A DNA stretch of 64,000 nt from a virus (IMGVR_UViG_3300031257_000001:1-64000), one strand, 5' to 3'. Counted from the first letter of the stretch, positions 1 through 64,000 are shown. Translations and numbers: made by a program. Notes: a model not told the origin generated them from the letters alone.

Positions 1-7
1 TCGCGGG

Positions 8-37
8 AGGGCGCCTCACAAGGGCGCCCTTCTTTTT
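8..37 (+). terminator. Rho-independent terminator of an upstream gene
   Basis: A perfect 8-bp stem (8-15 with 23-30, GC-rich) with a 7-base loop is followed directly by a T-rich run at 31-37. It probably ends the transcription unit left of the window and insulates the promoter at 104-132. Confidence 0.8.
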
Positions 38-103
38 GGCCCATCCAATTCAGCGTTAATCTCCACCAACTTAAAAAAAGTCCAACAGTGTCCAAAAAAG
101 TTC

Positions 104-132
104 TTGCCTTGGAAGCCAAGACGGACTATGTT
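104..132 (+). promoter_or_regulatory. Early promoter P1 (sigma70-like)
   Basis: TTGCCT (104-109), 17-bp spacer, TATGTT (127-132). The flanks AAAAAAGTTC upstream and GTTAC plus GGCGCGG downstream recur at the second promoter (2150-2178), which argues that both are functional promoters of one class. It lies 45 bp upstream of the start at 178. Confidence 0.6.
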
Positions 133-177
133 ACCTTTAGGCGCGGGACACAACACCCCGAAACCGGAGATCAGCAC

Positions 178-1236
178 ATGACCAAGAATACCGAGATCAT
201 CACCAGCAAGACCGAAAGTGCACGGCCAGAGTCGGCTCGCAAGGCAGACGAAATGGCGCTGACCGCACACAAAGCCACAATCGGCGGCAAGGTTTCCAAG
301 ACCACCGTGGACGCAGCAGCGGCCACTCGGAAGGGCGCCCTCAAGCTCACCCCGGCGCGGCTCGCCATGCTGGGGATGGTCCGTGACGCTTCCACGCCAC
401 CCATCGTGAGCATGCGTACCAGCATCGAGGCGAACACCCTCCACGCTCCCACCGCGGAGCGCCTGGCGTTGCTCGGCCTCCTGGCGATTGCAGCGCTGGG
501 AAGCGACCGCGTTGCCAGCCTCACCAAAGACGGTGCAGGCGCGCTCAACGGGGCCCCCGTAGCAGCGCCAGCCACCCCCAAGAAGGTGGCTGCCAAGAAG
601 CCCGAGACCAAGGACGCTTCCGCCGTGCCAGTGCCAGAAGGCAGGTATGTGGAGATTGTCTCCATCTCTGACATGAAGGTGGTGAAGCGCATGGGCCCCC
701 ATAGCGAGCGGAAAGCCAACAAGGTCGCCTCTGGGGTCGAGATCAACTTGAATCACGATGAGTTTTGCGTGCGCGTCGTGGGCGCCGATGAGATCACGGG
801 CGATCCGGAGCCAGCACCCAAGGCCGAGACGGTGACGGCCGTGAAGGACGAACCCAAGAAGGAAGTTGCCAAGAGGCAGCCGGACGCAGGTCCCAAGACG
901 CCGGGTGAGATTGCTGAAGAGCACGATGTCATCGCGCGGCGGCATCCGCCGCTCGCGCCGCTCCCGGAAGCCATCGACCTCCGCGGCAAGGACAGGCGGA
1001 TCAACCCGAACCATCTCATTGTCTTCTTGGCGGCCCGAGGCGTTACCCCTACATTCAAAGAGGCTGTTGGTGCCAAGAAACTCATCGCACAATTTGCGCT
1101 TCCGCCTGGACGAATGGGGCCAAGATTGACAATGGATTTCATTGTCAATCTTCAAGCGGCCGGCTGTTCTGTGAATGTGCTTTTGGATACCATTGAGATC
1201 ACCAACATCAGATACAACAAGACGCTGTCCGGGTGA
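178..1236 (+). CDS. Hypothetical phage protein, Ala/Lys-rich
   Basis: A 352-residue protein that I do not recognise. The ATG at 178 is preferred because GGAGATCAGC lies just upstream; that extended Shine-Dalgarno box recurs before the genes at 2221, 2668 and 12256. The N-terminal third is helical and Ala/Thr/Lys-rich. A Pro/Ala/Lys-rich linker near residues 145-170 leads to a small beta-rich segment (around 175-225), a second charged linker, and a compact C-terminal region (about 290-352). There is no signal peptide or membrane span. It is the first gene after promoter P1, so probably early expressed. Confidence 0.75.
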   Translation: MTKNTEIITSKTESARPESARKADEMALTAHKATIGGKVSKTTVDAAAATRKGALKLTPARLAMLGMVRDASTPPIVSMRTSIEANTLHAPTAERLALLGLLAIAALGSDRVASLTKDGAGALNGAPVAAPATPKKVAAKKPETKDASAVPVPEGRYVEIVSISDMKVVKRMGPHSERKANKVASGVEINLNHDEFCVRVVGADEITGDPEPAPKAETVTAVKDEPKKEVAKRQPDAGPKTPGEIAEEHDVIARRHPPLAPLPEAIDLRGKDRRINPNHLIVFLAARGVTPTFKEAVGAKKLIAQFALPPGRMGPRLTMDFIVNLQAAGCSVNVLLDTIEITNIRYNKTLSG

Positions 1237-1313
1237 ACACCTCCGGTCCGTCAGCGCCACATGGCCCGGGCTCTGTATGGGGCCGGGTCGTTGCGCTTCT
1301 AAGGTGGCACCTC

Positions 1314-1556
1314 ATGGCAAGGAAGATTGAGAGCAAGCTCCGCCCTGTCTCTGATCATCTGGAGTATGGCGCATATCGTGGGTGCCTGGACGTGGATTGG
1401 ACGCTCGTTGTCGGCCCGAGGGGCCATCACGTGGAGATGTTTGGAACTTGGTGCGTCCGATGTATGCAAAGTTATGGATGGCATCATGACTTGACCTATG
1501 TGAGGAAGATGCACCGTGCCTTCAAAAAACTTGGTTGCCCCAAGTGTCGCAAGTAG
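1314..1556 (+). CDS. Small zinc-ribbon-like protein
   Basis: An 80-residue protein with two CxxC knuckles, CVRC in the middle and CPKC at the very C terminus, which together could bind one zinc ion. The ATG at 1314 has AAGGTGG six bases upstream; a longer form from GTG 1233, overlapping the previous stop, is possible but has no clear ribosome site. The function is unknown; small zinc-ribbon proteins in phage early regions often bind nucleic acids or host proteins. Confidence 0.65.
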   Translation: MARKIESKLRPVSDHLEYGAYRGCLDVDWTLVVGPRGHHVEMFGTWCVRCMQSYGWHHDLTYVRKMHRAFKKLGCPKCRK

Positions 1557-1569
1557 AATCTGGAGAATT

Positions 1570-2175
1570 ATGGTACTAGAGCAGAAGATCCTGTACGTTC
1601 TGATGGGTCTCACACCTTGGAATGGAGATGTCAACGACACCGAGGCGGAGCGCCGGGCGCTTCTCCAGCCGATTGCTGCTGACATAGCTTTCGCCGCCAC
1701 AGAGAAGTCAGACGGATTGGGAGCGGTTCTCAAGGCTTCAGCAGTGTTGGCAGTGGGCGACCACGAGAGTCACTGGGCACGCTACGTCATCGAGGGAAGG
1801 TGCGATGAAGGGCCTGTGGGCGCTCGGTGCGATGAGGGCCTGGCTCGCGGACCGTTCCAGCAGCACGCATCGGCGTGTCCTCGTGCCTACAGGCATCCGG
1901 AGGCCAGTCGTGAGTCGCTCCGTGAGGAAGCGCGATGTGCCGTCCGTCTGTTGACAGGGGCCCTCCGGCGTTGTCGCGGTCGGCACCCCGCCGGGAATTG
2001 GGCCGGGGCGTTCAGCGGATACCGCAGCGCGTCATGTGCGTGGAAGCCGGCGGCCCGTCGCCAAAAGACTCTGTGGGCGATGCACCGGAAGCTCCTGTCT
2101 GTTCCGCTTCCACCATCTGAAAAAAACGATGGTGAGGACAAAAAAGTTCTTGCCTGGTGGATGGCTCCGAGCTAA
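1570..2175 (+). CDS. Lysozyme/transglycosylase-like peptidoglycan hydrolase
   Basis: A 201-residue protein. The pattern resembles the lytic-transglycosylase (SLT/lysozyme) fold: a putative catalytic Glu66 in AVGDHESHWARYV, then RGPFQQ near residues 93-98, comparable with the family's G-x-x-Q motif, then a helical region with spaced Cys residues. No signal peptide is evident. It would cleave murein glycan strands, acting in lysis or DNA entry. The start at 1570 follows TGGAG; the C-terminal codons overlap the second early promoter. Its place far from the amidase endolysin suggests a separate role. The fold call rests on motifs only. Confidence 0.6.
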   Translation: MVLEQKILYVLMGLTPWNGDVNDTEAERRALLQPIAADIAFAATEKSDGLGAVLKASAVLAVGDHESHWARYVIEGRCDEGPVGARCDEGLARGPFQQHASACPRAYRHPEASRESLREEARCAVRLLTGALRRCRGRHPAGNWAGAFSGYRSASCAWKPAARRQKTLWAMHRKLLSVPLPPSEKNDGEDKKVLAWWMAPS

Positions 2176-2178
2176 GGT
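2150..2178 (+). promoter_or_regulatory. Early promoter P2, near-copy of P1
   Basis: TTGCCT (2150-2155), 17-bp spacer, TAAGGT (2173-2178). It shares AAAAAAGTTCTTGCCT upstream and the GGTTAC and AGGCGCGG blocks downstream with the promoter at 104-132, though the spacer differs. It lies partly inside the end of the transglycosylase gene and 43 bp before the start at 2221. Confidence 0.6.
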
Positions 2179-2220
2179 TACTTATCAGGCGCGGCGAGCG
2201 CCTTAACCTGGAGATCAGCC

Positions 2221-2574
2221 ATGACGACAACCGAGATCACCCGCGAAGAACGAGACATCATCCGCAACGAGGAAAAGGCGCTGCGCAAGCTCAACAGCTG
2301 CCAACTTCGGATGTCGGCCAAACAGTCCGTCAGCTTGCAAGATAGCAGCAGGATGACTCGCCCCAGCCTCATCCTACACATCCTCCGCAACAAGTTCGGC
2401 GCCGGCGCTGTCGAGGCTGCCTACAGGAAGTTCACCCCGCAAGAGATGGCTTTCCGCGCCGACAATGGCGACTGGAAGCGCCGGATCGTCAAGACTGAGA
2501 GCGCTTTCGACCGACTGGCCGACAAGCTCAATGACGACGTTCGTGAGTGGCACGCCCGCGACGCAGAGTGGTGA
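2221..2574 (+). CDS. Hypothetical phage protein
   Basis: A 117-residue, charged and largely helical protein that I do not recognise. It starts with ATG after the extended ribosome site GGAGATCAGC and is the first gene after promoter P2. There are no membrane spans, Cys clusters or catalytic motifs. Confidence 0.7.
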   Translation: MTTTEITREERDIIRNEEKALRKLNSCQLRMSAKQSVSLQDSSRMTRPSLILHILRNKFGAGAVEAAYRKFTPQEMAFRADNGDWKRRIVKTESAFDRLADKLNDDVREWHARDAEW

Positions 2575-2667
2575 GAACATCGGTTCCAGCCTCGCCCGGA
2601 CCTCGCAGGAGGCCGGGAACGAGGCATTAGAAGGGCCCGGCGAGGGGCCACAACCTGGAGATCGGCC

Positions 2668-3270
2668 ATGCCAATTGAACGACACCAGATCGCCACGACC
2701 GACCCGCAGACCATCGAACGATTCGCCAAGGGCGGGAACGCCATCATCACCGTCGTGTCCATGCGCTCCGGGAGCCGGATGACCTACCGCGTGGCCAAGC
2801 TGGATCGAATCTTCGCCATCAAGGTGCTCAGCGGCCCTGACAACAGCGACCCGAAGCTGTACCAGTACATCGGCAAGGCGTACCTGGACAGACAGGATCG
2901 TTTCGTCCACGGAGGTCCCAAGGCGAGGGCCGGCGTTGACGCACCGAGCGTTCAACTGTTCACGTGGTTCTGGCGGAATCTTCATGCGGCGCTCCGCGGG
3001 ACCTCCAACACGCTCGACCAGTGCGAGGTTTGGCACGAGGGGCGTTGTGGCAAGTGCGGGCACCGCCTCACGGTCCCTGAGAGCCTTGCCACAGGACTGG
3101 GGCCAGAGTGTTCCAAGGTGCTTGGCGTGGTCCGTCCCAGGGTAGCGTCCAGGCGGAACGCCAAGCGTGGCAAGGTCGCACAGCCTCGTGTCACGACGGC
3201 CGACGATCGGCACCTTGGTCTTGACGACTCAGAGCATGAGATGCAACGGATTGAAGCGGAGGGCGACTGA
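2668..3270 (+). CDS. DUF6011-like zinc-binding protein
   Basis: A 200-residue protein. The centre (about 120-150) contains CGKCGHRLTVPESLATGLGP followed by Cys, matching the DUF6011 pattern (CxxC-x-LT-x-PES-x(n)-GPxC) found in phage and actinobacterial proteins of unknown function; Cys127, Cys130, Cys148 and a nearby His are the likely zinc ligands. The N-terminal half is an uncharacterised beta-rich region. The start follows GGAGATCGGC. The gene ends at TGA 3268-3270, but the same frame stays open for 33 more codons to a second TGA (3370-3372), so the product may be a truncated or readthrough form. Confidence 0.75.
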   Translation: MPIERHQIATTDPQTIERFAKGGNAIITVVSMRSGSRMTYRVAKLDRIFAIKVLSGPDNSDPKLYQYIGKAYLDRQDRFVHGGPKARAGVDAPSVQLFTWFWRNLHAALRGTSNTLDQCEVWHEGRCGKCGHRLTVPESLATGLGPECSKVLGVVRPRVASRRNAKRGKVAQPRVTTADDRHLGLDDSEHEMQRIEAEGD

Positions 3271-3401
3271 GCCCAGACCATCCGCGACGAAACCAACAAG
3301 ATGGCAGCACAAGCGGCCATGGAGGACGGCCCCGGCTTGCTCGTGGCGTTGCGTCAGCGGTTCGGCACCTGATTCATTAAGGGGTGGGGAGGATCGGTAG
3401 A

Positions 3402-3470
3402 GTGACGCCGGACACCACCGCAATGATGAAGGCGACCAACCAGACTAGCGAATCCTGTGTGGCGACGTGA
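3402..3470 (+). CDS. Possible 22-residue leader peptide
   Basis: A GTG-started reading frame with a GGGGAGG ribosome site about nine bases upstream. Its TGA overlaps the GTG start of the next gene (GTGA), as at many junctions here, so it may couple translation into the BRCT gene. Its short length makes the coding call weak. Confidence 0.3.
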   Translation: MTPDTTAMMKATNQTSESCVAT

Positions 3471-4570
3471 AGTTGGATGAGCTCAGAGCGCGGTTTCAGG
3501 GGCTGCCAAAGGAGCCCGCCCGACCTCCGGCGGTGACTGGGTCAGAATCTGTTGGTTTGGAGGCGTTCATGTTTCCGGATCCGGTTGACAGTGGGTTGAT
3601 TCGGGTCACAACATCACTTGAATCCCTCCGGAGGGCGACTGAAACGGGCGTCACACCTATCGAATGGTGCCGTGCCTTCGAGATGGCAGGATGGTCGGCT
3701 GATTCCACGATCCGTGATGTGAAGCAAGATTGGGACATGTTCACAGATGAGACCCACATCGGGGTCACGGTCGGCGCTCCCGGGGTGGATTCATACACAT
3801 GTCGAGTCTCCATCTCGGGGCACGGATTGGTTGACGCATCTGGCGTGATCGTGTTCGGTCTCCCGCCGATCTCAGCGATTGGCATGGAATTGGGGAAAGA
3901 TGTGACGGGACGATCCACGTTCCGTCCGGCGGCGGCACGGCCCCGGGCGAGGATTGAGGCGGAGGCAGAACCAGCGGTGGTGGCCTTGGGTGAAGAGCCA
4001 CCGAGGGGGAAGCTGCTAGCAGGGCGACACTTCATTATCACCGGCGTGCTGTCTCGCAAGCATGACGAGGTGTCCGCGGATCTCGTGTCCATGGGAGCCG
4101 GCGTGCACCAGAGCGTGCCAGCGGCTGTCAGGGCGGCAGTTTCCAAGTTGTGGGTCAATGTGGTCGCTGGCGACAGGCCAGGTTCCAAGCTCAAGGAAGC
4201 ACGGACGGCCGGGTTGAAGATCATCACAGAGGATGGGCTTCAGGCTGAGATCGACAAGGCCATGGCGGGGCGAGGATTGAGGACACTGGAAGGGCTCGCG
4301 CTTCACGAGAGGGTCGGATTGAAGGAGCACGCCGAAGCCATCTGCCGTGCCATCGTCCAAGAAGCTGTTGCCACCCGTGGCTGGACGGAGGGCCACGTTG
4401 AAGGGCGTATCGTGGACTCCACAGCATCGCTTGTCAGGATCATGATTGAGGAGCGAAGCGTCCAAGCGTATTGCATCGCGCAAATTCCACCTGGCGTTGT
4501 CGCCTCCAGCGCCACGATCCACGTGGAGATCCCACGTTTCCCTGACAAGGTTGAAAGTTGTGAAGCTTGA
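3467..4570 (+). CDS. BRCT-domain protein
   Basis: A 367-residue protein started by GTG. Residues about 183-262 read as a BRCT domain of the NAD-dependent ligase type: an initial LLAGRHFIITG strand, a central Gly-Ala turn (MGAGV), then AGDRPGSKLKEA, matching the conserved 'vaGd-x-GsKl-xkA' segment, and a final helix. The N-terminal 180 residues and C-terminal 100 are unassigned. BRCT domains bind DNA ends, phosphopeptides or other BRCT domains. No ligase nucleotidyltransferase motif is present, so this is not a ligase. The first ten residues (MKLDELRARF) resemble those of the next gene. Confidence 0.65.
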   Translation: MKLDELRARFQGLPKEPARPPAVTGSESVGLEAFMFPDPVDSGLIRVTTSLESLRRATETGVTPIEWCRAFEMAGWSADSTIRDVKQDWDMFTDETHIGVTVGAPGVDSYTCRVSISGHGLVDASGVIVFGLPPISAIGMELGKDVTGRSTFRPAAARPRARIEAEAEPAVVALGEEPPRGKLLAGRHFIITGVLSRKHDEVSADLVSMGAGVHQSVPAAVRAAVSKLWVNVVAGDRPGSKLKEARTAGLKIITEDGLQAEIDKAMAGRGLRTLEGLALHERVGLKEHAEAICRAIVQEAVATRGWTEGHVEGRIVDSTASLVRIMIEERSVQAYCIAQIPPGVVASSATIHVEIPRFPDKVESCEA

Positions 4571-4892
4571 TGAGATCAGAGCGAGACTTCGGGCTGGCGG
4601 CGACATCCGCACCAACACATCAGTTTGCCACGAGGTGCGCGTGATTGACCTGTCCATACCCGACTCCAGGCTTGCTATCAAGAACATGCTAGAGCAGAGT
4701 CTTGACATGCTAGGATGGGAGGATCCAGATGTGGTGGAGATGCCAGAACCTTGGCAAAGCGGGAAGCTCAGTTGGTGTGTGGAATATGGTGATGCGCAAA
4801 AGGGGCCTCGGGAACGCACACAGTTGAAAGCGGTTCGCATCCCCGGCGATGACATGATGGAGTTCCACATCACGAGAGGTGAAGGACTGTGA
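4560..4892 (+). CDS. Hypothetical protein sharing its N terminus with the BRCT gene
   Basis: A 110-residue protein. GTG 4560 is chosen because it lies inside the end of the preceding gene in the overlap style of this genome and gives an N terminus, VKLDEIRARL, nearly identical to the start of the upstream BRCT protein. The rest is unrecognised and acidic. The shared N-terminal peptide may be a common docking or regulatory tag, or the trace of a partial duplication. Confidence 0.6.
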   Translation: MKLDEIRARLRAGGDIRTNTSVCHEVRVIDLSIPDSRLAIKNMLEQSLDMLGWEDPDVVEMPEPWQSGKLSWCVEYGDAQKGPRERTQLKAVRIPGDDMMEFHITRGEGL

Positions 4893-5434
4893 CGAAGCGA
4901 AAGCAAGAAGAATGGGAACGGCTTGGGATGAAGCAGGAGGATCTGGCTCTGTGCCTTTCTCATGGAATCGAACCCACTGACTTGCTGGACTTCTGTCGGA
5001 TTCGCAACATCAGCCACCATCAGGCGATACTCGATGGCAAATATTGGAAGATCTGGAAGCGTGGCAACCAGGAGGGGACTGTGCGAGTATGGGCCCAAAC
5101 TGCCTACGAGGCGTGGAGTGTGGCGGCCGGCCGCCTTGGTCCGGAGGTCGGATTTGCTTCATGTGCTTTCGAGACAGATGGGAAGGTGACGGGGAACGAG
5201 CCGTTGTCAGGACCAGACCCGAAGCCAACAGACGGGCAACGCCTGTTCATCTACCATGCTACGAAAGGCCCGGTGGAGGCCAAACGACAACCAGACCGCA
5301 CCAAGCTACGACAACTTGGTCCAATTAACACATCAGGCGTTGGGCGTTTCATGCTTTATGGGGAAAAGCTGGACAGCGGCAAGCAGATAACGTGGGCCGT
5401 CAAGATCAAGGACAAGGACGATGAAAAGCATTGA
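4889..5434 (+). CDS. Hypothetical phage protein
   Basis: A 181-residue protein of unknown function. GTG 4889 overlaps the previous stop (GTGA), implying translational coupling. It is charged with a Trp/Tyr-rich middle section (around 48-75) and has no recognisable catalytic motif or membrane span. Confidence 0.65.
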   Translation: MTKRKQEEWERLGMKQEDLALCLSHGIEPTDLLDFCRIRNISHHQAILDGKYWKIWKRGNQEGTVRVWAQTAYEAWSVAAGRLGPEVGFASCAFETDGKVTGNEPLSGPDPKPTDGQRLFIYHATKGPVEAKRQPDRTKLRQLGPINTSGVGRFMLYGEKLDSGKQITWAVKIKDKDDEKH

Positions 5435-5960
5435 GAAGCTGGTCATTGAAGCAGCAATCGCGTGGTGGGAAGGGAAGCGCCCTTGTTCATTCACGTTGGA
5501 AGAACACCTGGAAAACCCGACGATCAACGTCGGCAAGAGCACACTCGCCCGGGAGCTGGCGGCGGCAGTCGGGGCTCTCCTTCATAAGCGCGCCAAGCGA
5601 CCTCCGCAGTACGACAGCGACGGCATGCACCTGGCAGTCCAGCACGACGGCCTTGAATCCTACATCGCTTGGTGGGCTGATGACACTGGCGAGGGGATGC
5701 AAGTCGGGCAAGAGGGCGACCTGGTAAAACGGGATAGGGAATTGGCGATCGTTCATGACGTGATGGAGTCGTTTGCAAAGGCGAACGACATGGAGCGCGA
5801 CTCGCGTGCAAGCACATGGAAGTTCAGCTCCGAGGCCAAGGCCCGGGCGGCCATGCGACAGCTGAACACAGCGCTGTCGCTAGCTTCCAACCCTCTGCCA
5901 CGCTGGGCATCAGTCGCGCTGAAGGAGGGTTGGGTGCCTCCGGAAGGATGGGAGCCGTGA
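5421..5960 (+). CDS. Hypothetical phage protein
   Basis: A 179-residue soluble protein. The start at 5421 lies inside the preceding gene. The segment TINVGKSTLAREL superficially resembles a P-loop but lacks the leading GxxxxGK spacing, so NTP binding is not claimed. The C terminus is Trp/Pro-rich. Confidence 0.6.
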   Translation: MKSIEKLVIEAAIAWWEGKRPCSFTLEEHLENPTINVGKSTLARELAAAVGALLHKRAKRPPQYDSDGMHLAVQHDGLESYIAWWADDTGEGMQVGQEGDLVKRDRELAIVHDVMESFAKANDMERDSRASTWKFSSEAKARAAMRQLNTALSLASNPLPRWASVALKEGWVPPEGWEP

Positions 5961-6202
5961 GCAAGGTGGAGCTACACTCAGCAATAACGGGTCCGGTCAC
6001 CGAGATAGGCCGGATGGAGATCAGCAACGACGGCACGAGCCGCCACCCTGCTTGTCAAACGTTAAGAACGCGTAGGTTGGGCCATCGACGCAAGAGCCAG
6101 ACCATTTGGCAGCTGCTGCAAAAGGCGATAGCCTCGGTGACGTGGGATTCATCGACTGGATTTGCCTCGGCATCTACATTTGTTTTGTCATTGTGGAGAT
6201 AG
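5957..6202 (+). CDS. Doubtful small basic protein
   Basis: An 81-codon frame from GTG 5957, overlapping the previous TGA as GTGA. The sequence is basic and low in recognisable structure. A competing frame (6142-6273) encodes a convincing membrane helix in the same DNA, so at most one of the two is likely to be the real product. Confidence 0.3.
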   Translation: MSKVELHSAITGPVTEIGRMEISNDGTSRHPACQTLRTRRLGHRRKSQTIWQLLQKAIASVTWDSSTGFASASTFVLSLWR

Positions 6203-6273
6203 CAATGAGGAACAGGGAAAGCCGAAAGGGCGAGACGGGCCATGAGGCACACGTACACATTGGCGACGCTTGA
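6142..6273 (+). CDS. Possible 43-residue single-span membrane peptide
   Basis: From GTG 6142 this frame encodes about 20 hydrophobic residues (GFIDWICLGIYICFVIVEIA) followed by a basic, charged tail, the layout of a small N-out/C-in inner-membrane protein. There is no strong ribosome site and the end overlaps the gene at 6242 by 32 bases, so the call is tentative. Confidence 0.35.
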   Translation: MGFIDWICLGIYICFVIVEIAMRNRESRKGETGHEAHVHIGDA

Positions 6274-6625
6274 AGTCAGCAACGTAGTATACCAAGAGGT
6301 CAAGTGTCTGGTTGAAGAGGCAGGCCAGGGTCCGGACCGCTTCATGGATGGCGCCCTTATCGACATGAGCGGAATCGCTCTGTCCGACCGAGGCAAAGCA
6401 GCGTACAGGGTCGTCTGGAAGCCGGACGGAGACTTCAGTGAGATGGCTGTCAACGAGGACGGCGCCATGCTAGGTCGGGTGAACTGGGGAGCGGACGGCC
6501 GCGCCACACCGTTGCTCGTGGATGGGGACCTCAACTGGTGGACAGCCCCGGAGCGTGGGACGCCGGCCGAGGCAAAGCAGGTCGTGGAGCGAGCGATCTT
6601 GCTGTTTGGAATTCGACATGCCTGA
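6242..6625 (+). CDS. Hypothetical phage protein
   Basis: A 127-residue, acidic, probably alpha/beta protein that I do not recognise. ATG 6242 has only a weak upstream purine run. It has no Cys clusters and no membrane span. Confidence 0.6.
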   Translation: MRHTYTLATLEVSNVVYQEVKCLVEEAGQGPDRFMDGALIDMSGIALSDRGKAAYRVVWKPDGDFSEMAVNEDGAMLGRVNWGADGRATPLLVDGDLNWWTAPERGTPAEAKQVVERAILLFGIRHA

Positions 6626-6698
6626 CGTTGTGAAGGACGACCAAACCCCGAAAGGGCAAACAGCCACCATCCACATCGAGGCAACCGACCTGTCCTGA
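6618..6698 (+). CDS. Possible 26-residue peptide
   Basis: ATG 6618 overlaps the end of the previous gene and opens a 26-codon frame (MPDVVKDDQTPKGQTATIHI...). The overlap style matches this genome but no strong ribosome site is visible, so it may not be translated. Confidence 0.25.
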   Translation: MPDVVKDDQTPKGQTATIHIEATDLS

Positions 6699-6706
6699 TT
6701 GCCTCG

Positions 6707-6963
6707 TTCCAAAGCCTAATGGATGAGCAGGCCTCGGTCGTGCGCTGTTGCAGTTGCGGCAAGACGGGCTGGGCGCCTCATACCTGCGAGGGGTGCGGGA
6801 CGGCAGCCTGCTCGGCCTGTGCGGGCTACTCTTGCGACCTGTGCGGTGTAGAGGTTTGTGACGGCTGTAGCACGGCAAGACCGGACGGCAAGTGGGGGAG
6901 CCTATGCCCTACCTGCTACAGGGGCCTGCTCCGCCAACAGCTCTTCATTCCAGAGCCTAATGG
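6707..6963. repeat. Direct repeats flanking the Cys-rich gene
   Basis: TTCCAAAGCCTAATGG at 6707-6722 and TTCCAGAGCCTAATGG at 6948-6963, 15 of 16 identical. The first copy covers the start codon and the second the last codons of the Cys-rich gene, so the pair brackets that gene almost exactly. Confidence 0.7.
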
Positions 6964-6973
6964 TAAGCGGTAA
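6719..6973 (+). CDS. Cys-rich zinc-finger protein
   Basis: An 84-residue protein carrying 13 Cys, mostly as CxxC pairs (CCSC, CEGC, CSAC, CDLC, CDGC, CPTC). This suggests two interleaved zinc sites of the B-box/RING-like or LIM-like type. No further domain is present. It could be a nucleic-acid or host-protein binding factor. No clear ribosome site precedes ATG 6719. The bracketing 16-bp direct repeats suggest this small gene was gained or duplicated as a unit. Confidence 0.6.
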   Translation: MDEQASVVRCCSCGKTGWAPHTCEGCGTAACSACAGYSCDLCGVEVCDGCSTARPDGKWGSLCPTCYRGLLRQQLFIPEPNGKR

Positions 6974-7483
6974 ACGTCCTGGAAGAGCCCCAGACAGCAA
7001 ACAAGCCAAGCCCAGCAGCCTTTGGCAGTTGGCATCGGCGCGGCCCCAGTAGGGCTTTGCAGCCTATATGACAAAGATTGTTAGACAAAAGCGGGATGTT
7101 TGTTGATTCGGCTTTGGTGCGATAGGCAACCAACCTGCCTTTGCAGCCTGCCCCATGGCTGTGAACAACATCACCAACCCCGAATCGGTAGGAATAGGAG
7201 CCGGGAGGTAGGGAGAGACGGCGCGTGGGAGCGCCTGTTGTGTTGTCCGTGTCGTTCCCCTTTAGTTCTACAGGGAGCGGTAGGGCGCCGTGCGCTTGTC
7301 TAGCAAGAAGGTGCTGCAAGGATAACCCTTTGTGGAGTCAGAGCGACTCGGCCCGGATTTGTTTTGTGTTGATCCTTTGCAGAGTGTGGCGTGGGCGTGT
7401 GACCCCCGCACACGTGTGCTCACAACACCAACAACAAGCTGCAATGCTGAGCAAGCTTGCGCCTACACCTCACAAGACCTCCG

Positions 7484-7567
7484 GCCTGCAGGGACCGTGG
7501 CGGAGCGCGGCGTGTGGCGTGGATGTTCCGAACTTTCGGCGGAGCAAGGAGCCTGCAGGGACCGTGG
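7484..7567. repeat. 17-bp direct repeat pair
   Basis: GCCTGCAGGGACCGTGG occurs at 7484-7500 and again at 7551-7567, identical, 67 bp apart, inside the gene-free region. Confidence 0.8.
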
Positions 7568-7778
7568 GTCAAAACCGGGGTGGCCCTCCACCTCTCAAAA
7601 CAACCCTCCCCCCCACTGCATGAATTTGCGCGGCCTGTGGGTCGGTTGTGGCAATGTGTGACTGCCTGCGGGTGCGCAAATCCTCGAAACCCCCAAATGC
7701 AAACTGCAAGAACAACCTGGTCAGGGGAACACCCACGCCACACGGCAAAACACAAGAACCAAGGCCACAAGGTCACAA

Positions 7779-7797
7779 GGATGGGAAGGTCCCATCC
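7779..7797. other. Perfect hairpin without T-tract
   Basis: GGATGGGA (7779-7786), loop AGG, TCCCATCC (7790-7797). There is no following T-run, so it is not a typical intrinsic terminator; it could be a protein-binding palindrome or an RNA hairpin. Confidence 0.6.
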
Positions 7798-7931
7798 CAC
7801 AACTGTCCAACCGGCAAGAGGGACCCACACCCACGCCGTTTCATTTGCACCCCGGAGCCCGAGCTGTACCACCTCCCGATTCGCCAAGTTCGGATTCAGC
7901 CACGGAACACCAGACGCTGTACTAGTCGGGG

Positions 7932-8633
7932 ATGGCACGCAAGACGATGCCCCAGCACAGAGCGGACTGCCGTCTGCTAGGCAACGAGCCGTGGCCCGGG
8001 TATGAGGACTCTGTTGAGGTGAAGGCCGGTCGGGCCCATCGGGCGCTTGAGGAGCTGGGTGGCGCTTTTGCTGGGTGCACAACGGAGATGTTCGGTGGGC
8101 CAGACCGGAAGGTGTCGTTGGAGTATGTGGGGCGCACCGGTGAACGAAACGACACCACCCAAGAACACGATGGACCTTCCACCTGCGGGCCATCGCGTGC
8201 AAAGACATTCAAAGAGATTGGTGATGCCCTCGGGGTGACGGGCTCCCGAGCAGAGGAGATTTGCTCATCAGCGTTGCGGAAGCTGAGGCACAGGCTATCC
8301 CATCTTCAAGTTTGGGAGTGTGCGAAGTGCGGAGACTGTAGCGAGCTTCCCGGCTCGCTTCCCTACTGCAAGCGTTGCCGAGCGACGTTTGTCGACAGGC
8401 TGACGAAGGCTGTTGATCGCGTTGCGACTCGGGCCCACTTCAATCGGACGCGCTACACCGATGAGGAACAGGCTGTGTTCTGGGATGGCAGGAGGGCCGT
8501 TTGGAAAGCACTGGAAAATGGTCGCACGAGGGAAGCGTTGGAGATGGCGCGTGGAATGTTGAATGCTTCGAGAGCGGTGGAGTTGGCAGCCAGGAAGCGC
8601 CCGCCACTTTCATCTCCGCCGCAACTATGGTGA
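7932..8633 (+). CDS. Sigma-factor region-4-like regulator with zinc ribbon
   Basis: A 233-residue protein. Residues about 91-120 (TFKEIGDALGVTGSRAEEIC followed by SSALRKLRHRL) match sigma70 region 4, the helix-turn-helix that reads the -35 box. Cys130, Cys133 or 136, Cys146 and Cys149 form a zinc ribbon right after it. No region 2 is visible, so it is unlikely to be a complete sigma factor; it may recruit or redirect RNA polymerase. The first 80 residues are poorly structured and the true start could be downstream of ATG 7932. It follows a long gene-free region. Confidence 0.6.
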   Translation: MARKTMPQHRADCRLLGNEPWPGYEDSVEVKAGRAHRALEELGGAFAGCTTEMFGGPDRKVSLEYVGRTGERNDTTQEHDGPSTCGPSRAKTFKEIGDALGVTGSRAEEICSSALRKLRHRLSHLQVWECAKCGDCSELPGSLPYCKRCRATFVDRLTKAVDRVATRAHFNRTRYTDEEQAVFWDGRRAVWKALENGRTREALEMARGMLNASRAVELAARKRPPLSSPPQLW

Positions 8634-8645
8634 CAGGAGATGGTG

Positions 8646-8894
8646 ATGGCAAAAAGAAGAACACCCAGCCCACAGCATGGCATCCTGACGGCCGATGCCA
8701 TGTTCACCCCCTTGAGGGAACATGGCCTCAAGGTTATCATGCTCACTTACATCAAATACTTTGAGAATGTGCCTGTGGCGATTGCGGACTTGCTGGATGC
8801 GACCATGGGCGGGTCGTTGTCGCCGCCTGCGCAGAACGCATTCGTGCGCGTGCTGTCCGAAGCTACTTCGGGAACTGTGTCGGGAGCCATGTGA
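8646..8894 (+). CDS. Hypothetical phage protein
   Basis: An 82-residue protein. ATG 8646 is preferred over ATG 8640 because AGGAG at 8634-8638 then sits at a normal distance. It is mainly helical with a hydrophobic middle (around 28-45), probably soluble. Function unknown. Its TGA overlaps the next start. Confidence 0.65.
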   Translation: MAKRRTPSPQHGILTADAMFTPLREHGLKVIMLTYIKYFENVPVAIADLLDATMGGSLSPPAQNAFVRVLSEATSGTVSGAM

Positions 8895-9937
8895 TGAAGA
8901 CGATTGATGTGATCAACGCAAGCGTGACGGTCTGTTGGTGCGTGGCGGACGCTTTGAGCCCGAACGATGTGCGACATGCAGGATCCGTCCTGTACGGGTT
9001 GACCAAGGCCGGCGCGGAGGACATGTCAGAGCGGTTGGGTGTGGTTTCGGTCGAAGCATCAAAAAAGCTGATGCAGCTGAAACCCAAGCTCAGCGCTGAC
9101 CAAGCGATCCAGCTGGTGTATGAGATCGTGAAAGGGGCGTTGACCAGCACGCACTCCACACTGAAGGTGTTGAGCGGGGCGGCTTGGTACGATGAAGCGA
9201 TGCCGACGATTGAGGTTGGGCACCGCCTAGCAGCCTCCATGCTGTCAACGCGACTTGTTGAGGATGTGGTCTCCGAGATTCGCTTCCCATTCCACTCGTT
9301 CATGGTCGATGTACCGTCCGGTCTGATCCACATGTCGGCGCGAGATGGGCAGGGCTCCGTCCCTGTTCGGAATGCGATGTTCACGCATTCGTTTGGCACG
9401 AATGGCAACGACTTGTTCATCTTCCACGCCTATTCTGAAGGTGGATTGATGTCAGCTGTCATGGATGGAATCTATCCGACAATTATGGAATTTGCCAATC
9501 ACAGTGGTGGCGACGATGATCCGCACGGTTTGCGTGATCAGACAGACCCGTATTCCATGCCCGTTGGAAGAATCGACGACAGGAACGGGTTGATGGCGAG
9601 GCGCCTGCTGCTGAATGCCGCGCTGATGATGTCCGAGAAGCGGAATTACAGCGCGGTCGGGAAGGGGCACGGGAAGTCCACTCGCAGGGGCCCTCCTGTG
9701 TGTAGGCGGTTCCGGTTTGTCAAGCCTGTTTCTCACGACTTCCGCAAGGTTGTCCGCGCATACTCGTTGGGCGAAGGCAAGAAGCTAGATGTCCAGAGTT
9801 TCGTGCGTGGCCACTGGAAGAGCCAGCCACACGGCCCCGGCTCGTCGCTGCGCAAGGCCATCTTCGTTGAGCCCTATTGGCGCGGCCCGGAGGATGCTCC
9901 GATTGCGTTGCGGAAACACAAGCTGAACAAGAGGTAG
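8894..9937 (+). CDS. Conserved phage protein of unknown function
   Basis: A 347-residue protein starting in a TGATG overlap. The C-terminal third carries VRGHWKSQPHGPGSSLRKAI followed by FVEPYWRGPEDAP, a pattern I associate with a widespread family of phage proteins without an assigned function. The N-terminal region is helical. There is a GHGKSTRRG stretch near residue 258, which is not a genuine P-loop in context. It is probably an early cytoplasmic protein. Confidence 0.65.
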   Translation: MKTIDVINASVTVCWCVADALSPNDVRHAGSVLYGLTKAGAEDMSERLGVVSVEASKKLMQLKPKLSADQAIQLVYEIVKGALTSTHSTLKVLSGAAWYDEAMPTIEVGHRLAASMLSTRLVEDVVSEIRFPFHSFMVDVPSGLIHMSARDGQGSVPVRNAMFTHSFGTNGNDLFIFHAYSEGGLMSAVMDGIYPTIMEFANHSGGDDDPHGLRDQTDPYSMPVGRIDDRNGLMARRLLLNAALMMSEKRNYSAVGKGHGKSTRRGPPVCRRFRFVKPVSHDFRKVVRAYSLGEGKKLDVQSFVRGHWKSQPHGPGSSLRKAIFVEPYWRGPEDAPIALRKHKLNKR

Positions 9938-9939
9938 CG

Positions 9940-10152
9940 ATGTCGAGGCAAGTCCACATTCCGGGCGTTGGGCGCGTCGTGATGGCCGACGAGCAGCAGG
10001 CTGGCGCCACACAACGTCTCGTTGACGGGAGACGTCGGTTCATCTTGGACTACATGGAGCAGAAGGGGTGGAAGGGCCCGCCCGAGGAGCTGTCCATGGA
10101 ACAGATCATGGAGATCAGGGTGCAAGACGGCTGGAAGCGACCAACAAATTGA
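9940..10152 (+). CDS. Small hypothetical protein
   Basis: A 70-residue protein from ATG 9940 with GAGGTA upstream. It is charged and helical, with no recognisable motif. It directly follows the preceding gene and is probably co-transcribed. Confidence 0.65.
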   Translation: MSRQVHIPGVGRVVMADEQQAGATQRLVDGRRRFILDYMEQKGWKGPPEELSMEQIMEIRVQDGWKRPTN

Positions 10153-10203
10153 CAGGAGGTGAACAGTGGAAAAGGAACGAGCTGGTGGATATGGAGGTGC
10201 CTA

Positions 10204-10392
10204 GTGGAGATTGGGACCAGGTTGGAAATTGTTTCACACGCGGTCCGTTGGGCGTCCAACATGTTGGCAGAAGTCATGAGTAACCATGGAAAGGTGCTGA
10301 ACGATGCGGATTATGAGTCTGTTCGTCTGGCATTGTTGAACTTGGGCGACTACAGAGGGCTTTTGAAGAGCGATCCAAACAACCAATTGTAG
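10204..10392 (+). CDS. Small hypothetical protein
   Basis: A 62-residue helical protein. GTG 10204 is preferred because GGAGG lies seven bases upstream and TAGTG overlaps a 12-codon frame (GTG 10166, with AGGAGG upstream) that could act as a leader peptide. An alternative start at GTG 10159 would place the ribosome site on top of the start codon. Confidence 0.5.
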   Translation: MEIGTRLEIVSHAVRWASNMLAEVMSNHGKVLNDADYESVRLALLNLGDYRGLLKSDPNNQL

Positions 10393-10402
10393 GGGATGTG
10401 GT

Positions 10403-10657
10403 GTGTTGATGGAACCGAAAAAAACGAAGATTACAACAAGATTGGAATTGGCAGCGATGTTTCATGATCGCATCATGGCCAAAGTCAGAGTCATTGTCCC
10501 GATTAGCCTTGAGGAAACGCACAAAGCAGAGGATCAAGCCCAAGTGTTTGCAACACTCGCGGTTGTCCACGCGGATGCGTTGTTATCTAGGCTGAAGGCG
10601 ACGAAGCCTGCAAGACTAGAACTGGGTGGCAGCAGCAAGACCGGCGCCAAAGGCTGA
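10403..10657 (+). CDS. Small hypothetical protein
   Basis: An 84-residue protein started by GTG 10403 (AGGGG seven bases upstream) or ATG 10409. It is helical and basic at the C terminus. Its last 42 bases overlap the 3' end of the convergent reverse-strand gene. Confidence 0.55.
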   Translation: MLMEPKKTKITTRLELAAMFHDRIMAKVRVIVPISLEETHKAEDQAQVFATLAVVHADALLSRLKATKPARLELGGSSKTGAKG

Positions 10658-10987
10658 AATCAATCCAGTCACAATGGCCAACGCTGATTTCCAAGTTGCG
10701 ATCTTCCTATTGTCTGATTTGGGCGCTGGCTTTAACGATCCGTGATATGCACGGTCTTTCAGTTCCAACTCGTCTAGTCTGGATGCGAATGAGCGTCTGC
10801 CATCGCCGCCACTCACCACCACTTGGTGCAATTCGAGTACACGCGAATCTATGGTCTTTAGTGATTCGCTCAATCTAACGATTCCATTTCCGTGTTCTGT
10901 GATTGCCCTCCCCTGATCAGCCTGTGTTTCAAGCATTCTGGTTTGCGTGCTTTGAATGCTCATGACCAGATCATCGCTTAGCGCCAT
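10616..10987 (-). CDS. Coiled-coil protein with C-terminal membrane anchor
   Basis: A 123-residue protein, one of two convincing reverse-strand genes in the window. A long amphipathic helical region (about 5-90, heptad-like, Gln/Leu/Glu-rich) is followed by a basic stretch and a C-terminal hydrophobic span (ALAIVTGLISAFGAGLAAAT). ATG 10987 has TTGGAG eight bases upstream. The layout resembles small phage XhlA/hemolysin-like or superinfection-exclusion membrane proteins; no specific role is claimed. A TATAAT box lies upstream on the same strand. Confidence 0.7.
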   Translation of the reverse strand: MALSDDLVMSIQSTQTRMLETQADQGRAITEHGNGIVRLSESLKTIDSRVLELHQVVVSGGDGRRSFASRLDELELKDRAYHGSLKPAPKSDNRKIATWKSALAIVTGLISAFGAGLAAATQF

Positions 10988-11034
10988 GGGGTGTGCTCCA
11001 ATCACAGAAGTTTCAGACTTTGCGTTGGGTTGTG

Positions 11035-11040
11035 ATTATA
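11035..11040 (-). promoter_or_regulatory. -10 box for the reverse-strand gene
   Basis: On the reverse strand this reads TATAAT, 47 bp upstream of the start at 10987. No convincing -35 hexamer is seen at 16-18 bp, so the promoter may depend on an activator. Confidence 0.4.
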
Positions 11041-11077
11041 CTTGAACAGGCTCGGAATCCCAGGCTGGAGGTATCCC

Positions 11078-11464
11078 ATGTTGCACGGACACAGACACGA
11101 TCCGAAGGACCGTCTGGATGAGGTGATCCAGGAGATGCGCGCCCGGGCGACGGCCCGCAACAGGCACTTGTGGGGAACGCCTGGTGGGCACGGAACGTTG
11201 GACGCTGAGGCTGCCCACGAGGTGGGTGAGTTCTTGTTGGAGCTCAAGGTGATGCGCAATGAGATGGCGCGCAGCACTGCGATGATCCGCGCCATCATCG
11301 GCGTGCGGTTCACTCGGGGCGAGTGCGCGGATGCCCTCTGTGAGGCGCTCCGCAGGGAGGGGTTCAAGGTCGAGCGCAAGCAGGAATTGGCCAAGGGCGG
11401 CCCGCTGAAAGATGGCGCCCATGCTGAGTTCTGGGTCGAAATTGTAGCGTTCAGCGCGACCTAA
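11078..11464 (+). CDS. Hypothetical phage protein
   Basis: A 128-residue protein from ATG 11078, preceded by CTGGAGG at ideal spacing. It starts with a His-rich segment, then helices rich in Arg/Glu. The C-terminal half (VRFTRGECADALCEALRREG...) may fold as a small alpha/beta domain. Function unknown. It diverges from the reverse-strand gene. Confidence 0.65.
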   Translation: MLHGHRHDPKDRLDEVIQEMRARATARNRHLWGTPGGHGTLDAEAAHEVGEFLLELKVMRNEMARSTAMIRAIIGVRFTRGECADALCEALRREGFKVERKQELAKGGPLKDGAHAEFWVEIVAFSAT

Positions 11465-11485
11465 TGAAATTCAGTATGGGTAGGG

Positions 11486-11737
11486 ATGGACACATTCCTA
11501 CTTGTTGTGGCGATCACCCTGGCAACCATGCTTCTGGGCTCGTGGGCCCGCCGGAGACACGCTGAAGATGAGTGGGCCAAGAGCAGGGAGCTGAACAAGG
11601 CCCTCGCTGAGATGGTGCTGCTGGAGCGCACCGACGGGAGCGAGCGTGCGGTCAAGGCCACGCGCGAGTTCTGCCGCTACCATCCGCCGGACGTGGTGAT
11701 CCACGCCGCGCTTCACACCAAGGTTGAGGTGGTGTGA
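11486..11737 (+). CDS. Small membrane-anchored protein
   Basis: An 83-residue protein with an N-terminal hydrophobic span (TFLLVVAITLATMLLGSW, residues 3-20) followed by a basic and helical cytoplasmic-type tail, suggesting an N-anchored inner-membrane protein. TAGGG lies upstream of ATG 11486. Its TGA overlaps the next start (TGATG). Confidence 0.65.
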   Translation: MDTFLLVVAITLATMLLGSWARRRHAEDEWAKSRELNKALAEMVLLERTDGSERAVKATREFCRYHPPDVVIHAALHTKVEVV

Positions 11738-12189
11738 TGGGGTTGCTAGATGAATTGGGCAAGGATGCCGTCATCATCGGGTTCACCGCGTCTCGGGAGC
11801 CGAAGAACAAAGGGGGCGTGAGCTATCTCAGAAGCGTCCACAGGGTGGTCCGCGACTTGGAGGCCGACTGCTTCGTGACGGGCGTCTGCTGGGGTGGCGA
11901 CGAGTACATCACCAGGGCGGTGCACAAGTACCATCCCAAGGTTCCACTCATCGGCGTGGTTCCCGGGCTCCTACGGCAGGTGTCCGGCGAGGCCATGGAG
12001 CGCTCCATGGAACTCATCCACATGCCCCGGCGGTCATCCTACCGTCAGCGCAACACCAGGATCGTTGAGGTGTCCACCCGCATGATTGCGTTCTGGACCG
12101 GCGAGCGGAAGCACTCCGGGACCTTCATGACGATCAACATCGCCCGACGCGCGGGCAAGATCGTCGATGACGACATCCATCTGGTGTAA
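11737..12189 (+). CDS. SLOG-superfamily nucleotide-binding-like protein
   Basis: A 150-residue Rossmann-like protein. The signature order of SLOG/DprA-like folds (DUF2493-type) is visible: an initial strand AVIIGFTASR, a helix, FVTGVCWGGDEYI (the GGxD turn), a strand LIGVVPG, then RNTRIVEVSTRMIAFW and a terminal GTFMTINIARRAGK. SLOG proteins bind nucleotides or nucleotide-derived ligands and occur in DNA processing, defence and tRNA-modification contexts. The exact ligand cannot be predicted. It starts in a TGATG overlap. Confidence 0.65.
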   Translation: MGLLDELGKDAVIIGFTASREPKNKGGVSYLRSVHRVVRDLEADCFVTGVCWGGDEYITRAVHKYHPKVPLIGVVPGLLRQVSGEAMERSMELIHMPRRSSYRQRNTRIVEVSTRMIAFWTGERKHSGTFMTINIARRAGKIVDDDIHLV

Positions 12190-12255
12190 GAATTCAGCGC
12201 GGGGTTGGCCGATTCAGTAAGGGGAATCAAGAAACAACAACCAGGAGATCAGCAA

Positions 12256-12984
12256 ATGGCTGCAAGAAAAGTGGAGAGTAAAAAGCAGAGAAGCGTGGAT
12301 GTGGTGATCACCCCAGTGATCACGCATGAGTTCGACTTGACGTTGGTCGGCACCAGCATCCTCGTGGTCAATTCGATGGTCGGAAAGCTTGCTGAGGAGC
12401 TGCGCCGGTCGCGATTCGGGACTGCCAAACCCAAGAAGCACGCTGACGAGGCTTCGTACAATCGTGAGTGCCGTGAGCGCTTCATGGCAGCGCGGTATCG
12501 TCTCCAGAGCGGTCAGGACGGGTTCCCGGCGGTCACCATCAAATACGCACTCGTGGATGAGTGTACGTTCCTGGATGGTGTGGAGAAAACCAAGGTGCGG
12601 GCCGGCCTCACCGTCAACGGAGGTGAGTTCTTGTGCCCCATCTTCCACGACGCAGAAGAGCCCACGATGCGTGAGGATGTCGTCCGTGTGGGTGGTCGAG
12701 CGGGCCGTGGCTCCGGGACTGCTTCGCTGGCCTATCGGCCCGAGTATCGCAACTGGCGCATCCCGGTCCGTGTCACCTACGATCCGACCCTCGTGACGCC
12801 ACAACAGATCGTTGCGTTGGCCAGCCGCGCCGGCTTCCACCAGGGCATCGGCGAATGGCGCAAGCCCAAGGGCGGCGAGTGGGGCCGCTTCAGGGTTGAA
12901 GAGGGCGTGTCCATCCCTGCCAACCTGTTTCCCAAGACCAAGGGTTCCAAGCCTAGCAAGGCTCGGCGCGGGAAGGCAGCGTGA
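12256..12984 (+). CDS. Conserved phage protein of unknown function
   Basis: A 242-residue protein from ATG 12256 after the extended ribosome box GGAGATCAGC. The N-terminal FDLTLVGTSILVV and the C-terminal VALASRAGFHQGIGEWRKPK resemble a phage family I have seen annotated only as hypothetical, with this repeated RAG-x-x-x-GIGEWR-like turn. It is probably a soluble alpha/beta protein. The next gene overlaps its stop and also belongs to a conserved unknown family, so the two may act together. Confidence 0.7.
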   Translation: MAARKVESKKQRSVDVVITPVITHEFDLTLVGTSILVVNSMVGKLAEELRRSRFGTAKPKKHADEASYNRECRERFMAARYRLQSGQDGFPAVTIKYALVDECTFLDGVEKTKVRAGLTVNGGEFLCPIFHDAEEPTMREDVVRVGGRAGRGSGTASLAYRPEYRNWRIPVRVTYDPTLVTPQQIVALASRAGFHQGIGEWRKPKGGEWGRFRVEEGVSIPANLFPKTKGSKPSKARRGKAA

Positions 12985-13478
12985 GTCGCTTCAGGTGGAT
13001 AACGGCGCGCTTCAAGGGCCGAGCCGATGCGCAGAAGGTCGGTGAGGCCCTGGAGGCCATCGAGCGCCGTGACGGCGACCTGTCCCCGGCCGCCATCGTT
13101 GAAGCGGCGAGGGATCCGAGGTCACCACTCCACCCGTGCTTCACTTGGGCAGACGATGCAGCAGCAGAGAAGCACAGGGAGACCGAGGCCCGTGCCGTCG
13201 TTCGTTCTTGCCGCATCGTGGTCAGAATCAAAGGAGGTGGAAAGAAGACACGCCGCAAGTGGATCAGCGTCAGAATTGACACAGGCGAGGAGCGCCCACG
13301 TCGTGGGTACGTTTCCATCACCAAAGTCCGCAGCGGTGAATTGGCAGACGAGATCATGGCCGAAGCAGCGCAAGGACTTCGCCAATGGGCTGGGCGCTAC
13401 AGCGAGCTGCGAGGGCGGCTCCCCGGGTTGTTCCAGGCCATTGACGAGGTGCTGGCCGAGTACACGAAGGCCGCATGA
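12981..13478 (+). CDS. Conserved phage protein of unknown function
   Basis: A 165-residue protein started by GTG 12981 in a GTGA overlap. The pattern LSPAAIVEAARDPRSPLHPC, followed by FTWADDAAAEKHRETEAR, is a recognisable phage family signature (a 'VEAAR-SPLH-FxW-D' motif) with no assigned activity. The C-terminal helices (about 115-160) may mediate oligomerisation. Confidence 0.75.
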   Translation: MSRFRWITARFKGRADAQKVGEALEAIERRDGDLSPAAIVEAARDPRSPLHPCFTWADDAAAEKHRETEARAVVRSCRIVVRIKGGGKKTRRKWISVRIDTGEERPRRGYVSITKVRSGELADEIMAEAAQGLRQWAGRYSELRGRLPGLFQAIDEVLAEYTKAA

Positions 13479-13505
13479 GGGCACGAGTTGCCCACGGAAC
13501 GGATC

Positions 13506-13742
13506 GGCTGCTACGGACAAGGATGGTACGCAGTTGAGGAGGCTGGTCGCGATTTGATCTGAGAGGGCTGGTCGTGTGTGGCTTGGCTGCTACGGACAAG
13601 GCTGGTCTTCTACTGAGGAGAATAGCCGTGATTGGAGGTCAGAGGACTGGTCGTGGGCTGTTTGGCTGCTCTGGAATTGTCTGGTGGTGTTGTGTCCAGA
13701 ATGGCATCGTTGTCGTGTGAACTGTGTAGTTTGGAATTGATC
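13506..13742 (+). repeat. Imperfect tandem repeat, period 79 bp
   Basis: Units begin at 13506, 13585 and 13664, each 79 bp. The first 22 bp of units 1 and 2 (GGCTGCTACGGACAAGG core) differ at one base; unit 3 is more diverged but keeps GGCTGCT and CTGGT in register. CTGGTCG recurs inside the units. Confidence 0.65.
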
Positions 13743-13752
13743 GGAGCGCGCC

Positions 13753-13837
13753 GGTGAGGCTGCTTCGGAGTGGATCAGCGCGGCAAGCGTTAGCAGGGAA
13801 CAGGATAGGCTGGAAGGGAATGGTGAGGCTGCTTCGG
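13753..13837 (+). repeat. 16-bp direct repeat pair
   Basis: GGTGAGGCTGCTTCGG at 13753-13768 and identically at 13822-13837, 69 bp apart. Confidence 0.8.
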
Positions 13838-13863
13838 GTTGGAACGTAGCGCCAATGGCATGG

Positions 13864-13898
13864 TTGGTTCCGACGTGAGATGCTTGGTTCCGACGTGA
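13864..13898 (+). repeat. 15-bp direct repeat pair, period 20 bp
   Basis: TTGGTTCCGACGTGA at 13864-13878 and identically at 13884-13898. The 20-bp period (about two helical turns) is typical of adjacent binding sites for one protein. Confidence 0.8.
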
Positions 13899-13927
13899 CG
13901 CGAGCGGCAAGGTTGCATCTGTTCAGA

Positions 13928-13999
13928 GAGGCTGCAGCTCATCTGTTTCTACAAAAGCGGGTGATGGTCGCACGGTGGGTTCGACTCCCGCCGGCCCGC
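13928..13999 (+). other. tRNA-like 3' half (T-arm), possible remnant
   Basis: GTGGG-TTCGACT-CCCGC (13975-13991) is a good T-arm with a canonical TTCRANY loop, followed by CGGCCCG that could be an acceptor strand. The matching 5' acceptor pairs at only 5 of 7 positions and no D- or anticodon-arm folds convincingly. It is therefore called a remnant or a tRNA-derived attachment-like site, not a tRNA gene. Confidence 0.3.
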
Positions 14000-14001
14000 C
14001 T

Positions 14002-14274
14002 ATGGCACGTAGCCTCAAGCCGGGAACCCGCAACTACAACTTCATGGACATGGCGGGCGTCCGCATCGGGCGCGTGGTGGTCACGTCCGAGGCATCCAGC
14101 GCTTGCGGGAATGCCCGGTGGCACTGCCAGTGTGACTGCGGCGGGACCTTCATCGACCAGGGCATCCACCTCCGCTCCGTCATGAAGTCGGAGCGCCTGG
14201 GCAAGCGCAAGTATCCTTTCAGCTGTCCCGAGTGCCGTCCCAAACGGAAGGGCACCTATCAGAGGCGCACATGA
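14002..14274 (+). CDS. Small zinc-binding phage protein
   Basis: A 90-residue protein with WHCQCDCGG in the middle and CPEC near the C terminus, four likely zinc ligands. The order 'G-x-R-IGRVVV ... W-x-C-x-CDCG ... LRS' resembles a common family of small phage zinc proteins sometimes joined to HNH or AP2 DNA-binding modules; here no HNH residues follow. ATG 14002 is chosen because the GTG 13975 form would extend into the tRNA-like sequence; no strong ribosome site is visible. Confidence 0.65.
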   Translation: MARSLKPGTRNYNFMDMAGVRIGRVVVTSEASSACGNARWHCQCDCGGTFIDQGIHLRSVMKSERLGKRKYPFSCPECRPKRKGTYQRRT

Positions 14275-14558
14275 TCAGACAGGCTATCAGGAACTTGGCG
14301 TCACGCGCCATCGTGGGTTGGGTGAAGTGGCAGCATCCGGAGATGTACCAGCGCGTTGCCGAAGGGCGCCGGCGCGGCCCGGTGATTCACTCGTGTGACG
14401 AGATGTCCACGAAGTATGAGCTGCCGCGCGGATGGCACATGCGTCACCGTCGGAGCGGTCCCGGCTATGAGGTCCAAGTCAATTCAGCGAGTGGCGGACT
14501 GGTGTACAGCGGGTGCGGATGTCCGTGTTGTTTCGACCTGTGGTTGGAGGCGCTGTGA
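14271..14558 (+). CDS. Hypothetical phage protein with terminal Cys cluster
   Basis: A 95-residue basic protein beginning in an ATGA overlap. The C terminus has CGCPCC, a possible metal site. Function unknown. Confidence 0.6.
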   Translation: MIRQAIRNLASRAIVGWVKWQHPEMYQRVAEGRRRGPVIHSCDEMSTKYELPRGWHMRHRRSGPGYEVQVNSASGGLVYSGCGCPCCFDLWLEAL

Positions 14559-14974
14559 GCGAGCACATCTGCTCATTCTGTGGCAAGGATAGCACCCAGG
14601 CTGGTCGCATGGTCCGAGGCATGGGCAACGTCTGCATCTGTGACGGGTGTGTCAGCGAGGCCAGGGAGATCACCGAGCCCGAGCCCGAGGGCGGAGCCAT
14701 CCTTCAGCGGACCCTCATCAACACCCTCACCAAGGGAATCGGACTGGCGACGTCACAGGCCGCGGAGGATGCGCGCGCGTGGGCAGAGATCACGGCCAAG
14801 TTGGGCGCCGTCCTGGTGATGGCACACCAAGGCGTTGACCACACGCGAATCCGGGCGATGGTCAAGGAGATCAGTGATCTGGAGTACAACTTGACTTTGG
14901 ATTGCAAGGCAACCGGGGACACACTGGAGTTGTGGCCACATGAAGATGAGGACAGCGATGATTCAGAAGGCTGA
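14555..14974 (+). CDS. ClpX-type zinc finger protein
   Basis: A 139-residue protein from GTG 14555 (GTGA overlap). Residues 6-35 match the ClpX N-terminal zinc-binding domain (zf-C4_ClpX): Cys6 and Cys9 in CSFCGK, then CICDGCVSEAREIT with Cys29 and Cys32. There is no AAA+ ATPase behind it; the rest is helical, ending in an acidic tail rich in Asp/Glu. In ClpX this domain dimerises and binds adaptors and substrates, so a phage copy could interfere with or redirect ClpXP; that is an inference. Confidence 0.7.
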   Translation: MSEHICSFCGKDSTQAGRMVRGMGNVCICDGCVSEAREITEPEPEGGAILQRTLINTLTKGIGLATSQAAEDARAWAEITAKLGAVLVMAHQGVDHTRIRAMVKEISDLEYNLTLDCKATGDTLELWPHEDEDSDDSEG

Positions 14975-15308
14975 TGAAGTGACGGTTGAACGGTTCCGCA
15001 ATGCGCTGGCAACGGAAGGTCACGAGTGGCCCAAGCCCGTTCCGGGCATCGAGCCATTGGACCCGGCCATTTGGGCCGCTCGTGAGATCCAGGCGTTCTG
15101 CCGCTTGGCGGTCAACTTGATCAGCCAAGACACCGGGCCGACCGGGAGCTTGTACTGTATGTACAAGTTGTTCCTCAACCGCTCCATCGGGTGGGGCTCG
15201 CCTTTCTCCAGCAGTGCCATGTACGAGCTGGCGTTGGGCTATTGGACCATGAACGTCGTTCCAGCCTATGCCGACACCGTGCCACCGGAGGATGCTGCGG
15301 ATGGGTGA
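14958..15308 (+). CDS. Hypothetical phage protein
   Basis: A 116-residue protein. ATG 14958 is preferred to ATG 14940 because GAGGA lies six bases upstream. Helical, moderately hydrophobic around residues 45-95, with no assigned motif. Confidence 0.6.
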   Translation: MIQKADEVTVERFRNALATEGHEWPKPVPGIEPLDPAIWAAREIQAFCRLAVNLISQDTGPTGSLYCMYKLFLNRSIGWGSPFSSSAMYELALGYWTMNVVPAYADTVPPEDAADG

Positions 15309-15480
15309 GATTGCGGACATGATCTTGGAAGGGATGCTCTGCGAGGAGTGTGGCACGTTCATCGACGATGAGTGCCCCGACCATCCGCGGAAGTGCGCCG
15401 AGTGCGCACAGAAAGGCCCTTCCAGTAGCCCGAAGCGCCGGTGGAGGCGCCGGCGACGGAAGGTGAGCGCCAATGGCTGA
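15301..15480 (+). CDS. Small conserved zinc-knuckle protein
   Basis: A 59-residue protein: MGEIADMILEGMLCEECGTF, then a second Cys pair (CAEC), then a strongly basic tail of Arg/Lys. The start pattern (MGEIADMxLEGxLCxxCG) is recurrent in phage genomes, usually annotated as hypothetical. Probably a zinc-stabilised nucleic-acid-binding peptide. ATG 15301 overlaps the preceding gene. Confidence 0.7.
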   Translation: MGEIADMILEGMLCEECGTFIDDECPDHPRKCAECAQKGPSSSPKRRWRRRRRKVSANG

Positions 15481-15619
15481 CAAGAAGCCGTTGGACGTTC
15501 ACGGACAGGGGTTGGACACCGCCAAGGACAAACTCGTCCACGCCACAGCGAAACGCTTGCCCAGGCGGGTTCAATACTGGGCCGCCATTGCCGACCTCAT
15601 GGCGTTTGAGGAGCGATAG
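15473..15619 (+). CDS. 48-residue hypothetical protein
   Basis: MADKKPLDVHGQGLDTAKDK begins a short helical, basic protein. ATG 15473 has GGAAGGTGAG upstream and overlaps the previous stop; its TAG is immediately followed by the next ATG. The consistent coupling on both sides supports a real gene. Confidence 0.65.
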   Translation: MADKKPLDVHGQGLDTAKDKLVHATAKRLPRRVQYWAAIADLMAFEER

Positions 15620-15808
15620 ATGCACACAAAAGATGCCCTGGCGCCCGTTGTGACAGACGATGAGAAGGCCAGGTTGGCAAAACAAGAACAGGCCGCAACC
15701 GATGCCCAGCTGGCAGTGAGGAATCGGAAGATCCGCCGAACCCAAGCGGCAAAAGACAAGCGCGCCATGCGCCAGCGGGTGCGCAAAGCACGAAAGGCAA
15801 ACCGATGA
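15620..15808 (+). CDS. Small very basic protein
   Basis: A 62-residue protein, more than a third Lys/Arg, predicted to be one long helix with a C-terminal KRAMRQRVRKARKANR tail. Possibly binds nucleic acid non-specifically. GAGGAG precedes the start. Confidence 0.65.
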   Translation: MHTKDALAPVVTDDEKARLAKQEQAATDAQLAVRNRKIRRTQAAKDKRAMRQRVRKARKANR

Positions 15809-16611
15809 GCAAGCACTCTGTGTTCGATGACCCCGTGGAGATGGTTCGGCAAGGGCTGGGCGTCTGGAATTGGGTCCGGATCACCCTCCACCACCCGGAA
15901 CATGCCGACCAGCTGCTGATCATGCTCATGGCAGACGCCATGAAGCTTCCCGGGCCCGACGGGCAGCTGATCCGCTTCTGCGTCACCGCGAAGCAGCAGC
16001 AGCAGATCGCGGACCTCGTGGGCGGCGTGTTCCACACCACGCGGACTGCCGATGAGCGTCACCGCTGCGCCGACACCAAGCTCAAACCTATCACTCGGAT
16101 TGACGGCAAGATCTGCGCGTTGTCCACCGACCAGCGCCATTCGGAGTTGATGGACAACGCCATTGTTCACGCCGTGGCTCCGGGCCAGAAGGTCGGTCTG
16201 GTCTCCACGGTAGGGAAGCCGTGGACGTTGACGCAGCAGATGGCGACGGATCCACGACGGTACGGCGACGCCACTGCCTTCAACTATGGGTGGCACGATC
16301 CGAGCGCCCCGTCGCACTCCCCGGGGCTGATGAAGCTCTGGCAGGACATCATCCACGCCAACTCCAAGCACGTTCACAACGATGAACATCACGACCCGTC
16401 GCAGACATGTGAGTTCCCTTCCAACGAGGCCATCTTGGTTCACGAGGACGGAAGCAACGACGTGGTCAAGTTGGCCGACATGTACCAGCATCCTGAGCTG
16501 TGGAAGCTGGTGAGCTACGAGGGGCCCCTGAAGCACGTCCGGCAACCATCCGTGCCAAAAACCGAGGGCGACTTGTTCGTGCTGCCCCCGGAGACCATCA
16601 CGCCGGAATAG
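15805..16611 (+). CDS. Conserved phage protein of unknown function
   Basis: A 268-residue protein, ATGA overlap. The second half contains NYGWHDPSAPSHSPGLMKLW and then NDEHHDPSQTC: conserved-looking His and Asp residues that could bind a metal. I recall similar 'NYGWH ... H-x-DYSQ-C' patterns in phage and bacterial hypothetical proteins but know no proven activity. A hydrolase is possible but not asserted. Confidence 0.6.
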   Translation: MSKHSVFDDPVEMVRQGLGVWNWVRITLHHPEHADQLLIMLMADAMKLPGPDGQLIRFCVTAKQQQQIADLVGGVFHTTRTADERHRCADTKLKPITRIDGKICALSTDQRHSELMDNAIVHAVAPGQKVGLVSTVGKPWTLTQQMATDPRRYGDATAFNYGWHDPSAPSHSPGLMKLWQDIIHANSKHVHNDEHHDPSQTCEFPSNEAILVHEDGSNDVVKLADMYQHPELWKLVSYEGPLKHVRQPSVPKTEGDLFVLPPETITPE

Positions 16612-16615
16612 CGTG

Positions 16616-16900
16616 ATGGCTGACAAGGAAGGACTGGCTCGCCGCAAGGGCCACCCTACCTATCGTTGCACGCGCTGCGGCGATATGTTCGTCAGTCTGG
16701 ACTTCGAGGCGGAGGCGAGCAGCTTGTTGCCACTGATGTCGGGATCTGGTGTGATGGAAGCGAATGGGGTTTCGCGAGTCACACTCCACACCTGCGGGGA
16801 TGGTGGGATCGGCATTGGAAGCATCACCGGGTTGACACCCACTGAGAAGATCCAGAAGGCCATCGCCAAACAACAGACACGGAGCCGGAGCGTGAATTGA
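16616..16900 (+). CDS. Hypothetical protein with zinc knuckle
   Basis: A 94-residue protein with CTRCGD near residue 20 and HTC in the middle, a possible zinc site. ATG 16616 is preferred over GTG 16613. Function unknown. Confidence 0.6.
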   Translation: MADKEGLARRKGHPTYRCTRCGDMFVSLDFEAEASSLLPLMSGSGVMEANGVSRVTLHTCGDGGIGIGSITGLTPTEKIQKAIAKQQTRSRSVN

Positions 16901-16912
16901 TCTGACTGGGTC

Positions 16913-17425
16913 ATGGGGAATCACAACGGGAATCGACGACATGCACCGAACACCAAGCTCACAGCGCAATCAGTAGCGGCAATCAAGGCTCGCATCGTGA
17001 AGGGGGAGTCCTTCACAACGCTGGCCCGTGAGCTTGGTGTGTCATACCAAGCGGTGTACAACCTGGCCATAGGGAAGGCGTGGGGCGACATCCCCCCGTT
17101 CGGGAACTTGGTTTCCCGTGAGAAGCCGGGGCGGGCCCTGTCGCCGGAGCGGCGTGACAAGTTGTATGGGTTGAAGCGCAAGCGCGGCATGAGCAACGCG
17201 AAGCTCGCCCGGCGAGCTGGTGTGTCTGAATCAGTCGTCGCACGAGCGATGCGAGACGCAATGATTGTGTTGGCGTTCCGCGTCCAGAGGCTTCTGCTCA
17301 CATCCGGCAACCACAGTTTGTCGATGAAACGCTTTGGGCTGTCCCGCAATGATGCGGAACGCTTGACTGGGGTAGCGGCATCCAGCCGCATTCCGAAGCA
17401 TCTTGCTAAGGAGCTAGAGACATGA
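16913..17425 (+). CDS. Double helix-turn-helix DNA-binding protein
   Basis: A 170-residue protein with two HTH motifs: FTTLARELGVSYQAVYNLA near residues 34-52 and SNAKLARRAGVSESVVARA near 94-112. Each shows the expected A/G/V spacing. No ligand or catalytic domain is seen. A likely transcription regulator, or a DNA-recognition subunit; its place just before the packaging genes would suit a middle/late switch. Confidence 0.65.
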   Translation: MGNHNGNRRHAPNTKLTAQSVAAIKARIVKGESFTTLARELGVSYQAVYNLAIGKAWGDIPPFGNLVSREKPGRALSPERRDKLYGLKRKRGMSNAKLARRAGVSESVVARAMRDAMIVLAFRVQRLLLTSGNHSLSMKRFGLSRNDAERLTGVAASSRIPKHLAKELET

Positions 17426-17865
17426 ACAACCACAAGGTGCTAGTGTTCAAAACAGATGACGGGGAATGGCAGGGCGAGGTGAACGGGGACGGGAACCCGA
17501 GGCGTACCGATGAGTACGGCTACTCACTGGATCCGGACGGGTGCTTGTCGAGGGCTGCCGTGCTCCGCGAGGCCAACGCCATCATGGCTGCAAAAATCAG
17601 GTTCGCACATCTGGAGACCTGGTCAGTGGCCCGTGATGACCTGGCAACGTTCATCCACTCATATCAAGAGGCGCCCGGGCGCAGCACGCCGCTCACGTCG
17701 TATCTGTTCGGCGAGCAGCAATTGGATGACGCTTCCATCCGCGAGGGGATCTATGGCGCTGTGCTCGGATCCGATTCGCTCGGGGCCACCATAGGCCACG
17801 CGCTTCTCACGCTCCCGGCGAGCGAACGCACCGCGGTAGTCGCCTCTGCCATGTGCAAGGGATAG
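17422..17865 (+). CDS. Hypothetical phage protein
   Basis: A 147-residue soluble protein coupled by ATGA to the HTH gene. It starts with a beta-rich segment (VLVFKTDDGEWQGEVNGDG) and continues mainly helical. Function unknown. Confidence 0.65.
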   Translation: MNNHKVLVFKTDDGEWQGEVNGDGNPRRTDEYGYSLDPDGCLSRAAVLREANAIMAAKIRFAHLETWSVARDDLATFIHSYQEAPGRSTPLTSYLFGEQQLDDASIREGIYGAVLGSDSLGATIGHALLTLPASERTAVVASAMCKG

Positions 17866-17875
17866 AATCCCTTCG

Positions 17876-18529
17876 ATGGCAAAGGGCCTGACCAAGACCG
17901 AGCTGCTGGAACTGGCCGTCACCATCTACGACAGGATGGTGGCCGGCGACTCCGAAGCGGACATCATGTCCACCTACAGCTGTGATGAGGAGACATTCCG
18001 CAAGGCTCGCAAGATCATGCTGGACTCCCGGGCGCAGGAGTCCCGCGACAAGCCGCGCGAGCACGTGTATGTGGAGTACTGTATCGCCCAGCAACAGAAC
18101 ATCCTGGATCTGGACAGGTTCATCCGGGAGCTGGACTCAGCGCGACAGTACAATGCGGTGGTCGGGGCCATCCGGCTCCGCTCGGACATCGTGGACAAGA
18201 TGGTGCAGCGCGGGATGGAGTTTGGCGTCATCCGCAAAGAGCCGGAGCGCAAGGAGATTGTCGCCGGCGTGGTCATCGCCGACATGACGTCCGGCGACTT
18301 GAAGAAAGCCATCTTGGGGCAGATCAGAACCATGAACGAGATGATCGCCCGGTTTGGCGACGGCGACATCATGTCACTGGAGCCCGGGACGCTCCACTAT
18401 GGTGATCCAATCACCATTCCAACAGTCCCGCCGCCCCACGAGCTTCCACCCAGGGCCGAAGGGAAGGCCAAGGCCAAGTCATCCAAACGTTCCGCCGGCC
18501 GCCGGCGGGTAAGAGAGGCTACAACGTGA
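17876..18529 (+). CDS. Putative terminase small subunit
   Basis: A 217-residue protein. The N-terminal 50 residues look like a small helical DNA-binding unit (GDSEADIMSTYSCDEETFRK), followed by long helices (about 60-150) suited to ring oligomerisation, and a basic Ser/Lys/Arg-rich tail. Length, architecture and its place shortly upstream of the large terminase fit a small terminase subunit, which recognises the packaging site. Sequence motifs alone do not prove it; another DNA-binding protein is possible. Confidence 0.45.
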   Translation: MAKGLTKTELLELAVTIYDRMVAGDSEADIMSTYSCDEETFRKARKIMLDSRAQESRDKPREHVYVEYCIAQQQNILDLDRFIRELDSARQYNAVVGAIRLRSDIVDKMVQRGMEFGVIRKEPERKEIVAGVVIADMTSGDLKKAILGQIRTMNEMIARFGDGDIMSLEPGTLHYGDPITIPTVPPPHELPPRAEGKAKAKSSKRSAGRRRVREATT

Positions 18530-19581
18530 AATACGAATTGGGCTCAAAGGGCAAGGAAGTCAAGCATCTCCAGCAGGTCCTGATGATCCTGGGGTATCCA
18601 CTTCCCAAGTTCGGGCCAGACGGCGAACTGGGCAACGAGACGATGCGGGTGCTGGAAGCTGCAGCGCTCGACCTCGGGACGGACGTTGACGAGGAAGGGC
18701 TTCACACCCAGGCAGAGATCACGGCCACGGTGGAGTCCGTCCTGGGCAAGTTCAAGGAGATCAACGACCAGTCCGGCACCGTCCACATGAGGTGTCTGTA
18801 CGAGCAGACGATGCGCCACCGCCGGGGGCCCCGGAGCTGGAGCGACATCGACGCCATCGTGCTCCACCAGACGGCTTGCCAGATGAAGCCCCTGGCGCGC
18901 TACTGGGCTGGCGTCCCGGCACACGTGGGGATCCCGCACGGGATGTTGGTGCCCACCGTGTACCTGCTGTCGCCGCTGAACCAGCTGCTGTGGCACGCCA
19001 ACAGCTTCAACCGGCGCTCTGTCGGAATCGAGGTCAGCGGGAACCATGCTGGCGTCATCAGCCCGAGCGGGGTGCGCTTCGGGAACGACGCTGACGAGCT
19101 GAAGACGGACAGCCCAAATTCAGTCCACTCCGGTCTGTTGAAGGTTGAGAAGTGGTATTCTGAGCGTACGTGCTGGAAGCCAGGACGTGGGCCAGACCGG
19201 CTGGACAAGAACATGATCGAGGGCGGCCGCGCCGCCATCGCCCACATCATCGAGACGGTGGAGGCGAACGGTGGCCACATCAAGTACGTGTTTGCGCACC
19301 GTCAATCGAGCAAGAATCGCGTTGCCGATCCAGGGCAGGAGATCTGGACCGAACTGGGACGATGGGCGATGGAGGAGCACGGCCTCAGTGACGGCGGCGA
19401 CAAGTTCGTGTCCGGGAAGGGGTATCCATTGCCGGATGTCTGGACCGGCGAGAAGCGCGGCGTCACCTACTTCCCGTGGGGCGACAGGAAGCTGCAGAAG
19501 CCCACGGATAAACACACGCTCAGAGACTTGGGCAGGGAGTCCGAGTACGCAGAAGCCGATTGGAAACGCAAACAGCTGTGA
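18526..19581 (+). CDS. Endolysin: N-acetylmuramoyl-L-alanine amidase with PG-binding domain
   Basis: A 351-residue protein from GTG 18526 (GTGA overlap). Residues 1-75 form a peptidoglycan-binding type 1 domain (GSKGKEVKHLQQVLMILGY, with GPDGELGNET). Residues about 105-285 are an amidase_2/PGRP-like domain: His114 in IVLHQTA, VGIEVSG in the middle, His258 in FAHRQ and Asp268 in ADPG are the expected zinc ligands. It cuts the amide bond between muramic acid and L-alanine. No signal peptide, so export needs the holin. The C-terminal tail of about 60 residues is unassigned. Confidence 0.9.
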   Translation: MKYELGSKGKEVKHLQQVLMILGYPLPKFGPDGELGNETMRVLEAAALDLGTDVDEEGLHTQAEITATVESVLGKFKEINDQSGTVHMRCLYEQTMRHRRGPRSWSDIDAIVLHQTACQMKPLARYWAGVPAHVGIPHGMLVPTVYLLSPLNQLLWHANSFNRRSVGIEVSGNHAGVISPSGVRFGNDADELKTDSPNSVHSGLLKVEKWYSERTCWKPGRGPDRLDKNMIEGGRAAIAHIIETVEANGGHIKYVFAHRQSSKNRVADPGQEIWTELGRWAMEEHGLSDGGDKFVSGKGYPLPDVWTGEKRGVTYFPWGDRKLQKPTDKHTLRDLGRESEYAEADWKRKQL

Positions 19582-19652
19582 AACACGTCAAGATTGCCTT
19601 GGATGCGCGCATCGAGATGGGAGCCAAAAGCGCAAACGCTTCGCGGAAGTAA
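19578..19652 (+). CDS. Possible 24-residue peptide
   Basis: GTG 19578 overlaps the endolysin stop (GTGA) and opens a 24-codon basic frame (VKHVKIALDARIEMGAKSAN...). The overlap is in the style of this genome, but the length is too short for confidence. Confidence 0.3.
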   Translation: MKHVKIALDARIEMGAKSANASRK

Positions 19653-19722
19653 TGGGATGCGAGTAACCTACAGCCACTAGACCGGGGCCACCGCGGCCCA
19701 CACAGACAAGGAGCATGGTCGC

Positions 19723-20025
19723 ATGTCTTCAGGCGTATCAAGAATGGCCGTGGGCTCGTTCACCGGGACCGGCGCAATCCTCAATATCCGGACGATCGAC
19801 TTTCGCCCACGGCGTGTGGTCTTGACCAATGTCTCTGCCGACAATGCCAAGGGCGAATGGTTGGAAGGCATGGCGGCCGATTCTGCCATCAAGACGATCA
19901 CCGATGGGACCATCAGCATCATTACTTCGGGTGGCATCACGATCCTGTCCAACGGGTTCACGCTGGGTGCCGACACGGACCTTAACGTGTCCGGTGAATT
20001 GGTTCGTTTCGTCGCTTGGGAATAA
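19723..20025 (+). CDS. Small beta-rich phage structural protein
   Basis: A 100-residue, Gly/Thr/Ile-rich protein that should form a beta-sandwich. GSFTGTGAILNIRTIDFRPR and ITILSNGFTLGADTDLNVSG are a pattern I recognise from small phage virion-associated proteins annotated as hypothetical. AAGGAG lies upstream. It is the first gene after the endolysin and may begin the structural module; decoration or fibre-associated roles are possible. Confidence 0.6.
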   Translation: MSSGVSRMAVGSFTGTGAILNIRTIDFRPRRVVLTNVSADNAKGEWLEGMAADSAIKTITDGTISIITSGGITILSNGFTLGADTDLNVSGELVRFVAWE

Positions 20026-20101
20026 ACAGACCGGCGCTACCATCTGCAGAGTCAAGGGCGCCGATTAGGCGGATGCCCGTTTGCTCTGAGGAGAGTGAAC
20101 A

Positions 20102-20563
20102 ATGTCATTTTACGACCAGCCTGGACGTGATGGTCGACGTAAGAGCGATCCGTTGAAGACCATTGTCACCAATCCGGCGCTTGCTCCGGATCTGCAGTTG
20201 GTACGTTTGGTGGCGTCGGATGACGATTTCATGAGCCAAGCCGTCAAATCTAATGGTGTCAATTTTGGACGATTCAGGACTGGGTGTTTCCAAATTGTGC
20301 CGTTGGCGGATGACGACTTGGATAGTCCATCGTTGGGTACTGCCAATGTGTCTGTAGAGATGATGGCATGGTGTCCGTTGCTAGGCAGGTTCATCCATGC
20401 TAATCCGGTTGCTACATACACAGGTCTGGGTGCTGGAATTCCATATGAATTGGAATTTGCCAGCGATGGTCTGATCATCATGCCGTCAGTCACAGGCACT
20501 GCAGGTGGAACAGAGGTGGTTGCTGTTTACGCAGCAGGATACGTACCATACTACATGCCATAG
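20102..20563 (+). CDS. Small phage structural protein
   Basis: A 153-residue protein, beta-rich in its second half, with GAGGAGAG upstream of ATG 20102. The N terminus is polar. It has no motif of its own; its neighbours suggest a virion component. Confidence 0.55.
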   Translation: MSFYDQPGRDGRRKSDPLKTIVTNPALAPDLQLVRLVASDDDFMSQAVKSNGVNFGRFRTGCFQIVPLADDDLDSPSLGTANVSVEMMAWCPLLGRFIHANPVATYTGLGAGIPYELEFASDGLIIMPSVTGTAGGTEVVAVYAAGYVPYYMP

Positions 20564-20570
20564 GAGCGCC

Positions 20571-20837
20571 GTGCCATTCCCCAATGAGCACGCCGCTCGC
20601 CAGAAGCCACCTGGCGGCTACAAGCGCTTCAGACGCGGCAAGCTCCCCGGAGCCCCCAAAGGGGTCTCAGCCATCTGGGGCATCACGACCGCCGGGAAGG
20701 CTGAGATCCAATCGCTCCGTTTCGACGTGTCGTTGTGGACCGCGGACCGGGCGAAGCGTTGGTTGAAGTTACACGGGTTCAAGTCGGCCGGGTTCGAGCG
20801 TGCAGCGACCAAAGTGGAGTGGAAGGGCTTGGTGTGA
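20571..20837 (+). CDS. Small conserved phage protein
   Basis: An 88-residue protein from GTG 20571 with AGGAG six bases upstream. It begins PFPNEHAARQKPP and has the run TAGKAEIQSLRFDVSLWTAD followed by RAKRWLKLHGFKSAGFE, which resembles a short module found beside, or fused to, phage prohead protease (XkdF-like) proteins. Its role is unknown, perhaps in head assembly. Confidence 0.6.
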   Translation: MPFPNEHAARQKPPGGYKRFRRGKLPGAPKGVSAIWGITTAGKAEIQSLRFDVSLWTADRAKRWLKLHGFKSAGFERAATKVEWKGLV

Positions 20838-22324
20838 AGCCCGCTGTCGCGACAGTCTTGCCAATCAAGAAGCTGGACGCAGCCGATCGCAGCCAGCTGG
20901 TAGAGTACTGGCGGCACTGTCGCCAGATGGGGAACGAGTGGATCCGGCGACAGGTGCTGGATCTGAATCGCATCGACATCCTCGCCGGGGCGGTGATGGG
21001 TCTCGATGTCATGCCGTTCCACCTGGCGATGATGAGGTGGCAGTTCCTTCACACTGAAAGCCTACAGCTGGTTTTCCGTGGAGCGGGCAAGAGCACGTGC
21101 TGCACCATCGCCAAGGCCATCCACCTTCTACTCAAGAATCCCAACCTCCGCATTCTGATCGCCTCCAAGACGGCACAGAATGCGGAGGGCTTCCTGCGTG
21201 AGATCAAGAACCACTTTGAATCCAACGAGTTGTTGGCCGAAGTGTTCGGCGCCTACTATGACCCGCGCAAGGTTGCTAAGTGGGACAACAAAGAGATTGA
21301 GGTGCTGCCACGGACCATCCCGAACAAGGAGGCGTCCATCACGTGCGTCGGTGCCGATGGCACCATCGTGTCCAAGCACTATGACGTCATCTTGTCTGAT
21401 GACCTCGTGGATGAAGAGAACAGCCGAACGAAGCATCAGCGTGACAAGCTCCGCACATGGTACTACCAGACCTTGGACCCGACTCTGGAGCCGCCCGATC
21501 CAGCAGTACCGCACCGAGGAGAACACCACAGGCAGGGGACCCGTTATCACTTCGCGGACCTGTGGGGACACTTGGAGGCGAACGAGCTGAAGGAGCACAC
21601 GCAGGTCATCCCGGCGTTGGATGCATCCGGGTGCTCGCCATGGCCCGAGCGGTTCCCGCCGGCGTGGTTCGCACAGAAGCTCCGCAAGTCCGGGCTCATC
21701 ATCTTCAACGCTCAATATCAATGCGACACTGAAGCAATGAAGGGTGAGATATTTCAGTATGACGACTGTCAGCAATTGTGCGAGGACGATTGGCCGCGCA
21801 AGGATGCGTTGCGCATCTTCATGGGCGTTGACCTTGCCATCTCGCAGGATGAAAAGGCTGACAAGTTTGCCATCGTGGTGATCGGCATCACCGTGGACCG
21901 CTCCGGCTACTATGTGTTGGACTACTATGAGGAGCAACTGCGGTTCAAGGCCCAGACGGCAAAGATCATCGAGTACATCCGGAGATGGGACCCAATCAGG
22001 GTGGGGATTGAGACCAACCAGTACCAAGAGGCCCAATATCAGAATCTGAAGGATGAGGAGCGCGAAGATGAGGATGTGCCCATTCTTCCGCTGCGGGCCA
22101 TCAAGACCATCAAGGACAAGATCACACGCGCCTGGAAGCTGTCTGCGTTGTTCGAGGACAAGCGGGTGTACTTCCGCAAGAGCCAGAGCCAATTGGTCGA
22201 GCACATGGTGCTATTCCCCAATCACCGATACAAGGACTTGTTCGACGCTTTTGACCTGGCGGTGGCAGCGAGTAAGATGAGGCGACGGCGACGGAAGCGC
22301 GAGACGGAGCCCGGAGTGATATGA
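20834..22324 (+). CDS. terL: Terminase large subunit
   Basis: A 496-residue protein started by GTG 20834 in a GTGA overlap. The ATPase domain has Walker A at residues 81-88 (FRGAGKST) and Walker B at about 184-190 (DVILSDD) followed by acidic residues. The RNase H-like nuclease domain begins at about residue 325 with Asp333 in FMGVDLAIS, continues with GIETNQYQEAQYQ, and ends in DLFDAFDLAVA, giving the expected acidic triad. It drives ATP-dependent DNA packaging and cuts concatemers. The length is normal. There is no intein here, although terminases are frequent intein hosts. Confidence 0.93.
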   Translation: MKPAVATVLPIKKLDAADRSQLVEYWRHCRQMGNEWIRRQVLDLNRIDILAGAVMGLDVMPFHLAMMRWQFLHTESLQLVFRGAGKSTCCTIAKAIHLLLKNPNLRILIASKTAQNAEGFLREIKNHFESNELLAEVFGAYYDPRKVAKWDNKEIEVLPRTIPNKEASITCVGADGTIVSKHYDVILSDDLVDEENSRTKHQRDKLRTWYYQTLDPTLEPPDPAVPHRGEHHRQGTRYHFADLWGHLEANELKEHTQVIPALDASGCSPWPERFPPAWFAQKLRKSGLIIFNAQYQCDTEAMKGEIFQYDDCQQLCEDDWPRKDALRIFMGVDLAISQDEKADKFAIVVIGITVDRSGYYVLDYYEEQLRFKAQTAKIIEYIRRWDPIRVGIETNQYQEAQYQNLKDEEREDEDVPILPLRAIKTIKDKITRAWKLSALFEDKRVYFRKSQSQLVEHMVLFPNHRYKDLFDAFDLAVAASKMRRRRRKRETEPGVI

Positions 22325-24186
22325 GCGACGGCAATGCAGAAGTGGTCAACTTTGAGAGCGCCAGCCGGAGCGCAGACGGGGCCAATCGGAAAGCTCTGCG
22401 CAAGATCCGGGCGCGTGTCATCGAGGTCAACACAGAGAAGGCGGGAACCTCCCCAAGCGGATTGACAGGTGCCACCGCGAAGCCTGGCAAGAGCGAGGCG
22501 CCTCCCGAGGAGCCATTCCACACGCTGGCCCGGAAGGGTCTGGTCATCGAGCCCCCATTTGATATGCTCACGCTCGCGATGCTCGTGGAGCACAACAGCG
22601 AGCTGGGACAGTGCGTGGAGGCGATGGAGACCAACATCGACGGGACCGGGTTCAGGTTCATCTCCCGTTTGAAGTTGGACGACATCCCGCGTGACAAGCT
22701 GCCGTCGGAGGGCGGTGACGCCCCACCTGACGCTCCGAACCCAGAGATGACGCGCGCCTTGCGCGAAAAGACCAGGCTGACCAACTTCTTCACCTATTCC
22801 ACAGAGGAAAGCTTCACCAAGTTCAGGCGCAAGCTACGGCGCGACCTGGAGACCACTGGCAACGGCTACTTCGAGGTGTTGCGCAACGAGAAGGGCGACG
22901 TTCAGGGCTTCACCCACATCCCGTCCTACCAGATGCGGCTCGGGAAGTTGGAAGATGAGCAGCGACTTGTGGAGCGCAAGATTCTGGAATTGCAGGTTGA
23001 TGGCAGCGTCCAGATCAAGACACAGAAGGTGTGGCGTCGCTTCCGGCGCTACGTCCAGAGCCGGGCCATCCACCGTCGCAGCCTGTCCACAATCGAGGGG
23101 CACAAGGTCAGATGGTACAAGAGCTTTGGCGATGAGCGGGACGTTGACAAGCGTGACGGCCGCTATGCGTCGGAGGGCAAGCCTGTCGATGGCGACCAGA
23201 GAGCCACGGAGATCATCCACCTGAGCTTGTACAGCCCGCGCACGCCATATGGGCTGCCCAGGTTCATCGGGAACCTTTTGGCCATCTTTGGTGATCGGGC
23301 CGCTGAGGAGATCAACTACATCACATTCAGAAACAACAACATCCCGTCCATGGTCGTGTTGGCCTCCAACGGGCAGCTCACCGAGGGGACGATCAAGCGC
23401 ATTGAGAGCTTCGTGGAGAGCCAGATCCAGGGCTCCGACAATTACAGCAAGTTCCTGATCATCGAGGCGGAGCCGTTCGGTGAAGAGGGTGAGGACGGAG
23501 GGCAAGTCAAGGTTGACATCCAGCCGCTCACCAAGGACCAGCACCGGGACGCGCTGTTCCAGAACTACAGCCAAAACAACCAGGACAAGATCAGGCGTTG
23601 CTTCCGTTTGCCACCCATCTTCGTGGGGCGTTCCGATGACTACACGCGCGCGACTGCGGAAGCGAGCCGCCGTCTGGCCGACGAGCAGATCTTCAGTCCC
23701 GAGCGGGATGAATTCGACACTGTGGTGAACCGCGTCTTGTTCCCAGAGATGGGGATCCGCTTCCACCGCTTCAAGAGCAACAGCCCGAATACGACGGACA
23801 ACCAGCAGCTGGTCCGAATCCTCGCCGGCGCTGAGAAGACAGGCGGTATGACTCCACGCATCGCCCGGGCCATGCTGGAGGACATCCTGGGCATCGACCT
23901 CCCCGGCTTTCCGGAGGGCTTCCCTGCGGATTCGCCGTTCAGTTTGACAATGGCTGAAGCCGTCAAGAACAAGGGTGATGCGTCGGAGCCCGGGCAGCAG
24001 GTGACGGCGTTGAAGGCCATCGAGCAACTCACCGGCGGCGACCTCCTGGACTTCGATGACGACGATGAGAGCCTGCTGTCGGTGGCCAAGAAGCTGATGG
24101 CTCTCCAGAAGGCGGCAGAGGTGGCATGGCGCGCCAAGCTCGCCCGGGATGGTGAGCTTGATGAACCTGGCGCCGGCGCCGACTGA
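22321..24186 (+). CDS. Portal protein
   Basis: A 621-residue protein, ATGA overlap with the terminase. PBSX/SPP1-type portal features are present: an N-terminal disordered region, then MLVEHNSELGQCVEAMETNI, a central region with SLYSPRTPYGLPRFIGNLLA, and the C-terminal RATAEASRRLADEQIFSPER. It forms the dodecameric ring at the head vertex through which DNA passes. The acidic C-terminal tail is usual for the family. The next gene starts within its last codons, as portal and MuF-type proteins often do. Confidence 0.9.
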   Translation: MSDGNAEVVNFESASRSADGANRKALRKIRARVIEVNTEKAGTSPSGLTGATAKPGKSEAPPEEPFHTLARKGLVIEPPFDMLTLAMLVEHNSELGQCVEAMETNIDGTGFRFISRLKLDDIPRDKLPSEGGDAPPDAPNPEMTRALREKTRLTNFFTYSTEESFTKFRRKLRRDLETTGNGYFEVLRNEKGDVQGFTHIPSYQMRLGKLEDEQRLVERKILELQVDGSVQIKTQKVWRRFRRYVQSRAIHRRSLSTIEGHKVRWYKSFGDERDVDKRDGRYASEGKPVDGDQRATEIIHLSLYSPRTPYGLPRFIGNLLAIFGDRAAEEINYITFRNNNIPSMVVLASNGQLTEGTIKRIESFVESQIQGSDNYSKFLIIEAEPFGEEGEDGGQVKVDIQPLTKDQHRDALFQNYSQNNQDKIRRCFRLPPIFVGRSDDYTRATAEASRRLADEQIFSPERDEFDTVVNRVLFPEMGIRFHRFKSNSPNTTDNQQLVRILAGAEKTGGMTPRIARAMLEDILGIDLPGFPEGFPADSPFSLTMAEAVKNKGDASEPGQQVTALKAIEQLTGGDLLDFDDDDESLLSVAKKLMALQKAAEVAWRAKLARDGELDEPGAGAD

Positions 24187-27127
24187 TCAGCTAGCCGACG
24201 CTGGTTGGTGGATTGGGTGCGAGATCTGCGCCCAATCATCGCTGGCCCTGTATGACATCCTAGTCATCTCTGACGAGCTGGTGGTCAAAGGGTTGCTCGT
24301 TCCGGAGATGGCACAGATTGCGCGCAACGAGGACCGCCTGCGCCAGCTCCTGCTCGCACAGTGGCGCGTGAGGTCAAAGCAGGCGGTCGAACGCTCGCAC
24401 GCGGTCTGGATGTCCAGCGGGGACCTCGCTGCCTCGATGGCGGCCGTGGACGTCGTGATGTCCAAGTGGGCAGATGACGTCAAGGGCCGATTCACACAGG
24501 GGCTGATCGACATCTACACGTTGGGTCGTGAGGCGGGAACGAAACGGGCCGCCGGCATCATCACGCGGCCGCTGGACTACACTGTCGGCAACTTCACCGA
24601 GCAGCTGGGCGACCAGGCGCGCATCGCCAAGGCGACTCCGCGAGTGGCCACGGCGTTCGATGTGTACGATGCTTCCGCCGTCACCGCGTTGATGGATGAG
24701 CAGATGTTGTGGATCGGCCGTCACTACGGTGCGAACGTCAGCGAGACCATCCGCCGTTCGGCGCGTGAGCAGATCGTCGGGCGCGGCCTGGGCCGGCGCG
24801 AGGCCGGGAAACTGCTGCGTGATGACGTGGCACGCAACCTGGATAAAGTGACCGTGCCCAAAGGCTTCAACGGGAGCCAAGCCAAATATTTTGAGGGGCT
24901 GGCTGCCAACGCCGCAACCATCGGGAGGGTCCGGGGTCAGATTCGTTCGTTCCAGGACTTGGGTGTCACACGCTACGTCTTGTCCAACCCGATGGACCGC
25001 AGGACCACGCGCCAGTGCATCCACATGAACGGGAAGGTGTTCACGGTCCAGAACGCTGTCAATCAAATTGAGCGGACCGCCGGGGCGACTTCCCCGGACG
25101 ACATCAAGCGTGACCATCCGTGGCTCTCCATGTCACAGATCCTGGCCGTCTCGCCTGTCGCTGGCCGATCCACGGCCGCCGATTCGGGGAAGCTTGCAGC
25201 GGCCGGCTTCTCGCTTCCACCTTTCCACTTCCGTTGCATGCCAGGATCCACCACAGTCCAAGGCCAAGTAGAGATGGTCTCAAAGAGGCTCTACTCTGGT
25301 GAAATCGTGGAAATACTTACGGAAAGCGGCAGACGAATTGCCTTGACGCCCAATCACCCCGTACTTGCCGTACAAGGATTTGTCTCTGCTGAGTCTGTTC
25401 ACAATGGCATGGATCTTGTCTGCTACAAGATCAGGACGGAACGGCTTGCGGTCGGGACCGGCATTAGCCTCAACGTACAGAACAAACCAGCCGCTGTCCA
25501 GCATGTATTTGAGTCGTTGTTTGTAGCGTTCGACAGACTTGTGATTCGGCGGTGCCCCGGAGACTTCTATGGCGAATCGGATGTTATGGATGGCAAAATC
25601 CACGTTGTATCTGTGGATAGCAAATTGTCTGGTGAATTGAAGACCAGATTTCAAGAACGCATCATTGAATGCCGCCTCAATTTTGGAGAATCTGCCGCGC
25701 GTCCAACATCTGCTTTGGGCCGTGTTGGCTCTGGCGATCATCTCTCTGTCTCCAATTGTTCGAGTGCGGGCAGCACGCCAGGCTGCACCGCATTGTCTTG
25801 TGATCAATTCAACTCTATTCGGAGCAGATTTCACCCTGAACCACTTGATAGCGTTTGCTTCGGACCTGCCTCTGATCTTGGCGCCTTGTCTCCTGAGGAA
25901 GGACACGACAGCGTTCTCAGAGACTCCGTGCAGCTGGCCAATCGACTTAGGGGACTTTCCGGCCTTGTAGAGTTGGATCGTGTCGTTTCCGTCAGGAGGT
26001 TCCCATTTCGCGGCCATGTGTATGATCTCCAAACCAGAACTGGTTGGATCATAGCCGAAGGAGCATTCATAAGCAACTGCCGTACCACCGTGGACATAGC
26101 TCCGGGGCAGACGGCATTCAAGCCTCTCACTGCGCAAGAACAGCGGCTGACCATTCCTGCCAAGCCACGGCCGACTCCCAAGCCACGGCCGGCCGTTGCC
26201 AAACCGCTCGCCAAGCCGAAGCCGACCAAGAAGCCCACGACGACACCGAGGTCAATGCCTGCCGCCAGGAGACCGGCGACGATGCCGCCGGTGGATCCAC
26301 TGGCTGTGTTGCAAGCTCCCGTCAACAGCTTCAAGCCACTGGGTGGTGGTGCGAATTCATCCGAGCTGCTGGAGCTTGAAAACGGCATCAGCGTCGTGTG
26401 GAAGCCGGCCGCTGGCGAGAGTGCCACTCTGACCGAACATGTTGGCGGTGCGCTTCACAAGCGCGAGGCTGCTGCGTACCAGATTGACCAGATAGTCGGG
26501 ACCAATGTTGTACCGAGGACGGCGCTTCGCAAGTACGGCGGCGAAGTCGGGAGTGTCCAAGAGTTCATCGGTAGCGCCGTTGAGTTGGACATGGCATCTC
26601 CGGCAGCAATTGCTTCTGCTTCAGCCAACTCTGCACAGAGGATGTCGCTTCTTGATGTGATCATCGGGAACACCGATCGTCACTCGGGCAACGTCATGGT
26701 GGCAAAGATCGGAGGGAAGCAGCAATTTGTGGCGATAGACAACGGGTTCTCCATGCAGCAGTCAGCTCAGCTTGTTCGTCGCTGGTACTATAACGGTGAA
26801 GCCTCATACGAGGTGTCAAAGAGCAAGGCGTTGGCGATGTTCGATTTCAGACCGTTGGCGGCTAATCTGGAGGCTGCATCGCTGGCTGATACGGCGGCCG
26901 CCCTCGCGGCGAGTGGCGTTGAAAGAGACGCAGCCACGCAGGTTGTCGGGAGGCTGGCCGCATTGAAGCGCCACCCCATGGCGTTGCACAGGACGGTAGC
27001 CGGCGCCGAAGGTGAGTCCCCTGCGTTGTACAAGACGAAGGATTGGGTGGGTGGTGAATGGAAGGCTGGGCTGTCTGCTGCTGACACAAAGGCCATCCAA
27101 ACTGCCATAAGTGGTGCGTACAAATGA
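24149..27127 (+). CDS. MuF-like head morphogenesis protein with intein and C-terminal kinase-like domain
   Basis: A 992-codon precursor. N-terminal helices lead to a SPP1 gp7/MuF-like domain (about 190-362 plus 644-650): SNPMDRRTTRQCIHMNGKVF and PPFHFRC. The Cys-rich end of this domain is interrupted by an intein (residues 363-643); splicing would join FHFR to CRTTVDIAPG. After a Pro/Lys-rich linker (665-714) comes a PI3/4-kinase-like (HipA/actin-fragmin-kinase-like) domain: Lys752 in VVWKPA, the catalytic loop IIGNTDRHSGN (836-848) and IDNG with Asp864. MuF proteins sit inside the head and can be ejected with DNA, so the kinase could act in the host cell. ATG 24149 overlaps the portal gene; ATG 24161 is an alternative. 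Confidence 0.85.
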   Translation: MVSLMNLAPAPTDQLADAGWWIGCEICAQSSLALYDILVISDELVVKGLLVPEMAQIARNEDRLRQLLLAQWRVRSKQAVERSHAVWMSSGDLAASMAAVDVVMSKWADDVKGRFTQGLIDIYTLGREAGTKRAAGIITRPLDYTVGNFTEQLGDQARIAKATPRVATAFDVYDASAVTALMDEQMLWIGRHYGANVSETIRRSAREQIVGRGLGRREAGKLLRDDVARNLDKVTVPKGFNGSQAKYFEGLAANAATIGRVRGQIRSFQDLGVTRYVLSNPMDRRTTRQCIHMNGKVFTVQNAVNQIERTAGATSPDDIKRDHPWLSMSQILAVSPVAGRSTAADSGKLAAAGFSLPPFHFRCMPGSTTVQGQVEMVSKRLYSGEIVEILTESGRRIALTPNHPVLAVQGFVSAESVHNGMDLVCYKIRTERLAVGTGISLNVQNKPAAVQHVFESLFVAFDRLVIRRCPGDFYGESDVMDGKIHVVSVDSKLSGELKTRFQERIIECRLNFGESAARPTSALGRVGSGDHLSVSNCSSAGSTPGCTALSCDQFNSIRSRFHPEPLDSVCFGPASDLGALSPEEGHDSVLRDSVQLANRLRGLSGLVELDRVVSVRRFPFRGHVYDLQTRTGWIIAEGAFISNCRTTVDIAPGQTAFKPLTAQEQRLTIPAKPRPTPKPRPAVAKPLAKPKPTKKPTTTPRSMPAARRPATMPPVDPLAVLQAPVNSFKPLGGGANSSELLELENGISVVWKPAAGESATLTEHVGGALHKREAAAYQIDQIVGTNVVPRTALRKYGGEVGSVQEFIGSAVELDMASPAAIASASANSAQRMSLLDVIIGNTDRHSGNVMVAKIGGKQQFVAIDNGFSMQQSAQLVRRWYYNGEASYEVSKSKALAMFDFRPLAANLEAASLADTAAALAASGVERDAATQVVGRLAALKRHPMALHRTVAGAEGESPALYKTKDWVGGEWKAGLSAADTKAIQTAISGAYK
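25280..26017 (-). CDS. Homing-endonuclease-like gene antisense inside the intein
   Basis: A 245-residue protein on the strand opposite to the intein. Residues about 12-45 are an HTH (IQLYKAGKSPKSIGQLHGVS). Residues about 110-175 look like a Vsr-like/PD-(D/E)XK nuclease: Glu114 in FSKIEAAF, Asp140 in IHRYNVDFAI, Glu151 and His159 in AIEVSGAPPNH, then KQRLKYMLDSGWFVLYVEAN, the strand-helix-strand expected after the catalytic core. ATG 26017 has GGAGAT seven bases upstream and a TTGCTT-17-TATGAT promoter. The codon register is exactly antisense to the intein. It would cut intein-free alleles to spread the element. Confidence 0.8.
   Translation of the reverse strand: MAAKWEPPDGNDTIQLYKAGKSPKSIGQLHGVSENAVVSFLRRQGAKIRGRSEANAIKWFRVKSAPNRVELITRQCGAAWRAARTRTIGDREMIARANTAQSRCWTRGRFSKIEAAFNDAFLKSGLQFTRQFAIHRYNVDFAIHNIRFAIEVSGAPPNHKSVERYKQRLKYMLDSGWFVLYVEANAGPDRKPFRPDLVADKIHAIVNRLSRDKSLYGKYGVIGRQGNSSAAFRKYFHDFTRVEPL
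26025..26030 (-). promoter_or_regulatory. Ribosome binding site of the antisense endonuclease
   Basis: Reverse-strand GGAGAT, seven bases before ATG 26017, the same core as the GGAGATC boxes of the early genes at 178, 2221, 2668 and 12256. On the + strand these bases encode Asp-Leu of the intein block F motif GHVYDL. Confidence 0.7.
26048..26076 (-). promoter_or_regulatory. Sigma70-like promoter of the antisense endonuclease
   Basis: On the reverse strand: TTGCTT (26076-26071), exactly 17 bp, TATGAT (26053-26048). The -35 box lies over the codons for Ser280-Asn281 and ends one base inside the intein border at 26077, so the promoter is carried within the element. It resembles early promoter P1 (TTGCCT-17-TATGTT). 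Confidence 0.6.
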
Positions 27128-27354
27128 GAGTTGAGCTCAGATCAAATTCAGATGGCAGAGTCCTTGCCAAGGGAAAGTCCGACTCAAATGGCGCTGTCAA
27201 ATGGGAATCCGCAGACAAGCGCACAGAATATCTGCTGAATGACATCCCTGGGGCTGGGAAGCCTGGGGATCCTGGATACCTGCAGGGCGCAGAAGCATAC
27301 TTCAACAGGTCAACATCACTCACGCTACATCGTGTGGCACCGAAGCCCGCCTGA
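27124..27354 (+). CDS. Small hypothetical protein after the MuF-kinase gene
   Basis: A 76-residue protein coupled by ATGA to the MuF-kinase gene. It begins with a beta-hairpin-like MRVELRSNSDGRVLAKGKSD and is polar throughout. Tight coupling suggests a partner or chaperone of the upstream product, or an immunity-like factor; there is no motif to decide. Confidence 0.6.
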   Translation: MRVELRSNSDGRVLAKGKSDSNGAVKWESADKRTEYLLNDIPGAGKPGDPGYLQGAEAYFNRSTSLTLHRVAPKPA

Positions 27355-27412
27355 GAGACGCTCTGCGCTGTAGGCTTCCCAACGACGCATCCACAGGGCT
27401 AGACTCGGTCTT

Positions 27413-27985
27413 GTGAACGATGCGCAGACACGCGCCCGCGAAGCCTTGAAGGCACTCATCGAGCTGTTCGGAGGCAAGGCGATTGGAGTTGGAGCGCTCG
27501 CAGGCGGCGGCAAGCTCGCCCCGGCGCGAGGGCTCCCAGGCGGATCCGGCATTCGTCCTGACAAAGCCAAGGTGCCGTGCCGAAAAGACCAAGTTGAGAA
27601 GCGTCTGTATGTCCCCATCCTGAAGGCGGATGCCGAGGAACAGACGCTGACGGGCGTGGTTCTCCAGCCCGAGGTGACGGATGCGCAGGGCGACATCATG
27701 GACGCCCAAGTCATCCGTCAAGCTGCCCACAAGTTCTTGGCACTGTTCAACAGCAAGACCAAGCTGGGGCTGCAGCACAAAGTCTTCAAGTCGGGCCAGT
27801 TCGCTCTGTCGGAGTCCTACCTGGCGCCAGCGAACATGACGATTGGTTCGCAGGTGATCAAGGAGGGCTCCTGGATCATGGTGGTGAAGGTCCTGGACTC
27901 CAAGCTCTGGAAGCTGGCCAAGGACGGCAAGCTCACAGGTTTCTCTATTGGTGGCCGTGCCAAGGTCAAGCAGCTGGCCGCGTAA
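27413..27985 (+). CDS. XkdF-like prohead protease
   Basis: A 190-residue protein from GTG 27413. VVLQPEVTDAQGDIMDAQVI is the family start; His122 in GLQHKVF and Ser178 in LTGFSIGG fit the His/Ser pair of phage prohead serine proteases (XkdF/DUF2213-like). It likely cleaves the scaffold and capsid precursors during head maturation. The N-terminal 55 residues are Gly/Ala-rich. It is followed by the scaffold-like and capsid genes, the standard order. Confidence 0.75.
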   Translation: MNDAQTRAREALKALIELFGGKAIGVGALAGGGKLAPARGLPGGSGIRPDKAKVPCRKDQVEKRLYVPILKADAEEQTLTGVVLQPEVTDAQGDIMDAQVIRQAAHKFLALFNSKTKLGLQHKVFKSGQFALSESYLAPANMTIGSQVIKEGSWIMVVKVLDSKLWKLAKDGKLTGFSIGGRAKVKQLAA

Positions 27986-28003
27986 CAAGACTGGAGCGAA
28001 ACT

Positions 28004-29011
28004 TTGCCCCGAACCCCAAAGCGAAGATTCTTAGGGCTGGACGTGGACGAGGTGTCCACCGTGGACAGCCCGGCAAATGAACGAGAGTTTCTGGTTCTCA
28101 AGAACATGGAGGATAGCAACATGGGCGACAGCGCAACCGAGACGCAGGGGACTCCTGCCGAGGCTGGCAGCGAAGCGCAGCGTGTGACCTTGGACGTGCC
28201 CGCAGCCGATGGTGAAGCTGTCGCCAAGGCGATGGAGCACGTCAGCAGCATCGTCGATTCCATCGCGGATCTGGCCAAGAGCGCAGCGATTGCTCCGGCG
28301 GCCGATGACGAGGACGACAGCGATGATGATGACGCTGATGAGACCACCGACGCAGAAAAGGCCAAGGCGATGAAGCCGGCCGCCGGAGCCGGTGGAGGCC
28401 CTGGCAAGTTTCCTCGCAATCTCTTCAAGCAGATGCTTCTGAAGGCAGGCATCACCGACAGCGAGACTCTCAAGCTCTTGCTGGGTGGCCTTCAGAAGCA
28501 ATTCGAGTCCCGTCCACCCGCCGGCGGGCAGCCGCCGATGAAGAGCGGGATGAAGCCGGGCATGAAGACTTCGAAGGCATCCGGCGGCGAGCCCGAGGCC
28601 CCGGCGGACACCCCCGTCACCCTGGAGATGCTCCAGAAGGCAGCCGTGTTCACGCCCGAGCGCGTGGCAGCACTCCAGAGCGCATTCGAGACACTGAAGA
28701 TGGTCATCGAGGCCATCCAACCCGGCCAGGTCCCGGCAACCCGCACCCCGAGCACCACGCAGTTCGGAGCGTCGGGCGTCCGTGAGCTCGCCAATCCTAT
28801 CATGACGCCCACCGTCAAGAGCGAGGGCGAGGGCGAGCCAGCCACCCAGCTGGCCGTAACGCTCAAGTCCATTGGGGAAACCCTCAAAACTCTTGATGGC
28901 CGGGTCCAGGCCATCGAAAAGGCACGACCTGCCTCCAACTCCGTGGAGGGGGATGGCGGGACCGACAACAACCACAAGACTGAGAAGAGCCTTTGGGCCG
29001 GAGTGCTCTGA
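28004..29011 (+). CDS. Putative capsid scaffolding protein
   Basis: A 335-residue protein from TTG 28004 with GGAG eight bases upstream. It begins RRFLGLDVDEVSTVDSPANE plus REFLVLKN, the segment that usually ends XkdF-type proteases ('evslVd-x-PAN-x-x-fl-x-K'), suggesting the protease and scaffold were once one polypeptide. The rest is acidic, Ala/Glu/Lys-rich and helical, with a Pro/Met/Lys-rich centre and a C-terminal coiled coil (TLKSIGETLKTLDGRVQAIE), typical for scaffolds. Confidence 0.65.
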   Translation: MPRTPKRRFLGLDVDEVSTVDSPANEREFLVLKNMEDSNMGDSATETQGTPAEAGSEAQRVTLDVPAADGEAVAKAMEHVSSIVDSIADLAKSAAIAPAADDEDDSDDDDADETTDAEKAKAMKPAAGAGGGPGKFPRNLFKQMLLKAGITDSETLKLLLGGLQKQFESRPPAGGQPPMKSGMKPGMKTSKASGGEPEAPADTPVTLEMLQKAAVFTPERVAALQSAFETLKMVIEAIQPGQVPATRTPSTTQFGASGVRELANPIMTPTVKSEGEGEPATQLAVTLKSIGETLKTLDGRVQAIEKARPASNSVEGDGGTDNNHKTEKSLWAGVL

Positions 29012-29063
29012 GGGCCAAGCAACAGGCCAGTCGCCACACACCGAGAAACAGGAGAATTCCAAG

Positions 29064-30260
29064 ATGGGACTCAGCAACGAGGAACTGGTCAGGAAGGCAA
29101 CGATTGTCGCCGATGACTTGGCCACGGGCGGGAAGCTCAACCCGGCCCAGAGCGACCGCTTTATCGACTTCGTCATTGATGAGACGGTCCTGAAGGACAA
29201 CGCTCGCATCGTCCGCTTCAGGAACGAAACCCTGGAGATCGACAAGATAGGTGTCGGACGGCGTGTCACCGTGCCCAAGCGCGAAGCGGCAGACCCGAAC
29301 GTGCGCAAGGGCATCTCCACTGGAAAGGTGACCCTCACACCCAAGGAGATCATGACGCCGTTCGAGGTCGGTGACAACTTCCGCGAGCTCAACATCGAAG
29401 GCGACAACGTGGAGGAAACTGTCGTGCGTCTCATGGCCACCCAGATGGCCAACGATGTGGAGGACCTGTACATCAACGGCAACAAGCTGGCGCCGGCGGT
29501 GATCGAGGGCGACATCAAGAACGGCGGCTCCACCTCGTTGTACATTGCCGACAGCTTCTTGGCGCTGGAGGATGGTTGGGGCTTGCTTGCGGATGGCGCG
29601 AACGTACTGGACGCGGCCGGCCAGAACATCGGCCTGAGCATCTTCAGCAAGGCCATCCGGGCGATGCCCACCAAGTTCCGGCGGAACAAGAGCGCTTTGC
29701 GCTGGTTCCTCAGCCCGGACCTCTGGCAGCTGTACCAGGAGAAGCTCTCCACACGCGCGACCGCCCTGGGCGACTCTGCGGCAGCTGGAGGACAAGAAGG
29801 GAATGGGCCATTCGGCATCAAGGCCGTCCCCGTTCCGCTGTGGGAGTTCGAGCCGCTCACCGTCGAGCACATTGTTCTGCCCGCCAGCGGGACCGTGGCG
29901 CTCAAGAACGGTCCTGTGACTGATGTGGTCGTTCACGTGTCTACGTTGGATCAGACTCCTGCTGCTGGATTCACCGAAGACACCGACTACAGCGTGGACT
30001 ATTCCGCTGGAACCATCACCAATTTGGACGTTGGGATTGGTGATGGTGATACCGTCAAGGTTACCTATCGTTCCAGCCCGCAGATCCTGCTCACCCACCA
30101 GAACAACATGGTGGTCGGCATCGGTCGCGACGTCCGCATCGAAAGGGATCGCGATATCTTCAAGGGTGTCAACCAGTACGCCATCACCGCCAAGGTTTCG
30201 GTTGAGTATGAGGAGTTGACGGCCATCGTCAAGGTCCGCAACGTCGGTCTGGGCGTCTGA
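29064..30260 (+). CDS. Major capsid protein (HK97-like fold) with inserted beta domain
   Basis: A 398-residue protein from ATG 29064 with CAGGAGAA upstream. The N-terminal arm, the SPDLWQLYQEKLSTRATALG segment and the C-terminal ILLTHQNNMVVGIGRDVRIE followed by RDRDIFKGVNQYAI are typical of HK97-like capsid proteins. Residues about 273-338 form an extra beta-sandwich-like segment (DTDYSVDYSAGTITNLDVGI, GDTVKVTYRSS) placed just before that conserved C-terminal strand, probably exposed on the capsid surface. Tandem hairpins downstream probably end the transcript. Confidence 0.9.
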   Translation: MGLSNEELVRKATIVADDLATGGKLNPAQSDRFIDFVIDETVLKDNARIVRFRNETLEIDKIGVGRRVTVPKREAADPNVRKGISTGKVTLTPKEIMTPFEVGDNFRELNIEGDNVEETVVRLMATQMANDVEDLYINGNKLAPAVIEGDIKNGGSTSLYIADSFLALEDGWGLLADGANVLDAAGQNIGLSIFSKAIRAMPTKFRRNKSALRWFLSPDLWQLYQEKLSTRATALGDSAAAGGQEGNGPFGIKAVPVPLWEFEPLTVEHIVLPASGTVALKNGPVTDVVVHVSTLDQTPAAGFTEDTDYSVDYSAGTITNLDVGIGDGDTVKVTYRSSPQILLTHQNNMVVGIGRDVRIERDRDIFKGVNQYAITAKVSVEYEELTAIVKVRNVGLGV

Positions 30261-30277
30261 CGGGAAGCGAGGGCATA

Positions 30278-30320
30278 GGGCGCCCTCCGGCGCCCCGCCC
30301 TAGTCACAAGCTAGGGCTTT
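30278..30320 (+). terminator. Tandem hairpins after the major capsid gene
   Basis: First hairpin: GGGCGCC (30278-30284), loop CTCC, GGCGCCC (30289-30295). Second: GCCCTAG (30297-30303), 7-base loop, CTAGGGC (30311-30317), then TTT. The T-run is short, so termination may be partial, reducing downstream expression relative to the capsid gene. Confidence 0.6.
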
Positions 30321-30356
30321 GAAGCCATTCAGATTGGCCAAAAGGAGACCCAAGGA

Positions 30357-30764
30357 ATGGTACGAGCAAGAGTGAAGTTGGATTCACGTGGCCCGGTCAC
30401 ATTCCATGGCCGTGGGCGCAGACTCACCCGAGGCGAGTCCATCATCGTCACCAACGCGGCCGACATCCGCTACTTCCAGGTGCAGGGTGGTTTCTCGGTG
30501 GCCATCCTGGAAGGTGCGATGCCCAAGGCTCCTCCTGTGGAGCCGCCGAATGAAGATGACGAGGGCGACGATGACGATGGTCTGGAGCTGGATGAAGATC
30601 TGGATGCCGACGGCCCTGCTGATCCCACCTACAACCGCGGTGATCTCAACAAGCAGACCAAGAGCCAGTTGGTCGGGCTCGGCGCTGAACTGAGCGTTGA
30701 GCTGACCATGGACATGTCCAAGTCAGCGATGGTGAACGCCATCGTGGAGGCGCAGGGCAGCTAG
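30357..30764 (+). CDS. Head-associated protein with C-terminal HeH/SAP-like motif
   Basis: A 135-residue protein with AAAGGAG upstream. The N-terminal 55 residues are beta-rich, then an acidic linker (EDDEGDDDDGLELDEDLDAD) leads to NKQTKSQLVGLGAELSVELT plus MSKSAMVNAIV, which has the helix-extended-helix (SAP/HeH-like) pattern often fused to small phage head-tail proteins. Probably a minor head or connector component. Confidence 0.6.
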   Translation: MVRARVKLDSRGPVTFHGRGRRLTRGESIIVTNAADIRYFQVQGGFSVAILEGAMPKAPPVEPPNEDDEGDDDDGLELDEDLDADGPADPTYNRGDLNKQTKSQLVGLGAELSVELTMDMSKSAMVNAIVEAQGS

Positions 30765-30785
30765 CCCGGCGAGGAGTGAGAACCC

Positions 30786-31220
30786 ATGGTGGTCGTACAC
30801 GTTCCTAACGGGGTGCCTCTCCAGCAGGTGGAAGGCTTCCCCCTGCTGGTGGATCTCAAGGAAACTGAGACTGTCGTCGTCAGAGGCCGCAAGGTCGAGC
30901 AGCCCAAAACGCGCGAGTTCAAGCGCTCGCAGAAGGGTGCCCTGCACGTGCGACCGCGCTCCACGATGACGCTCACCGAGGATGAGCTGGCGTGGCTGAA
31001 GCAGCACCGCAAGCCTCTGTTCACAAAGCTCCGAGTCACCGCCGACAAGGACCTGACACGAGCGAGCGCTGCAAGGGCTGCCAAGAAGGCGCCCGAGGAG
31101 CCCAAGCCCGTGCCGGCGCCTCCCGGCGACCCTCCGCCTGATCCGCCCGCCACGGGCCCGTCCGGCAGCGGCTCGTCCAAAGGCAGCGGCAAGGGAAGCA
31201 AGGGATCCAGCAGCAAGTAG
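30786..31220 (+). CDS. Hypothetical head-region protein
   Basis: A 144-residue protein. The N-terminal half is beta-rich with a basic core; the last 45 residues are Pro-rich then Gly/Ser/Lys repeats, clearly disordered. Located among minor head genes. Function unknown. Confidence 0.6.
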   Translation: MVVVHVPNGVPLQQVEGFPLLVDLKETETVVVRGRKVEQPKTREFKRSQKGALHVRPRSTMTLTEDELAWLKQHRKPLFTKLRVTADKDLTRASAARAAKKAPEEPKPVPAPPGDPPPDPPATGPSGSGSSKGSGKGSKGSSSK

Positions 31221-31227
31221 ACTGGGT

Positions 31228-31253
31228 GCCAGCTTCGTCAGCTCGAAGCTGGC
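31228..31253 (+). promoter_or_regulatory. Stable hairpin at the start of the next gene
   Basis: A perfect 10-bp stem (31228-31237 with 31244-31253) with a 6-base loop ends three bases before ATG 31257. It has no T-tract, so it is not a terminator; it covers the place of the ribosome site and could control translation or mark an RNA processing site. Confidence 0.55.
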
Positions 31254-31256
31254 GAC

Positions 31257-31691
31257 ATGATCCGCGTACACACCAGCGACGGGCGAACTGTGACCGTGGA
31301 CTTGCGTGACGAAACGCAGGCTCGCGAGTTGTTCAGGTCACTCGCCAACGAAGGCTTCCAGCGCACCATCACTGCGGTGACCGTGGCTGGCTCGCACCAC
31401 CTCGTCACAAGGTGCTCCGAGTGTGGTGCCAAAGTGTCGGCCAAGATGGCCAACCAATTCAGTGTGACGGCTCCCAAGGGTGAGGACCGCATGCATCACT
31501 TCCACGTGGAAGGTGTGGAGCCGAACGGCAAGGTCAAGGGGGGCGAGCGCCTGGTGCTATTTGCAGGCGATGTTCGCCTCACGGCAATGTCGCACGTTAC
31601 ACAACCCTCGGTCCGCGTATCACTGACAAGATTGGGCAGACGAGTAGCAGATCCGATGGCACGGCGGGCCGAACGTGGACAGCAGCGGTAG
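31257..31691 (+). CDS. Hypothetical head-region protein
   Basis: A 144-residue protein beginning directly after a 10-bp hairpin. The N-terminal half looks alpha/beta; the middle has CSECGAK and HHFHVEG (possible metal ligands), and the C terminus is basic. Function unknown. Confidence 0.6.
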   Translation: MIRVHTSDGRTVTVDLRDETQARELFRSLANEGFQRTITAVTVAGSHHLVTRCSECGAKVSAKMANQFSVTAPKGEDRMHHFHVEGVEPNGKVKGGERLVLFAGDVRLTAMSHVTQPSVRVSLTRLGRRVADPMARRAERGQQR

Positions 31692-31700
31692 GATAGGCAC

Positions 31701-32324
31701 GTGGCCGATCCCGCACTCAAAAGACTCCGTCAGATTGCCAAGCCGTCCAACCCAGACGACACCCTGTCTGGTCCGGCCATCGCGGGCATCGAATCGAGCG
31801 CGACCGACCTTGCTGACTTTTTTGATGGCATCCTGTCGCAGCTCAAGCGAGTCATACACGGCCCGGACGTTGGAAACTGGCACGATAACTTGGAGACGGT
31901 GTTCGGAACGACAGCGAGCCTCAAGGCAATCCTGTCGGGGCTCGGCGCCATCACCCCAGACCAGATTCGCAGCGACCCCGGACGCTATGCTGTGGCCTCC
32001 GGGGTGGGATTGTGTGAGCTTGTGTACTCATCAGGCGACGGGCAAGCAGCCCGAGCCGACAACAGTAACATCACCACCGCAAATGTCCTCGGGATGGTGG
32101 TGGAAAAGCCATCAACAGTCACGGCCACGGTGGCGTATGTAGGCAAGGTTGACGGGTTCGTTGGGTTGACACCGGGCATTGTGATGTTCCTGGGGACCAA
32201 CGGCGCCATCATCCCTGCCTCCGCCGGACTCCCGACGGCGCCCGATTCGGTGATTCATCGGGTTGGAATCTGCGTCTCGCCCACAGAATTCATCTTGGCT
32301 CCTGGACTTGCAGTGAGGATGTGA
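31701..32324 (+). CDS. Head fibre/decoration-like protein
   Basis: A 207-residue protein from GTG 31701. Residues 1-95 are helical; the C-terminal half is beta-rich and ends with PDSVIHRVGICVSPTEFILA. The same kind of ending (DVLQRIGWARSPTDFIIDLG) closes the larger fibre protein at 32667-34139, so both carry a related C-terminal module, probably a capsid-surface or fibre-cap domain. Confidence 0.6.
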   Translation: MADPALKRLRQIAKPSNPDDTLSGPAIAGIESSATDLADFFDGILSQLKRVIHGPDVGNWHDNLETVFGTTASLKAILSGLGAITPDQIRSDPGRYAVASGVGLCELVYSSGDGQAARADNSNITTANVLGMVVEKPSTVTATVAYVGKVDGFVGLTPGIVMFLGTNGAIIPASAGLPTAPDSVIHRVGICVSPTEFILAPGLAVRM

Positions 32325-32650
32325 TGGAGAAACACTACCAACTCACCAAGTACGCGCTGCCATTCGAGCGTGATGGCAAGTTCCAGTTCCGCGTGCGCTT
32401 CCATCAAGAGACCGAGGGTGGCGGGCTGCGTGTCAGAGCGCTCAAAGCCTGCCCACTCATCACTGCGCCCTCCGGCGGCGTGGTGTCCACTACAAATCTG
32501 ACCGCTCAGCGAATGATCGAGGCGTTCCACGCGCCCAACAACACTCACCGTAACGGCGAGCGCCGGGTGCGCAAGCCGCTGTTCAAGGACGTGACAGCCG
32601 CCAACGCCACCGTGGATGTGGACCTGGATGAGGTGTTCGGCACAGCCTAG
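32324..32650 (+). CDS. Hypothetical head-region protein
   Basis: A 108-residue protein starting in TGATG after the previous stop. Beta-rich and basic in the middle. No motif recognised; its position suggests a minor virion component. Confidence 0.6.
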   Translation: MEKHYQLTKYALPFERDGKFQFRVRFHQETEGGGLRVRALKACPLITAPSGGVVSTTNLTAQRMIEAFHAPNNTHRNGERRVRKPLFKDVTAANATVDVDLDEVFGTA

Positions 32651-32666
32651 CCTCTGGAGATGCCAA

Positions 32667-34139
32667 ATGACAGTCGCTCTGAAGATTGACACCACTACTG
32701 GTCAGCTGCGCCAGTTTGCCGAGGCAGATGTCTTGGGGATTGATGCCATTGAGCGTCGCTCTGGAAGCGGCAACTTGCTCGTTGGCGGAAACCTTGGTGT
32801 CGGTGAGGAATTGGTTCTGGGTTCCACCACAGCCCTAACCCGTATCCTGGGTGACCTGGAAGTGGACGGCTCCGAGACGGTCTCCACCTCTGAAACGGTG
32901 GTCGGCCAGTTCACAGCACAGGGCAACGTCCAGTTGGGTGTTGGGGATGATGGCGATCAGATCAACCTCGGATCTGGCACCAATGATGTCGTGACGTTGA
33001 ATGCCGACCTGCGTTTAGGATCGCCTGCAGGTGCGTTGCAAATTGGCACCGGCGTCGGTGAATATCTGGGCAAGTTGTGGTTGGAGAAGATTGGCGACCT
33101 CGGTCCGAATAATGACGCATACAATCTGAATACCAGCGGCGTGGATGCTGGTTCCTATGCCATCGGCGTGGATCCTGCACGTGTGACCAACTCAACAGCG
33201 GCAAATCTGATGGATATGCTTGCTGATCTCGATGGCGCTATCGCCGCTGGGAGTCCGAACCTTCAATCAGCATACACCGCAGGCAACACCATCAATGCGA
33301 CGGCCGCTGATGGCGAGATCCAGTTTGTCAATAGTGCCGATGCGACTGATACGTTGCAAATTCTGCGTGCACCTGTATCGGGGACTGGTGGACGTGGCTT
33401 GTACATTTCGATGGGATCAAGTTGCACCGGTCGCGGACTACAAGTGACCAATGAAGGTTCCGGCGATGCCTTTGCGGTGTTTGATGGTGCTGTTCAAGTA
33501 TTCACAATTGGTGGGAACGGATCCCTGACAGCCAACATGGCGGCGGCAAGCCAGTTGAAAACAACTGTTGGGAATCTGCTGCTTAGTTCAGACGCGGCCG
33601 AACTGCAGCTCAATGACGTGGGCGGTTCGAACATCGAGCTCAGCCAATCTGCCGACAGGACGCTGGATGAGACGGGCGTGGGCGAGGTGTTGGAAGGCGC
33701 CACATCTCTCATCGGCGCAATCAACCGTCTGGCACGGTCAAGCACCGCCGGCGCGGGCAGCATCGATGAAGCCCCGATTCAGGACGGAGTTACCATTGCT
33801 GCCGGAGATGTGGTTTCCCAGTCCACTGTCAGCGGCCGGGTTACCTCAACCACGATGAACAACAACACCAACTCGCGGGTGGTTGGCATCGCGTTGACCG
33901 GCGGGACCGGTGACGCAGGCGGGACCGTGACTAGTCGGTTCGCCCTCCCCGGGACCAAGGTCACCATCTCCGGAGCGGCCTACACGGCCGGTGCGGCGTT
34001 GTTCGCGCCCGAGACTCCCGGCGTACCTGTGGGATCCGGTGCTGCTCCGAGTGATCCTGGCGATGTGCTACAGCGTATCGGATGGGCGCGAAGCCCCACC
34101 GATTTCATCATTGATCTGGGTCTACAAGTCATCCTCTGA
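32667..34139 (+). CDS. Head fibre-like beta-rich structural protein
   Basis: A 490-residue protein with TGGAGA upstream. Low-complexity Gly/Asn/Thr/Asp-rich repeats over residues 1-360 suggest beta-helix or beta-prism folds. The C-terminal 110 residues (EAPIQDGVTIAAGDVVSQST to the end) form a module related to the end of the protein at 31701-32324. The N terminus (GNLLVGGNLGVGEELVLGST) is paralogous to the protein at 34865-35899. Likely a surface fibre or decoration protein. Confidence 0.65.
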   Translation: MTVALKIDTTTGQLRQFAEADVLGIDAIERRSGSGNLLVGGNLGVGEELVLGSTTALTRILGDLEVDGSETVSTSETVVGQFTAQGNVQLGVGDDGDQINLGSGTNDVVTLNADLRLGSPAGALQIGTGVGEYLGKLWLEKIGDLGPNNDAYNLNTSGVDAGSYAIGVDPARVTNSTAANLMDMLADLDGAIAAGSPNLQSAYTAGNTINATAADGEIQFVNSADATDTLQILRAPVSGTGGRGLYISMGSSCTGRGLQVTNEGSGDAFAVFDGAVQVFTIGGNGSLTANMAAASQLKTTVGNLLLSSDAAELQLNDVGGSNIELSQSADRTLDETGVGEVLEGATSLIGAINRLARSSTAGAGSIDEAPIQDGVTIAAGDVVSQSTVSGRVTSTTMNNNTNSRVVGIALTGGTGDAGGTVTSRFALPGTKVTISGAAYTAGAALFAPETPGVPVGSGAAPSDPGDVLQRIGWARSPTDFIIDLGLQVIL

Positions 34140-34144
34140 GGAAC

Positions 34145-34861
34145 ATGGCAACCAAGAAGCGAACCAAGCGGGCTATCCGCCCGTCCAAGAAGGACGCACC
34201 CGTTGGCGAGGATCATCAGCCTGGTGGGGACGCATCCGCTGCCAACCCTACTTCCAAACAGCCGCAAGCTGTGGCATCGCCAGCAAGGAAGCCAGACCCT
34301 CACGCATCCGAGCGTGAGGCGGCTCGCAAGGCTCGCAAGGAAGCCAAGGAGAATCCCCTGCCAACCAAACCCGAGACTCCGAAGTCAAAGGTGACTGGAA
34401 GGCCGGTGACTCCCAAGGCGGTGTCCGTGGTGACGGACGATCTTCCACCACCGCCGGCGGACCTCGATGCGGCACGCCGGCGCAAATCCGTGGCGGCTGC
34501 GGTGGCCAACCAGGATCCCATAGTATTGGTTCTGGACGAGCGTCTGCGCTACAAGATGGAGGCTATGGATCGGCGTCACAACGAGGCCGTAGACCGCGTC
34601 AAGCAACCCATCCTCCAACTGTTCGCAGATAGGATCAAGACGACAATCCAGAAGGCTGTTGATTCTGACCAGGCGTGCCGTGAATCGCGCCGGGCGCAAA
34701 TCGAATGTGTCAATGAGATCATCGACGCACTGGCCGGTGAGCTCCCCAAGGGGTACGCCATCACTCTCATCGAGGGTGAGAATGGGCAAGCTCGTGCTGA
34801 GTTTGCGCCCGACCAAGTGGGCAAGAAACTGCCGGTGCCCGAGCCACTGGCCAAGGAGTAA
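34145..34861 (+). CDS. Hypothetical structural-region protein
   Basis: A 238-residue protein. The first 115 residues are Lys/Pro/Ala-rich and disordered; residues about 125-225 form long helices (RLRYKMEAMDRRHNEAVDRV...). This could be an internal head protein or a fibre-assembly factor; no specific motif. Confidence 0.6.
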   Translation: MATKKRTKRAIRPSKKDAPVGEDHQPGGDASAANPTSKQPQAVASPARKPDPHASEREAARKARKEAKENPLPTKPETPKSKVTGRPVTPKAVSVVTDDLPPPPADLDAARRRKSVAAAVANQDPIVLVLDERLRYKMEAMDRRHNEAVDRVKQPILQLFADRIKTTIQKAVDSDQACRESRRAQIECVNEIIDALAGELPKGYAITLIEGENGQARAEFAPDQVGKKLPVPEPLAKE

Positions 34862-34864
34862 GGC

Positions 34865-35899
34865 ATGGCAGTCGCGCTGAGGAATGGCGCGAGCGGCGCA
34901 CTGGAGCAGTTCAAGTCTGGTGAATCATTACAGATTGACCAACTTGAACGGCTAGCTGGTTCCGGACATCTGGTCATTGGTTCCGCACTTGGTGCAACCG
35001 ATGAACTACAGTTGGGGTCGGTCGCTTCGGTGGTGCGTATCCTTGGCGACTTTGATGTTGACGGCGCTATGGCTGGCGACCTCGACATGAACGGGAACGA
35101 CATCCTGAACGCGGGAAATTTGGTGACCATGGTGTTCGGCCGGGTCGGGAGCGTTTCTGCTGCCGCCAGCGACTATGATGCCAGCCAAGTTGACAACGAT
35201 TCCAGCGTGCCCGGGACATACGTGGACAATGCGTTGGATACTCTTTTGTCTGCAGTTAGCGCATGCGCCCCGGAATCTAGGAGCCTGACAGCCGGAGCAG
35301 GCCTAACGGGTGGTGGCAATCTCAGTGCTGATCGGACGTTCGATGTGGTCGCCAACGCGGATGGATCTGTGGTCGTCAACGCGGATGACATCCAGGTTGG
35401 TGTGTTGGCTTCGGACGTTCAACACGGGGCTAGGGGCGGAGGCATCCAACATGCGGTGGTAAGTGGTTCTGCTGCTGGATTTGCACCCACCGTGAGTTCC
35501 ATTGCCGGTGCTTTGGCGTATTCCACTAGCAGCGCCCAGGCATATGCAGCAGTGTTGAGGGCCATATTGTCGCCCGCAGCGTTGGAGATTGGTGCTTCAG
35601 GAGCTGTGGCGACCAGCGGAGCTTTGCGCTTTGCCAAAGACAATTCGCTATTAGCAGCACTCAATGAAGCTGAAGATGGTATCGTCAAGATGATCGAAAA
35701 GGATCCATCAAGCGATGCCGTCAACATTGGGCCTGGCGCATCTGATATCGTCCGGATAGGCGACGTGTACATTGAAGTGCTGGAAGCGTCGGGCCATCCA
35801 GCAGCACCAACAGACGATGCCATCAGGTTGTACACACTGTCATCTGGAACAGAGTTTTGGGCTGTGAAAAAAGGCGGGGATAGAGTTCAATTGGTTTGA
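34865..35899 (+). CDS. Fibre-like structural protein, paralogue of 32667-34139
   Basis: A 344-residue beta-rich protein. The N terminus (GSGHLVIGSALGATDELQLG, then RILGDFDVDG) matches the fibre protein two genes upstream (same order of SGxLxxG, LVLGST/LQLGSV and RILGDxxVDG). The middle (SLTAGAGLTGGGNLSADRTF) is a repeat common in phage fibres. Duplication followed by divergence is the simplest reading. Probably trimeric. Confidence 0.65.
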   Translation: MAVALRNGASGALEQFKSGESLQIDQLERLAGSGHLVIGSALGATDELQLGSVASVVRILGDFDVDGAMAGDLDMNGNDILNAGNLVTMVFGRVGSVSAAASDYDASQVDNDSSVPGTYVDNALDTLLSAVSACAPESRSLTAGAGLTGGGNLSADRTFDVVANADGSVVVNADDIQVGVLASDVQHGARGGGIQHAVVSGSAAGFAPTVSSIAGALAYSTSSAQAYAAVLRAILSPAALEIGASGAVATSGALRFAKDNSLLAALNEAEDGIVKMIEKDPSSDAVNIGPGASDIVRIGDVYIEVLEASGHPAAPTDDAIRLYTLSSGTEFWAVKKGGDRVQLV

Positions 35900-35902
35900 A
35901 TC

Positions 35903-36292
35903 ATGTCTGCACACAAGATACTTGACGGACCATTTTCACTGGTCACAGAAAGCACGGCCTTGGTGACCATAGCAACACTGGACGAGGACAGCTTGGGGCA
36001 TGGTTTGCTCACCGATAACTATGTGGTCGGAATTGATGTTTGGTTGGTGTCAAGGGCGACAAGTGGAGACTATGGTGGGTATGTCAAAGGTGCAATTGAG
36101 ATAGTCCGAAACGGTGGAAACATTGAGGAACTTGGGTACAGCCTTGAGAAAGCCATGGGTGGCGTCCACCCAGTAATCACAGTGGCTGATGGTGACCCCG
36201 ATGTTTTGGTGCAAATCACTCCAGATTCTGCAATAGAAACTACGCATCGGGTGTGGCTGGAACTGCGAGGGCAGGATGATGTGCCGCCGTAG
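35903..36292 (+). CDS. Small beta-rich structural protein
   Basis: A 129-residue, beta-strand-rich protein, likely a single jelly-roll or sandwich unit. It follows the fibre gene by three bases and overlaps the glycosyltransferase gene. Possibly a fibre-associated cap; not recognised. Confidence 0.55.
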   Translation: MSAHKILDGPFSLVTESTALVTIATLDEDSLGHGLLTDNYVVGIDVWLVSRATSGDYGGYVKGAIEIVRNGGNIEELGYSLEKAMGGVHPVITVADGDPDVLVQITPDSAIETTHRVWLELRGQDDVPP

Positions 36293-37049
36293 CAATCCGA
36301 CAATCTGGGCATTGTGTGCTCTCTCGCGACCACACGAACTGCCTCGTGTGATGCACGAGTTTGAGCAGCAGACGTACCCGAACAAGATGATCGCGATCAT
36401 CGAGAACAAAGATGGTATCGGTGCGTGTGAGAGGTTTGGGATTGTTCCAGACCTGCTGCTTCATTCCGAGCCACACCAAGCAATCGCAAAAAATGCTGGG
36501 CTGAACGCGATTCGTGATCTTGCTGATTCGGGTGATTGGTGGGCAACATGGGATGACGATGATTGCAACGGCCCCGGTCGACTTGCTGAGTTGGCGGAGT
36601 CTATTGGCCACACAGATGTGCTTGGCAAATCAAGCTTCTTTATGCGAATGCGGGACGGTCGTTTGCTGAAATTCACACGTCCATACAGGCGATTGTGGGG
36701 CAGCACCTTGTCTGCTAAATTGGGCATTGAAGTGGAATTCAGAAACACAGGAAGGTGGGGAGAGGATGAGGATTGGCTCTGTAGGGTGGAAAGGCTTGGA
36801 TTCAAGATTGGCACGTTATCACCTTGGCACTTCATAGTCAATCGTAGCATGCGAAACCATGCATGGTGTGTCAGCGATGACAATGCCATCAATTGTATCG
36901 CTGGCGGTAGGCCTGACGTTGTTGTCCAAGATTATGGCAATGTGAGTGCAGATTTTGCGCTTTTTGGTTGTGATGAGCCGCCTAGCAAGCCACTGGCTGT
37001 GGCTGAATATGATTGGGAATTGTCACTTGCTGAGGCCAGATCTGCATGA
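36276..37049 (+). CDS. GT-A family glycosyltransferase
   Basis: A 257-residue protein. GT2-like features: QTYPNKMIAIIENKDG in the nucleotide-sugar-binding half, KNAGLNAIRD, the metal-binding DxD-type run WATWDDDD (Asp93-96) and WGEDEDWLCRVERLGF (161-176), which matches the catalytic ED/EDxDL region. No membrane span. It would transfer a sugar to an acceptor; lying between fibre and adhesin genes it may glycosylate virion proteins, though modification of host or DNA is possible. Base composition looks more AT-rich than its neighbours, hinting at separate acquisition. Confidence 0.7.
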   Translation: MMCRRSNPTIWALCALSRPHELPRVMHEFEQQTYPNKMIAIIENKDGIGACERFGIVPDLLLHSEPHQAIAKNAGLNAIRDLADSGDWWATWDDDDCNGPGRLAELAESIGHTDVLGKSSFFMRMRDGRLLKFTRPYRRLWGSTLSAKLGIEVEFRNTGRWGEDEDWLCRVERLGFKIGTLSPWHFIVNRSMRNHAWCVSDDNAINCIAGGRPDVVVQDYGNVSADFALFGCDEPPSKPLAVAEYDWELSLAEARSA

Positions 37050-38224
37050 TCAAGCTGAAATCTTTGACGGGGTTGAGGAGCGGTACGCACTTTAAGAGTA
37101 CCACATTCTCTTCCTTCGGCACCGTCGCCGCCCACTGGAACCTGGGCGACCCGGACGACGTTGACTATCAGGGGCCGACCGGGGAACTACTGACTAACGG
37201 AGACGTTGAAACTGGCGACACCACAGGGTGGTTGCCCAGCCCTAACGCTACGCTGAGCGTGGAAAACAGCGATCCGTATGAAGGTAACTGGAACCTAAAG
37301 ATTTTGAATGACGGCGGCACGGATCAGTATGCCCGCCAAGCGTGCAACTGTGTGACTGGGGCTACGTACTATCACTCCGGGGTGATGCGCTCGGACGGTA
37401 CTGGGGATCCACGAGTAGTGAATGGCGGCATAACTAGGTTCGACGGCGAGCCGATCGCGTCATGGCAAGACTCTGCGTGTATTTTTAAGGCAGCGGCTGC
37501 TCCAATAATCTATCAATGTCATTGGCAAGACGGAACGTATGTAGAGTGCGACGCAAATTCGTTGAACGAATGCCCGGGCATCGCCAAGTGCAACAACCTC
37601 GTGAATCCCGGCACCTATGACCTGGTGCAAGCGACGGTCGCAAATCAGGGTACGCTGCAGCCGAACTGGGGCGGGGCCGGCGGGCTTGACTGTGGTGGCA
37701 CGGACGGGACAGATGACTACTGGACGGCTGACGCATTGGCGGCCGCGGTGTTCAGCGGCGATGATCGGGCGTGGACAATAGCTATTGCTTTTGAGCACAC
37801 AACTAGCGGCGCAGTCCAAGCTCTCTGGTCGACTGGCAATTCTGGAGATGCAGCGAACAACCTAATGTGGTTGAGCGTTTCCGCTGCCAACGTGCTGGAG
37901 GTGTCGAAAAAAGACAATGTCGGCACGCTCAAAACCGTTACGATTAAAACCGGCTTGTCTGTTGGTAGGCACGTTCTCGTACTGCGTTGCACTGGCACAC
38001 AGATATACGGCGTTTTGGACGGCGTCGTGGAAGTTGCGGCAGGTGATTTTGACGTTGGGACGATATCGCTCGATCGCATGACCCTGAATGCGCGGCGGTG
38101 GACAACGGTTGGCTACCAAGGGGCCCTGTCTTATCGAGATTGTGTGATCTATTCGGAAGACATCGGGGCGGGGCCGGCATTGAGTTGCACGGCGCTTCTC
38201 GAGTCAAGGAGTCCCATCGCATGA
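37046..38224 (+). CDS. Virion adhesin with carbohydrate-binding-like and LamG-like domains
   Basis: A 392-residue protein, ATGA overlap. Residues about 45-160 match a CBM4/9-like beta-sandwich (LLTNGDVETGDTTGWLPSPN). Residues about 200-375 match a concanavalin/LamG-like domain (WTIAIAFEHTTSGAVQALWS, a GRHVLVLRCTGTQIYGVLDG segment). These folds bind glycans, so the protein is a candidate receptor-binding or capsid-surface adhesin. No enzymatic residues are evident. Confidence 0.65.
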   Translation: MIKLKSLTGLRSGTHFKSTTFSSFGTVAAHWNLGDPDDVDYQGPTGELLTNGDVETGDTTGWLPSPNATLSVENSDPYEGNWNLKILNDGGTDQYARQACNCVTGATYYHSGVMRSDGTGDPRVVNGGITRFDGEPIASWQDSACIFKAAAAPIIYQCHWQDGTYVECDANSLNECPGIAKCNNLVNPGTYDLVQATVANQGTLQPNWGGAGGLDCGGTDGTDDYWTADALAAAVFSGDDRAWTIAIAFEHTTSGAVQALWSTGNSGDAANNLMWLSVSAANVLEVSKKDNVGTLKTVTIKTGLSVGRHVLVLRCTGTQIYGVLDGVVEVAAGDFDVGTISLDRMTLNARRWTTVGYQGALSYRDCVIYSEDIGAGPALSCTALLESRSPIA

Positions 38225-38601
38225 GGAAGCTAATTGCTCTCACTCGCAAGGCGCTTGAGCCAGCGCAGGCCGCGCAGGACAAGGCACATGGGCTGCCGCG
38301 GTCCGCGGTGCATCCGCGCACGTTGCTGCCCACCGGATTCTTGGTCGAGCACCAGGAAGCGATCGAGTCGAACGCCGACGGCAAGGTGTTCGGGCTCCGA
38401 ATTTGGGAAGCACAAGACGGCGAGGGCGCTGGCACCGGCCAGCCGCGCATCATGCCGAAGTGTGCGATCGATGCTGCCGAGTGCAGCGAGCTCGCGGCTG
38501 GAATCGTGAAACAGAAGGCCGCGCCGGACTGGAATCCAGAGACGATCAAGCCGGAGGATGTGGCCGCGGTCGAGGCTGTGGAACTGGAGACTGAACGATG
38601 A
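38221..38601 (+). CDS. Hypothetical protein
   Basis: A 126-residue protein starting in an ATGA overlap with the adhesin. Acidic C terminus. It may be a chaperone or partner of the adhesin; no motif recognised. Confidence 0.6.
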   Translation: MRKLIALTRKALEPAQAAQDKAHGLPRSAVHPRTLLPTGFLVEHQEAIESNADGKVFGLRIWEAQDGEGAGTGQPRIMPKCAIDAAECSELAAGIVKQKAAPDWNPETIKPEDVAAVEAVELETER

Positions 38602-38648
38602 CCGCAATCAAACTCCACGCCACCGCCGCATGGCCCTACCTTGCCTGA
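38598..38648 (+). CDS. Possible 16-residue peptide or gene remnant
   Basis: ATG 38598 overlaps the previous stop (ATGA) but the frame closes after 16 codons (MTAIKLHATAAWPYLA). It may be a remnant of a truncated gene or a coupling peptide. Confidence 0.2.
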   Translation: MTAIKLHATAAWPYLA

Positions 38649-38688
38649 GAACCTTTGCTTCCAGCCAGGTTGCAGCGAGGATTAGGGT

Positions 38689-38961
38689 GTGTCCGCCGAA
38701 GTCATCAGACGCTTAGTGGAGACCCCGAATGGGGTCAGGACCACGTTCACAACGCAGGATCCGTTCGCAGCCGGAAGTTTCCGGTTGGTCAGGAACGGGG
38801 ACACATACGAGCCAGACGATGACCGTTTTGGCTGGAGCGAGACGGACCAACAGACGGTGGAGCTCATCGAGGCGCCCGAGACGGGTGAAGTGCTCCAAGG
38901 CTTCTACACATTGCTGACGTCGTGCGGCACGCCGTTCGACCCCGGAGGTACAATCCCGTGA
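38689..38961 (+). CDS. Small phage structural protein
   Basis: A 90-residue protein from GTG 38689. The pattern ETPNGVRTTFTTQDPFAAGS, followed by FRLVRNGDTYEPDDDRFGW, resembles small phage beta-domains that carry a strand-turn-strand 'LVRNG' element. Likely a minor virion component before the connector genes. Confidence 0.6.
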   Translation: MSAEVIRRLVETPNGVRTTFTTQDPFAAGSFRLVRNGDTYEPDDDRFGWSETDQQTVELIEAPETGEVLQGFYTLLTSCGTPFDPGGTIP

Positions 38962-39359
38962 CCGACACCGTGAAGATGGATGTGATTGTGCGCAAGGACT
39001 TCCCGCTGTTCACCGGCGAGTCCGTGCGCGACGCCAGCAAGAAGCTGGTGGCAGCCGGCCGCGACTTCCTGCTCAAAAAGCTCAACCTCACCGAGAAGTC
39101 TGCTGGGGTGTACATGGTGGAGGCATTCTCCACGGCCGGCGTGTTCGAGGTGTACCGCAGGGACACCGACGCTCCCTGTCAATTCTTCGCGGCCACGTTC
39201 AAGCGCGACGATGACGGCAACTTTGAGTTCGGCACGGCCCAAGAAGTGGAGCGCGTGACCAGCTTCCAGCCCAAGCAGGGAGCCGCCACACCCACGCTGA
39301 AGTCGGGGCTCCCCGGCTGGCCCGAAGTCACAAAGAGCATGTGGTCAGGAGTGATCTGA
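38958..39359 (+). CDS. Hypothetical structural-region protein
   Basis: A 133-residue alpha/beta protein from GTG 38958 (GTGA overlap). It precedes the head-tail connector gene by one base. Function unknown. Confidence 0.6.
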   Translation: MTDTVKMDVIVRKDFPLFTGESVRDASKKLVAAGRDFLLKKLNLTEKSAGVYMVEAFSTAGVFEVYRRDTDAPCQFFAATFKRDDDGNFEFGTAQEVERVTSFQPKQGAATPTLKSGLPGWPEVTKSMWSGVI

Positions 39360-39360
39360 A

Positions 39361-40467
39361 TTGCCGACCATTGCGAGAGGCGACCGGAACACAACCAGCG
39401 TCATCAACTGGTTTGTGCTGCTTGAGGGGGCCCCCTATGACCCCTTTGAGGTCGGCTTTCGCATCATCGACATCACGGCCGGCCTCCCCGGCACCCAGAT
39501 CTTCCCGGCAACTTCGGGTGACTATGAGATCATCACCATTGCCGGCCAATTCCAGGTCGGCGCGTGGTACGCATTCAGCATCGCGGACGGGGCCGGTTGG
39601 GAATGCCCGCTGGCGGCCAACCTTGGGACGCACCGCACCATCTGGCGGTGGCGAGACTACGCCGGCGGGCCGTACCTGTATGGACGTGAGGACTTCACGG
39701 TGGTGTCCTCCGGGGCGACCGGCGGTGACCCGCTGTACTGCTCGGTGGATGACATCCGATCCTACGGTCTGACCGACCCGCCCTACACGGACGACATGAT
39801 TGAGGTGGCCATCCGCCTGTGGCAGGCGTTCATCGAGCGGGTCTGCCGCCAATGGTTCTATCCCAAGGATCTTGAGTTCTGGGTGGACGGGACCGACTCC
39901 GATGCGCTCCACTTTGGGGTCCCCATCATCTCCATCGATGAGCTGCGCCTCAACGACTGCCCGGCTCCGTTGGAGACCACCGCGTACAAGGTGTACAGCT
40001 CCAGGGATTATCCAGTTGATCGCCAGAATCCTCGCATCAAGCTCGTGGACTCGTGGGCGGAGCAACGCGACATCTACACCGCGCCCGACCGCCTAGGCCG
40101 GCGCTTGTTTCGGAAGGGCCGCCAAAACCAGTACATCAGTGGGACGTTCGGCTACACAGAGGAAGATGGATCTGTCCCGCTGCTGATCAAGCGAGCACTC
40201 TGCAAACTTGTGGTGGAGAAACTCACCCACCCCATCTACCAGGACCCGGCCGCTCCGGGAATCACGCCTCCAGCCCTAGTGAGCGGCATCGTCACCGAGG
40301 AATGGACAGACGGACACAAGTTGAAGTACGCACAGAGCGGAGGCCAGCTCAATCCGCGGGCCCCGGGCCTTGCCGGAATCACAGATGACCAGGAGATTCT
40401 CGGAATCCTTCGGTTGTTCCGTGCTCCCATTGGCATTGCCACCCCTGCTCATCCGTCGTTCCGCTGA
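39361..40467 (+). CDS. Head-tail connector/adaptor-like protein
   Basis: A 368-residue protein from TTG 39361. The first 120 residues are a beta-sandwich (ATSGDYEIITIAGQFQVGAW). From about residue 123, YCSVDDIRSYGLTDPPYTDD followed by long helices (RLWQAFIERVCRQWFYP) matches gp6-like head-tail adaptor proteins. It probably forms the ring under the portal. The additional N-terminal domain is unusual and may face outward. Confidence 0.65.
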   Translation: MPTIARGDRNTTSVINWFVLLEGAPYDPFEVGFRIIDITAGLPGTQIFPATSGDYEIITIAGQFQVGAWYAFSIADGAGWECPLAANLGTHRTIWRWRDYAGGPYLYGREDFTVVSSGATGGDPLYCSVDDIRSYGLTDPPYTDDMIEVAIRLWQAFIERVCRQWFYPKDLEFWVDGTDSDALHFGVPIISIDELRLNDCPAPLETTAYKVYSSRDYPVDRQNPRIKLVDSWAEQRDIYTAPDRLGRRLFRKGRQNQYISGTFGYTEEDGSVPLLIKRALCKLVVEKLTHPIYQDPAAPGITPPALVSGIVTEEWTDGHKLKYAQSGGQLNPRAPGLAGITDDQEILGILRLFRAPIGIATPAHPSFR

Positions 40468-40471
40468 TGCC

Positions 40472-40807
40472 ATGACGTACATCTATGCGTTGCTTGATCC
40501 CAATACGGACGCAATACGTTATGTGGGCAAAACTTCAAGGGAAGTTGAAAAGCGTTTTGCTGAACACATTTCCGAAGCGCGTGCTGGATTGGAACATTCC
40601 CCAAAATCTAAGCACAAAATGTCCATTGCTGCAAAGGCTAGGTTGGCGCGAGGAGATTCACCGCTATGCAGTAGAAAACACCAACAGATGGCTAGTGCCA
40701 AAAGCACCAAAGGCAAGGGCAGGAAGATAGGGCCGACAGAATTGTTGGCAATGTCAGAACGTGCAAAGCTACAATGGGCAGAAAGGGAACGTATTGCCCG
40801 CGCCTAA
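40472..40807 (+). CDS. GIY-YIG homing endonuclease
   Basis: A 111-residue protein. MTYIYALLDPNTDAIRYVGK is a GIY-YIG module (YIY ... YVGKTS, then Arg28 and His32). Residues about 45-85 (KHKMSIAAKARLARGDSPLC, KHQQMASAKS) look like NUMOD3-type DNA-recognition repeats. It is short for an active enzyme, and the C-terminal half of the nuclease may be reduced. It sits between the head-tail adaptor and the next connector gene and overlaps the latter's start, the usual setting of free-standing phage homing endonucleases. Confidence 0.75.
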   Translation: MTYIYALLDPNTDAIRYVGKTSREVEKRFAEHISEARAGLEHSPKSKHKMSIAAKARLARGDSPLCSRKHQQMASAKSTKGKGRKIGPTELLAMSERAKLQWAERERIARA

Positions 40808-41222
40808 CCTCATCCATCCCATCCCAGTTCAGATTGAGCCGCTTCAGCGGGCCCAGTCGCTGGTGGATGATGACTTCAGGGAACCGATTCAGCAAGCCGT
40901 CCGCTCACCGAGGGCCACTGTTCCAGGGCAGATCAAGTGGACCAGCGACGAGCAGTTGCGTGTGACGGATGCGGGCACGCAGAAAGGCGCCGATGGCTAT
41001 GTGTTGTTCAGACGCTGCGACCTCCGAGCCGCCGGGCTGAATGAGATTCACCAGTCCGACCGCTTTGTGGCCATCGGCGCCGGAGCGAACACCACCGAGG
41101 TGGATCTGTACGTGGTGCGTGTTCAACAGATGGGCCACTATCCGGACCAGGGCGGAGGCAGCCTGGTGCGCGCCTGGTTCAAGGATCGCCAGCCATCCAA
41201 GCAGACCCGCGGAGGGAAGTGA
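40794..41222 (+). CDS. Head-tail stopper/connector-like protein
   Basis: A 142-residue protein. TTG 40794 is chosen because AGGGA lies upstream and it gives a natural N terminus (PAPNLIHPIPVQIEPL). Beta-rich, ending in a basic tail. Its place between adaptor and tail completion genes suggests a head-completion or stopper protein. The homing endonuclease gene overlaps its first codons. Confidence 0.55.
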   Translation: MPAPNLIHPIPVQIEPLQRAQSLVDDDFREPIQQAVRSPRATVPGQIKWTSDEQLRVTDAGTQKGADGYVLFRRCDLRAAGLNEIHQSDRFVAIGAGANTTEVDLYVVRVQQMGHYPDQGGGSLVRAWFKDRQPSKQTRGGK

Positions 41223-41866
41223 TGGCAACCGAAGGCATCCAGATCAAGTTCCGTGGCATCAAGAAGTGGCGTGGCGCTCTCAAGGCGCCTGCGTTCAGAT
41301 CTGCGCTGACTCAGAATCTCAAGAAGGCGACCATGATCAACGCCAAGCGGGCGAGCGCCAAGCAGCGCTCACTCATCCAGGGCTCGACCGGGCTTCAGCG
41401 GAGCGCGGCCCTGACCGTCGCCCTCAAGGGCGAAGACAAGCCGCTTGTGGGCGACGGATCGCTGTTCCAGGCCATCACCGAGCGCGATGTGTCCAAGGGC
41501 CAAAGCATCGAGGTGTTCTCGGGCGTGCTCAGGACCAGCGATGACTACAACATCGGCAAGGCGGTCCACGACGGGATCACCCTCCGAGTCACGGAGGCGA
41601 TGCGCGGCCTGTTCTTCATGCTGTGGGTGGCCTCGGAACGCGCCCGCGAGGGGAAGCCACTGCCCAAGCTTCACGGCCGTGCCGAGGAGCTGTTTGGCAT
41701 GTACCAACACTGGCTTCCGTTGTCGCCCGGCACCAAGGCCATCAACATCCCGCCCCGGAGGTGGATTGACATGGCGTTCAAGGATCCCGGACTCAAGCGC
41801 GAGTGCGAGCGCAATTGGCAGCAGGCCATCCAGCAGACGATGCGTGAAAGGGTGCGTCGCTCATGA
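41222..41866 (+). CDS. Tail completion/virion morphogenesis protein
   Basis: A 214-residue protein (TGATG overlap). Basic N-terminal helices and the C-terminal motif NIPPRRWIDMAFKDPGL match the IPxRxFL-type ending of phage virion morphogenesis (Mu gpG, P2 GpS-like) tail completion proteins. It likely stabilises the tail-head interface. Confidence 0.65.
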   Translation: MATEGIQIKFRGIKKWRGALKAPAFRSALTQNLKKATMINAKRASAKQRSLIQGSTGLQRSAALTVALKGEDKPLVGDGSLFQAITERDVSKGQSIEVFSGVLRTSDDYNIGKAVHDGITLRVTEAMRGLFFMLWVASERAREGKPLPKLHGRAEELFGMYQHWLPLSPGTKAINIPPRRWIDMAFKDPGLKRECERNWQQAIQQTMRERVRRS

Positions 41867-43095
41867 TCCGCGTCTTGAAGGTGTTCCGCTTCACGAACAA
41901 CGAGCGGAGCCGTGTGATCATCGGGACCGGCGCCCGGCTCCACCCTAAACTGAACAAGCTGATGCTCAAGCTGTCCGGCGGAGGCTACCCCACAGGACCG
42001 GACATCCAGGTTGCAACGTGGCTCTCTGTGCCAAGGAGTGTCAAGAAGTGGCTGGTGTTCTTCGCTGACTCCGTGACGCCAAAGGATGGCTCGAATATCC
42101 AAGTGACGCACTTGGGCTACCGGCTTTCTGACGACGGTGTCACCCCCCTGTATTGGGACGGAGCGACGTGGCGAGCGCCGGTTGGATCAGAGTGGAACAC
42201 CGATGCCGAAGTCAACGTTGGCATCGAGTCATTCCCGGTGTCGAACACAGCCATCCAAGTCATCATCAACCTCCGGACCGATGACCCGGCCTTCACGCCC
42301 GAGGTCACCGAGGTGCGCCTGGCATACGAGTCAGACGTCCACTACCAGGAGGACTACATCAGGAGCCTCCTGCGTCTGATCCGTGAGCAGGTGAGGCCGA
42401 TCTCAGAGTACCAGCTGGAGGCCGATGGCCCGACTGACACAGTGGATCTGAACGCCATCGAGACGCCGTACAACATCGTTGGCGCTGATTCGGCCTTTGA
42501 CGCCACCGCCGATCCCAACCTTCAGACCGATTTGTTGGCTGGGTTCGACCCTGTCACCAAGGAAGTCACGCTGTCCACGCCGGTGCCAGATGGCAACACC
42601 ATACAGGTGCGCTTCTTGTACGAACCGGAAGTGGCGCTGACGACCAGCCAAGACTACACAGAGTTGGACAAGGTTCCTGCCATCGTCATCGATGACGTCA
42701 CGACCGGGCAGAGCCACGAGGTAAGCATGCAGCACGTCATCAACAAGGCCACGGGCGGTGGGCTAGCTTGGGACTCCCTGTTCCAGGTTGACATCGAAGT
42801 CCCGATGAGGATGGTCACAGACAAGGCAGTGGATCAACAGCGTCTCGCAGATGCGATGAAGACGCTTTTTGCCAGCAATCCGTTTCTGGTGTCGCTTGCA
42901 AGGGATGAGCGCTACCGGCTGTGGATGACCGATGAATATGACCAGCTAACCTTTCCAGCGCAATCGGAGCTTCACTCTGGAAGGCTTCGTGCCCGGATTG
43001 CCAAAGCGCTATTCTCCCCGACGGACGCCCGAACGATCACCGGTGTCAAGCGGGTCATAGTAACCGGCGGCAATCTTGAGCTGGAAGCACCATAG
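41863..43095 (+). CDS. Virion structural protein upstream of the sheath
   Basis: A 410-residue protein, ATGA overlap. Beta-rich first 170 residues (a discoidin-like sandwich, TPEVTEVRLAYESD), then a helix (EDYIRSLLRLIREQVRPI), a second beta region and a C-terminal part with KTLFASNPFLVSLARDERYR. Its position suggests a tail terminator or neck-associated protein; no family is certain. Confidence 0.55.
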   Translation: MIRVLKVFRFTNNERSRVIIGTGARLHPKLNKLMLKLSGGGYPTGPDIQVATWLSVPRSVKKWLVFFADSVTPKDGSNIQVTHLGYRLSDDGVTPLYWDGATWRAPVGSEWNTDAEVNVGIESFPVSNTAIQVIINLRTDDPAFTPEVTEVRLAYESDVHYQEDYIRSLLRLIREQVRPISEYQLEADGPTDTVDLNAIETPYNIVGADSAFDATADPNLQTDLLAGFDPVTKEVTLSTPVPDGNTIQVRFLYEPEVALTTSQDYTELDKVPAIVIDDVTTGQSHEVSMQHVINKATGGGLAWDSLFQVDIEVPMRMVTDKAVDQQRLADAMKTLFASNPFLVSLARDERYRLWMTDEYDQLTFPAQSELHSGRLRARIAKALFSPTDARTITGVKRVIVTGGNLELEAP

Positions 43096-43108
43096 GAGAT
43101 GATGAGAC

Positions 43109-45424
43109 ATGGCAGTTCGTAGGTTCGGCCCGACTCGCGGCGCAGGTACACGGATTGAAGAGCAAGAGGGCGACAAGACCATCACCCCCGGCGCTCTTGG
43201 TTTTACTGGCTATGCCGGCATGTTCGAGAAGGGGCCTGTTGGGGCGATGAAGATTTGCACCACCAAGGCTGAATTCCTCAAGTGGTACGGCGGTGTCATC
43301 GACGAAAGCCTGGCGCCCGATTCGGCGCTGGACTTCTATGACTTGGCCAACGGCGCTGGTGGGATTGTTCTCATCAGGGTGACGGATGGCAACGAAGTGG
43401 AGTCAGAGCTGACTCTGTACGCTCGGGACGCTGATGACAACATTCCCATGGGCAAGGTGACCGCCAAGAACGGCGGCCGTTGGGGTGGCCGCGCCAAGGT
43501 GCTGGTGGGCGACCTCGACAGTTCTGGCGACCTGACGAATACGACGCTACAGCTGGGCGCCGCCATCGCCGCCAACTTCACCACCGATGAATGGAAGGAC
43601 GCATACATTGGGTTGGACGCGGTGGCCAACGAGCGTTACCCGGTGATTGGTAGCACCAACACGGGGCTCCTCACCGTTGCCGCAGACCAGAAGATGCTGG
43701 ACGATTGGAATGACGCGGCCGTCCCGACCAACCTGCGTTTCTACGCGATGTTGGAGGACAACGGGCGCAACATTGCCGTCAGGATCGATGACGGTGAAGA
43801 GGACAGCTCCGGCCAGTTCAGCTTGGAGATATTCCTGGACGGAGTGCCTGTCAAGAAGTACGGCAATCTCCATACGGACCCGACCCATGCGCGCTACTGG
43901 GTTGAGGTCATCAACAGCGACCTCGGGAACGCATGGATTGACGTGGAGGACCTGTTCACGGGCGCACACACAGCCAGCACGCGCGCGGCCAACTTCTATG
44001 GCGCTTCGGTTTCCGTCACCGCAACCAAGCTGGACATCGATCTGCGCAAGCTGCAGCTCAACTGCCCTTCGGGAGCCGTCCCGACGTTGGTCATGGGGAC
44101 CACCATCGCTGAGCACATGGCGCAGGTGTTGACGCTGACCATGACCAGTGCCTCTGACTTCACAGTTGTGTCCGATAAATTCGGTGCAATTGGATCTGGA
44201 ACGTTGGGGGTGGAATTCTTGACGGCAGTTCCAACCTTCAACAAGTTCGTTCCGCCATTCACGATGGACAACGGTACTGGCTCACTGGCCTCCGGCGACA
44301 TCATCGCCGTTCACTACGTCCCCTTGCCTGCCAACGACCTCGTGGGTGGCAGACTGTGGCCTGACAAGCCGAACTTCTCGCTGGATGAGTTCAGAATCGT
44401 CGCCAACGATCATGAGAGCGTCACGGTCGCCCCGGGCGCAGACCTCACCGCTCTCGCGACTCCGGGCGATGAGTACATGATTGCAGCTCCCATCCCGCTG
44501 GTGAGCGGTCGCGATGGGAACGCGGATGTGTTGGACACTGACTACGAGGACCAGGCGTGGGACACCTCGGACAGTCCGTTCAACGACATCGACGGCAAGA
44601 ACTTGGGCTTGGTTAAGTTCGGCACCCCCGGCGTCACCTCCACTTCCGTCCAGAAGGCCGGTGTGGCCTACGCAGAGGCCAAGAATCACCAGTACAGGGT
44701 GGAGGTGCCAGCAAACGTCACGACCGACAACGGCGCGTTGTCGTACATCAACGACACCATCGGGCGCTCCGACCACAGCGTGGTCAGCTTCCCGTCCTAT
44801 GGCAACGTGCCCGACCCGAACCCTGAAGCACAGCGCGAGGGCAGAACCAAGCTCACCACTGCCACTGGGATGATCCACGGCCGCGAAGCCTCCATGGTGC
44901 GTGACTACGAGGGTTATCACAAGGCGGCAGCCGGCGTGGATGCCACGTTGCCCAAGCTCTTGGCCATCCCGACCGGCGACCGCAAGTTGGATGAGGAGCG
45001 CCTGAACCCGGCAGGGATCAGCATCATCAGGAAGGTGCGCGGTGGCTTTGTCATCTGGGGCGACCGGACCCTGAACCGCGACCCCAATTGGAAGTGGAAG
45101 CACCAGCGCGAGCAGATGTCGTACTACGAGCATGTGCTCCAGGAAAACTTTGATTTCATCATCTTTGCCATCAACGATCCTGACACTGATCGCTTGGCAG
45201 AGACCACGCTGGTTGCATTCTTCCTTCCCGAGTTCGTGAAGCGAGCGTTGCGCGGCGACACGTTCCAGGCAGCAGCCATCATCAAGGTGGATGAAGAGCT
45301 CAATATGAACGCCACACGGGACGCCGGCGACCTCTATGCTGAGGTGTCGCTCCGACTCGCGGACACGGTGGAGCGGTTCATCATCCGCATCGGCAAGCAG
45401 GGCATTTTCGAGCAGGTGGCATAA
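43109..45424 (+). CDS. Contractile tail sheath protein
   Basis: A 771-residue protein. The N terminus (PGALGFTGYAGMFEKGPVGA) and the C-terminal core (NPAGISIIRKVRGGFVIWGD, RDPNWKWKHQREQMSYYEHV, ALRGDTFQAAAIIKVDEELN) match phage tail sheath families. The minimal sheath is about 400-500 residues; the extra 250 or so residues lie in the middle (about 120-480) as inserted beta domains that would decorate the sheath exterior. Sheath contraction drives the tube through the envelope. Confidence 0.9.
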   Translation: MAVRRFGPTRGAGTRIEEQEGDKTITPGALGFTGYAGMFEKGPVGAMKICTTKAEFLKWYGGVIDESLAPDSALDFYDLANGAGGIVLIRVTDGNEVESELTLYARDADDNIPMGKVTAKNGGRWGGRAKVLVGDLDSSGDLTNTTLQLGAAIAANFTTDEWKDAYIGLDAVANERYPVIGSTNTGLLTVAADQKMLDDWNDAAVPTNLRFYAMLEDNGRNIAVRIDDGEEDSSGQFSLEIFLDGVPVKKYGNLHTDPTHARYWVEVINSDLGNAWIDVEDLFTGAHTASTRAANFYGASVSVTATKLDIDLRKLQLNCPSGAVPTLVMGTTIAEHMAQVLTLTMTSASDFTVVSDKFGAIGSGTLGVEFLTAVPTFNKFVPPFTMDNGTGSLASGDIIAVHYVPLPANDLVGGRLWPDKPNFSLDEFRIVANDHESVTVAPGADLTALATPGDEYMIAAPIPLVSGRDGNADVLDTDYEDQAWDTSDSPFNDIDGKNLGLVKFGTPGVTSTSVQKAGVAYAEAKNHQYRVEVPANVTTDNGALSYINDTIGRSDHSVVSFPSYGNVPDPNPEAQREGRTKLTTATGMIHGREASMVRDYEGYHKAAAGVDATLPKLLAIPTGDRKLDEERLNPAGISIIRKVRGGFVIWGDRTLNRDPNWKWKHQREQMSYYEHVLQENFDFIIFAINDPDTDRLAETTLVAFFLPEFVKRALRGDTFQAAAIIKVDEELNMNATRDAGDLYAEVSLRLADTVERFIIRIGKQGIFEQVA

Positions 45425-45451
45425 TCAGAGCCGCCAGGGAGTGACACGACC

Positions 45452-45916
45452 ATGAGAGCAATTCTGAAGCGCAGCCTGGGAGAGGGCGGTTCATTCATCG
45501 GCGACTCGCACGGTGATGACAACCTGTACGATGTGCTCAAGGCACTCGCCTTGGCAGCGTGCGAATCGGTGGACGTCCTGCAAGCGACACCCTCGGCCGC
45601 GGTGATTGCCAGCAAGCTGATCAAGGAGCCCACGAGGCTGTCCGGGTTCGGCATCAGCCTCGGCACCACAGGGACCGTGTCGGGGACCACGACCGTCATC
45701 GTCAACAAGAATGGCACGCCATTGGTGGGCGTCACGCTGTCCATCGCCTACACCGAGGACGATGGCACGTCAAAGTTCCTGTCGGCTGACGACTTCGGTG
45801 ACATCGACTTCGATCAGGGGGACATCCTCACGATCGAGACCACAGTGGCGACATCCACTGGCCCGGCAAACCTGTTGGCCACTGCCGAACTCAACCCCAT
45901 CAAGGTGGAGGCGTAA
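45452..45916 (+). CDS. Hypothetical tail-region protein
   Basis: A 154-residue protein between sheath and tube. A helical first third is followed by a beta-sandwich (TVSGTTTVIVNKNGTPLVGV). This could be a second tube-like or tail-terminator protein; no family recognised. Confidence 0.6.
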   Translation: MRAILKRSLGEGGSFIGDSHGDDNLYDVLKALALAACESVDVLQATPSAAVIASKLIKEPTRLSGFGISLGTTGTVSGTTTVIVNKNGTPLVGVTLSIAYTEDDGTSKFLSADDFGDIDFDQGDILTIETTVATSTGPANLLATAELNPIKVEA

Positions 45917-45974
45917 GCCGAAATCCACCCTGCCGGAGGCTTCCCAAGGCTGACCTGCCGATTGGAGACACGAG

Positions 45975-46412
45975 ATGAAGGGCGAGATCCAACCAGACCA
46001 CATCCCGCTGAACAAGTATGAGTTCCTGGTCATAGGACTCATTCCACTGACGGCCGTGGAGGTCAGCGGCATCGAGGATGAGCTGGAGACCACCCAGCTG
46101 CCCGATCGCACCGTCGCCTCCGGCGGGAACCGCGGACCCACCGAGTTCGAGCTTACCATCCCGATGCACCACCAGACGGAGCGCGCCGCCATGGAGGTGT
46201 GGTTCAGGGAAAGCCAGGACCCGGTGCTGCCGACATACAAAAAACCCTGCACGCTTCTCCACAAGAGCATCAGCGGCGCCACCACGTGTTCATACACGCT
46301 CGTGGGGGTGTTCCCCAAGAAGCGGGCGCTGCCTGATTTGGATAAGGCGAACGAGGGCGAGCTGGCGAACGTGGTATGGACCATGTCAGCTGACGACGTG
46401 TTCCCGCTGTAG
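45975..46412 (+). CDS. Tail tube protein
   Basis: A 145-residue protein with GGAGA upstream. The pattern YEFLVIGLIPLTAVEVSGIE, then MHHQTERAAMEVWFRE and the closing VVWTMSADDVFP fits T4 gp19-like tail tube proteins (a beta-barrel with a single helix). Its size and position after the sheath agree. It polymerises into the inner tail tube. Confidence 0.8.
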   Translation: MKGEIQPDHIPLNKYEFLVIGLIPLTAVEVSGIEDELETTQLPDRTVASGGNRGPTEFELTIPMHHQTERAAMEVWFRESQDPVLPTYKKPCTLLHKSISGATTCSYTLVGVFPKKRALPDLDKANEGELANVVWTMSADDVFPL

Positions 46413-46488
46413 CGCGTACCGCAACAACAGAACCACCGTTCGGTGGACCTATCAAGGCGGGCCATGACTCGCCGATTGGAGGTGGCCG

Positions 46489-47367
46489 ATGACAGAACAG
46501 AAAGCAGTCTTTGAGGCTCCGACCGAGGCGCCGGCGGAGTCTGGTGAGGCGTCAAAGCGCCGAATCGTTACGATGGAGGCATGGGGCAAGAAGCTCCCCA
46601 TCGGCATCCCGACCGCGGAAGGACTGCTGAACAAGAGCTTCAGCACCCGGCCTTGGAAAACCAAGGACGAACGCAAGTTGGGGAAGCTCAAGAAGCCCGA
46701 CATGAGCTTGGGTAGCTACGTGGGGGCCATCGTGGCCACCATGTGCGACTCCATCGGCGACACGAACCTATCCGCCATCGAAAAGCAGGAGGAACGACAA
46801 GTCCACATACAGCGCATGTACATGGGCGACGTGTTCTACATCTACTGCTGGCTGCGTCACGAGGCGATGGGCGACCAACTCAAAGTGAGCTTCACCTGCC
46901 CAACTTGTCAAAAGAAGCTGCCATATGTGGGCAACCTACTGACGTCCGAGGTGGCCGTGGTGGACAGCATCGAGGCGCTGCGCTGGGCGCATGAACTACA
47001 TGATCCAATCCGGCTCCGTGGCAAGGATGTGACCAAGTTCCAGATGTCCACATCACGGTGGTCAACGATCGATGGCCACCGTGGCTCACGTGACGACGCA
47101 AACGCCAAGGTCACCGCGGTCCGCGGCTCCATCGTCGCCCTCAATGACGATAATGACGCGGTCGCCCTCGGGGAAGCGGAGCTTGATGATCTCACCAAGC
47201 GCGACCTGGAGGCGTTGGCAGAGCAAATTGACGAGCGCTTCATGGGGCCGAACATGGCTCTGGAAGGGAAGTGCACCCCGGAGATGTGCCCCATGGGTGG
47301 GGGCTACGATTTCAGGGTGCCCATTGACTGGAGTTACAACAGTTTTTTCAGTGGTTCCTCCAAGTAA
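46489..47367 (+). CDS. Tail assembly chaperone (short form)
   Basis: A 292-residue protein. The first 95 residues are a charged region with a helical domain (DMSLGSYVGAIVATMCDSIG). CPTC and CTPEMC flank the C-terminal half, which resembles the zinc-binding T4 gp26-type assembly proteins. It ends at TAA 47365-47367, but a perfect -1 slippery heptamer lies six codons before the stop. Position between tube and tape measure plus the frameshift make this the gpG-type tail assembly chaperone. Confidence 0.75.
   Translation: MTEQKAVFEAPTEAPAESGEASKRRIVTMEAWGKKLPIGIPTAEGLLNKSFSTRPWKTKDERKLGKLKKPDMSLGSYVGAIVATMCDSIGDTNLSAIEKQEERQVHIQRMYMGDVFYIYCWLRHEAMGDQLKVSFTCPTCQKKLPYVGNLLTSEVAVVDSIEALRWAHELHDPIRLRGKDVTKFQMSTSRWSTIDGHRGSRDDANAKVTAVRGSIVALNDDNDAVALGEAELDDLTKRDLEALAEQIDERFMGPNMALEGKCTPEMCPMGGGYDFRVPIDWSYNSFFSGSSK
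47343..47349 (+). other. -1 ribosomal frameshift site (T TTT TTC)
   Basis: TTTTTTC in the frame X XXY YYZ of the upstream gene (zero-frame codons TTT 47344-47346 and TTC 47347-47349). Slippage by one base moves the ribosome into a frame open to TAG 47571-47573. Confidence 0.75.
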
Positions 47368-47573
47368 AAAATCCCGCCCTAATCCGCAAGGAGGTGTTCC
47401 TGCTTTCCTATGGTACCAAGGGCGGGTTCACCTATGGCGACATCATGGAGATGGAGCCATCGGAGCGGGAGGCGTACTTGGAGGTGCTGAACGAGCAACT
47501 GGAGCGCGAGAACCGGGAGATCAAGCGCGCCCAAGGTAAAACTAAGGGCGGTAGGAGCAAGCCCCGCAAATAG
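47349..47573 (+). CDS. Frameshifted extension of the tail assembly chaperone (GT-type)
   Basis: After -1 slippage translation continues for 74 codons (QWFLQVKNPALIRKEVFLLS..., then TYGDIMEMEPSEREAYLEVL and a basic tail), giving a 361-residue fusion. This frame has no good independent start: the only in-frame GTG overlaps its would-be ribosome site. The extension is helical and basic, like the T part of lambda gpGT, which binds the tube protein while G binds the tape measure. Confidence 0.7.
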   Translation, partial: QWFLQVKNPALIRKEVFLLSYGTKGGFTYGDIMEMEPSEREAYLEVLNEQLERENREIKRAQGKTKGGRSKPRK

Positions 47574-47585
47574 AGGCAAATCAAG

Positions 47586-50237
47586 ATGGCACTGGAGCGA
47601 GTTGGACTAGGCGGCATGATGACGTTCAACGCCGCGCGGGCCGTTCGCGGAATGAACCAGGCCTCGACTGCCGCCGGCCGACTCCAAGCATCCACAACCC
47701 GACTGAGCGCCGCTACGGCCCGGAGTGGCGGCGTGTATCGGGACGCCAGCGGGAAGTTCCGCGACGCATCTGGCCGCTTTGCCAAGATGCCGCAGACGAT
47801 GAACCGGGCGTCGATGAGCTTCCAGAAGTTCGGATCGACCGCCGGCGGCGTTGTCAGCAGCGTGGGAAGGGGCGTCCAGCGGCTTGGAGGTGCCATCACC
47901 AAGTTGGGGATGGCTGCCACCGCCCTCGGTGTGGTGTTCGGGCTCGGGGTCAAGAAGGCAGCCGACTTCGAGCAACAGATGTCGGCGGTGAAAGCCATCA
48001 CCGGAGCCACGGGTGCGGACTTCGCGCGGCTGGAGGACAAAGCCAAGCAGATGGGCGCGACCACTGTGTTCAGCGCAACACAGTCGGGTGAGGCCATGGA
48101 AGCTCTTGCCCGGGCCGGCTTCAGCACCTCCGAGACGATTGATGCCCTCGGGGGTGTCATGGCGGCCGCTGCCGCAGACTCCATGCCGTTGGCAACGGCT
48201 GCCCAGATCACATCCCAGGTGATCAGAGCCATGGGGTTGGAGGCAGGGGAGGCAAACCGTGTGGCAGACGTGCTCGCGTTGACCAGCGCGCGCACGAACA
48301 CCGATATCATCGGCCTCGGGGAGGCGTTCAAGTTCGCCGCTGCCCAGTCCAAGATCATGGGAATCGATCTGGAGACCACCGCGTCTGCCATCGGTGTGAT
48401 CTCAGACGCCGGCATCCGTGGAACCCTCGCTGGCACATCCTTCACGAACATGTTGGTCAAGCTGTCTCGGCCGAGTAGCAAAGCCACCAAGCTCATGAAG
48501 AAGTATGGCATGGCAGTCTTTGAAACTGCCGAGGGGAATCTGGACTTGCGCAAGACGCTCGCCAGCGTGGGCGCCGGTCTGAAGGATGTCACCTCAAAGA
48601 CCAAGCGCGCGGCCGCGATCACCGAGATATTCGGGATCAGGGGCCAGAAGGCCGTCAGCGCTATCGACCAGGCCATCACCTCCGGGAAGTTTGCCACCCT
48701 GTCCGCGGAGCTGGACAAGGCAAATGGCAAGGCCAAGGAGATGGCCGAAGTCAGACTGGCCAATCTGCATGGTGCCATCACCCTCGCCAAGTCTGCCATG
48801 GAGGGATTCTGGATTGAGACGGCCGGGCTGTTCCTGGGGCCGATTCAGGGGAAGATCAAGGGATTCACCAAATTGCTAGGTGGTGTTGTCACCGCATTGC
48901 AGCTCATTAGCACAGGGGTGGATGAAAATGACGAAAGGTGGCGAAAGCTTTCCCCAACCGTGAGGTCTGTTGCCAAAGGGATTCGCCAAGGAATCGACGA
49001 CATCAAAGCTGGCGTGAAATGGTTAGGTTCACAGTGGGATGCGCTGATGACGCAATTCGGTGTGACCTCGCCTGAGACGATACAGTGGATTTCACGCATA
49101 GCTACTGTCCTCGCCATTGCTGCCGCAGTGTTGGGCCCTGTTATTCTTGTTGCAGGAATGGCACTAACGGCGATTGGGGGTGTGATTGCTGCTATCGGCG
49201 CCGGGATTGCTGCCATCGCAGCAGCTGGGTGGCCACTCATCCTCGCTGCAATTGGCGCAGCGGTCAGTGCCATAGCCATGGTGGCTACGGCAATTGGAGT
49301 GGTTCTGGGCGTTTTGGCCGTGTTGAAAGCTGATGGGATCAAAGTCTCAGAAGCATTGCGTTTGGGGATACAGCTAGTTTCAGCAGCATGGAATTGGCTA
49401 GTTCAAAACGCCATCAAGCCATTCACCGACGCCATCAAGAAGGAAGTCCTTCCAGTATTTGTCAAATTCAAAGCATCCGCACAGACCACACTGATGTACA
49501 TCTCCATGAAGTGGAGTGAGGTATTCAGTGGTGCCATTCAGATTGTGCGAAGGCTGACACCAGTTTTCAGGCTGGTATTCCGCACGCTGGGCAAAATCGT
49601 TGGAGCATTTGCCGCTGTTACCGGAATTGCGATGCGTGCAATCGTCCAATTCACCCGTCCTGTGATCGGTGCATTTGTGGCCATTGGAAAGGTGATAGTG
49701 GAATCCGTCATCAGCGTTTTGATCAAGATGGTGGCCATATTGGTAAAGGCCGGGGATGCTATCAAGGCTGTGACTGGAAAGGATCTGATTCCAAAGGAAC
49801 TACGTGAAATTGGCACCACCAATTTTGAATTCTTGCCAACAGGCGCGCCAGACACCTCTGTGGCCGGTTTGATAGGGAAGGGGACCGGAACCAGAGATGT
49901 GGCGGGGATGATCGACTGGACACTGGAGGACATGGCCAACACCATTGGTGAGGGCGTCGCGCAAGGAGCAACAGAAGGTGTGTCTGATGGGTTGGCAAAA
50001 CAGAAAGGGGCTGCATCAGCGCCCGGAAGCACCAAAGTGGATCTCAGCGTTGGTGGTGGAGCGCCAATCAAGGTTGACACAAAGGTTGACATCGATGGAC
50101 ATGAAGTTGCAAGGGCAACAGGCCACGCAAGGCTGGAAATATCTGAACGGGCTGGATTCCAAGCAACTCCATGGCAACGTCGACTGATCATTGAACAAGG
50201 ATTCGCACCATCAGGCGGAATGACGGGAGGGTTTTAG
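47586..50237 (+). CDS. Tape measure protein
   Basis: An 883-residue protein. The N-terminal half (about 100-430) is the helical TIGR01760-like core (FEQQMSAVKAITGATGADFA, KAKQMGATTVFSATQSGEAM). Residues about 500-590 are strongly hydrophobic (TVLAIAAAVLGPVILVAGMA and following), the membrane-inserting segment of tape measures. A second hydrophobic helical stretch follows. The length predicts a medium-length contractile tail. It sits directly after the frameshifted chaperone. Confidence 0.9.
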   Translation: MALERVGLGGMMTFNAARAVRGMNQASTAAGRLQASTTRLSAATARSGGVYRDASGKFRDASGRFAKMPQTMNRASMSFQKFGSTAGGVVSSVGRGVQRLGGAITKLGMAATALGVVFGLGVKKAADFEQQMSAVKAITGATGADFARLEDKAKQMGATTVFSATQSGEAMEALARAGFSTSETIDALGGVMAAAAADSMPLATAAQITSQVIRAMGLEAGEANRVADVLALTSARTNTDIIGLGEAFKFAAAQSKIMGIDLETTASAIGVISDAGIRGTLAGTSFTNMLVKLSRPSSKATKLMKKYGMAVFETAEGNLDLRKTLASVGAGLKDVTSKTKRAAAITEIFGIRGQKAVSAIDQAITSGKFATLSAELDKANGKAKEMAEVRLANLHGAITLAKSAMEGFWIETAGLFLGPIQGKIKGFTKLLGGVVTALQLISTGVDENDERWRKLSPTVRSVAKGIRQGIDDIKAGVKWLGSQWDALMTQFGVTSPETIQWISRIATVLAIAAAVLGPVILVAGMALTAIGGVIAAIGAGIAAIAAAGWPLILAAIGAAVSAIAMVATAIGVVLGVLAVLKADGIKVSEALRLGIQLVSAAWNWLVQNAIKPFTDAIKKEVLPVFVKFKASAQTTLMYISMKWSEVFSGAIQIVRRLTPVFRLVFRTLGKIVGAFAAVTGIAMRAIVQFTRPVIGAFVAIGKVIVESVISVLIKMVAILVKAGDAIKAVTGKDLIPKELREIGTTNFEFLPTGAPDTSVAGLIGKGTGTRDVAGMIDWTLEDMANTIGEGVAQGATEGVSDGLAKQKGAASAPGSTKVDLSVGGGAPIKVDTKVDIDGHEVARATGHARLEISERAGFQATPWQRRLIIEQGFAPSGGMTGGF

Positions 50238-51056
50238 ATGGGACTTGGACACGCTGCCATAGGCATCGGTGCGACACTCTTAAGCAAATTCCTGTCGCTC
50301 AAGACGTGGACGCTCACAAACAACGACAGCCGTGAGGTACTCAAAGGTCAGTTCCCGGCTGAAAATGTTACCCGAGGTGCTGGGAGCAATTACCAAGTCA
50401 CAACCGCACTGAATCGCCAGAATCCCATTATCCAGTTTATCAATGGCGAGTTGGACACATTGAGCGTCCAGTCGCGCTTCTGGCGCAAAGATCTGTTCGA
50501 TGAGGCTCCCACCGACCGCATCGACAAGCTTCTGGAATGGACTCGTGTTGACAAAAAGCTCAGACGGCCGCCGATATTGACTTTTGCTCTGGGCGATGGC
50601 TTGGGACTTACGATGCAAGTTGTCCTGGAAAAGGTGGACAGCATCGTGTATGGGAACCCGAACGCGCTAGGTGGCATCCGCGAGGTTTCGTTCAGTCTGT
50701 CGATGCGTTCGCAGGTTCCGTTCGACATCAACGAGACCGAGGTTACCGACACACGTTATCACCGCGTCAAAGAAGGTGAATTCTATGAGTTGATTGCACA
50801 ACGTGAGTATGGCAATCCCATGCTAGGGATCTTCATCCGGCGTTTACATCCGACCAAGCCGATCGCAAACCCTGGTGATGTGGTGAAACTCCCGGCAGTT
50901 GAGACTGCCAGAATTGCCGATTTACAACCTGACAGTACCCCTCTCAAAACAGCATTTGGCAACAAGGACACAGAACAGCGACGGAACCGCATTCGGCATT
51001 TTGAATTACGTTCTGAATCCAGCGTGTCGTTTCTGTTCCAGTCGGCAAGGAAGTGA
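50238..51056 (+). CDS. Baseplate protein with LysM-like (gpX-type) domain
   Basis: A 272-residue protein. N-terminal 170 residues are beta-rich. Around residues 175-225, TRYHRVKEGEFYELIAQREY then PTKPIANPGDVVKLPAVE reads as a LysM-like unit, the form found in phage tail protein X and gp53-like baseplate proteins. It likely links the tape measure/tube end to the baseplate hub. Confidence 0.7.
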   Translation: MGLGHAAIGIGATLLSKFLSLKTWTLTNNDSREVLKGQFPAENVTRGAGSNYQVTTALNRQNPIIQFINGELDTLSVQSRFWRKDLFDEAPTDRIDKLLEWTRVDKKLRRPPILTFALGDGLGLTMQVVLEKVDSIVYGNPNALGGIREVSFSLSMRSQVPFDINETEVTDTRYHRVKEGEFYELIAQREYGNPMLGIFIRRLHPTKPIANPGDVVKLPAVETARIADLQPDSTPLKTAFGNKDTEQRRNRIRHFELRSESSVSFLFQSARK

Positions 51057-51061
51057 TGTAG

Positions 51062-52465
51062 ATGGTTGATGGTTCGGCCGGAGCAGCATCGGGAGCTTCT
51101 GCATATGGTGAATCCAAATCAGTCTCACCATATGCTCCTGGTGACATCTCATCAAATGCTATTGGTTACACATTGAGCGTCAACAACAAGGCGATCAATG
51201 CAGGGATCCGACGGCTCGTCCAGCGCGTGGAATTCGAGTCCAGCGACGGCATGGCGGACCTTGCCCGGCTCAATATCATCGACCCCATTGACGACCAAGG
51301 GAACCTCCCCATCCGCGATTCCCAGACGTTCGCAGTCGGCAACACGCTCGGAATCTTTGGCGGATATGGCGGAAACATCAAGCACATCGGCCATGCTGTT
51401 ATTCGCAGAGTCCGCACGGTGTACCCGCAGGAGGGACAACCCACAATGCAGATTGTGGGTTACAGTCGTGACTCCGAAATGGCAGATAACAGTCCACCAC
51501 CTCTGACTGATGTGGAACAGGCGGAGCAGGAGGCAATCCAGGAGGCGCAAGGCGGAGGGCGGAAGCGCCGGGGGAAGGGCCCGAAGCCGGGCCGGCGCTT
51601 CGCTGACGCCAAGTTCAGCGAAGCTGTGCGGTTACGGGCTGAACAGTATGGGTTCGATATTGATGTGGATGACACTCCGGATCCGCCCCACGACTTCATC
51701 CAGAAGGTCGGCCTGTCGGACTATGACTTTGTACAGGGGCTGTCGAACATCACGGGCTTCATGTTCTGGGTAGATTCCAACAAGGATGGCAAGTGGATGC
51801 TCCACTTCAAGGATCCCGACAAGATCAAGCCTGGAGACCTCGGGCAAGACAAGGAGCACAACTTCAAGTGGAATGAGGGTGACTTCTCCACGCTGCTGAC
51901 TTTCGAGCCCGAGATTGCCATTCAGGGCTCGGTCACACAATTCAAGGCGGTGGCCAAGGACGCCATCACCGGGCAAACAGTGGAAGTGGATCTCAAGGAG
52001 GATGCGGACACGCCCGACCCGGTGAGCCCTCCCGGCGGCTCAACGTTCGACCTGGACAACCCGCCTCAGCTGCGAGAGGTCGGGCAGAACGTCGTGACTG
52101 GCGAGCTGGTCTCTGGTTCGTCCATCAAGCTGTACGTGGGCGACTTCAGCTTTGGGATCAAGGCGAACCGGCGCTTCAAGGATGCTGACGAGCTGTCCCG
52201 ATGGGCTCGCCAGTGGTGGCGACGGAACCGCGACAACTTCATCCAGGCACGCTGCCGCCTCATCGGCGTGGAGACGCTCCGCGCCCGCCAGACGCACGTC
52301 CTCAGCGGGGTGGGCGTGGCCCTCACAGGTCAGTACTACTTTACGCGGGTGAGACACACATTCGATGGGAACGGCTACAGTCTCGACTGCAATGTGCGGA
52401 AGATCATCGTGGCACCACCCCCGGCGGCGTCTGTGGCGTTTCTGAGTCCACCGGGAGCCTTTTGA
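51062..52465 (+). CDS. Baseplate hub protein (gpD/gp27-like)
   Basis: A 467-residue protein. Beta-barrel domains with DMADLARLNIID-like core (GMADLARLNIIDPIDDQGNL), ADAKFSEAVRLRAEQYGFDI and DYDFVQGLSNITGFMFWVDS are characteristic of phage late control D/gp27 hub proteins. A basic Gly/Arg linker (GGGRKRRGKGPKPGRR) lies between domains. It forms the trimeric hub that holds the spike. Confidence 0.8.
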   Translation: MVDGSAGAASGASAYGESKSVSPYAPGDISSNAIGYTLSVNNKAINAGIRRLVQRVEFESSDGMADLARLNIIDPIDDQGNLPIRDSQTFAVGNTLGIFGGYGGNIKHIGHAVIRRVRTVYPQEGQPTMQIVGYSRDSEMADNSPPPLTDVEQAEQEAIQEAQGGGRKRRGKGPKPGRRFADAKFSEAVRLRAEQYGFDIDVDDTPDPPHDFIQKVGLSDYDFVQGLSNITGFMFWVDSNKDGKWMLHFKDPDKIKPGDLGQDKEHNFKWNEGDFSTLLTFEPEIAIQGSVTQFKAVAKDAITGQTVEVDLKEDADTPDPVSPPGGSTFDLDNPPQLREVGQNVVTGELVSGSSIKLYVGDFSFGIKANRRFKDADELSRWARQWWRRNRDNFIQARCRLIGVETLRARQTHVLSGVGVALTGQYYFTRVRHTFDGNGYSLDCNVRKIIVAPPPAASVAFLSPPGAF

Positions 52466-53454
52466 TGGGCGTCATCCGCGAAACATACCTGGCCACTGTC
52501 TCGACCAACGATGACCCCGAGAAGCGCGGACGCATCAAGGTGCTGTGCACGCAACTGATGGGAAGTGAGGATGAGGAATGCCCTGTTTGGGTGGATCCCA
52601 TCTTCGATTGGGGCTGGTTCGTCATCCCGGACCCGGGAGAGATTGTCGAAGTGGAGGTGTCCACTGGCTCGACCGAGGACGAGCAACTGGGCCAATTCTC
52701 CATCGACAATCTCGACATCCGGTGGCGTCAAACTCGTGAGTATGGCAACGAGGAAGCTGAAGAGGACAGCTTGAAGCGCCCCATTCCGGAGGACTTCACA
52801 TCCACCAACTATGGCAAGCGTCGTGGCTTCGCCACGCCGTTGGGCCATCTCATCATGTTCGATGACACACCCGATGATCCCAAGCTGTCGATCTCGTGGA
52901 TCGATGGCGACAGCGATGACCCAACCTACGCGTTCTTAACGTTTGACAAGCAGGGCGTGAAGCTCGCTTCCAAGCCGCATGGCGACGATAAGGTTCAGCA
53001 CTGCCTGTTCTTCAACCACGAAACTGGTGAGATTTCAATCATCGATTCGACCGGCAACTCTATCAGCACGATGCCGAACGGGATCAAGATTGTAGCTGCC
53101 AAGGATGGCGCGAGCGACGCCAACATCGAAGTCAAGAATGACGGCGTGATCCAGATCCTGGGCGGGAAGCAGGTGACGGTGTCGTCTGGATCCATTCAAT
53201 TGGACGCCGGGCTTCCAGGAGCTGTGCTGCTTGGATCTGGTCCTGCTACTGCTATCGTTGATCAAGCTATCAAAGGGACTTCGTTCCATGCACTGCTGAC
53301 TCCGTTGTGGACTGCTATGGCAGCAGGCGCAGCAGGCGGTGGTTTGATTACGCCTGCACAGGTAATGGCATGGTGCAACGCAGTGGCAGTAGCCGCTGTC
53401 ACCGCAGTGGCAGGGTTGGCTACCACCCTAAGCACTGATGTGAAGTTGAAATGA
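52465..53454 (+). CDS. Baseplate spike protein (gpV/gp5-like)
   Basis: A 329-residue protein from ATG 52465 (TGATG overlap). Residues 5-90 are the gp5 OB-fold (YLATVSTNDDPEKRGRIKVL, then FVIPDPGEIVEVEVSTGS). A beta-helix-like stretch (about 180-250; DGIQILGGKQVTVSSGSIQL-like repeats) should form the needle. The end (SFHALLTPLWTAMAAGAAGG) is helical. No lysozyme domain is present. It punctures the outer membrane. Confidence 0.8.
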   Translation: MGVIRETYLATVSTNDDPEKRGRIKVLCTQLMGSEDEECPVWVDPIFDWGWFVIPDPGEIVEVEVSTGSTEDEQLGQFSIDNLDIRWRQTREYGNEEAEEDSLKRPIPEDFTSTNYGKRRGFATPLGHLIMFDDTPDDPKLSISWIDGDSDDPTYAFLTFDKQGVKLASKPHGDDKVQHCLFFNHETGEISIIDSTGNSISTMPNGIKIVAAKDGASDANIEVKNDGVIQILGGKQVTVSSGSIQLDAGLPGAVLLGSGPATAIVDQAIKGTSFHALLTPLWTAMAAGAAGGGLITPAQVMAWCNAVAVAAVTAVAGLATTLSTDVKLK

Positions 53455-53780
53455 GATCACGTTGTGCATTCCCACCATTCCCACCAACCATCAGCCTCCC
53501 CATCCCCATCCCAGGACTCCCGCAGATCCCTGCGATCCCTACGCTACCCATCCCGCCATTCGGTGTGGCAGTCAAGTTCCCACCAACCATCAGCCTCCCC
53601 ATCCCCATCCCAGGACTCCCGCAGATCCCTGCGATCCCTACGCTACCCATCCCGCCATTCGGTGTGGCAGTCAAGTTCCCACCAACCATCAGCCTCCCCA
53701 TCCCCATCCCAGGACTCCCGCAGATCCCTGCGATCCCTACGCTACCATTCTTCCCCCCATTGTGCCCCATCGATCCTTGA
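53451..53780 (+). CDS. Proline-rich repeat protein at the spike position
   Basis: A 109-residue protein, ATGA overlap with the spike gene. Three 33-residue repeats (PPTISLPIPIPGLPQIPAIP, TLPIPPFGVAVKF) are encoded by near-identical 99-bp DNA units. Nearly a third of the residues are Pro, alternating with Ile/Leu, so a polyproline rod is likely. Cys residues stand near both ends. The slot after the spike is where PAAR-type tip proteins usually lie, but no PAAR motif is present. Short Pro-rich baseplate proteins occur in other phages. Confidence 0.65.
   Translation: MRSRCAFPPFPPTISLPIPIPGLPQIPAIPTLPIPPFGVAVKFPPTISLPIPIPGLPQIPAIPTLPIPPFGVAVKFPPTISLPIPIPGLPQIPAIPTLPFFPPLCPIDP
53480..53746 (+). 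repeat. 99-bp tandem repeat, about 2.7 copies
   Basis: Units start at 53480, 53579 and 53678; the first two are full, the third matches for about 69 bp. They look identical to each other by eye, within the coding sequence of the Pro-rich protein and in frame (33 codons). Confidence 0.9.
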
Positions 53781-53789
53781 GGTTGTGCC

Positions 53790-54191
53790 ATGCCGACAGG
53801 ACTAGCTGTACCAGGACGAACCAACACCGGCGGCGGAATGCTCGTGAGCCGGACGGAAGACCAGGATCAGAGCATCATCAAGCTCGCCCTCGGTGATGAC
53901 TTCAGCGACAACCCATTCCAGGTGGGAATCGGCCTTGGGATTGGGCATGTCTTTGGTGTGAACGATCCAGCGTTACGTGCATTGATCATGTCCAGGCTCA
54001 TCCCCATGTTCAAGCGATTTGAAGCATTGAAGCGTTTCAAGCTCCGGACGGAAACGCTTCAATGGGAGGAAGGTGAGGAAGGTGGGCCCGTCCTCAGCTT
54101 CAAGTACGTCAACTTGGAGACGGATGAAGAGCGCGACTTCAGGCGTAGCCTCCGCCAGGCGAGCGGAGCCATTAACCCAGGGACGGTGTAG
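53790..54191 (+). CDS. Baseplate wedge protein (gp25/gpW-like)
   Basis: A 133-residue protein. SQSIIKLALGDDFSDNPFQV-like start followed by LIPMFKRFEALKRFKLRTET and a terminal beta region fit gp25/gpW-like baseplate proteins in size and position between spike and J. It would attach the sheath to the wedge. Confidence 0.6.
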   Translation: MPTGLAVPGRTNTGGGMLVSRTEDQDQSIIKLALGDDFSDNPFQVGIGLGIGHVFGVNDPALRALIMSRLIPMFKRFEALKRFKLRTETLQWEEGEEGGPVLSFKYVNLETDEERDFRRSLRQASGAINPGTV

Positions 54192-54193
54192 AC

Positions 54194-56371
54194 ATGGCCG
54201 GGACCCAGATTGAGATTCCCAGTTTCAACTTTGCGGCATTCTTCTATCCGCAAATCTTGGAGTCATTGCTAGTCTTCAAGCGGCAGAACGTCCCTGAGCT
54301 CACCGACGAAAGTGAGTTTGAGCCGTCCATCCAGCTGCTCCGTGCGTTCGCGCTGGTCGGGCACTTGAACAACGTGTTGGCGGACATGATCGCCAACGAG
54401 AGCACCTTGCCCACGGCGAAGCTCCCTGAGACCGTGCGCAACATGCTCCGCCTCATCGACTTCGAGTTGCGCCCGGCGACTCCGGCCGCGGTGGAAGTGA
54501 TCTTGGATCTCTCACGGGTGTTCACCGTGTCTCGGCAGGTGGTCCCGGAGCGAGCCCAGTATGCCACGCGCCGGACCGAAGGCGACAACGTCATCATCTA
54601 CTTCGAGTCGCTGTCATCGCTGACCATCGATCGCACAGATGAGTTCACGGCCGTTCTGGCCACCCCGGACGGAACCACCTTCACAGACTACACGACCCAG
54701 GCGAATACCGGGACCACGTTCACTCCGTGGACCGCGCCGGCGCCCGGCGGTGCCATCTACTTTGGACACGCACAAGTCCAGCACAACCGGCTCGACCTGG
54801 ACGTGATCACTGCCCCTGGCGAGATCACGAATGCGGTGTGGGAGTTCTTTGACGGCGACTACCGCGATGTGGCACCCGATACCATGATCAACGTCGGTGG
54901 GGGCGTGCTTCGCTTCAACATCAACGACCTCCTGGGCGATCAGAACCGGGCCGGCGCGGAAGTGCGTGTCCAACTCAACGAAACCACGACAAGCGAGACG
55001 GCCACGAGCCAGTGGGACGGATCCAACAACTATGTGGAGACCAACCTTCTGGGGCAGGCGTCGCCCTCCACCGATGCGGTCGACTACACGGTGGGCGTCC
55101 AGTGGCAAGAGTTGGACAACGTCAATGACGAGACGCAACTGCTGGGCCAGACCGGCACGAATCTTGTGGAATTCGATCTGCCGCAGAACGAGCTGCGCGC
55201 ATGGCGCGCGACCGAGGTGGACGGCGTGGAGTCATTCTGGCTCCGCCTGCGGATCGTGGAAACGTCCGGAGCAGCACAGGTCCAACTGGGTCGAATCCGC
55301 ATGGATGAGGGCGACCAGTACGTGATGACGGAGGCGATCCAGGGACGTTCCATCATCGCTGAAACATTGGGGTCGAGCAACGGCGACGCCAACCAGCGCT
55401 TCCCGACCACGTCCAACGCCTTCATCCTGAACTCGCAGACGCTTCGCGTGGATTCCGAGGTTTGGGTGCAGGTGGAGAACTTCCTGTCATCGAGGCCACA
55501 AGACAAGCACTATGTGGTGGAGCTTGGCCAACGGGACCGAGCCACCATCGTGTTTGGCGACGGCGTGAACGGACGCATCCCAGACGTTGGCCAGGGCAAC
55601 ATCGAGATGGACTACAGGTTCGGCGCTGCCGATGACGGCAACGTGGGCGCCCGGACTGTAACCGTGGACAAGACAGGCCTGACCTTCATCAACGGATTGT
55701 TCAATCCACGCCCCGGCGCCGGCTGGGCAGAGGCGCAGTCTGATTCACCGGCGAGCCTGGAAAAGGCAAAGGTGGAGGGGCCGGCGAGTTTGCGCGCCAG
55801 AGAGGTGGCGATCAGCCCGACCGACATGGAACAGATGGTCACAAGATTCGTCCAGGAGGATGGATCTAGCCCGTTCAGCCGGGCCGTTGCAATTGAAGAG
55901 GGTTTCGGCCCCAAGACCGTGGAGTTGGTTGTGGTGGCCCGAGGCGGAGGACAGGCGACCGGGGGGCAGCTGGAAGCGCTCGACACATTCTTCAACGGCG
56001 ACCCGACCGCCGTGCCGCCGCTTCCCAAGCGCATGGTCGCCAACCAAGAAGTCACCAGCGTCAACTTTGATCCGGAACCCATCAACGTTGAAGCAATCGT
56101 GACGGCCCCGGCCAACATCACGGCAGCGCAAGTTCGCAACCAGCTTGCCGCCATCCTTCAGCCGGAAGCGATCAAGGAAGATGGCGTGACTTTTGTGTGG
56201 GTGTTCGGCGCTGAGATCCCGCGGAGCCGCATCATCCACGAGATATTCGAGACTGACCCGACCATCGGGAAGGTGGTCCTCAACGTGCCAGCGACTGACA
56301 CACAGCTCCAAAGGCGGCAACTTCCCGCCAACGGGACGTTCACAATCACGATGGTGGAGGCAACAAGCTAA
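54194..56371 (+). CDS. Baseplate J-like wedge protein
   Basis: A 725-residue protein. The N-terminal helices (LLRAFALVGHLNNVLADMIA, TAKLPETVRNMLRLIDFELR) and the C-terminal beta/alpha region (DGSSPFSRAVAIEEGFGPKT, EVTSVNFDPEPINVEAIVTA) match J-like/gp47 baseplate proteins. The middle 300 residues hold two beta-sandwich insertions. It forms the wedge of the baseplate. Confidence 0.8.
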   Translation: MAGTQIEIPSFNFAAFFYPQILESLLVFKRQNVPELTDESEFEPSIQLLRAFALVGHLNNVLADMIANESTLPTAKLPETVRNMLRLIDFELRPATPAAVEVILDLSRVFTVSRQVVPERAQYATRRTEGDNVIIYFESLSSLTIDRTDEFTAVLATPDGTTFTDYTTQANTGTTFTPWTAPAPGGAIYFGHAQVQHNRLDLDVITAPGEITNAVWEFFDGDYRDVAPDTMINVGGGVLRFNINDLLGDQNRAGAEVRVQLNETTTSETATSQWDGSNNYVETNLLGQASPSTDAVDYTVGVQWQELDNVNDETQLLGQTGTNLVEFDLPQNELRAWRATEVDGVESFWLRLRIVETSGAAQVQLGRIRMDEGDQYVMTEAIQGRSIIAETLGSSNGDANQRFPTTSNAFILNSQTLRVDSEVWVQVENFLSSRPQDKHYVVELGQRDRATIVFGDGVNGRIPDVGQGNIEMDYRFGAADDGNVGARTVTVDKTGLTFINGLFNPRPGAGWAEAQSDSPASLEKAKVEGPASLRAREVAISPTDMEQMVTRFVQEDGSSPFSRAVAIEEGFGPKTVELVVVARGGGQATGGQLEALDTFFNGDPTAVPPLPKRMVANQEVTSVNFDPEPINVEAIVTAPANITAAQVRNQLAAILQPEAIKEDGVTFVWVFGAEIPRSRIIHEIFETDPTIGKVVLNVPATDTQLQRRQLPANGTFTITMVEATS

Positions 56372-56799
56372 TGTCCATTACCAATGCAACCGCGAATGCC
56401 GCGCTGGACAAGTTCCTGGGCCAACCCATCTCGGGCGGAGGGCTTTGGCCGTCAACTGTGTACATCGGTTTGCTCCTCGCAGAGCCCAATCCAGACGGCA
56501 GCGGGGTGGTCGAGCCCTCCGGCGGTCTTGCGTACTCACGCCCGGGCGTCACCAACTCAATAGCCGAGTGGCCTGGCGCCACATCGCGCCAGAAGACACA
56601 CGCCAGCGACATCGTGTTTCCGCAGGCCATCGGCGGCAACTGGGGAACCATCACCCACGTGGGGATCTTTGACGCCGCTTCCGGAGGTAGCCTCTTGGCC
56701 TACGGGCCGCTTCAGACTGCTCGCCCTGTCAACGAAACTGACATCTTCAGGTTCATGGCAGGATTCGCTCCGCTGACACTCACATTCCCGGCTAGCTGA
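56371..56799 (+). CDS. Baseplate/fibre-associated small protein
   Basis: A 142-residue protein. STVYIGLLLAEPNPDGSGVV, LAYSRPGVTNSIAEWPGATS, DIVFPQAIGGNWGTITHVGI and LTLTFPAS follow the widespread phage 'YxAL ... GYAR ... FP-at-W-x-VTHxGI' family, found in tail fibre genes. Probably a small beta fold in the distal baseplate. Confidence 0.7.
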   Translation: MSITNATANAALDKFLGQPISGGGLWPSTVYIGLLLAEPNPDGSGVVEPSGGLAYSRPGVTNSIAEWPGATSRQKTHASDIVFPQAIGGNWGTITHVGIFDAASGGSLLAYGPLQTARPVNETDIFRFMAGFAPLTLTFPAS

Positions 56800-59357
56800 T
56801 GGCATTCATCGACGAACCAGCAACGATCACCATCCAGCTGATCAGCAACGCGAAGGGCTCGCTGATCTTCGCGCCTGTTGGCGGCGTCGCGATGGAGATC
56901 CCGGCGACCCTGCTGACTGGCAATCTCGTTCAGCCGGTGGTGGTGGTTCGTGCCCGCGCTCTGTCTCCCAACCGTGTCCGCATCGACTTCGATGGGCCGT
57001 TGGACACCAACAGCCAATTGCTGGATCGTGAGAACTACAAGATCACGCCCACCGCCGGCGGAGCCATCGTCACCATCTTGAGCGTCCACGAGCCTTCCAG
57101 CGCATCACCTCTGTTCATCGAGTTGGAAGTCACCGAGATGACGGACGGCTCGGCATACGAGGCCATTGTCAACGACGGCTCCACAGACCCGGTGACCTCG
57201 GATAGCGTCCCAGTCACCTCCACGCCCGAAGCGTTCACAGGGCTCGGTGAAATCCCATTTGTGCTGTTGGTCATCGCGGCTTCCGAGACCACAGCAGAGG
57301 TGCGCTTCAGCGAGACCATGCGAGCGTTCGGTGACATCACGGACCCGAGCAGCTACAGCTTTGACTTGGGTCTAATCGTGGAGGAAGTGCTACTGGTGTC
57401 CGGAAGCACGGTGACGCTTCAGACTTCAGCACAGAACCCGGGAACGCTGTACACGGCAACCATCACCGGGTCATTCGAGGATGGCTCAAAGAACCCACTG
57501 GTGGTACCGGCCACCAGCCCGATGCTAGGGTTTGTCGAGGGGTTGCCCGATCCGGAGGCGTTGAACCTCCGCATGTACAACTTCCTGATCCAGGGGATGC
57601 GCAACGAGGACCAGCGCGTGGGCGAGCAGTTCTGGGAGCGCTACCTGGAGGGTCCGCAAGTCAGCTGGAAGGTCACCACGGGCGTCATCCTGGCCATCCC
57701 GCTTCTGTGGAGTGTGACCGAGATTCCAGATGAGTTCTTGCGCTACCTCAAGAACATCGTGGGGTGGACGGACGATCTGAACGCCATCACAGACGCGCTG
57801 GATTCGGCCACGCTTAGAAGGCTGATCGCCAACTCAGTGGCGTTCTGGAAAACCCGTGGAAACGAGACCAGCACAGGGGACCTCCTGCGATTGATCACCG
57901 CGGAGCGTGTGCGCATTGTCAATTGGTTCCAGCTTCGGTTTATCGTGGGCGAGACGGAGCTCAGCCAGGAGTTTGAGGGGCACGATTATTGGATTACAAG
58001 ATTCCGTGATCTGGCCCGAGCGCCTGTACAGCTGTTGAACAGCATCGCGATTGTGCCGAGCGGCAGTCCTTATGTTGGAACAGTGGTGTCCAATGCGGAC
58101 GGGTTGCTATTGTTTGTGTCATCAACAGGGGCGATAGGCGACGTGCTAGTCGGTGGCAATCAAGCGTTGTTGTTGTCCAAACAGACCGCATCCGATGGAT
58201 ATGGTGAAGCTGCTGTATACTGGTATGGATCCGTAGCTGCCGGGACGCAATACACCATATTCAGCACAGATGACTTTTTTGTTGGCCAATATGAACTTGG
58301 CGGCGTTAGATCGTCGCACAGCACCATCGTCGATCTGACATCGTTCCCGGAAGGTGGTGACGAATTCACATCCACCATCCACAGTACGCAGGATGGAGAG
58401 ACTGTAGTTGTTGGATTCATTGCAAGGCGCGCTGGGGCATATGGTATCTATGTTGAAGAATCCAGCAATGTGGATGTTTTGAGCAGATCTAGCAATTCCA
58501 GCACCATAGGTGATGTTGGGGTGTTGTTGCCGCACGGCTTGGTTGGTGGCGTAACGTATGGATACACAGCTCCAAATGAATCGCTTAGGCCAAGCTATTC
58601 CACTGTTCTTATGGCAATGAGTATCCCTGGTGTTGATGCCGTCCCTAGGGAATACACATCCGGTGACGAATGTGTGTACAATGTGAGGATCGTGGATAGT
58701 GGCGATCTGAATCGTCAATTGGTCATCGACTTGCTCAAGCTGACGCGGCCGATTGGCGAGCGAATCGAGGTGGACTTTATCGCGTTCTTGGATGAGTTCA
58801 CGACGCCCGACGACAACAGCCAGTGGACGGGCAACACGACGATACAAGACGGGCATCTCACGGTGCTGACCGCGGACCCCGAGACATATGTGTCGCTGGA
58901 CCGCGCTTTCGATTGGACCAACTACGTGTTCACAGTTCGGATGCGGTGGCAAGGCGACTCGGCCGCCGTGCGGTTCTATCGCTCCGGTCCGGATGACTAT
59001 TATGAAGCGCAGCTGGACGTGGTTGCGAACACGCTCACCCTTGTCACGGTGCTCGCCGGGACCCCCACAACGCTCGCGACCGTGAATCTGGTGGACTTCG
59101 ATCTGGCGTTGCTCAATGATGTCTGGTACAGCCTCCGTGTGGAGGCATCGCCCGAAGGCACCAACGCCGTCATCAAAGTCGCCATTGATAACAATCAAAT
59201 CCTCGTGGAAGCCAACCCGGACCATGCCAACGGCTCGTTTGGGATAGTGGCCACCGGAACGCTCGCTGAATTGGACATCGCTGAGTTGTTCCTTAACCCG
59301 TTGGAATCATCTCGGATTGGACTCGGCAACGTCGTTGAGTCCAACTTTGACCTGTAA
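56799..59357 (+). CDS. Tail protein I-like wedge protein with fibre/adhesin domains
   Basis: An 852-residue protein, ATGA-type overlap. Residues about 60-245 look like two Ig-like beta domains (VVVRARALSPNRVRIDFDGP). Residues about 260-410 are the tail protein I/gp48-like part (LRRLIANSVAFWKTRGNETS, TGDLLRLITAERVRIVNWFQ). Then several beta domains follow, the last (about 660-840) concanavalin/LamG-like (DGHLTVLTADPETYVSLDRA). It joins the baseplate wedge to fibres and may bind glycans. Confidence 0.7.
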   Translation: MAFIDEPATITIQLISNAKGSLIFAPVGGVAMEIPATLLTGNLVQPVVVVRARALSPNRVRIDFDGPLDTNSQLLDRENYKITPTAGGAIVTILSVHEPSSASPLFIELEVTEMTDGSAYEAIVNDGSTDPVTSDSVPVTSTPEAFTGLGEIPFVLLVIAASETTAEVRFSETMRAFGDITDPSSYSFDLGLIVEEVLLVSGSTVTLQTSAQNPGTLYTATITGSFEDGSKNPLVVPATSPMLGFVEGLPDPEALNLRMYNFLIQGMRNEDQRVGEQFWERYLEGPQVSWKVTTGVILAIPLLWSVTEIPDEFLRYLKNIVGWTDDLNAITDALDSATLRRLIANSVAFWKTRGNETSTGDLLRLITAERVRIVNWFQLRFIVGETELSQEFEGHDYWITRFRDLARAPVQLLNSIAIVPSGSPYVGTVVSNADGLLLFVSSTGAIGDVLVGGNQALLLSKQTASDGYGEAAVYWYGSVAAGTQYTIFSTDDFFVGQYELGGVRSSHSTIVDLTSFPEGGDEFTSTIHSTQDGETVVVGFIARRAGAYGIYVEESSNVDVLSRSSNSSTIGDVGVLLPHGLVGGVTYGYTAPNESLRPSYSTVLMAMSIPGVDAVPREYTSGDECVYNVRIVDSGDLNRQLVIDLLKLTRPIGERIEVDFIAFLDEFTTPDDNSQWTGNTTIQDGHLTVLTADPETYVSLDRAFDWTNYVFTVRMRWQGDSAAVRFYRSGPDDYYEAQLDVVANTLTLVTVLAGTPTTLATVNLVDFDLALLNDVWYSLRVEASPEGTNAVIKVAIDNNQILVEANPDHANGSFGIVATGTLAELDIAELFLNPLESSRIGLGNVVESNFDL

Positions 59358-59368
59358 GGGCCCTCCCC

Positions 59369-62300
59369 ATGACCACCGGTTCTGAATTCGTCAACATCAC
59401 TGACAAAGCAATTCTCGGTCACCTCGACATGAAGGATCGGTTTCTGGAATACCTTAAGACTGCATCCGAACTGTCGGTGAAGAGTCTGTGGAATGTGGAC
59501 GGTGTTTTCGACATCAAATTGACGTTGTCTTCGCCCGGCGCAAACCAGATTCAAGTTGACGGAGCATCGTTGATCGTGGATGGCATTGGGCATCTGTTGG
59601 ATGTGAATTCCATTTATCCAAGCAGAATTGCCAGCTTTGAAAATGCGAATGGCATCGATTACGATGTGGGATTTCACTATGCAGAGCGCCCCGTAGGGAT
59701 CCGCATCAACCCCAGGACGGGCCAACCTGAGTACGTGAAATGGCGAGAAGTCATCGGCGAACCAGCAGCGCCAAGTTCTGTAGTCGACCACGGGAACGGC
59801 ACCATCACATTCAACGTGAACAGCGTCACCGAATCTGGTGTGGACAACGCTGGACGTTTGGTGTTGGTCTACAAGAATGAGCCTGCTGAAGGTGCAACGT
59901 CTGAATCTTTGGCAATGGAAGAGCTGTTGGTTGCATATTCCGGCGGCAACAACTTGGTCACGACAAGCGGTGCTCTTGGGCAATCGTCGCCTTCCACAAC
60001 AGCATCAGACTACACAGTGATTCTGCTTGGCGTCAGCGTCAAACGGAATATCAGCTTGGAGGGGGCATCTGGTTTCATGTTCGTTGGCGTGGTGACGGGG
60101 AATGGTGGGACGCCCACTGCATTCGACAACACCAATCAACGTCTACTCAAGACGTTCCAAGACAGCACACAAGTCACCTTCACACCATACGGTTGGTTGA
60201 CGGCTGGGACTGTGCAAGGAGCATTTGAGCAGGTGGTTAGTTTGCTAGGGGCCGAGGGGACCGGCGTGGATGATGGCTCCAACAAGATTGGTTGTGATGA
60301 CGACAATTGGCACATGTACTATTCCGCTGATGGATTGGATGAAGACGGTTGGGGTGGGATAGGTGCATTGGGCGACTCTGGGCAGCCAGACGGTTGGGTC
60401 TCCGGACTATCCAACATAGACTTGGAATCTGTGATGGATCGCATTGATGCGGTCCTCCGTCAGCGTCGTCAATTCACAGGAACATTGGGTGATGACACGG
60501 TCAATTCCAGAGGGGATGTCCAACGCGATCAACCCGAAACATCAGTCGCATCCAATGGTGGATTGTGGATACTACAGAAGCTACACACGGCATCGCCAAG
60601 TCCCAAATCGTCATACCGGCTAGCAGATGGAAGTTCTGGACGGAACCCGTGGCTGATTGCTGAAACCAGTTCGGATCACCATGCAGGACACCAACGTGTC
60701 TTCCGCGCTGTGACAGACAGCGATTTGATGTTGCAGGGACGTTTTGATCGCGTCAAGATTTGCAATGAATCAACAACCATGACCCATCTGCTTCACGCAG
60801 TGGGTGGTTTGCACTTGAATGATTGTGGCATTGATTGTGGGGCCATTGATATTAACGGTTACAGAGCGGCAACTGGCAATTCCGTGACGATGCCAACTTT
60901 CAAAAGGTGCTTTTGCGGATCAGTCAATGATGCTGGAATCGGAGTTGGATACACAGCGGCTGATGCCACATTGCGTTTTTGCAACGATTACAGCAACCCA
61001 AATATGCCTCCGGGGGCCGTATTTGAGGACTGTTTGATTGAATCGCCAAACCAAGTCACGTATGATCACGCCGCCGTGGAATTCGACCAATTGACCGCGG
61101 ATTGGACGACGCTGTGGGGCGCGGACGATGATGTGTACAACGGATCAATCACGTTTCGCAGTTGTGTTTTCGTACAAAAACATCCAAATCACACACTAGT
61201 AAAGGGGCACTCATCTTGGGGTGGTTGTCAGATCGTTTTTGAGAATTGTGTGTTCATCGGTCGAAGTGATCAAGAAGCCACGTTAATTGACATCAGCGGC
61301 ATGGAGGATGTACATTTCAGGAATTGCTCCGTATTTGCTCCCAATGGCAACGTCTTGTTGGCCAGTGCAGTGAAACGTTGTTCAATCGATGGCATGTTCA
61401 TCTATTGCGACGACGGTGATGGCAGCGGCACGTCGCACCAACTGTTCACATTCCAAGGAACTGGCACTGGGTATTCCAACGATTGTCGTGTATCAAATGT
61501 GGTGTGCCAAATTGAGGGCTCCGGCGTGTTTGATGGAACCGTGAGTGTTGAATCTGCAATCACACTGACATCGTGTTACGTTGACGGTTTCAACGTTCAG
61601 GTAAATGCAGGTGAACTACCCCGTGGCAATTGGTTGAATCTTGGATACATCTCAGGTTGCAACATCAGGTGGTCCGCAGGCCCATCATGTACTGGGAGGC
61701 AAGCCGATGATTATGACGACATCTCACTCATCGGTGCCAAGGTTTCCAACCTGCAATACAAGGTTGATTGCGCCACAGAAGATGCTGGATATGCTTCATT
61801 CGTTTGCAAGATGGGTGACAACTCGACACTGCTGGATCCACAGTTCACACTGACAACGCAAGATTCCGTTGGTGACGGGTACAAAGCTACGTTTGGATTC
61901 GTGTCATCTGAATTTGCCACAATCAATGGCGGGTTCATGCATGATGCCTCAACGTATGGTAAGAAGAATTTCAGCTCTGATGGACGGTACTACTTTGAAG
62001 GGAGCGAATGGTGCGCCATCCGGAACCACTCCATCTACTCGGAGCCATCATATTTGCATGGTGCGCTAGGTTGCATCATCTCATTCAAGAGCTCATTCAG
62101 CTCACGTTGCGTTATTGATGGGAACAACATCAGATTCCCTGGGACCAGGATGGCCAATTCCAAGCATGTGCTGTATGCTGAGGCTGCTAGCTTCTGCAGC
62201 TTCTCAAACAACATGATGGAGTCCTACACCACAGGTGCCACTTCGTTTGGATCTGGCATTCTCAAATTTGACAATGCCATCAGCACAAATGGGTTGTGCC

Positions 62301-62470
62301 AAGTCATCGCCAATAACGTGAAAATGGCGGGGGCTGATGGGTACTTCATTGACATCGACTCCGGTGCGTTTTCCAACGGCATCATCAAAAACAATGTGCT
62401 GAATCATGGCGGCACAACCGTCAACGGGACACCAACGAGTAGCTACGTTTCAGATAACATCAACGTGTGA
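59369..62470 (+). CDS. Large tail fibre/tailspike-like protein
   Basis: A 1033-residue protein, the largest intact tail gene. The first 370 residues are beta/alpha attachment domains (DKAILGHLDMKDRFLEYLKT). From about residue 430 a parallel beta-helix is likely: repeated short strands with Asn/Cys ladders (FRSCVFVQ, IVFENCVFIG, VHFRNCSVFA, IRNHSIYSE). Tailspikes of this shape often degrade polysaccharide; no catalytic residues can be assigned by eye. It probably contacts the host. Confidence 0.7.
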   Translation: MTTGSEFVNITDKAILGHLDMKDRFLEYLKTASELSVKSLWNVDGVFDIKLTLSSPGANQIQVDGASLIVDGIGHLLDVNSIYPSRIASFENANGIDYDVGFHYAERPVGIRINPRTGQPEYVKWREVIGEPAAPSSVVDHGNGTITFNVNSVTESGVDNAGRLVLVYKNEPAEGATSESLAMEELLVAYSGGNNLVTTSGALGQSSPSTTASDYTVILLGVSVKRNISLEGASGFMFVGVVTGNGGTPTAFDNTNQRLLKTFQDSTQVTFTPYGWLTAGTVQGAFEQVVSLLGAEGTGVDDGSNKIGCDDDNWHMYYSADGLDEDGWGGIGALGDSGQPDGWVSGLSNIDLESVMDRIDAVLRQRRQFTGTLGDDTVNSRGDVQRDQPETSVASNGGLWILQKLHTASPSPKSSYRLADGSSGRNPWLIAETSSDHHAGHQRVFRAVTDSDLMLQGRFDRVKICNESTTMTHLLHAVGGLHLNDCGIDCGAIDINGYRAATGNSVTMPTFKRCFCGSVNDAGIGVGYTAADATLRFCNDYSNPNMPPGAVFEDCLIESPNQVTYDHAAVEFDQLTADWTTLWGADDDVYNGSITFRSCVFVQKHPNHTLVKGHSSWGGCQIVFENCVFIGRSDQEATLIDISGMEDVHFRNCSVFAPNGNVLLASAVKRCSIDGMFIYCDDGDGSGTSHQLFTFQGTGTGYSNDCRVSNVVCQIEGSGVFDGTVSVESAITLTSCYVDGFNVQVNAGELPRGNWLNLGYISGCNIRWSAGPSCTGRQADDYDDISLIGAKVSNLQYKVDCATEDAGYASFVCKMGDNSTLLDPQFTLTTQDSVGDGYKATFGFVSSEFATINGGFMHDASTYGKKNFSSDGRYYFEGSEWCAIRNHSIYSEPSYLHGALGCIISFKSSFSSRCVIDGNNIRFPGTRMANSKHVLYAEAASFCSFSNNMMESYTTGATSFGSGILKFDNAISTNGLCQVIANNVKMAGADGYFIDIDSGAFSNGIIKNNVLNHGGTTVNGTPTSSYVSDNINV

Positions 62471-62501
62471 TGCAACTCGACGCTGGTGACAAGTACAGGA
62501 T

Positions 62502-63158
62502 ATGATTCCCAACACTATGACTGACTATCTCAACTCCACCGAGTTTCGAGCCGCCCTGCTCGTGGCGGTGCCTACACTGTTGGTCCTCTTGCGCAGGGTG
62601 ACGCCACTGCTGGACCTCACCACGTGGCCAAAGTGGTTGCAACCGGTGCCACCGTTGCTGCTCGCTGGGCTACCTGTGCTCGTGGGTGAACTTGAATCCT
62701 GCGCAAGTACCGGGGCTGCGTTTCTCGCTGCGCTGTTCGAAGGGCTCGCCGCGATCGGCGCGTGGCATGGGTTGAAGCGACTGAAACCCGGTGGCGTGGC
62801 GAAGGCATCTGCGGTGTCGTTGATTCTTCTGCTCACTGGGTGTGCTGGATCTCTTGAGACATCTCGCAGCCGGGGCCAGCTGGTGCCGCGCACGGCAAGC
62901 GAACCGCGCGACGAGGCACGGTGCAGACAACTGGATGATCGCAGGACGCTCTGGGGTGGACTCGGGAAGGGTGCGTTGGGACTAGTCACAGCGGAGGCCG
63001 CGGTCACGACCCAGATCGATCAGCTGGACCGGCGCTATCGGCCCGGAGCGAAGATTGCCGTGATCAGCTCAGCTGCCGCGGTGGCTGCGTTCGGAGTGGC
63101 CGTGATTTACGTGTCCGAGGAATCCGGCAACCGATGGGCTGAGGAGTGCAGCCAGTAA
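62502..63158 (+). CDS. Holin-like/lipoprotein fusion
   Basis: A 218-residue protein. Hydrophobic segments at about 17-31, 48-62 and 71-88 resemble a holin. They are followed in the same frame by SAVSLILLLTGCAGS, a lipobox with Cys114, an Ala/Arg/Asp-rich region and a C-terminal span (AVISSAAAVAAFGVAVIYV, about 185-204). A lipobox plus C-terminal span is the plan of unimolecular spanins. GTG 62796 could start a separate lipoprotein inside this frame. Confidence 0.6.
   Translation: MIPNTMTDYLNSTEFRAALLVAVPTLLVLLRRVTPLLDLTTWPKWLQPVPPLLLAGLPVLVGELESCASTGAAFLAALFEGLAAIGAWHGLKRLKPGGVAKASAVSLILLLTGCAGSLETSRSRGQLVPRTASEPRDEARCRQLDDRRTLWGGLGKGALGLVTAEAAVTTQIDQLDRRYRPGAKIAVISSAAAVAAFGVAVIYVSEESGNRWAEECSQ
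62796..63158 (+). CDS. Possible nested u-spanin-like lipoprotein
   Basis: From GTG 62796, in the frame of the longer gene, a 120-residue protein begins VAKASAVSLILLLTGCAGS: a short basic start, hydrophobic h-region and lipobox LTGC, a textbook lipoprotein signal. It ends in a membrane span. Outer-membrane lipid anchor plus inner-membrane span would allow envelope fusion at lysis. The ribosome site is weak (GGTGG), so translation may rely on coupling. Confidence 0.4.
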   Translation: MAKASAVSLILLLTGCAGSLETSRSRGQLVPRTASEPRDEARCRQLDDRRTLWGGLGKGALGLVTAEAAVTTQIDQLDRRYRPGAKIAVISSAAAVAAFGVAVIYVSEESGNRWAEECSQ

Positions 63159-63172
63159 GGCGCGAGGCCCGC

Positions 63173-63319
63173 ATGTGGCCCGATCGCCGCCCAGTCTACC
63201 TCGAATGCCAACCACCATTGTGGGACCGCGTTGCGGTGCGTGCCGGGTGCTGGGTTTGGGCAGGAATGTTAGCGTTGGCTGCAGCTGTGGTGCTGATGAG
63301 TGTCGCGTTTCTGCGGTAA
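63173..63319 (+). CDS. Small membrane protein in the lysis cluster
   Basis: A 48-residue protein (MWPDRRPVYLECQPPLWDRV...) with a C-terminal span (VWAGMLALAAAVVLMSVAFL). Start at ATG 63173 after a GCGAGGC purine-rich stretch. Neighbours suggest a lysis accessory (antiholin- or spanin-like); not recognised. Confidence 0.55.
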   Translation: MWPDRRPVYLECQPPLWDRVAVRAGCWVWAGMLALAAAVVLMSVAFLR

Positions 63320-63329
63320 GGAGTGGCGT

Positions 63330-64000
63330 GTGACAGAAATCAAATGTTGTGGGTGTCTGCCTGATCCAATCGACCACAGACACCACGCTGATTTTGAGAG
63401 ACTTGGGCTTACGGCGGGCACAGAGCAGTGGCCGTCGCTTCGTGCATTTTGCGGCGAGGTACTCAACCAGCAGAGCACCAGCTCGTGCGTGCCGCATGCG
63501 ATTCTGGACGCCGAGCGGACCACGCTCCGTGCGCGCCACCTGATTGATGCGCCGCTCGGGTCGATTCTGCAGCTGTACTACGGTGCGCGCTTTCGAAGCG
63601 GCCTGCATGGCAGCGATGACGGTTGCTACCCGAGCGTGGCCATTTTTGAGCTGGAAGCCAACGGGATTGCGCCGGCATTCCAATGGCCATTCGCACCAAT
63701 GCATGTGCAGAAGCGCCCGCCAATTGCCGCGACTCGTGATGCCTATGAACGTCGGGGCATGCGCGACACCTATGCAATACACGAATCGACGGTGGATGGT
63801 CGAATCGCCGCAATGCGTGCGGCACTCAACGCTAAGCGCGCCGGCACAATGCAGATACCGGTTGACCGCGCGATGATGTTCTCCAACGGTGTCACGTTGA
63901 TAGAGTATGCCAAGCTTGGAGCAATAGAAGGCTATCACCTTGTCGAATTCGTTGCGCTTGCCGATGACGGTGGGCCATGTGTCGAAATCAAAAACAGCTG
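63330..64000 (+). CDS. Papain-like cysteine peptidase (3' end outside the window)
   Basis: A 223-codon partial gene from GTG 63330 with AAGGAG six bases upstream. LNQQSTSSCVPHAILDAE matches the papain (C1A-like) active site: oxyanion Gln and nucleophile Cys53. GYHLVEFVAL carries the likely catalytic His203, and VEIKNS with Asn222 matches the 'KNSWG' motif exactly where the window ends. No signal peptide is evident and there is no long propeptide. It could cleave host or virion proteins. C1-type peptidases are uncommon in phages but known in some large ones. Confidence 0.75.
   Translation, partial: MTEIKCCGCLPDPIDHRHHADFERLGLTAGTEQWPSLRAFCGEVLNQQSTSSCVPHAILDAERTTLRARHLIDAPLGSILQLYYGARFRSGLHGSDDGCYPSVAIFELEANGIAPAFQWPFAPMHVQKRPPIAATRDAYERRGMRDTYAIHESTVDGRIAAMRAALNAKRAGTMQIPVDRAMMFSNGVTLIEYAKLGAIEGYHLVEFVALADDGGPCVEIKNS

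Follow-up and report, generated by a model that had tools for sequence, protein, structure and literature searches.

The window, meaning the whole stretch of viral DNA that was analysed (IMGVR_UViG_3300031257_000001:1-64000; 64,000 nucleotides), contains at positions 24149 to 27127 of the plus strand a 992 amino acid open reading frame (ORF) for a MuF-like minor head protein (phageSPP1_gp7, E 6.5e-6) that is interrupted by an intein. The C-terminal part of this host protein resembles the PI3/PI4-kinase-like SCO1664 family (PI3_PI4_kinase, E 1.7e-8), and there is also a match to TIGR03843 (E 3e-18) that lies under the cut-off of that model. The intein is 281 amino acids in length and is encoded at 25235 to 26077 (plus strand), beginning with Cys1 and ending in Ser-Asn. 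The sense frame stays open through it, with Cys1 at 25235, the last Asn at 26077 and the extein Cys+1 at 26078, and translation across the two junctions, marked here by slashes, reads ...PPFHFR/CMPGS...GAFISN/CRTTVD. The insertion point, FHFR/CRTT, corresponds to the conserved, zinc-type HPN/C-R-C site of MuF proteins.

The intein matches Pfam Intein_splicing (E 7e-7) and NCBIfam intein_Nterm (E 1.7e-6). Blocks A and B, the N-terminal part of the Hint domain with the invariant His41 of TPNH, lie at 25235 to 25429 (plus strand; HMM E 9e-28), while blocks F and G, the C-terminal part with the invariant Asn281 and the +1 Cys codon, lie at 25976 to 26080 (plus strand; HMM E 1e-18). The element thus meets the criteria for a Hint element: a nucleophile at position 1, the TxxH of block B, block F, a C-terminal Asn, a +1 Cys and a single ORF. 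Among 72 sense relatives, His41 and Asn281 are each present in 72, and Cys1 in 69, the remaining three having a gap at that column. Intein_splicing is matched by all 72 family members and is the only family matched, with no endonuclease family found in the sense translation of either the window or these members. The preliminary description, made from the sequence alone, had placed an intein with blocks A, B, F and G at 25235 to 26077 and had seen no endonuclease in the sense frame, all of which held.

In the predicted structure of the sense intein, both ends adopt the Hint fold with high confidence (pLDDT 93-98), and Foldseek retrieves the RecA, RadA and GyrA inteins at probability 1.00. Residues 150-225, encoded at 25682 to 25909 (plus strand) opposite the nuclease described below, are predicted to be disordered, with pLDDT below 50. 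From this difference between ends and middle, the nuclease coding sequence, when read in the sense direction, is taken to give largely a disordered linker. The element in the MuF-like gene is an intein with a Hint splicing domain, and protein splicing itself is inferred.

On the opposite strand, at 25280 to 26017 (minus strand), lies a gene of 245 codons plus a stop in codon register with the intein. Its product matches DUF559 (E about 6e-7 to 8.4e-7, better than the Pfam curated cut-off) and, more weakly, MTES_1575 REase (E 0.0027), a PD-(D/E)XK-type family that is matched by 87 of the 103 members of the antisense family. A helix-turn-helix (HTH) at residues 10-43 (25889 to 25990, minus strand), delimited by DSSP on the model and supported by matches of relatives to HTH families, is presumed to serve in DNA recognition. 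The Vsr-like nuclease core at residues 112-183 (25469 to 25684, minus strand) is supported by family matches, the model, and fold and profile matches. An AlphaFold model, for which the input was a 103-sequence alignment of the window and fetched loci only, has a mean pLDDT of 93.7 and shows a helical HTH N-terminus followed by alpha-beta-beta-beta-alpha-beta, the order found in PD-(D/E)XK-type nucleases. The best solved matches in Foldseek are I-Bth0305I and Vsr, at probability 1.00 with modest E-values (0.003-0.01; 2.8e-3 at best), and profile searches match 3hrl (E 8.6e-6) and I-Bth0305I (E 1.4e-4). Model and profile match together predict a Vsr-like nuclease resembling I-Bth0305I, with cleavage remaining an inference.

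Within the core, Asp140 (25598 to 25600, minus strand) and Glu151 (25565 to 25567, minus strand) are invariant in all 103 relatives, Glu114 (25676 to 25678, minus strand) is present in 101 and Arg168 in 102. His159 is variable among relatives. For the catalytic His expected past the second acidic strand, it is column 156 that holds a His in 75 of the 103; the window copy has Pro at 156 and His at 159. Thus, the 245-residue antisense protein with an HTH and a Vsr-like/PD-(D/E)XK pattern in the preliminary description was borne out by family, model and fold matches, including the fold comparison it had called for, as were three of its proposed catalytic residues (E114, D140 and E151), while the fourth, H159, failed for lack of conservation.

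The start signals of the antisense gene lie within block F of the intein. The antisense ATG (26015 to 26017, minus strand) is the reverse complement of the CAT codon for His261 in the sense motif GHVYDLQ, and a Shine-Dalgarno-like GGAG (26027 to 26030, minus strand), located 9 nt before the ATG, is the reverse complement of the block F codons for YDLQ. Across the family, the Shine-Dalgarno-like GGAG or GAGGT is the reverse complement of D-L-Q/E codons. The block F Leu is encoded by CTC in 69 of 91 loci, whereas CTC makes up 21% of the Leu codons in exteins (p 6e-28); for the block F His, CAT is used in 76 of 91 (p 2e-15). Codon choice in block F is therefore biased toward keeping the antisense start and Shine-Dalgarno sequence, and translation from them is inferred. 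A consensus scan of the window revealed neither a sigma-70-like promoter nor a terminator in the vicinity of the antisense gene, which is weak evidence where phage promoters are concerned. The earlier suggestion that endonuclease expression is uncoupled from that of the host gene is retained only as a proposal.

Searching with the antisense protein by tblastn returned 102 phage records, mostly at 27-35% identity. In the first nine records inspected, the match was in every case antisense to a head or minor capsid gene, with the intein in the sense frame and the nuclease in the antisense frame, and in none was a gene annotated there. An alignment-based search added 11 bacterial and 269 viral contigs (80 were kept), a second query added about 46 contigs, and the Salmonella protein as query yielded one further contig; a viral_contigs search with the window protein alone found no relatives, which were reached only by the alignment query. 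Of the resulting 160 loci, 159 have the nuclease on the strand opposite the intein blocks and in exact codon register with them, and in 149 the N-terminal and C-terminal blocks share one open sense ORF. In most of the other loci one block has no match, several of these loci being at contig ends; the sole break of the ORF occurs in a GenBank record marked UNVERIFIED. These counts include near-duplicates, and about 118 loci remain after their removal. No free-standing relatives of the Vsr-like antisense nuclease were found among the 160 loci.

The relatives occur in phages of Gordonia, Mycobacterium, Salmonella, Pseudomonas, Vibrio, Aggregatibacter and others, as well as in bacterial genomes of several phyla; both phages and prophages are represented. 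The antisense ORF is annotated in just two fetched phage records (PK1 and vB_StyS-sam), as 'hypothetical protein'. Intein lengths are bimodal, at about 272 and 310-340 amino acids, and correlate with the length of the antisense ORF (r 0.91). The longer nucleases that were compared have additional N-terminal HTH-like sequence. At the sequence level, the antisense nuclease inside the intein is a widespread and conserved, family-wide architecture. This reach lay beyond the preliminary description, which rested on a single sequence.

It is conceivable that the window copy is a decayed relic of a family that is otherwise functional. In support, the common His156 is missing from this copy, so that, judging by its sequence alone, cleavage is not assured. 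In addition, one relative (L088) carries a premature antisense stop with the sense frame intact, which is what a decaying homing gene would show. However, the antisense frame in the window is open at full length, and Glu114, Asp140, Glu151 and Arg168 as well as the Shine-Dalgarno sequence and ATG are all intact, making a relic unlikely.

With sense and antisense codons paired one to one, any change can be classed as synonymous or nonsynonymous in each frame, and this two-frame substitution test was applied to 17 independent pairs comprising 3098 core codons. In the intein core, the dN/dS-like ratio was 0.13 for the antisense frame (omega_anti; bootstrap 0.11-0.16) and 0.48 for the sense frame (omega_sense; 0.37-0.60), whereas in the N-extein control omega_anti was 1.13 (0.81-1.55) and omega_sense 0.14. 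Core changes that are sense-nonsynonymous and antisense-synonymous numbered 514, versus 135 that are nonsynonymous in both. Substitutions at sense positions 1, 2 and 3 were 897/276/518 for the core and 14/13/89 for blocks F and G, compared with 1336/1001/2100 for the N-extein. Block A/B, which overlaps the C-terminus of the nuclease, is constrained in both frames, with omega values of 0.29 and 0.15. This flip of periodicity by region indicates that evolution of the core follows the antisense gene, that of the splicing blocks the sense gene, and that of block A/B both. Both frames are thus under constraint, the antisense frame more strongly in the core. Together with the in-register homology, this test places the antisense ORF well outside what chance would produce. 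Conservation of the antisense frame in homologous inteins and constraint on both frames, which had been put forward as checks, were both confirmed, with no antisense stops in the compared core codons and 265 in the N-extein control.

The two proteins also leave a reciprocal imprint. The sense residue opposite antisense Glu151, residue 111 of the window's intein, is only ever Phe or Leu (72/72), that opposite Asp140 is only Val or Ile (72/72), and the antisense residue opposite sense His41 is only Val or Met (103/103). Invariant residues of each protein thereby dictate the residues opposite them in the partner. The sense linker has a single conserved motif, EDFHGDG, which faces the AVE catalytic strand of the nuclease.

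These data bear on the possibility of a mirror artefact, in which the intein would be the only real protein and the similarity seen in antisense would merely be the shadow cast by a conserved sense frame. The exact register lends this some support, as sense conservation must imprint the antisense frame to a degree. Against it, the sense frame is the less constrained of the two in the core, as seen in both the omega values and the position pattern; the antisense protein has matches among nuclease and HTH families and a model at pLDDT 94, in contrast to the predicted disorder of the sense linker; and the placement of EDFHGDG means that the shadow runs from antisense to sense. Shadow similarity arising from in-register frames was ruled out by the two-frame test with its extein control, barring misaligned pairs, and the artefact is all but excluded.

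Mobility of the element is reflected in its distribution. Intein-less MuF genes are common and up to 96.5% identical to intein-bearing ones, and in several pairs the inteins are far more alike than their exteins, as in L060 and L066 (antisense 66% versus extein 25% identity) and in L149 and L155 (intein nucleotide identity 96% versus extein 69%). Most insertions are at the HPN/C-R-C site, and other MuF positions hold inteins in L150, L006 (Sejanus) and L031. The host gene encodes Phage_min_cap2 in L045, where this was tested, and L014 and L099 have the same flanks. In L040, the host is an apparent C39-like peptidase (weak Peptidase_C39_2 match, E 0.012, next to the motif HYS/CGAA), and the host protein of L062, L076 and L036 is not recognised by Pfam. 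In the Gordonia phages Fosterous, Sedona and Lennon, exteins that are 94-98% identical carry three different inteins at one site. The empty sites, the mismatch between intein and extein divergence and the three-intein swap in Gordonia together support homing. The intein has moved horizontally as a unit, while homing itself and the cutting of the intein-less site are inferred.

A real, expressed nuclease could instead have a main role other than homing, such as the exclusion of competing phages through cleavage of their intein-less head gene, or antisense-RNA regulation of the head gene. Phage homing endonucleases can have such side effects, and cutting of a head gene would cost a competitor dearly. 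However, sporadic presence with empty sites, a conserved site, transfer as a unit across divergent exteins and intein swapping are marks of homing, and interference and homing are compatible rather than exclusive. A main role outside homing is therefore considered very unlikely.

The reading preferred here, an intein with its homing endonuclease on the antisense strand of its own coding sequence, codon opposite codon, is held to be very likely (probability about 0.88); all of the evidence is computational, and transcription, expression, splicing, cleavage and homing are inferred. According to this model, the sense frame would provide the Hint splicing domain and a disordered linker where a normal intein holds its endonuclease, and the antisense frame would provide a free-standing HTH and Vsr-like, I-Bth0305I-like nuclease. 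In a co-infecting phage whose MuF gene lacks the intein, the nuclease would bind the conserved zinc-motif site of that gene and cut it, and recombination repair would copy the intein into the cut gene, transferring both genes at once. Being on the opposite strand, the nuclease need not depend for its expression on late transcription of the head gene or on splicing.

The intein of Lennon suggests a second origin of the arrangement. No Vsr-like nuclease was found in it; it holds a different in-register antisense ORF (L165:2546-3136; 196 amino acids counted from the ATG) that contains a LAGLIDADG-type motif (AAYVAAFIDGEG). The product resembles phage endonucleases that are free-standing (tblastn E 2e-6 and 8e-6), among them CcrRogue gp061 with a Pfam LAGLIDADG_1 match at 2e-6, and has a weak match to I-MsoI (E 0.0013); nothing in Pfam passed for the antisense protein of Lennon itself. 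Between Lennon and Barsten, changes in the intein middle number 43/4/9 for sense positions 1/2/3, and by class 35 changes are sense-nonsynonymous and antisense-synonymous, 4 nonsynonymous in both and 2 sense-synonymous. This is the same signature as in the intein core of the Vsr-like loci, seen in one pair only. With an unrelated antisense LAGLIDADG in the Lennon intein, the arrangement seemingly arose at least twice. A bolder reading is that antisense encoding is a general, repeatedly evolved way for inteins to keep a continuous splicing ORF together with an independently expressed nuclease, with at least two origins (Vsr-like in most loci; LAGLIDADG in the Gordonia phages Lennon, Sitar and Barsten) and with block F doubling as ribosome binding site and start codon of the nuclease. 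The balance of evidence tips slightly in favor of this generalization.

Where no endonuclease is recognised in an intein, it is as a rule taken for an immobile mini-intein, yet a large class of such inteins here has an intact nuclease that annotation missed because it lies antisense to a head gene. The pair would rank among the clearest fully overlapping antisense pairs, with recognised folds, invariant catalytic residues and measurable constraint in both frames, and would be a clean model in the dispute over whether overlapping antisense genes are functional in prokaryotes and their viruses. Additionally, the arrangement explains how the nuclease could be regulated apart from a late structural gene, and the family adds Vsr-like nucleases with a predictable, though inferred, target site in the MuF zinc motif.

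An antisense endonuclease within an intein is not described in the full-text literature searched, which did not cover a preprint on "non-canonical" actinobacteriophage inteins (Gosselin, Arsenault, Gogarten, bioRxiv 10.1101/2025.01.02.630785). Citing that preprint and Gorbalenya 1998, a related article says of overlapping frames that they 'also occur frequently in Actinobacteriophages' (PMC11855218), and it is possible that the Gordonia and Mycobacterium phage part has already been described in the preprint.

Among known systems, classical LAGLIDADG and HNH inteins resemble this element in their Hint fold, in having blocks A, B, F and G, in their insertion at an active or zinc site that is conserved, and in their sporadic distribution. 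They carry the endonuclease as an in-frame domain, whereas here the antisense strand encodes it as an independent protein that has a start and a ribosome binding site of its own. The antisense protein has the fold and order of secondary structure of I-Bth0305I (3r3p) and Vsr (1cw0, 1vsr), and with I-Bth0305I it also shares the profile-level match given above and a homing role, which for the antisense protein is inferred. I-Bth0305I, of the Vsr/EDxHD type, resides in a Bacillus phage group I intron, an RNA element, while the window nuclease lies antisense within a protein-splicing element and overlaps its codons. Split inteins with a Vsr-like endonuclease gene between the halves have reportedly been found in 'fractured genes' (Dassa et al., 2009), likewise combining an intein with a Vsr-like nuclease in phage-type genes. 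In that type the host gene is divided into two ORFs; here a single ORF runs through the whole intein (in the 149 loci noted above) and the nuclease overlaps the intein in register on the opposite strand, so that the difference from Vsr-like split inteins drawn in the preliminary description held. The nearest documented relative in the literature searched is the insertion in ShiLan and Pacc40, an out-of-frame HNH on the same strand without a self-splicing signature (Arsenault et al., 2025, PMC11855218). It likewise hides a homing nuclease off the host frame of an uninterrupted phage gene, but lacks the splicing domain present here and does not use the opposite strand. Some nuclear rDNA group I introns carry an endonuclease gene on the antisense strand and are thus also self-splicing mobile elements with an antisense endonuclease gene; the intron, however, is an RNA element without coding duty, whereas here both strands of the same codons encode protein. 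The parts, a Hint domain and a Vsr-like nuclease, are therefore of known kinds, and it is their arrangement that differs from the systems compared.

The ribosome binding site of the antisense nuclease is retained in four relatives (L013, L015, L060 and L066) in which block F, the sense splicing block whose reverse complement carries this site and the start codon, reads GHVYDASS and so deviates from DLQ. Despite this change, AGGAGG is kept about 8-10 nt upstream of the antisense ATG, which suggests that selection acts on the ribosome binding site itself in these loci.

The antisense nuclease of L088 (2989-3705, plus strand) has one in-frame stop alongside an intact sense intein frame, and is likely a decaying homing gene. 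In Salmonella phage GE_vB_M5 (L151; GenBank MG969410, a record marked UNVERIFIED), frameshifts interrupt both reading frames, that of the head gene and the antisense one, and are probably sequencing errors.

Regarding the hosts, the C-terminal part of the window head protein (26380-26980, plus strand; MuF residues about 745-944) resembles the PI3/PI4-kinase-like SCO1664 family domain, with a TIGR03843 match (E 3e-18) below cut-off, making a kinase-like domain fused to the MuF head protein possible. In relative L040, an intein of the same kind lies in a sense ORF (2446-6117, minus strand), where it directly precedes the motif Cys in what appears to be a C39-like peptidase segment (HYS|CGAAATM), a location outside head genes.

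Among Gordonia phages Fosterous, Lennon and Sedona, the MuF exteins are 94-98% identical and each phage has a different intein at one shared site, so that intein replacement is recorded here in nature. Lennon's intein encodes an antisense nuclease (L165:2546-3136, minus strand), also present in Sitar, Nordenberg, Thing3, Barsten and SchottB, at the same MuF site as the Vsr-like case. The antisense selection signature of the Vsr-like loci is seen again here, in one pair only. This second antisense nuclease is LAGLIDADG-type and is unrelated to the Vsr-like one.
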